A stretch of 10,588 nucleotides of DNA from Ruminococcus flavefaciens (GTDB taxonomy: Bacteria; Bacillota; Clostridia; Oscillospirales; Ruminococcaceae): NCBI GenBank assembly GCA_902792495.1, contig CADBAC010000035.1:1-10588 (forward strand). The letters are read 5' to 3'. Positions within the stretch are counted from its first letter, which is position 1. Every line of letters starts with the position of its first letter. This document shows positions 1 to 10,588 of this stretch, in pieces. Made by a program: the position numbers and the translations under genes. A model generated the notes under the pieces. That model did not search any database and had not been told where the DNA came from. It was given only the letters and a program-made list of their open reading frames with translations.

Positions 1-177
1 ATGAGCGTGCTGATCTGGTGCTCCATCAAGAACGGCATGGATACCGGATTCCAGTTGCCGCTGGGTGCGATGCTGATCGCTGTGCTGTCGGTGTTCATTG
101 TGGTGTTCGTGACGATGCTGTATGCGATGAGCAGGATCCGGCGTGAAAACCCGATGGATGCGCTCAAAGCACAATAA
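1..177 (+). CDS. FtsX-type ABC transporter permease, C-terminal tail (5'-truncated by window)
   Basis: The reading frame is open from the first base to TAA at 175-177 and gives 58 residues. A hydrophobic stretch at about residues 22-46 is one TM helix. It is followed by a basic, cytoplasmic tail ending RRENPMDALKAQ. A last TM helix followed by a '(K/R)xxPxxALK/R' ending is the usual C-terminus of FtsX/MacB-like permeases (known of the family), so this is the tail of a longer protein that starts left of the window. The ATG at base 1 is in frame but has no visible ribosome site and is probably internal. The gene converges on the histidine kinase gene and shares a hairpin terminator with it. Its codons look more GC-rich than those of the other permease here, so it probably belongs to a different transporter unit. 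The family call is fairly safe, the substrate unknown. Confidence 0.75.
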   Translation: MSVLIWCSIKNGMDTGFQLPLGAMLIAVLSVFIVVFVTMLYAMSRIRRENPMDALKAQ

Positions 178-182
178 ATGAC

Positions 183-221
183 AATTCCCCGCAGGTACCG
201 GTTGGGTGCCTGTGGGGAATT
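183..221. terminator. Bidirectional hairpin terminator between convergent genes
   Basis: A 13 bp stem is formed by AATTCCCCGCAGG (183-195) and CCTGTGGGGAATT (209-221), with one G-U pair and a 13-nt loop. It sits 5 bp after the permease stop and 4 bp before the kinase stop on the other strand. The stem ends in A/T pairs and T-rich sequence follows on both sides, so it can serve both genes. The T-tracts are interrupted, so efficiency is uncertain. Confidence 0.75.
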
Positions 222-225
222 TCTG

Positions 226-1215
226 TCAGATGGCGCCCTTGTAGAAATGCATCACGAACCGGGCGCCGCCTTCGGGGGCGTTTTCGGCTTTGAGGGTTCC
301 GCTTTGTTCGGTGACGATACGCCTTGCAAGCGCAAGTCCGATGCCGAATCCGTTTTTCGTGTACTCGGAAGAACGATAGAAACGCTCAAATATATGCGGC
401 AGTTCCTTTTCGGGGATGCCCTCTCCCGTGTCAGCAATTGTGATATTGGATGAAATATTGCTGCCATTTGCCGTCACAGTGACCGTACCGCCTTGTGGCG
501 TATGCTCGATCGCATTTTTCAGCAGGTTCACGATTGCTTCTGAGGTATAATGCAGGTTGCCGATAAACTCCGGCTCTCCGTTGATCTCTGTCCTGATCTC
601 CACGCTTTTCAGTTCAGCAGTAACAGACACGGTTTCTATTGATTGCGCGATCAGCTCACGGCAGGAAACCGTGTTCTTTGCGAATTTTACCGCATCCGCT
701 TCGATGCGTGAAAGGCTCAGCATCGTTTCGATCAGCCATTTCATGCGTGCAAGCAGTTCATACAGATCACGCAGATACTCCATACGTTCCTTTTCCGTCA
801 GTTCAGGATCGTTCATCAGACCGAGTATCATCATCACTGAGGTAAGCGGTGTCCGAAGTTGGTGAGAGATATCCTCCATTGCTTCTTTTGCGAACTGCTT
901 TTCTGTCAGAAGCGCTGAATTCTGCTCACGAAGACGTATGGTCATTTTATGTATTTCCGCAGAAAGGACACTCAGCTCACCCTCATTGTATTCATCAAAT
1001 GAAATGAGATCATCGCTTCGCAGGATACGGTCAATGTCATCACAAAGCTCTATGACTTTATCCCGCCTCTGACAGAACAGCAGTTCATAGAACACAAAAA
1101 ATACTGCTGAAACTATAAGCACTGTCACTGCGCAGCGGATACTGAAAAACAGGCTGGGGACCGCCAAAGCAGCGGTCAGAAGAACGTGAATGAGCCTGCG
1201 CTTTTTGTCTATCAT
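226..1215 (-). CDS. Intramembrane-sensing histidine kinase (Bce-type architecture)
   Basis: This is a 329-residue membrane histidine kinase that would autophosphorylate and pass phosphate to the regulator encoded just upstream. Two TM helices lie at about residues 9-24 and 27-47, with only a few residues between them, so there is no real extracellular sensor domain. A linker leads to the H-box EDISHQLRTPLTS with phospho-acceptor His118. The ATPase domain shows the N-box (EAIVNLLKNAIEHT, about 226-239), G1 (DTGEGI, 262-267), F-box (FERFYR, 276-281) and G2 (GFGIGLALARR, 289-299). All catalytic motifs are intact. Kinases of this shape (BceS, GraS, VraS-like) usually take their signal from a partner ABC transporter, which fits the transporter genes beside it. 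The start is ATG 1215, which overlaps the regulator stop as ATGA, so the two are translationally coupled. Kinase identity is very sure; the Bce-like role is inferred from architecture and context. Confidence 0.93.
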   Translation of the reverse strand: MIDKKRRLIHVLLTAALAVPSLFFSIRCAVTVLIVSAVFFVFYELLFCQRRDKVIELCDDIDRILRSDDLISFDEYNEGELSVLSAEIHKMTIRLREQNSALLTEKQFAKEAMEDISHQLRTPLTSVMMILGLMNDPELTEKERMEYLRDLYELLARMKWLIETMLSLSRIEADAVKFAKNTVSCRELIAQSIETVSVTAELKSVEIRTEINGEPEFIGNLHYTSEAIVNLLKNAIEHTPQGGTVTVTANGSNISSNITIADTGEGIPEKELPHIFERFYRSSEYTKNGFGIGLALARRIVTEQSGTLKAENAPEGGARFVMHFYKGAI

Positions 1216-1886
1216 TCGTCCACCGCCTTGTAGCCGAGTCCTCTGACTGTAACAATAATACGGGGATTTTGTGGATCGTCCTCGATTTTTTCACGCAGAC
1301 GACGGATATAGACACTCAGCGTATTATCCGATACAAATTCTTTCGTCAGCGACCACAGTTCCTCTGCGAGTCTGTCACGGGAAAGAAGCTGATTTTTATT
1401 TGAAAAGAACACCAGCAGCAGGCGGTATTCCAGCGCCGACAGCATCATCTCCGCACCGTTTTTGTACACGATACCTTTTATGGGGTCAATGGTTATATGA
1501 CCGCATTGCAGGATCCGCGACATTTTCTGATATCTCCGCATGACATTTTTCATACGGGCAAGAAGCTCTCTTGTGCCAAAAGGCTTGCCGATGTAATCGT
1601 CTGCACCGATCTCGAATCCTGCGACTGTGCAGGCTTCGTCTGCGGATGCCGTTATGAAAATGACGGGAGTATCGTTCTGTGCCTTGATAGCTGCACAGAC
1701 TGAGTATCCGTTGCCGTCTTTAAGCGAAATATCAAGCAGTACGCAGTCGTAAGCATTTTTCTCAAACAAGCGCAGAGCGTCCTTTTGTCCGTTTGCATAG
1801 TCCGTCTGATAGCCCTCGGAATTGAGAAAGCGCAGCAGAAATTTTGCAAGCTGTTCATCGTCCTCAATAAGCAGTATTTTAGGCAT
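1212..1886 (-). CDS. OmpR/PhoB-family response regulator
   Basis: This 224-residue DNA-binding response regulator is the partner of the downstream kinase. The receiver domain (about 1-118) has the acidic pair D9/D10, phospho-acceptor D52 (in VLLDISL), T79, and K101 in the KPF motif. The C-terminal winged-helix domain (about 130-224) ends with the typical SVYIRRLREKIEDDP...VRGLGYK pattern. The start is set by the ribosome site: AGGAGG (1896-1901) lies 8-9 bases before ATG 1886. An in-frame GTG at 1895 overlaps that SD and is unlikely to be used. The stop overlaps the kinase ATG (ATGA). The likely target is the promoter of the adjacent ABC operon, where a TNACA-N4-TGTAA box is visible. The leader between its promoter and SD is almost wholly a MITE-like element. 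Confidence 0.94.
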   Translation of the reverse strand: MPKILLIEDDEQLAKFLLRFLNSEGYQTDYANGQKDALRLFEKNAYDCVLLDISLKDGNGYSVCAAIKAQNDTPVIFITASADEACTVAGFEIGADDYIGKPFGTRELLARMKNVMRRYQKMSRILQCGHITIDPIKGIVYKNGAEMMLSALEYRLLLVFFSNKNQLLSRDRLAEELWSLTKEFVSDNTLSVYIRRLREKIEDDPQNPRIIVTVRGLGYKAVDE

Positions 1887-1907
1887 TGCCGTCACCTCCT
1901 GTTCATG

Positions 1908-2076
1908 TTAAGGCAACACCGCACAAAGCCCGCCTGACGGCTTTGCACTGAATCTGCGGACATATTTTCCGTCATCTTGCACAGAAATTCCTTGACATAC
2001 GATAGTATTCTATACAATCTGACGAAAAAATCTGTCGGCGCATCTTCAGCACAAGCTTTGTGCGGTGTTGCCTTAA
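1908..2076. mobile_element. MITE-like element with 22 bp perfect terminal inverted repeats
   Basis: Bases 1908-1929 (starting TTAAGGCAACACCGC) are the exact reverse complement of 2055-2076 (ending GCGGTGTTGCCTTAA). The ends enclose 125 bp with no coding capacity. The ends begin with TTAA, itself a palindrome, so a TA or TTAA target duplication cannot be separated from the repeat. The size (169 bp), perfect ends and lack of genes fit a non-autonomous miniature element mobilised in trans. From memory, similar AAGGCAACACCGCACAAA ends recur in Ruminococcus genomes; that needs a search. It lies 4 bp from the SD of the response regulator gene on one side and next to that gene's -10 on the other. 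Confidence 0.65.
1992..2018 (+). promoter_or_regulatory. Possible promoter inside the MITE-like element
   Basis: A perfect TTGACA (1992-1997) is followed after 15 bp by TACAAT (2013-2018). The spacer, including ATACGATAGTAT, is partly palindromic. It points on the + strand, out of the element and antisense to the 3' end of the permease-hydrolase gene. The short spacer makes activity doubtful. Confidence 0.3.
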
Positions 2077-2077
2077 T

Positions 2078-2106
2078 ATTATATCATTTTACTCTAATTA
2101 ATGCAA
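2078..2106 (-). promoter_or_regulatory. Extended -10 promoter for the response regulator-kinase pair
   Basis: On the - strand, TGaTATAAT (2086-2078) is a perfect extended -10. At the ideal 17 bp spacing stands TTGCAT (2106-2101), a weak -35 with 3 of 6 matches, as is usual with extended -10 promoters. Transcription would start near 2071, inside the edge of the MITE-like element, giving a leader of about 185 nt before ATG 1886. The -35 overlaps the foot of the upstream terminator hairpin by two bases. Confidence 0.6.
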
Positions 2107-2132
2107 GCGGACGGAATCAGAACCGTCCGCTT
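2105..2132 (-). terminator. Hairpin terminator after the permease-hydrolase gene
   Basis: A perfect 10 bp stem is formed by AAGCGGACGG (2105-2114) and CCGTCCGCTT (2123-2132), with an 8-nt loop. It begins 4 bp after the permease TAA (2139-2137, - strand). The downstream tract on the - strand (GCATTAATTAG) is only moderately T-rich. It probably separates the ABC transcript from the regulator-kinase transcript, with some read-through likely. Confidence 0.6.
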
Positions 2133-2136
2133 TGTG

Positions 2137-5100
2137 TTATTCTTCTGTCTCTGCAAGGAAGTCAAGTATATGATCTGCGACCTGCTGAGGTTTCTGTAAA
2201 TAGAAGAAACCGTGATCTCCGCCTATGTTTACAATTCTGCAATTGCCGACGCAGTCAGCAAAATAACTGTCATCTTCGGATAATCTCTGATAATACCATT
2301 TCATTCTTTTCCATTCTGATTTTGCAGCGGTTTCGGGATCAAATGCCGGTTTCTTGCCTTCTGCTTTGTAATCTGCTATTACGAAATTATGAAACTCAAT
2401 GAGATCCTCCACGCAGGTTGGAATGTTGGAAAAGTATATTTTAGGTGTATCGGTTGGTTTAACAGTTGTCATAAGCTCACGTTCCGCATTATCCATATTC
2501 AGATATTCGGACGATACCGCAGCAGTTACCGAACGTTTATCGCAGCACTCTATAAGGGCTTTCTCCTCTTCTGAGATAATTGCTGCTCCCGGAGAGACAT
2601 CGTCTGTTTCTTCGTGAGGGAAAAGTCTGTTAAGTCCCAGCCATGTAATCAGGAACATTCTGCGTTTTTCCTTTTTTGCTTCTTTAATTGACGGATAATC
2701 GGAAAGTAAACCAATTTCGGACCAGTATTCATTTTTGGGGATAGACGTACCGCTGAGAAAGATGATCGATTCGACCTCTTCGGGATACATCTCCTCCCAC
2801 ATCATAGCATAATAGCCGCCGTAGGAATGTCCCATAAGCACATAAGGCGCTTCAAATCCGGCATTTTTCAGTCCTGTGCGGTAGTCCTCGACAACCTGCC
2901 TGAGAGTCTGCTTTTTCAGCGAATCATCACTGAAACCGTAACCTGCACGGTCAGGGTAGACGATGGTATTTTCCTTGCCCAGCAGTTCATTGAGCTTTGT
3001 AGTCTCAACAGGAAATGCATAGTTGGGAAAACCCGCAAGTCCGACAATGGTATGCTTTCCGTTTTCTTTGCCTGTGTGATAGACGTTCATTTTGAACCCG
3101 TTTGATTCCACAAGGTTCAGATAGCCTGCTTTAGCGTATTCTTTTCTGTCGTTTCTGTAGGAGATCACACTGTATGTGTGAAGTCCTGCAATGATAAGGA
3201 CTAAAGCTCCCACAACAGCTATGACGCTGTTTCTGAGAATGTGTGACTCCTTTTCATCGGGCTTCATGTCCGTACCTCTTATCTGGTCGGAGAGACTGTC
3301 TGTATTCTGCATCCTGAGCATAACGAATGAGGTAATACATCCGGCTGCAAATGCCGCAAGGGAAGCAGCACCGATACGGACAAATGGCGTTATGTGGTCT
3401 ATCTTTATCAGTTCCATCAGCATTTTTCTTGTCTCTTTGCTTTCATCTACGAAGGATTTTTGCAGCAGGGTGCGAAGTATCGTTTCTGTGCCGAATGTAA
3501 GTAAAGCGCATATTAAAGCCGATATGAATGTTGCCGCAGCTATGAATTGCAGACACTCTATGACAGCCATGCGTCTGAGCTGCTTATCTGTCATTCCCAC
3601 ACACTGAAGCGACGCAAATTCGGCTCTGCGGTTTGCTATACCTGTGGAAATTATGTTCATAAGGTTGATGAGTGCCATAAGTGCGATCATCACATTCAGT
3701 ATAAGAACGCCTGTTTTTATGGCTGAAATGACATTGTGAGTTATCCACTTCGTTTTATAGCCGTCTACGGTGATTTCGACATCATCTATATGCTCGTTGA
3801 AAAAATCGATGATCTTCTTGTAATTCTGAGCATTGTAACCGCCTTCATTGACAGCTGAGAAAAAGCAGACTGCGTCCTCGTCGAAATTGGAGTAGTAATC
3901 ATCTTTTACAGCGTTGTATGTATCGATAGCACCTACAAGCTGTCCGTTGACCATTAATCCTGTTTTGCCTTTGAGCTTTCCTATGATATCAAAAGTGTGT
4001 TCCTTATTTTCAACCTCGGAAGCTCTATAGAGATCGATCCAGTCCATGTTTTCTGTTATCTTGTCTTTATCAATATTTCTGTACTTTGTGGCTATCTGTA
4101 CTGAATTATTGTTTATTTCGGATTCTATGGCCTTGTAATATGAACTTGAAGTATTAAGGATATATCCGCCTGTTTCTGCGAGTTCCTCATAGCTTACCTC
4201 CGGATCATCGCCGAATAACCGCTCATAATACTCTTTATTTACGTAATCAGTATAAAAAGTCTGCGACGAATCGGAAACATACACATCTTTCGATACGATT
4301 ATTCCTATATCTTTGAATAATCCGCTTTCGGCGATCTCTTTTAAGCTATCTTCGTATGAAGTGCCTTTGTAATTGTGACTGATAAGATCCGCTGAAAAAT
4401 CGCTTTCCATCAGATTGAAGTTGATGAAATTCGTTATGCTGTGTTCGACTGATACTGTAAGAGTTGAGAACAGCGCAAACAGTGTGATCGAAACGGTCAG
4501 CGTCAGAACTGTGATGACAAAGCGCTTTTTCTGGCGCCTTGCATTTCGTGAAGCGATACTTCCCGATACACCGAAAAGCAGTCCCGACAAAGTGTGAAGC
4601 TTTACCTTTTTTACGTTGTTTTCACGTGCGGTTATAGCCTCCATGGGAGATTTGCGGATAACCCTCATTCCCACTCCGTAAGCCGAAAGGAATACCCATA
4701 CCACACCCACAACAGCCGCAACAAGAAGCATGAGCGGTTCAATACTGAATGGGAGAGCTGTTATTGTATTTGCCATTCCATGAAAAATATTGGTAAGCCC
4801 TGCATTCAGTATCAGATGATACATCGCATAGGCGAAAACGATACCTGAAACAAGTCCGAAAGGTATTGCAATTATGCATAGTTTCAATGCTTCGGATGTG
4901 ATTATTTTCACTACCTGTTCGGGAGTTGCGCCTATGGATTGAAGCACTCCGTAATGCCGTTCCCTTTCCTTTGACGATATCTCAAATGCGGTGTCTATCA
5001 CAAGTCTGAGAGCAAATGCCATGAATAATGCAACTATAAAGAAAATGCAGAATATCCTCAGCTTTGCAAGATGAGCATTGTCACCGATGGAATCGAGCAT

Positions 5101-5499
5101 CATCAGCTTATCGTTCCACTCATATTTTTTGTCCTGGATAATTTTTTCAAACCCGTTTTTTATGGCGAGATTCTGAAGCCAGCCTTCTCTGTCGCCGATA
5201 TCGTCTTTGAACATTACCGAAGCAGCTACCTTATCATCTTGCATAACATTAAGGATCAGCCTTTCGACATGAGGATCATTATGTATTGCTTCAGCCTGTT
5301 CTTCTGTAATTCCACTTACCAGGAGATGGTAAGGGGCTGAGCTGTAAGTAATATTTTTGTAGTTGTTGATGAAAACGCCGTATAAAACGAATACCATTGT
5401 TATTATTGCCACAGCCACAATAATACTGATAACAGTGAATGCAGATTGCCGTTTCTGTGACCTGATATATCGACCTGCAAGCAGTCTCTCAAATCTCAT
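2137..5499 (-). CDS. Double-FtsX ABC permease fused to a C-terminal alpha/beta hydrolase
   Basis: This 1120-residue membrane protein is the permease partner of the upstream ATPase. TM helices lie at about 19-42, 148-170, 207-231 and 252-276, then 327-349, 597-619, 648-670 and 707-728: two FtsX repeats with extracytoplasmic loops of about 105 and 247 residues. FtsX hallmarks are 'ERERHYGVLQSIGATPEQ' (178-195) and 'RAEFASLQCVGMTDKQLRR' (625-643). A ninth TM (about 757-776) leads to a complete alpha/beta hydrolase (about 790-1120): GLAGFPN oxyanion loop (820-826), YPDRAGYGFSD (848-858), nucleophile elbow GHSYGG with Ser892 (890-895), and a C-terminal GGDHGFF with likely catalytic His1096. The acid residue is not obvious. 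By FtsX topology the hydrolase should face outside (inference). Translation starts at ATG 5499 with GGAGGA 8 bases upstream, overlapping the ATPase gene by 11 bp. The permease and hydrolase calls are secure; the substrate and the benefit of the fusion are unknown, though peptide or lipid antibiotic resistance is a fair guess from context. Confidence 0.9.
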   Translation of the reverse strand: MRFERLLAGRYIRSQKRQSAFTVISIIVAVAIITMVFVLYGVFINNYKNITYSSAPYHLLVSGITEEQAEAIHNDPHVERLILNVMQDDKVAASVMFKDDIGDREGWLQNLAIKNGFEKIIQDKKYEWNDKLMMLDSIGDNAHLAKLRIFCIFFIVALFMAFALRLVIDTAFEISSKERERHYGVLQSIGATPEQVVKIITSEALKLCIIAIPFGLVSGIVFAYAMYHLILNAGLTNIFHGMANTITALPFSIEPLMLLVAAVVGVVWVFLSAYGVGMRVIRKSPMEAITARENNVKKVKLHTLSGLLFGVSGSIASRNARRQKKRFVITVLTLTVSITLFALFSTLTVSVEHSITNFINFNLMESDFSADLISHNYKGTSYEDSLKEIAESGLFKDIGIIVSKDVYVSDSSQTFYTDYVNKEYYERLFGDDPEVSYEELAETGGYILNTSSSYYKAIESEINNNSVQIATKYRNIDKDKITENMDWIDLYRASEVENKEHTFDIIGKLKGKTGLMVNGQLVGAIDTYNAVKDDYYSNFDEDAVCFFSAVNEGGYNAQNYKKIIDFFNEHIDDVEITVDGYKTKWITHNVISAIKTGVLILNVMIALMALINLMNIISTGIANRRAEFASLQCVGMTDKQLRRMAVIECLQFIAAATFISALICALLTFGTETILRTLLQKSFVDESKETRKMLMELIKIDHITPFVRIGAASLAAFAAGCITSFVMLRMQNTDSLSDQIRGTDMKPDEKESHILRNSVIAVVGALVLIIAGLHTYSVISYRNDRKEYAKAGYLNLVESNGFKMNVYHTGKENGKHTIVGLAGFPNYAFPVETTKLNELLGKENTIVYPDRAGYGFSDDSLKKQTLRQVVEDYRTGLKNAGFEAPYVLMGHSYGGYYAMMWEEMYPEEVESIIFLSGTSIPKNEYWSEIGLLSDYPSIKEAKKEKRRMFLITWLGLNRLFPHEETDDVSPGAAIISEEEKALIECCDKRSVTAAVSSEYLNMDNAERELMTTVKPTDTPKIYFSNIPTCVEDLIEFHNFVIADYKAEGKKPAFDPETAAKSEWKRMKWYYQRLSEDDSYFADCVGNCRIVNIGGDHGFFYLQKPQQVADHILDFLAETEE
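3265..3279 (-). promoter_or_regulatory. Relic or active internal ribosome site and ATG at the permease-hydrolase junction
   Basis: On the - strand, AGAGGT (3279-3274) lies 6 bases before an in-frame ATG (3267-3265, Met745). Met745 falls between the natural end of an FtsX permease (...DSLSDQIRGTD) and a short charged segment plus TM that looks like the start of a membrane-anchored hydrolase. It could allow a separate 376-residue hydrolase to be made from the same mRNA, or be a leftover of two merged genes. Confidence 0.4.
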
Positions 5500-6199
5500 T
5501 GCCGCCGTCCTCCCTCAGTGAAGCATTGGTTTCATCGGAAATTATCCTGCCGTCGCTGAGTACGATTATCCTGTCGCACTGTTCGGCGATATTTTCATCG
5601 TGAGTGATGATCAGTATGGTTTGTTTCAGTTCACGGTTTGAGCGGCGGAAAAGCTCCATTATCTCGGCACTGTTTTTGCTGTCAAGATTGCCTGTGGGTT
5701 CATCTGCGAGAATCACCTGAGGCGAAGTGAAAAGCGCCCTGCCAATAGAAACCCTCTGCTGCTGACCGCCGGACATCTGCGACGGAAGATGATCTCTTCG
5801 CTCTTTCAGCCCCAGCATATCAATGATTTTTTCGAGATGCTCCTTATCGGGCTTTCTGCCGTCCATCATCATGGGGAGAGTGATATTCTCCTCCGCAGTA
5901 AGAACAGGTATCAGATTGTAGAACTGATATATAAGTCCTACCTGCCGTCTGCGGAAGATGGCGAGCTCCCTGTTATTCTGCTGAAAAACGTCCTGACCGT
6001 CAAGATATATCTTTCCCGAAGTTGGGCGGTCGACCGCACCGATCATGTGAAGGAGCGTGGATTTTCCCGAACCGCTCGCCCCGACGATAGCTACCATCTG
6101 TCCCCTTGGTACGCTGAATGACACACCGTCCACGGCTCTGACTTCATTCTCTCCTTTGCCGTATACTTTGCAAAGGTTTTCTACTTTCAATAATTCCAT
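5489..6199 (-). CDS. ABC transporter ATP-binding protein (MacB/LolD/BceA type)
   Basis: This 236-residue cytoplasmic ATPase powers the FtsX permease encoded next. Walker A GASGSGKST is at 40-48, Q-loop Gln92 (IYQFYNL), signature MSGGQQQR at 142-149, Walker B VILADEP with Glu167, D-loop GNLDSKN (170-176) and H-switch His200. The 'Y.GEN.V.AV.GVSF' start and 'SGGQQQRV.I.RAL...P..ILADEPTGNLD' core are typical of the MacB/LolD group that pairs with FtsX permeases. The start is ATG 6199, with GGGAGGT seven bases upstream; an in-frame GTG at 6238 overlaps the -10 promoter element and is rejected. The gene overlaps the permease start by 11 bp, so subunit synthesis is coupled. All motifs are intact. 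Confidence 0.94.
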   Translation of the reverse strand: MELLKVENLCKVYGKGENEVRAVDGVSFSVPRGQMVAIVGASGSGKSTLLHMIGAVDRPTSGKIYLDGQDVFQQNNRELAIFRRRQVGLIYQFYNLIPVLTAEENITLPMMMDGRKPDKEHLEKIIDMLGLKERRDHLPSQMSGGQQQRVSIGRALFTSPQVILADEPTGNLDSKNSAEIMELFRRSNRELKQTILIITHDENIAEQCDRIIVLSDGRIISDETNASLREDGGNEI

Positions 6200-6226
6200 A
6201 ACGATACCTCCCGTTCTTTTGACTTT

Positions 6227-6235
6227 ATTATAGCA
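6227..6235 (-). promoter_or_regulatory. Extended -10 promoter of the ABC transporter operon
   Basis: On the - strand, TGcTATAAT (6235-6227) is a perfect extended -10 about 28 bases before the ATPase ATG, giving a start near 6220 and a leader of about 20 nt. No good -35 is visible at 16-18 bp (AATGAT/ATGATA/TGATAT), which suits a promoter that needs an activator. A candidate regulator box lies just upstream. Confidence 0.6.
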
Positions 6236-6265
6236 CACTTATATGACAATATCATTATCCTAATC

Positions 6266-6279
6266 TTACAGTTTTGTCA
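6266..6279 (-). promoter_or_regulatory. Candidate BceR-type response-regulator box
   Basis: On the - strand, TGACAaaacTGTAA matches TNACA-N4-TGTAA, the site I recall for BceR-like regulators in Firmicutes, at all nine fixed positions. Its centre is about 52 bases upstream of the inferred start, a normal activator position. It also overlaps the last codons of a 31-codon MobC-like remnant, so chance cannot be excluded. Confidence 0.4.
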
Positions 6280-6361
6280 TCTTTGAATATTTTTTCAGAT
6301 GGGATTTCTCGTCGTTAAGCCTGACCTGAATACTGTGTGTTCGCTTGGTTTTGTTGCTCAT
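6266..6361 (-). pseudogene. N-terminal remnant of a MobC-like/ribbon-helix-helix mobilisation protein
   Basis: An ATG at 6361 opens 31 codons ending at TAA 6268-6266. The product starts MSNKTKRTHSIQVRLNDEKS and ends HLKKYSKMTKL. The 'K.R...I.VRLND.E...L.KYSK.T.L' pattern matches the start of MobC-type relaxosome accessory proteins or other ribbon-helix-helix proteins, which normally run on past 100 residues; here the frame stops exactly where the second helix should continue. An A/G-rich AAAGGGAAACAG upstream could be a poor ribosome site. I read it as debris of a mobilisable element next to the recombinase remnant. With so short a match, the family call is tentative. Confidence 0.4.
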
Positions 6362-6409
6362 GCTTTCTGTTTCCCTTTCTGTTTCTGATTGCGGTGTCGT
6401 AGGGGAAGA

Positions 6410-6475
6410 CTCCCCCACGGTGTGGGGGAGATATCCGCAGGACAGAGGGGGACGGGCGGTTCCGCCAGCCCTCTG
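6410..6475. repeat. Two adjacent GC-rich hairpins (palindromic intergenic repeat)
   Basis: The first hairpin is CTCCCCCAC (6410-6418), loop GGT, GTGGGGGAG (6422-6430). The second is nested: outer arms CAGAGGG (6443-6449) and CCCTCTG (6469-6475), inner arms GGCGG (6455-6459) and CCGCC (6462-6466). A third small hairpin, GCCCC-TGC-GGGGC, follows at 6543-6555. Such CCCCCAC/GTGGGGG units are scattered between genes in many clostridial genomes (recalled, not searched). The stretch 6362-6638 holds these palindromes and otherwise nothing I recognise. The ORFs crossing it have repeat-like translations. Confidence 0.6.
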
Positions 6476-6638
6476 ACAAGCGGTGCGAATTGTGGGTTGC
6501 CGTTAGTGCGCCCACGATTTGCCGAGCTTGCGATTTGTGTTAGCCCCTGCGGGGCAATTTTGCATATGAGAACCTGTCCACATAGGGATTCACGCACGTC
6601 TTTTCGTCAAATTTTGCCGGTGACTGCGTTAAAAATCC

Positions 6639-7045
6639 TTGGAGGGCGACAGCCCGTCGGAGCTGTGGCTGAGAGTGCAGGACAAGAAGTCCACAAACAA
6701 GCACTGCCACACCAACAGAAAAGCCTATAATTCGTGGCTAATAGGTATCATGAAGTGCAGGAAATGTGGTCATTCCGTTCTCGTTGATATGCAGAAAAAG
6801 TCAGAGAAAAACGTGCGCAGGTATCTCCACGATAACGGCTGGCTCACCATTGACAGGTGCGTTGAGAGGAAGTATCGTATCAGGATCGATGATATCGAGG
6901 ACAGCGTTGCGTTTATACGGCTATGTGTGCAAGAATAGAGCAGATCGAAATCGCCCATAAGCAAAAAGAAGCTCCCGACGCTGAAGCCGAGAGCATAAAG
7001 GCTGATATTCTGAAACTTGATAGTGAGATCAAATTCGACATTTGA
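6639..7045 (+). pseudogene. Large serine recombinase, truncated and frameshifted C-terminal fragment
   Basis: In the frame from 6639, the translation includes 'SELWLRVQDKKSTN', then 'NSWLIGIMKCRKCGHSVLV'. This is the characteristic 'ELW..V...L..N ... SWL.G..KCG.CG' passage at the recombinase domain/zinc-ribbon boundary of large serine recombinases. The second cysteine pair of the ribbon is not evident and the frame stops at 6938. A -1 shift just before that stop opens a frame reading 'ARIEQIEIAHKQKE...DILKLDSEIKFDI' to TGA at 7045, which resembles the coiled-coil region that follows the ribbon in these enzymes. The catalytic N-terminal domain is absent: a TAA stands directly before 6639. The gene is dead and marks an old integrative element. 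Family call good; exact borders approximate. Confidence 0.7.
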
Positions 7046-7154
7046 ATATGCCGATAAACAGGTAAATAACAAAGTTCGTAGGGTGCGCTCGTAGCTAACC
7101 CTTTTGAAAAAGGTTTTCCCTCAATAGACTCATGTAAAAACTTCTATAAGAGTA

Positions 7155-7182
7155 CCGAGGTTAACGCTTCGGGGGTGTTTTT
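7155..7182 (+). terminator. Weak hairpin with T-run before folC 3' end
   Basis: CCGAGG (7155-7160) can pair with CTTCGG (7167-7172) with one G-U, followed by GGGTG and a five-T run (7178-7182) on the + strand. It could have ended the recombinase-side transcript. No good terminator is seen for folC on the - strand; the AACCC...GGTT palindrome at 7097-7115 is a poor candidate. The rest of 7046-7190 holds nothing recognisable. Confidence 0.3.
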
Positions 7183-7190
7183 ATGTGTAT

Positions 7191-8459
7191 TCAAAGTTTT
7201 TTCAGCACCTCGTTGAATTCTCTGTACATATAGAGTGAACCCAGAGCAATAAGCGGTATATTGCGGCTTTTGGCGAAATCATACGCCGCTTTTACACCGT
7301 CTTCAAGCACTTCAAAGCTTTTGACGTTTATCTTCTTCTCTGCAAATACTCCTGCAAGAGTTGCGCTGTCAAGTGCTCTCGGATTGTCAGGTCTGACTGT
7401 GAAGACCTTCTCGGCATAACATCCGAGTATTTCCGAATAGAGTCTGTAGTCCTTATCGGCCATAACTCCTATCAGCATAGCCACTTTTTTTCTGCCGAAA
7501 TAGCGCTCGATGCTCTCTGCGGCAAATCTTATTCCCTCGGGATTATGTGCGCCGTCAAATATAACATAAGGCTCTTTCCTCAGCACCTCAAATCTGCCGT
7601 GCCACTCTGTCTGTGCAAGACCTCGCCTGATGTCGCCGTAGTCTATGTTGTAGCCCTTTTTTATCAGCATTTCCGTACAGAAAAGCACGTTCAGCGCATT
7701 GTTCAGCTGATAGACTCCAAGAAGCGGAACTTTGTAAAGCTTCTCCTTGAAGTAGAACTCCATTCCCTCCAGGCTGAAACGTACTCTCGAAACCTCGGAA
7801 TAATCCATGAATTTGAAAGGTACACCAACTTCACGCACTTTTTTGCTGACAACATCGAATGCCTCTGCGTCGTCGCCTCCGAAGAATACAGGACAGCCCG
7901 GCTTGATTATGCCTGCTTTATGCTCTGCTATCTCCGCAATGGTGTTTCCGAGGTATTTGCAGTGGTCGCTCTGAACGTTGGTTATGACCGAAAGAACAGG
8001 CTCGCTTATTACATTGGTAGCGTCTGTGTCTCCGCCCATTCCGCATTCGATCACGGCGATATCGCAGTTCTCACGCTTGAACAGTTCATAAGCGGCAGCT
8101 GCCATTATCTCGAATTCTGTGGGCTTTTCATCCATTTTTTCGCAGAATACCGCTATATCGCTTATCAGCTCCGCAAACTGCTCCTGAGAGATCTCATTGC
8201 CGTTGATACGATAGCTGTCAGTGATATCGGTTATGGCAGGCGAAGAAAATCCGCCTGTCTTATATCCTGCTTCACGCAGAACGGATGTCATCATCGCTCC
8301 GAAAGAGCCTTTTCCGTTAGTTCCTGTAACGTGTATCACTTTCAGTTTATCCTGCGGATCTCCCATAAGATGAAGAAGTTCCACTACACGCTCAAGACCG
8401 AGTATACTGCCCTTTGCAGAAGCAGCTTTCAGATATTCCTTTGCTTCATTATAAGTCAT
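7191..8459 (-). CDS. folC: Folylpolyglutamate synthase / dihydrofolate synthase
   Basis: This 422-residue cytoplasmic Mur-ligase-family enzyme uses ATP to add glutamate to (tetrahydro)folate, and often also to dihydropteroate, so folates are retained in the cell. Visible motifs are P-loop VTGTNGKGS (44-52), FSSP (71-74), ECGMGGDTDATNVI (138-151), TNVQSDH (160-166), HKAGIIKPG with the probable carbamylated Lys181, EWHGRF (285-290) and FDGAHNPEG (301-309). Length is normal. The GMGGDTDATN loop departs from the more common GLGGRLDATN. Start ATG 8459 overlaps the folT stop (ATGA), with AAGGTGA just upstream inside folT, so the two are coupled. It should share the THF riboswitch control of folT, joining import with retention. 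Whether it also has dihydrofolate synthase activity cannot be told from this window. Confidence 0.95.
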   Translation of the reverse strand: MTYNEAKEYLKAASAKGSILGLERVVELLHLMGDPQDKLKVIHVTGTNGKGSFGAMMTSVLREAGYKTGGFSSPAITDITDSYRINGNEISQEQFAELISDIAVFCEKMDEKPTEFEIMAAAAYELFKRENCDIAVIECGMGGDTDATNVISEPVLSVITNVQSDHCKYLGNTIAEIAEHKAGIIKPGCPVFFGGDDAEAFDVVSKKVREVGVPFKFMDYSEVSRVRFSLEGMEFYFKEKLYKVPLLGVYQLNNALNVLFCTEMLIKKGYNIDYGDIRRGLAQTEWHGRFEVLRKEPYVIFDGAHNPEGIRFAAESIERYFGRKKVAMLIGVMADKDYRLYSEILGCYAEKVFTVRPDNPRALDSATLAGVFAEKKINVKSFEVLEDGVKAAYDFAKSRNIPLIALGSLYMYREFNEVLKKL

Positions 8460-9016
8460 TTTCTCATCACCTTTTCAAGTTCCGCCTTAAAGGCTTTATT
8501 TCTGAGAAGGGTGTGAACAGCAATGGTCTCGACTATACCTATAATGATATAGATCGGCACTCTCCATGCTATCACTTTCATTGGTGTGTGGTAAACAGCC
8601 ATAAGGCCAATTGACTTTACTATCATCGAACCTACAACATGAGCCGACATCACTGATGTGAGCAGCTTTGTGATTTCCTTTCCCTTTGCATAGGAACGGT
8701 AAAGCAGCCCCGGGAAAAATCCGATGCAGACCGCACCAAGTGTAATAAAGGGATTGATAGAGTAGCCCTTGAGGAAACATCCCACAATATCGGCGGATGC
8801 GCCTGTAACTGCTCCTGCTATGGGTCCGAAGAAAATACTCGCCATGATTATCGGCAGATTTTCAAAGCTTATGCGGATACTGTCCCCTATGGAGATGTTC
8901 ACGAATTTGCCGAGAACAATGCTCATAGCCGCCAAAAGAGCGCAAAGAACCATTACCTTTGTGCTGCCGAAAATCCTGATCTCTGATCTTACTGTTGCTG
9001 TGCTGTTTGCTTTCAT
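8456..9016 (-). CDS. folT: Folate-family ECF transporter S component
   Basis: This 186-residue integral membrane protein binds folate for an energy-coupling-factor transporter; the shared EcfAA'T module is not in the window. The stretch VLGKFVNISIG...IRISFENLPIIMASIFFGPIAGAVTGASADIVG (about 34-79) is the typical signature of folate-type S components, and about six hydrophobic helices fill the protein. The start is ATG 9016 with AAGGAGG nine bases upstream; an in-frame GTG at 9040 lies before the SD and is rejected. It is preceded by a THF riboswitch and followed by folC with an ATGA overlap, both strong support for folate as substrate. Confidence 0.93.
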   Translation of the reverse strand: MKANSTATVRSEIRIFGSTKVMVLCALLAAMSIVLGKFVNISIGDSIRISFENLPIIMASIFFGPIAGAVTGASADIVGCFLKGYSINPFITLGAVCIGFFPGLLYRSYAKGKEITKLLTSVMSAHVVGSMIVKSIGLMAVYHTPMKVIAWRVPIYIIIGIVETIAVHTLLRNKAFKAELEKVMRK

Positions 9017-9024
9017 AACAAAAA

Positions 9025-9062
9025 ACCTCCTTTTCCTCACTCATATGACAAGAAAAGAAGGT
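9025..9062 (-). promoter_or_regulatory. SD-sequestering helix, expression platform of the folT riboswitch
   Basis: In the RNA, ACCTTCTTTTC (9062-9052) can pair along all 11 bases, with one G-U, with GAAAAGGAGGT (9035-9025), which contains the folT Shine-Dalgarno. The loop is 16 nt. An alternative helix uses AAAAGA (9075-9070) with TCTTTT (9058-9053) and would free the SD. This two-state layout implies control at translation start. The pairing is visible; which state follows THF binding is inferred from the expected repression of folate import. Confidence 0.65.
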
Positions 9063-9087
9063 AGATTTCTCTTTTATATTGTCCTAT

Positions 9088-9184
9088 GAAGCGGGATGCA
9101 AAATACGAACCGCAAGCCGAAGCTTTTCGTTTGACTGACAACTCCCCGTTCAGTCAACACTTAACGAACGTATTTTTACTCTTC
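9088..9184 (-). promoter_or_regulatory. Tetrahydrofolate (THF) riboswitch
   Basis: On the - strand the leader contains the conserved core CGTTAAGTG...CGGGGAGTTG...CGAAAAGC...TTTTGCATCCCGC of THF-I riboswitches. Helices fit: P1 TGAAG (9185-9181) with CTTCA (9091-9087), P2 AAAATACG (9176-9169) with CGTATTTT (9107-9100), P3 TTGACTG/CAGTCAA (+ strand 9131-9137 and 9151-9157), and a small AAGC-TTCG-GCTT hairpin (9125-9114). A GCAGCA-GAGA-TGCTGC hairpin with a GNRA loop (9212-9197) caps the transcript 5' end. Position before folT-folC is the classic one. Binding of reduced folates should lower expression of folate import. Confidence 0.92.
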
Positions 9185-9218
9185 AGTGAATAATACGCAG
9201 CATCTCTGCTGCACCTTC

Positions 9219-9247
9219 ATTATACAACATACGTGCAGATTTGTCAA
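9219..9247 (-). promoter_or_regulatory. Consensus promoter of the folT-folC unit
   Basis: On the - strand, TTGACA (9247-9242), a 17 bp spacer, and TATAAT (9224-9219) match the housekeeping sigma consensus at all 12 positions. The predicted start near 9212 places the GNRA-capped hairpin at the very 5' end and gives a leader of about 195 nt. Confidence 0.9.
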
Positions 9248-9386
9248 TAGTGATATTTGTTGAAAAGGAGAAAGATTTTTCACCGTTCTGACATAGAGGA
9301 AAGACAGAAAGTGATGTTATGATTTTGAGGGCGGATGATATTCTCCCCTACGTATCTCGGTCACAACGGTGTTTATGACGGAGCGG

Positions 9387-9413
9387 CGAGGGCGCACACT
9401 GTGCGCCCCTACA
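9387..9413. repeat. 27 bp direct repeat, copy 1
   Basis: It contains GGGCGCACACTGTGCGCCC (9390-9408), a 9 bp palindrome around a single C, followed by CTACA. All 27 bases recur at 9662-9688. Confidence 0.85.
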
Positions 9414-9661
9414 GATGTGGCTCGTTTTAAATAAAGCAAGGACCGCCAAAGGCAGCCCCTACAGAAACAGATCTTTGTAGGGGAGCCCGCCCTCGGGCTC
9501 CCACAGATCCCATCGCACCTAAATGGAACGCCGAGGGCGGCGTTCCCTACATATTGCGGTCACAACAAGCATTTATGGTGGAGTGACAAGGGCGCTCGGA
9601 AAGCGCCCATACAAATTTGAACATTGCCAATAAAGAAAGGACGGCGATTGTGACGGTGTTC

Positions 9662-9688
9662 CGAGGGCGCACACTGTGCGCCCCTACA
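9662..9688. repeat. 27 bp direct repeat, copy 2
   Basis: Identical to 9387-9413, with the palindrome at 9665-9683. The copies are 275 bp apart in the same orientation. Confidence 0.85.
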
Positions 9689-9690
9689 AA

Positions 9691-9848
9691 AAGCTGCATC
9701 AACCTAAATAAACAAGAAGTGCCAACGAGCGAAAGCAGAGTATGCGAAACGTACAGAGTAAGCGAGCGCAGCAAGCGAATCGTGAAAAGCGCCGCCGCTC
9801 GCTCAGCGGCCGAATCGTGAAATGGGGTCAAGCTGCCGTCAGCTTGGG
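9691..9848. other. Non-coding stretch with short direct and inverted repeats
   Basis: No gene is supported. CGAATCGTGAAA occurs at 9776-9787 and 9811-9822 flanking a GCCGCT/AGCGGC hairpin. A CAAGCTG-CCGT-CAGCTTG hairpin (9829-9846) sits 4 bp before the -35 of the next promoter. It lacks a T-tract, so it is not an obvious terminator. ORFs here on both strands have low-complexity, Arg/Ser-rich translations. Confidence 0.5.
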
Positions 9849-9850
9849 GG

Positions 9851-9879
9851 TTGACATTTGGGGAAATTTACGCTATAAT
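9851..9879 (+). promoter_or_regulatory. Consensus promoter upstream of the small ORF and CNNM gene
   Basis: TTGACA (9851-9856), a 17 bp spacer and TATAAT (9874-9879) match the consensus at all 12 positions. The start is expected near 9886, giving a transcript that first meets a strong SD (GGAGGTG, 9896-9902) and the ATG at 9912. Confidence 0.88.
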
Positions 9880-9911
9880 AGAAAATATTATACATGGAGG
9901 TGAAAGCTTAA

Positions 9912-10049
9912 ATGGAAGGTGCCCCCGACGGCAGTAACCCTTACAGTTGCAATGTTTTACGTTCAATGAACGCTGAATATATAAATATAAGGCACGGTCT
10001 GCATCGAAATTTATTCGATTTTACTACCGTAACTATAATGGAGGAATAA
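9912..10049 (+). CDS. 45-residue upstream ORF / possible leader peptide before the CNNM gene
   Basis: ATG 9912 stands nine bases after GGAGGTG and about 26 bases after the inferred transcript start, so it should be well translated. The product begins MEGAPDGSNPYSCNVL and ends FTTVTIMEE. It has no TM segment or signal peptide and I recognise no family. Its TAA (10047-10049) overlaps the SD region of the next gene, whose ATG follows after one codon in the same frame. This suggests coupling or a regulatory leader peptide. The mRNA here can also form CGTTCA-A-TGAACG and ATCGAA-ATTTA-TTCGAT hairpins, so the conserved element could be RNA rather than peptide. It was too short for routine ORF calling. 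Confidence 0.45.
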   Translation: MEGAPDGSNPYSCNVLRSMNAEYINIRHGLHRNLFDFTTVTIMEE

Positions 10050-10052
10050 GGA

Positions 10053-10588
10053 ATGACAGGGCAGATAATTCTGCAATTGATACTGATCGCCCTCACCGCT
10101 TTGTTTACCTGCGCCGAGATATCTGTGATATCTCTCAGCGACTCAAAGCTGGAAAAACTTGCGGCAGGCGGCAGTAAAAAAGCGAAAAGGCTGAAAAAAC
10201 TCACAGACAAGCCCGACCGCTTTCTCTCGGCTATACGGACAGCCGTTACTCTCTCAGGATTCTTAGGAGCAGCTTTTGCGGCAAAAAGCTTCTCCCGTCC
10301 GCTTACAGATCTGATAATGGGGAGCGGACTGAACATACCAAAGTCCGTCGTAAGTGCGGTATGTGTGATCCTTCTCACACTGGTTATCGCCTATTTTACA
10401 CTGGTTTTCGGCATGATCATCCCGAAGAAGACCGCTCACAGATCTCCCGAAAAAACCGCTCTCGCCCTCAGCGGACTCATAAGCTTTATCTCGGCTTTCT
10501 TTGCGCCTTTCGTGGCCATCACCAACGCTTCGGCAAACGGTATCCTCCGTCTTTTCGGCATTGATCCCGACAGCGGCGCTGAGACTGT
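10053..10588 (+). CDS. CNNM/CorC-type (DUF21) membrane protein, 3'-truncated by window
   Basis: 178 codons are visible. The N-terminal DUF21 membrane domain shows TM1 (about 4-28) ending in CAEISVISLSDSKLEKLA, the 'DRFLSAIRTAVTLSGFLGAAFA' segment (55-76), TM2 (about 98-119), then FGMIIPKKTAHRSPEKTALALSG (119-141) and a third hydrophobic stretch (about 141-158). This follows CNNM/hemolysin-C-like proteins, in which CBS and CorC domains would come next. Homologues take part in divalent cation, often Mg2+, export. The usual GExxPK motif reads GMIIPK here. The start is ATG 10053, with GGAGG (10040-10044) eight bases upstream. It lies in the same frame as the upstream ORF. Confidence 0.85.
   Translation, partial: MTGQIILQLILIALTALFTCAEISVISLSDSKLEKLAAGGSKKAKRLKKLTDKPDRFLSAIRTAVTLSGFLGAAFAAKSFSRPLTDLIMGSGLNIPKSVVSAVCVILLTLVIAYFTLVFGMIIPKKTAHRSPEKTALALSGLISFISAFFAPFVAITNASANGILRLFGIDPDSGAET

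Follow-up and report, generated by a model that had tools for sequence, protein, structure and literature searches.

A permease-hydrolase fusion with apparently exchanged outer domains in a kinase-linked operon of Ruminococcus flavefaciens: a possible resistance module

The stretch of DNA analyzed here, referred to below as the window, comprises 10,588 nucleotides of Ruminococcus flavefaciens (contig CADBAC010000035.1). It carries a gene for a permease-hydrolase fusion protein of 1120 amino acids on its minus strand (positions 2137..5499), which was recognized by ORF analysis, Pfam and the existence of fused relatives. The ORF scan of the window showed one unbroken frame of 1120 codons with an ATG start, as a preceding sequence-only reading had stated without naming the strand; frame 1 of the plus strand is interrupted by many stops over the same positions. 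From its N terminus the protein consists of a duplicated FtsX permease with eight predicted transmembrane segments (TM) (residues 1-750; 3250..5499, minus strand; Pfam, hydropathy and profile search), a ninth segment, TM9, which links the permease to the hydrolase (residues 758-776; 3172..3228, minus strand; hydropathy and structure model), and an alpha/beta-hydrolase domain predicted to lie outside the cell (residues 785-1120; 2140..3147, minus strand). Pfam matched PF02687 (FtsX) to two stretches of the protein (68 bits against a cut-off of 25.5) and PF00561 (Abhydrolase_1) to residues 836-924 (33 bits against 25.8), which bears out the earlier description of a two-repeat permease joined to an extra TM and a hydrolase.

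The fusion is shared by relatives of the protein. PF02687 and the hydrolase occurred together in 67 of the 71 matches of a protein search in which scoring was limited to the 8000 candidates sharing most words, the matched hydrolase part being 49-98% identical, and the same fusion was present at 27 of 78 named loci. A lost stop codon or a sequencing error as the cause of the fusion is thereby ruled out. The gene is split at a single locus, L032, where a frameshift immediately past TM9 interrupts a fusion that had been labelled unfused; L033 and L043, also labelled unfused, are cut by contig ends. Among the best matches of searches in the open-access literature, including those on R. flavefaciens and on BceB recombination, we found no report of a permease-hydrolase fusion.

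Nine TM were predicted by family-averaged hydropathy, and the structure model contains nine long helices. The two extracytoplasmic domains (ECDs) are placed between TM1 and TM2 (ECD1, residues 40-148, acidic; 5056..5382, minus strand; hydropathy and structure model) and between TM5 and TM6 (ECD2, residues 346-598; 3706..4464, minus strand; alignment, segment trees and hydropathy). Three inner loops are rich in K and R, two others (168-200 and 619-648) have no clear positive charge, and the outer domains are acidic; this predicted topology supports the earlier placement of the hydrolase outside the cell. ECD2, within which the least conserved stretches of the fusion protein are found in a 63-row alignment, has the size of the large ECD of Bce-type permeases (about 200-250 aa). 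A Bce-like permease, to match the Bce-like setting that the sequence-only reading had proposed, was nevertheless not recovered: the protein lacks the ten TM and the single TM7-TM8 ECD of that type, and identity with canonical BceB is ruled out by the TM count (8 + 1 versus 10). With a profile built from the window permease and 14 unfused relatives, the best solved relative by sequence was YtrF (E 1.8e-11), followed by LolC, with weak matches to MacB (E 0.025) and FtsX (E 0.07), so that by sequence the permease appears closer to YtrF and LolC than to the 10-TM BceB. The ABC ATPase gene (5489..6238, minus strand; ORF and Pfam) has LolD as its best model, at 231 bits and thus below the cut-off of 307.75, and this LolD/MacB-type ATPase together with the PF02687 permease places the transporter among the FtsX-fold (type VII) ABC systems. 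These relationships speak for envelope lipid or lipoprotein remodelling, in which a LolC/YtrF-like unit would extract a lipid-linked molecule, the hydrolase would remove an acyl or other ester group, and the two-component system (TCS) would report the state of the envelope. The existence of stand-alone, TM-anchored hydrolase relatives without an adjoining related permease is also in its favour.

The hydrolase had been described as apparently complete. The C-terminal domain does have an alpha/beta-hydrolase fold in the structure model, and the matches listed in the structural comparison of this model were hydrolases alone. Its motifs GHSYGG (residues 890-895) and GGDHGFF (residues 1093-1099) contain the nucleophile Ser892 (codon 2824..2826, minus strand) and His1096 (codon 2212..2214, minus strand). 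Across the 63 aligned fused proteins longer than 1000 aa, a set that includes the window and leaves out five fused proteins shorter than 1000 aa, Ser892 and His891 are conserved without exception, and His1096 is conserved in 60, the other three having gaps. The 129 other aligned rows have Ser892 in 128 cases and His1096 in all. While serine and histidine are thus upheld, the acid is uncertain. Residue 916, located at the end of strand beta6 according to the alignment and the structure model (codon 2752..2754, minus strand), is Asp in 57 of the 63 fused proteins and Ser in the window copy and five relatives (P0001-P0005); the candidate acid that remains in the window copy in the alignment is Asp1032 (codon 2404..2406, minus strand). 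Because the usual Asp is replaced, the window hydrolase may depend on Asp1032, be weak, or be inactive. A domain that binds or senses without cutting, in the clade of the window if not more widely, would agree with Ser916 and with the variability of elbow residue 890 (G 26, P 25, A 9 and V 3 of 63), but we regard it as improbable in view of the conserved serine and histidine, of the acid kept at 916 or 1032 in each of the 192 aligned sequences, and of the dN/dS values of the hydrolase part (0.09-0.28 in seven pairs; 0.24 for the window and isolate FD-1).

The ATPase gene and the fusion gene share 11 bp, an overlap that was identical in 23 of the 25 loci measured; translation of the ATPase may in fact begin at the ATG at 6199. 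The ATPase gene was present at every one of the 26 fused loci with a contig extending that far; the contig of L029 starts inside the gene, and L030, missed by the distance rule, was included from a separate locus listing. Upstream of the ATPase gene lies a conserved sequence that we consider a putative regulator-type box (6244..6272, minus strand). It recurs with at most 3 mismatches at 23 of 24 fused loci, whereas the best of five mononucleotide shuffles came within 5 mismatches at none of the 24, and at up to 3 mismatches it has one copy in the genome (backward control, 0). A -10-like TATAAT preceded by TG matches the consensus at 6227..6232 (minus strand). On the other side of the fusion gene, the minus strand encodes an OmpR-family response regulator (1212..1895; domain models) and a histidine kinase (226..1215; ORF, Pfam and N-terminal segments). 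Two hydrophobic segments, a loop of few residues and no extracellular sensor make up the kinase N terminus (12 of 30 N termini listed), which identifies it, as judged from sequence, as an intramembrane-sensing type. Of the testable fused loci, 23 of 25 have a linked regulator and 22 of 24 a linked kinase, consistent with the linkage noted before, and a two-TM sensorless kinase with its regulator is the combination expected of Bce-type systems; the fused loci L014 and L021 have no adjacent TCS. Between the fusion and regulator genes, and thus within the operon, lies a MITE-like element (1908..2076). A 10-bp hairpin directly follows the fusion gene stop (2105..2132); its tail is not T-rich on the minus strand, and it is therefore not established as a terminator. 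The fusion protein had no PADLOC match, and the matches of its neighbours, to models with which they share an ATPase, receiver or kinase domain (the best being mad3 for the ATPase, at 114 bits), were taken as generic, so that a known anti-phage system was rejected. The operon has the composition of a sensor-plus-pump set, and no precursor or biosynthetic gene was seen among the seven window proteins and five FD-1 neighbours scanned. Both observations argue against a role in exporting and maturing a peptide or a small signal, with a precursor pumped out and trimmed outside by the hydrolase as in the ZmaM or ClbP prodrug systems; this seems a poor prospect, even though the available part of the source describes ZmaM as an extracytoplasmic peptidase fused to an ABC half-transporter (PMC9889268) and swapped modules would also be compatible with signal-specificity types.

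Comparison of fused proteins by segment showed abrupt changes in identity. For backbone, ECD1, ECD2 and hydrolase, respectively, the identities were 98, 95, 62 and 62% between L075 and L022, 92, 94, 36 and 97% between L011 (isolate YRD2003) and L044, and 71, 51, 34 and 99% between P0048 and P0052. The four segment trees rejected each other in AU tests on a set of 28 DNA rows from which the cut loci L028 and L029 had been removed. At the level of sequence, ECD2 and the hydrolase have been swapped as blocks between near-identical backbones. The case is weakened by the fact that pieces inside one domain also rejected each other in the AU test, with smaller likelihood losses, that overall divergence still follows the backbone, and that most loci are MAGs. 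Coupling between ECD2 and the hydrolase beyond the backbone was weak (partial rank correlation 0.20, reached in 1 of 500 permutations, for 68 proteins excluding L028, L029, P0003, P0004, P0067 and near-copies). Since FD-1 and YRD2003 are the only fused loci of the 27 not titled as MAGs, some mosaics may come from chimeric assembly, and the 99% identical block of P0048 and P0052 would fit this. That the mosaics in general are metagenome-assembly artefacts, and the fusion an ordinary vertically inherited pump, is nonetheless very unlikely: isolate YRD2003 itself shows a mosaic, dS between the window and isolate FD-1 is 0.197 in the TM part as against 0.014 in ECD2, many of the exchanged blocks, at 88-94% identity, are too diverged to stem from a recent chimera, and identity jumps of this kind were absent from nine unfused pairs, which are mostly MAGs as well.

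Among 125 genomes of the genus, of which 68 reach a completeness of 90% or more, 10 carry the full-length fusion. The hydrolase is missing from sister operons that have the same TCS and box, and the simplest account is a single origin of the fusion within one Ruminococcus clade, in an already existing operon of ABC ATPase, permease, regulator and kinase. Between the window and FD-1, dS of the fusion gene was 0.116, as against 1.11 for folC, 0.42 for folT, 1.0 for the regulator gene and 2.1 for the kinase gene. We counted this as transfer, and it suggests that the module is horizontally mobile. None of the 47 matching plasmid records covers 80% of the fusion protein, and the search of viral contigs confirmed no relative; on these results, carriage by a plasmid or phage was dismissed. 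A housekeeping substrate predicts neither this patchy presence and transfer nor exchange of outer domains, which renders the lipid-remodelling alternative unlikely.

The explanation that we favour, with a probability of slightly less than one half (about 0.48), is a horizontally mobile resistance module that regulates itself and protects against envelope-active peptide or lipopeptide antibiotics from competing gut bacteria. By analogy with BceB and NsrP, and in view of its variability, ECD2 would act as an outer receptor for the drug or a drug-target complex. The sensorless two-TM kinase would read the ATP-driven movement of the permease through the membrane, and the regulator would then turn on the operon at the putative box. 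The drug would be released from the membrane by the FtsX-type ABC unit and, as the fusion, the conserved Ser and His and the predicted topology suggest, could be cut beside the pump by the tethered serine hydrolase. Recombination that exchanges ECD2 and the hydrolase separately on a shared chassis may change specificity, pointing to a resistance device that could be retargeted part by part. This explanation is favoured by the fusion counts, TCS linkage, kinase type, box, topology, hydrolase fold, module exchange and transfer, and, to the extent that the available parts of the sources describe them, by the role of the ECD in BceAB-type transporters (PMC12484072) and the parallel with the nsr operon (PMC5786555). 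It is disfavoured by a permease that is not canonical BceB, by Ser916 in the window copy, by sister operons that lack the hydrolase yet share the TCS and box, and by L014 and L021. The sense-expel-hydrolyse picture of the sequence-only reading is thus partly supported and holds in outline, hydrolysis of an ester- or lactone-containing antibiotic being an unproven proposal; module exchange, unfused sister operons and the mobile element within the operon are new relative to it.

More tentatively, a conserved, transferable pump-kinase chassis with a reshuffled receptor and tethered enzyme might generate combinatorial antibiotic specificities in gut bacteria. To our knowledge, no other sense-and-pump resistance module has a destroying enzyme built into its pump, and this would, if true, be the first known case. 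The operons offer a natural experiment, with the same regulator type and promoter box, with or without the enzyme, and in many receptor and enzyme combinations; if the outer domains set specificity, these combinations would map part to drug and point to peptide antibiotics from rumen and gut.

Of the known systems, YtrF and LolCDE share the FtsX fold and a LolD-type ATPase, but have single-repeat permease chains (YtrF 436 aa, LolC 399 aa) without a fused hydrolase, and we know of no TCS of this kind beside them. Stand-alone TM-anchored hydrolases (631 matches) contain the same domain, 25-33% identical to that of the window, and 125 of 129 rows have a TM at the N terminus, but they are unfused; ten contexts, two of them orthologous, showed no adjoining related FtsX permease and no consistent partner. 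One of these contexts (L105) includes an ORF whose ABC match is weak (24%); the stand-alone hydrolase gene of FD-1 (L107) is some 7 kb away from the cassette. ZmaM (zwittermicin) and the long ClbP relatives likewise combine an extracytoplasmic hydrolase with an ABC transporter part, although in the available part of the source this is a beta-lactamase-superfamily peptidase with a half-transporter, in biosynthetic clusters (PMC9889268). BceAB-BceRS of Bacillus subtilis resembles the present operon in its sensorless kinase, ABC unit, FtsX-type bundles and ECD of 200-250 aa, whereas BceB, as portrayed in the available parts of the sources, has ten TM, one ECD between TM7 and TM8 (PMC5786555, PMC10314905, PMC12484072) and no hydrolase; the substrate spectrum of BceAB-type transporters is described there as set by the ECD (PMC12484072). 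The nsr operon of Streptococcus agalactiae (NsrFP, NsrRK and SaNSR) is described, in the available part of PMC5786555, as combining a Bce-type transporter and TCS with a nisin-cleaving serine protease anchored in the membrane. Like the present operon, it brings together an ABC unit, a large-ECD permease, a two-TM kinase, a regulator and a serine hydrolase held by a TM outside the cell, as is predicted here. SaNSR stands alone as a serine protease, and no counterpart of it was found here; instead, the permease has 8 + 1 TM, and an enzyme that matches alpha/beta-hydrolase families is fused to its C terminus.

The uninterrupted frame proposed from the sequence alone, in which a duplicated FtsX permease runs on into an alpha/beta hydrolase, extends on the minus strand from an ATG at 5499 to 2137 (1120 aa), and Pfam detects FtsX twice, plus Abhydrolase_1 above its cut-off. 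The gene lies in an operon of four co-directional minus-strand genes, in the order ABC ATPase (6238-5489, overlapping the fusion gene by 11 bp), fusion gene, OmpR-family regulator (1895-1212, 241 bp past the fusion gene) and kinase (1215-226, 329 aa). The window is a whole contig of 10,588 bp from a genome of 2.57 Mb, which is 79.6% complete and divided over 531 contigs. It also carries a THF riboswitch (RF01831, 89.5 bits, 9087-9185, minus strand) upstream of genes for a folT-type ECF S component and folC, a dispersed repeat upstream of the operon (6555-6665) with 27 matches in its own genome, itself counted, and many in FD-1, and a stretch (9659-9846) with many partial matches in FD-1.

To survey homologues, the hydrolase part was used in a protein search (targets of 0.55-1.75 times the query length, scored among the 8000 candidates that had the most words in common with the query). 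The same fusion, PF02687 plus hydrolase, was present in 67 of 71 matches, which rules out that the joined frame is an artefact. A contig scan of genomes yielded 78 distinct loci, 27 of which encode the fusion in a single frame; at L032 it is broken by a frameshift directly past TM9 (residues 758-776), and the remaining loci are unfused permeases or are truncated at contig ends. Two fused loci, those of the R. flavefaciens isolates FD-1 (96% identical) and YRD2003, have record titles without a MAG label. Full-length matches are patchy in the genus (10 of 125 genomes), and in a family sample of 197 the fusion occurs only in the window's genome, besides the split copy in the genome of L032. No description of such a fusion turned up in listings from searches of open-access literature.

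Active-site residues were compared among 63 fused proteins of more than 1000 aa, with the window counted and five shorter fused matches omitted. All 63 have Ser892 and His891, and 60 have His1096, with gaps in the remaining three. At position 916, where strand beta6 ends, 57 of the 63 have Asp, but the window and P0001-P0005 have Ser; the 129 other rows (P0068, a differently fused protein, and 128 stand-alone relatives) have Asp or Glu there in 127 cases. Position 1032, which follows beta7, holds Asp in 60 of the 63 and an acidic residue (Asp or Glu) in 117 of the 129. An acid at 916 and/or 1032 is found in 192 of 192 sequences, the window having that at 1032 only, a pattern consistent with a shifted catalytic acid in the window copy. 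The hydrolase domain is under constraint, since its dN/dS is 0.09-0.28 across seven close pairs and 0.24 between the window and FD-1.

Stand-alone relatives of the hydrolase (631 matches) are about 360 aa long, and 125 of 129 rows of the stand-alone set have an N-terminal TM. No related permease adjoins their genes in the 10 contexts read, two of which are orthologous; at one, L105, an adjoining ORF has a weak ABC match. FD-1 has one stand-alone hydrolase gene about 7 kb from its cassette. In a permease tree of 84 rows, built by a quick method that makes its supports less reliable, one 31-row group (SH-aLRT 99) contains every one of the 28 fused rows, its other three being the frameshifted L032 and the contig-end cuts L033 and L043. 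The unfused L034, L036 and L037, which have the same ABC-permease-regulator-kinase operon, are the next to join this group, with a support of only 83, and their permeases stop exactly where the fused ones start the TM9-hydrolase extension. The simplest reading is a single event in which a gene for a TM-anchored hydrolase became attached, in frame, to the end of the permease gene. Other recruitments of this kind of hydrolase are P0068 (684 aa), where the same TM-anchored hydrolase is fused to a choloylglycine-hydrolase-like domain (PF02275/PF03417), and P0069, where a more distant one is joined to an acyltransferase-3 domain. Two unfused operons have tandem permease genes, three at L040 and two at L042.

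The linkage to two-component genes suggested by the sequence-only reading recurs across the fused loci. A regulator gene more than 80% identical is found at 23 of 25 testable loci (L027 and L028 being outside this count), is absent at L014 and L021 and is divergent at L023; the kinase is found at 22 of 24, L029 also being outside that count. The kinase N termini have two hydrophobic segments with few residues between them and without an extracellular sensor (12 of 30 N termini). The sequence ACTGTAAGATTNNGATAATGNNNTTGTMA, a box 5' of the ATPase gene (6244-6272, minus strand), is the regulator's putative site. Its 27-base core occurs at ≤3 mismatches in 23 of 24 fused loci, L035 having 4, mostly 44-47 bp ahead of the assumed start codon, and TATNNT follows 11 bp past it in 18 of 24; the best of five mononucleotide shuffles gave 0 of 24 at ≤5 mismatches. 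In its genome the box is a single copy, at the window's operon (backward control 0). Among rows labelled unfused, 9 of 20 carry it at ≤3 mismatches and 12 of 20 at ≤5. Five of these nine are cut, split or incomplete (L032, L033, L039, L043, L046), and the other four are the sister operons L034, L036 and L037, plus L042. Between the fusion and regulator genes of the window lies a MITE-like element of 169 bp (1908-2076) with 25-nt terminal inverted repeats (96%), whose end sequence has 69 copies in the genome at ≤2 mismatches (backward control 0). The gap is 71 bp in FD-1 and -3 to 344 bp at other loci, and the element could uncouple the two-component system from the pump in the window's strain.

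In comparisons of close fused genes, synonymous divergence (dS) shifts abruptly where one domain gives way to the next. For L075/L022 it is 0.10 for the TM part and 0.11 for ECD1, against 0.60 for ECD2 and 1.35 for the hydrolase; for L021/L044 it is 1.56 in the hydrolase versus 0.076 in ECD2, and three other pairs of the same set of seven (L024/L026, L014/L028, L009/L035) are more even. Nucleotide identity of L075/L022 is 90-100% over residues 1-390, 58-83% in ECD2 from 391 on, 91-100% over 601-750 and 44-84% past residue 750, and returns to 87-99% in the regulator-kinase stretch. When 90 fused proteins were compared pairwise (4005 pairs, identities as backbone/ECD1/ECD2/hydrolase), near-identical backbones carried foreign outer parts in L075/L022 (98/95/62/62), P0023/L075 (99/98/94/64) and the YRD2003 locus L011 versus L044 (92/94/36/97); reverse cases are P0048/P0052 (71/51/34/99), window/P0004 (71/48/40/89) and P0046/L044 (85/74/90/50). 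In AU tests on 26 DNA rows, every one of the four segments rejected any tree built from another segment (p <0.005). Likelihood losses per 100 codons are 26 between ECD2 halves, 67-85 between hydrolase halves and 43-74 between backbone pieces, and reach 96-598 between domains, where ECD2 and the TM6-8 piece give the smallest values (96-105). Swaps within domains are still rejected by AU, so that exchange is mainly, not purely, domain-wise. Single-linkage clustering at 75% identity separates 41 types of ECD2, 19 of ECD1 and 17 of the hydrolase, one of these last being combined with 15 ECD2 types. Across 68 proteins, overall divergence still tracks that of the backbone, with Spearman coefficients of 0.83 (ECD2) and 0.62 (hydrolase). 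A small unfused control of nine pairs, none with a backbone above 92%, had no comparable jumps (backbone 79-92%, ECD2 65-92%).

Between the window and FD-1, dS is 0.116 for the fusion gene and 0.146 for the ATPase gene, the latter inflated by differing assumed starts, versus 1.11 for folC, 0.42 for folT, 1.0 for the regulator and 2.1, near saturation, for the kinase. In FD-1 the cassette and the folC region are on different contigs (C12 and C116), with no folC among the ORFs in 19 kb around the cassette. The ATPase and fusion genes have thus recently moved or recombined, without the adjoining two-component genes. Pairwise comparison of 41 fused-locus flanks longer than 1 kb gave no common stretch above 400 bp at blastn E <1e-30. 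In the vicinity of the FD-1 cassette are genes for a type I restriction HsdR and for an AlkZ relative (L107, 16218-19001 and 5397-6158). In YRD2003, L109 2985-5531 has a kinase, a regulator and only a 177-aa C-terminal hydrolase piece, and looks like a decayed second cassette.

The FtsX-type permease, sensorless kinase, predicted regulator box and fast-exchanging large ECD fit a module for sensing and resisting envelope antibiotics, with an enzyme in the pump chain. The comparisons establish the fusion and its conservation, its single clade, the operon, the box, the exchange and, measured against housekeeping genes, the transfer; the topology, the regulation, the catalysis and the class of substrate are inferences. 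We give this reading a probability of slightly under one half; its weakest step is that the hydrolase would act on the drug. Bacitracin is bound by the ECD of SaNsrFP, and in BceAB-type transporters it is the ECDs that set the substrate spectrum (PMC12484072). The nsr operon additionally encodes a serine protease, anchored by a TM, which cleaves nisin (PMC5786555). There the protease is an added part, whereas in the window the enzyme lies within the pump chain itself.
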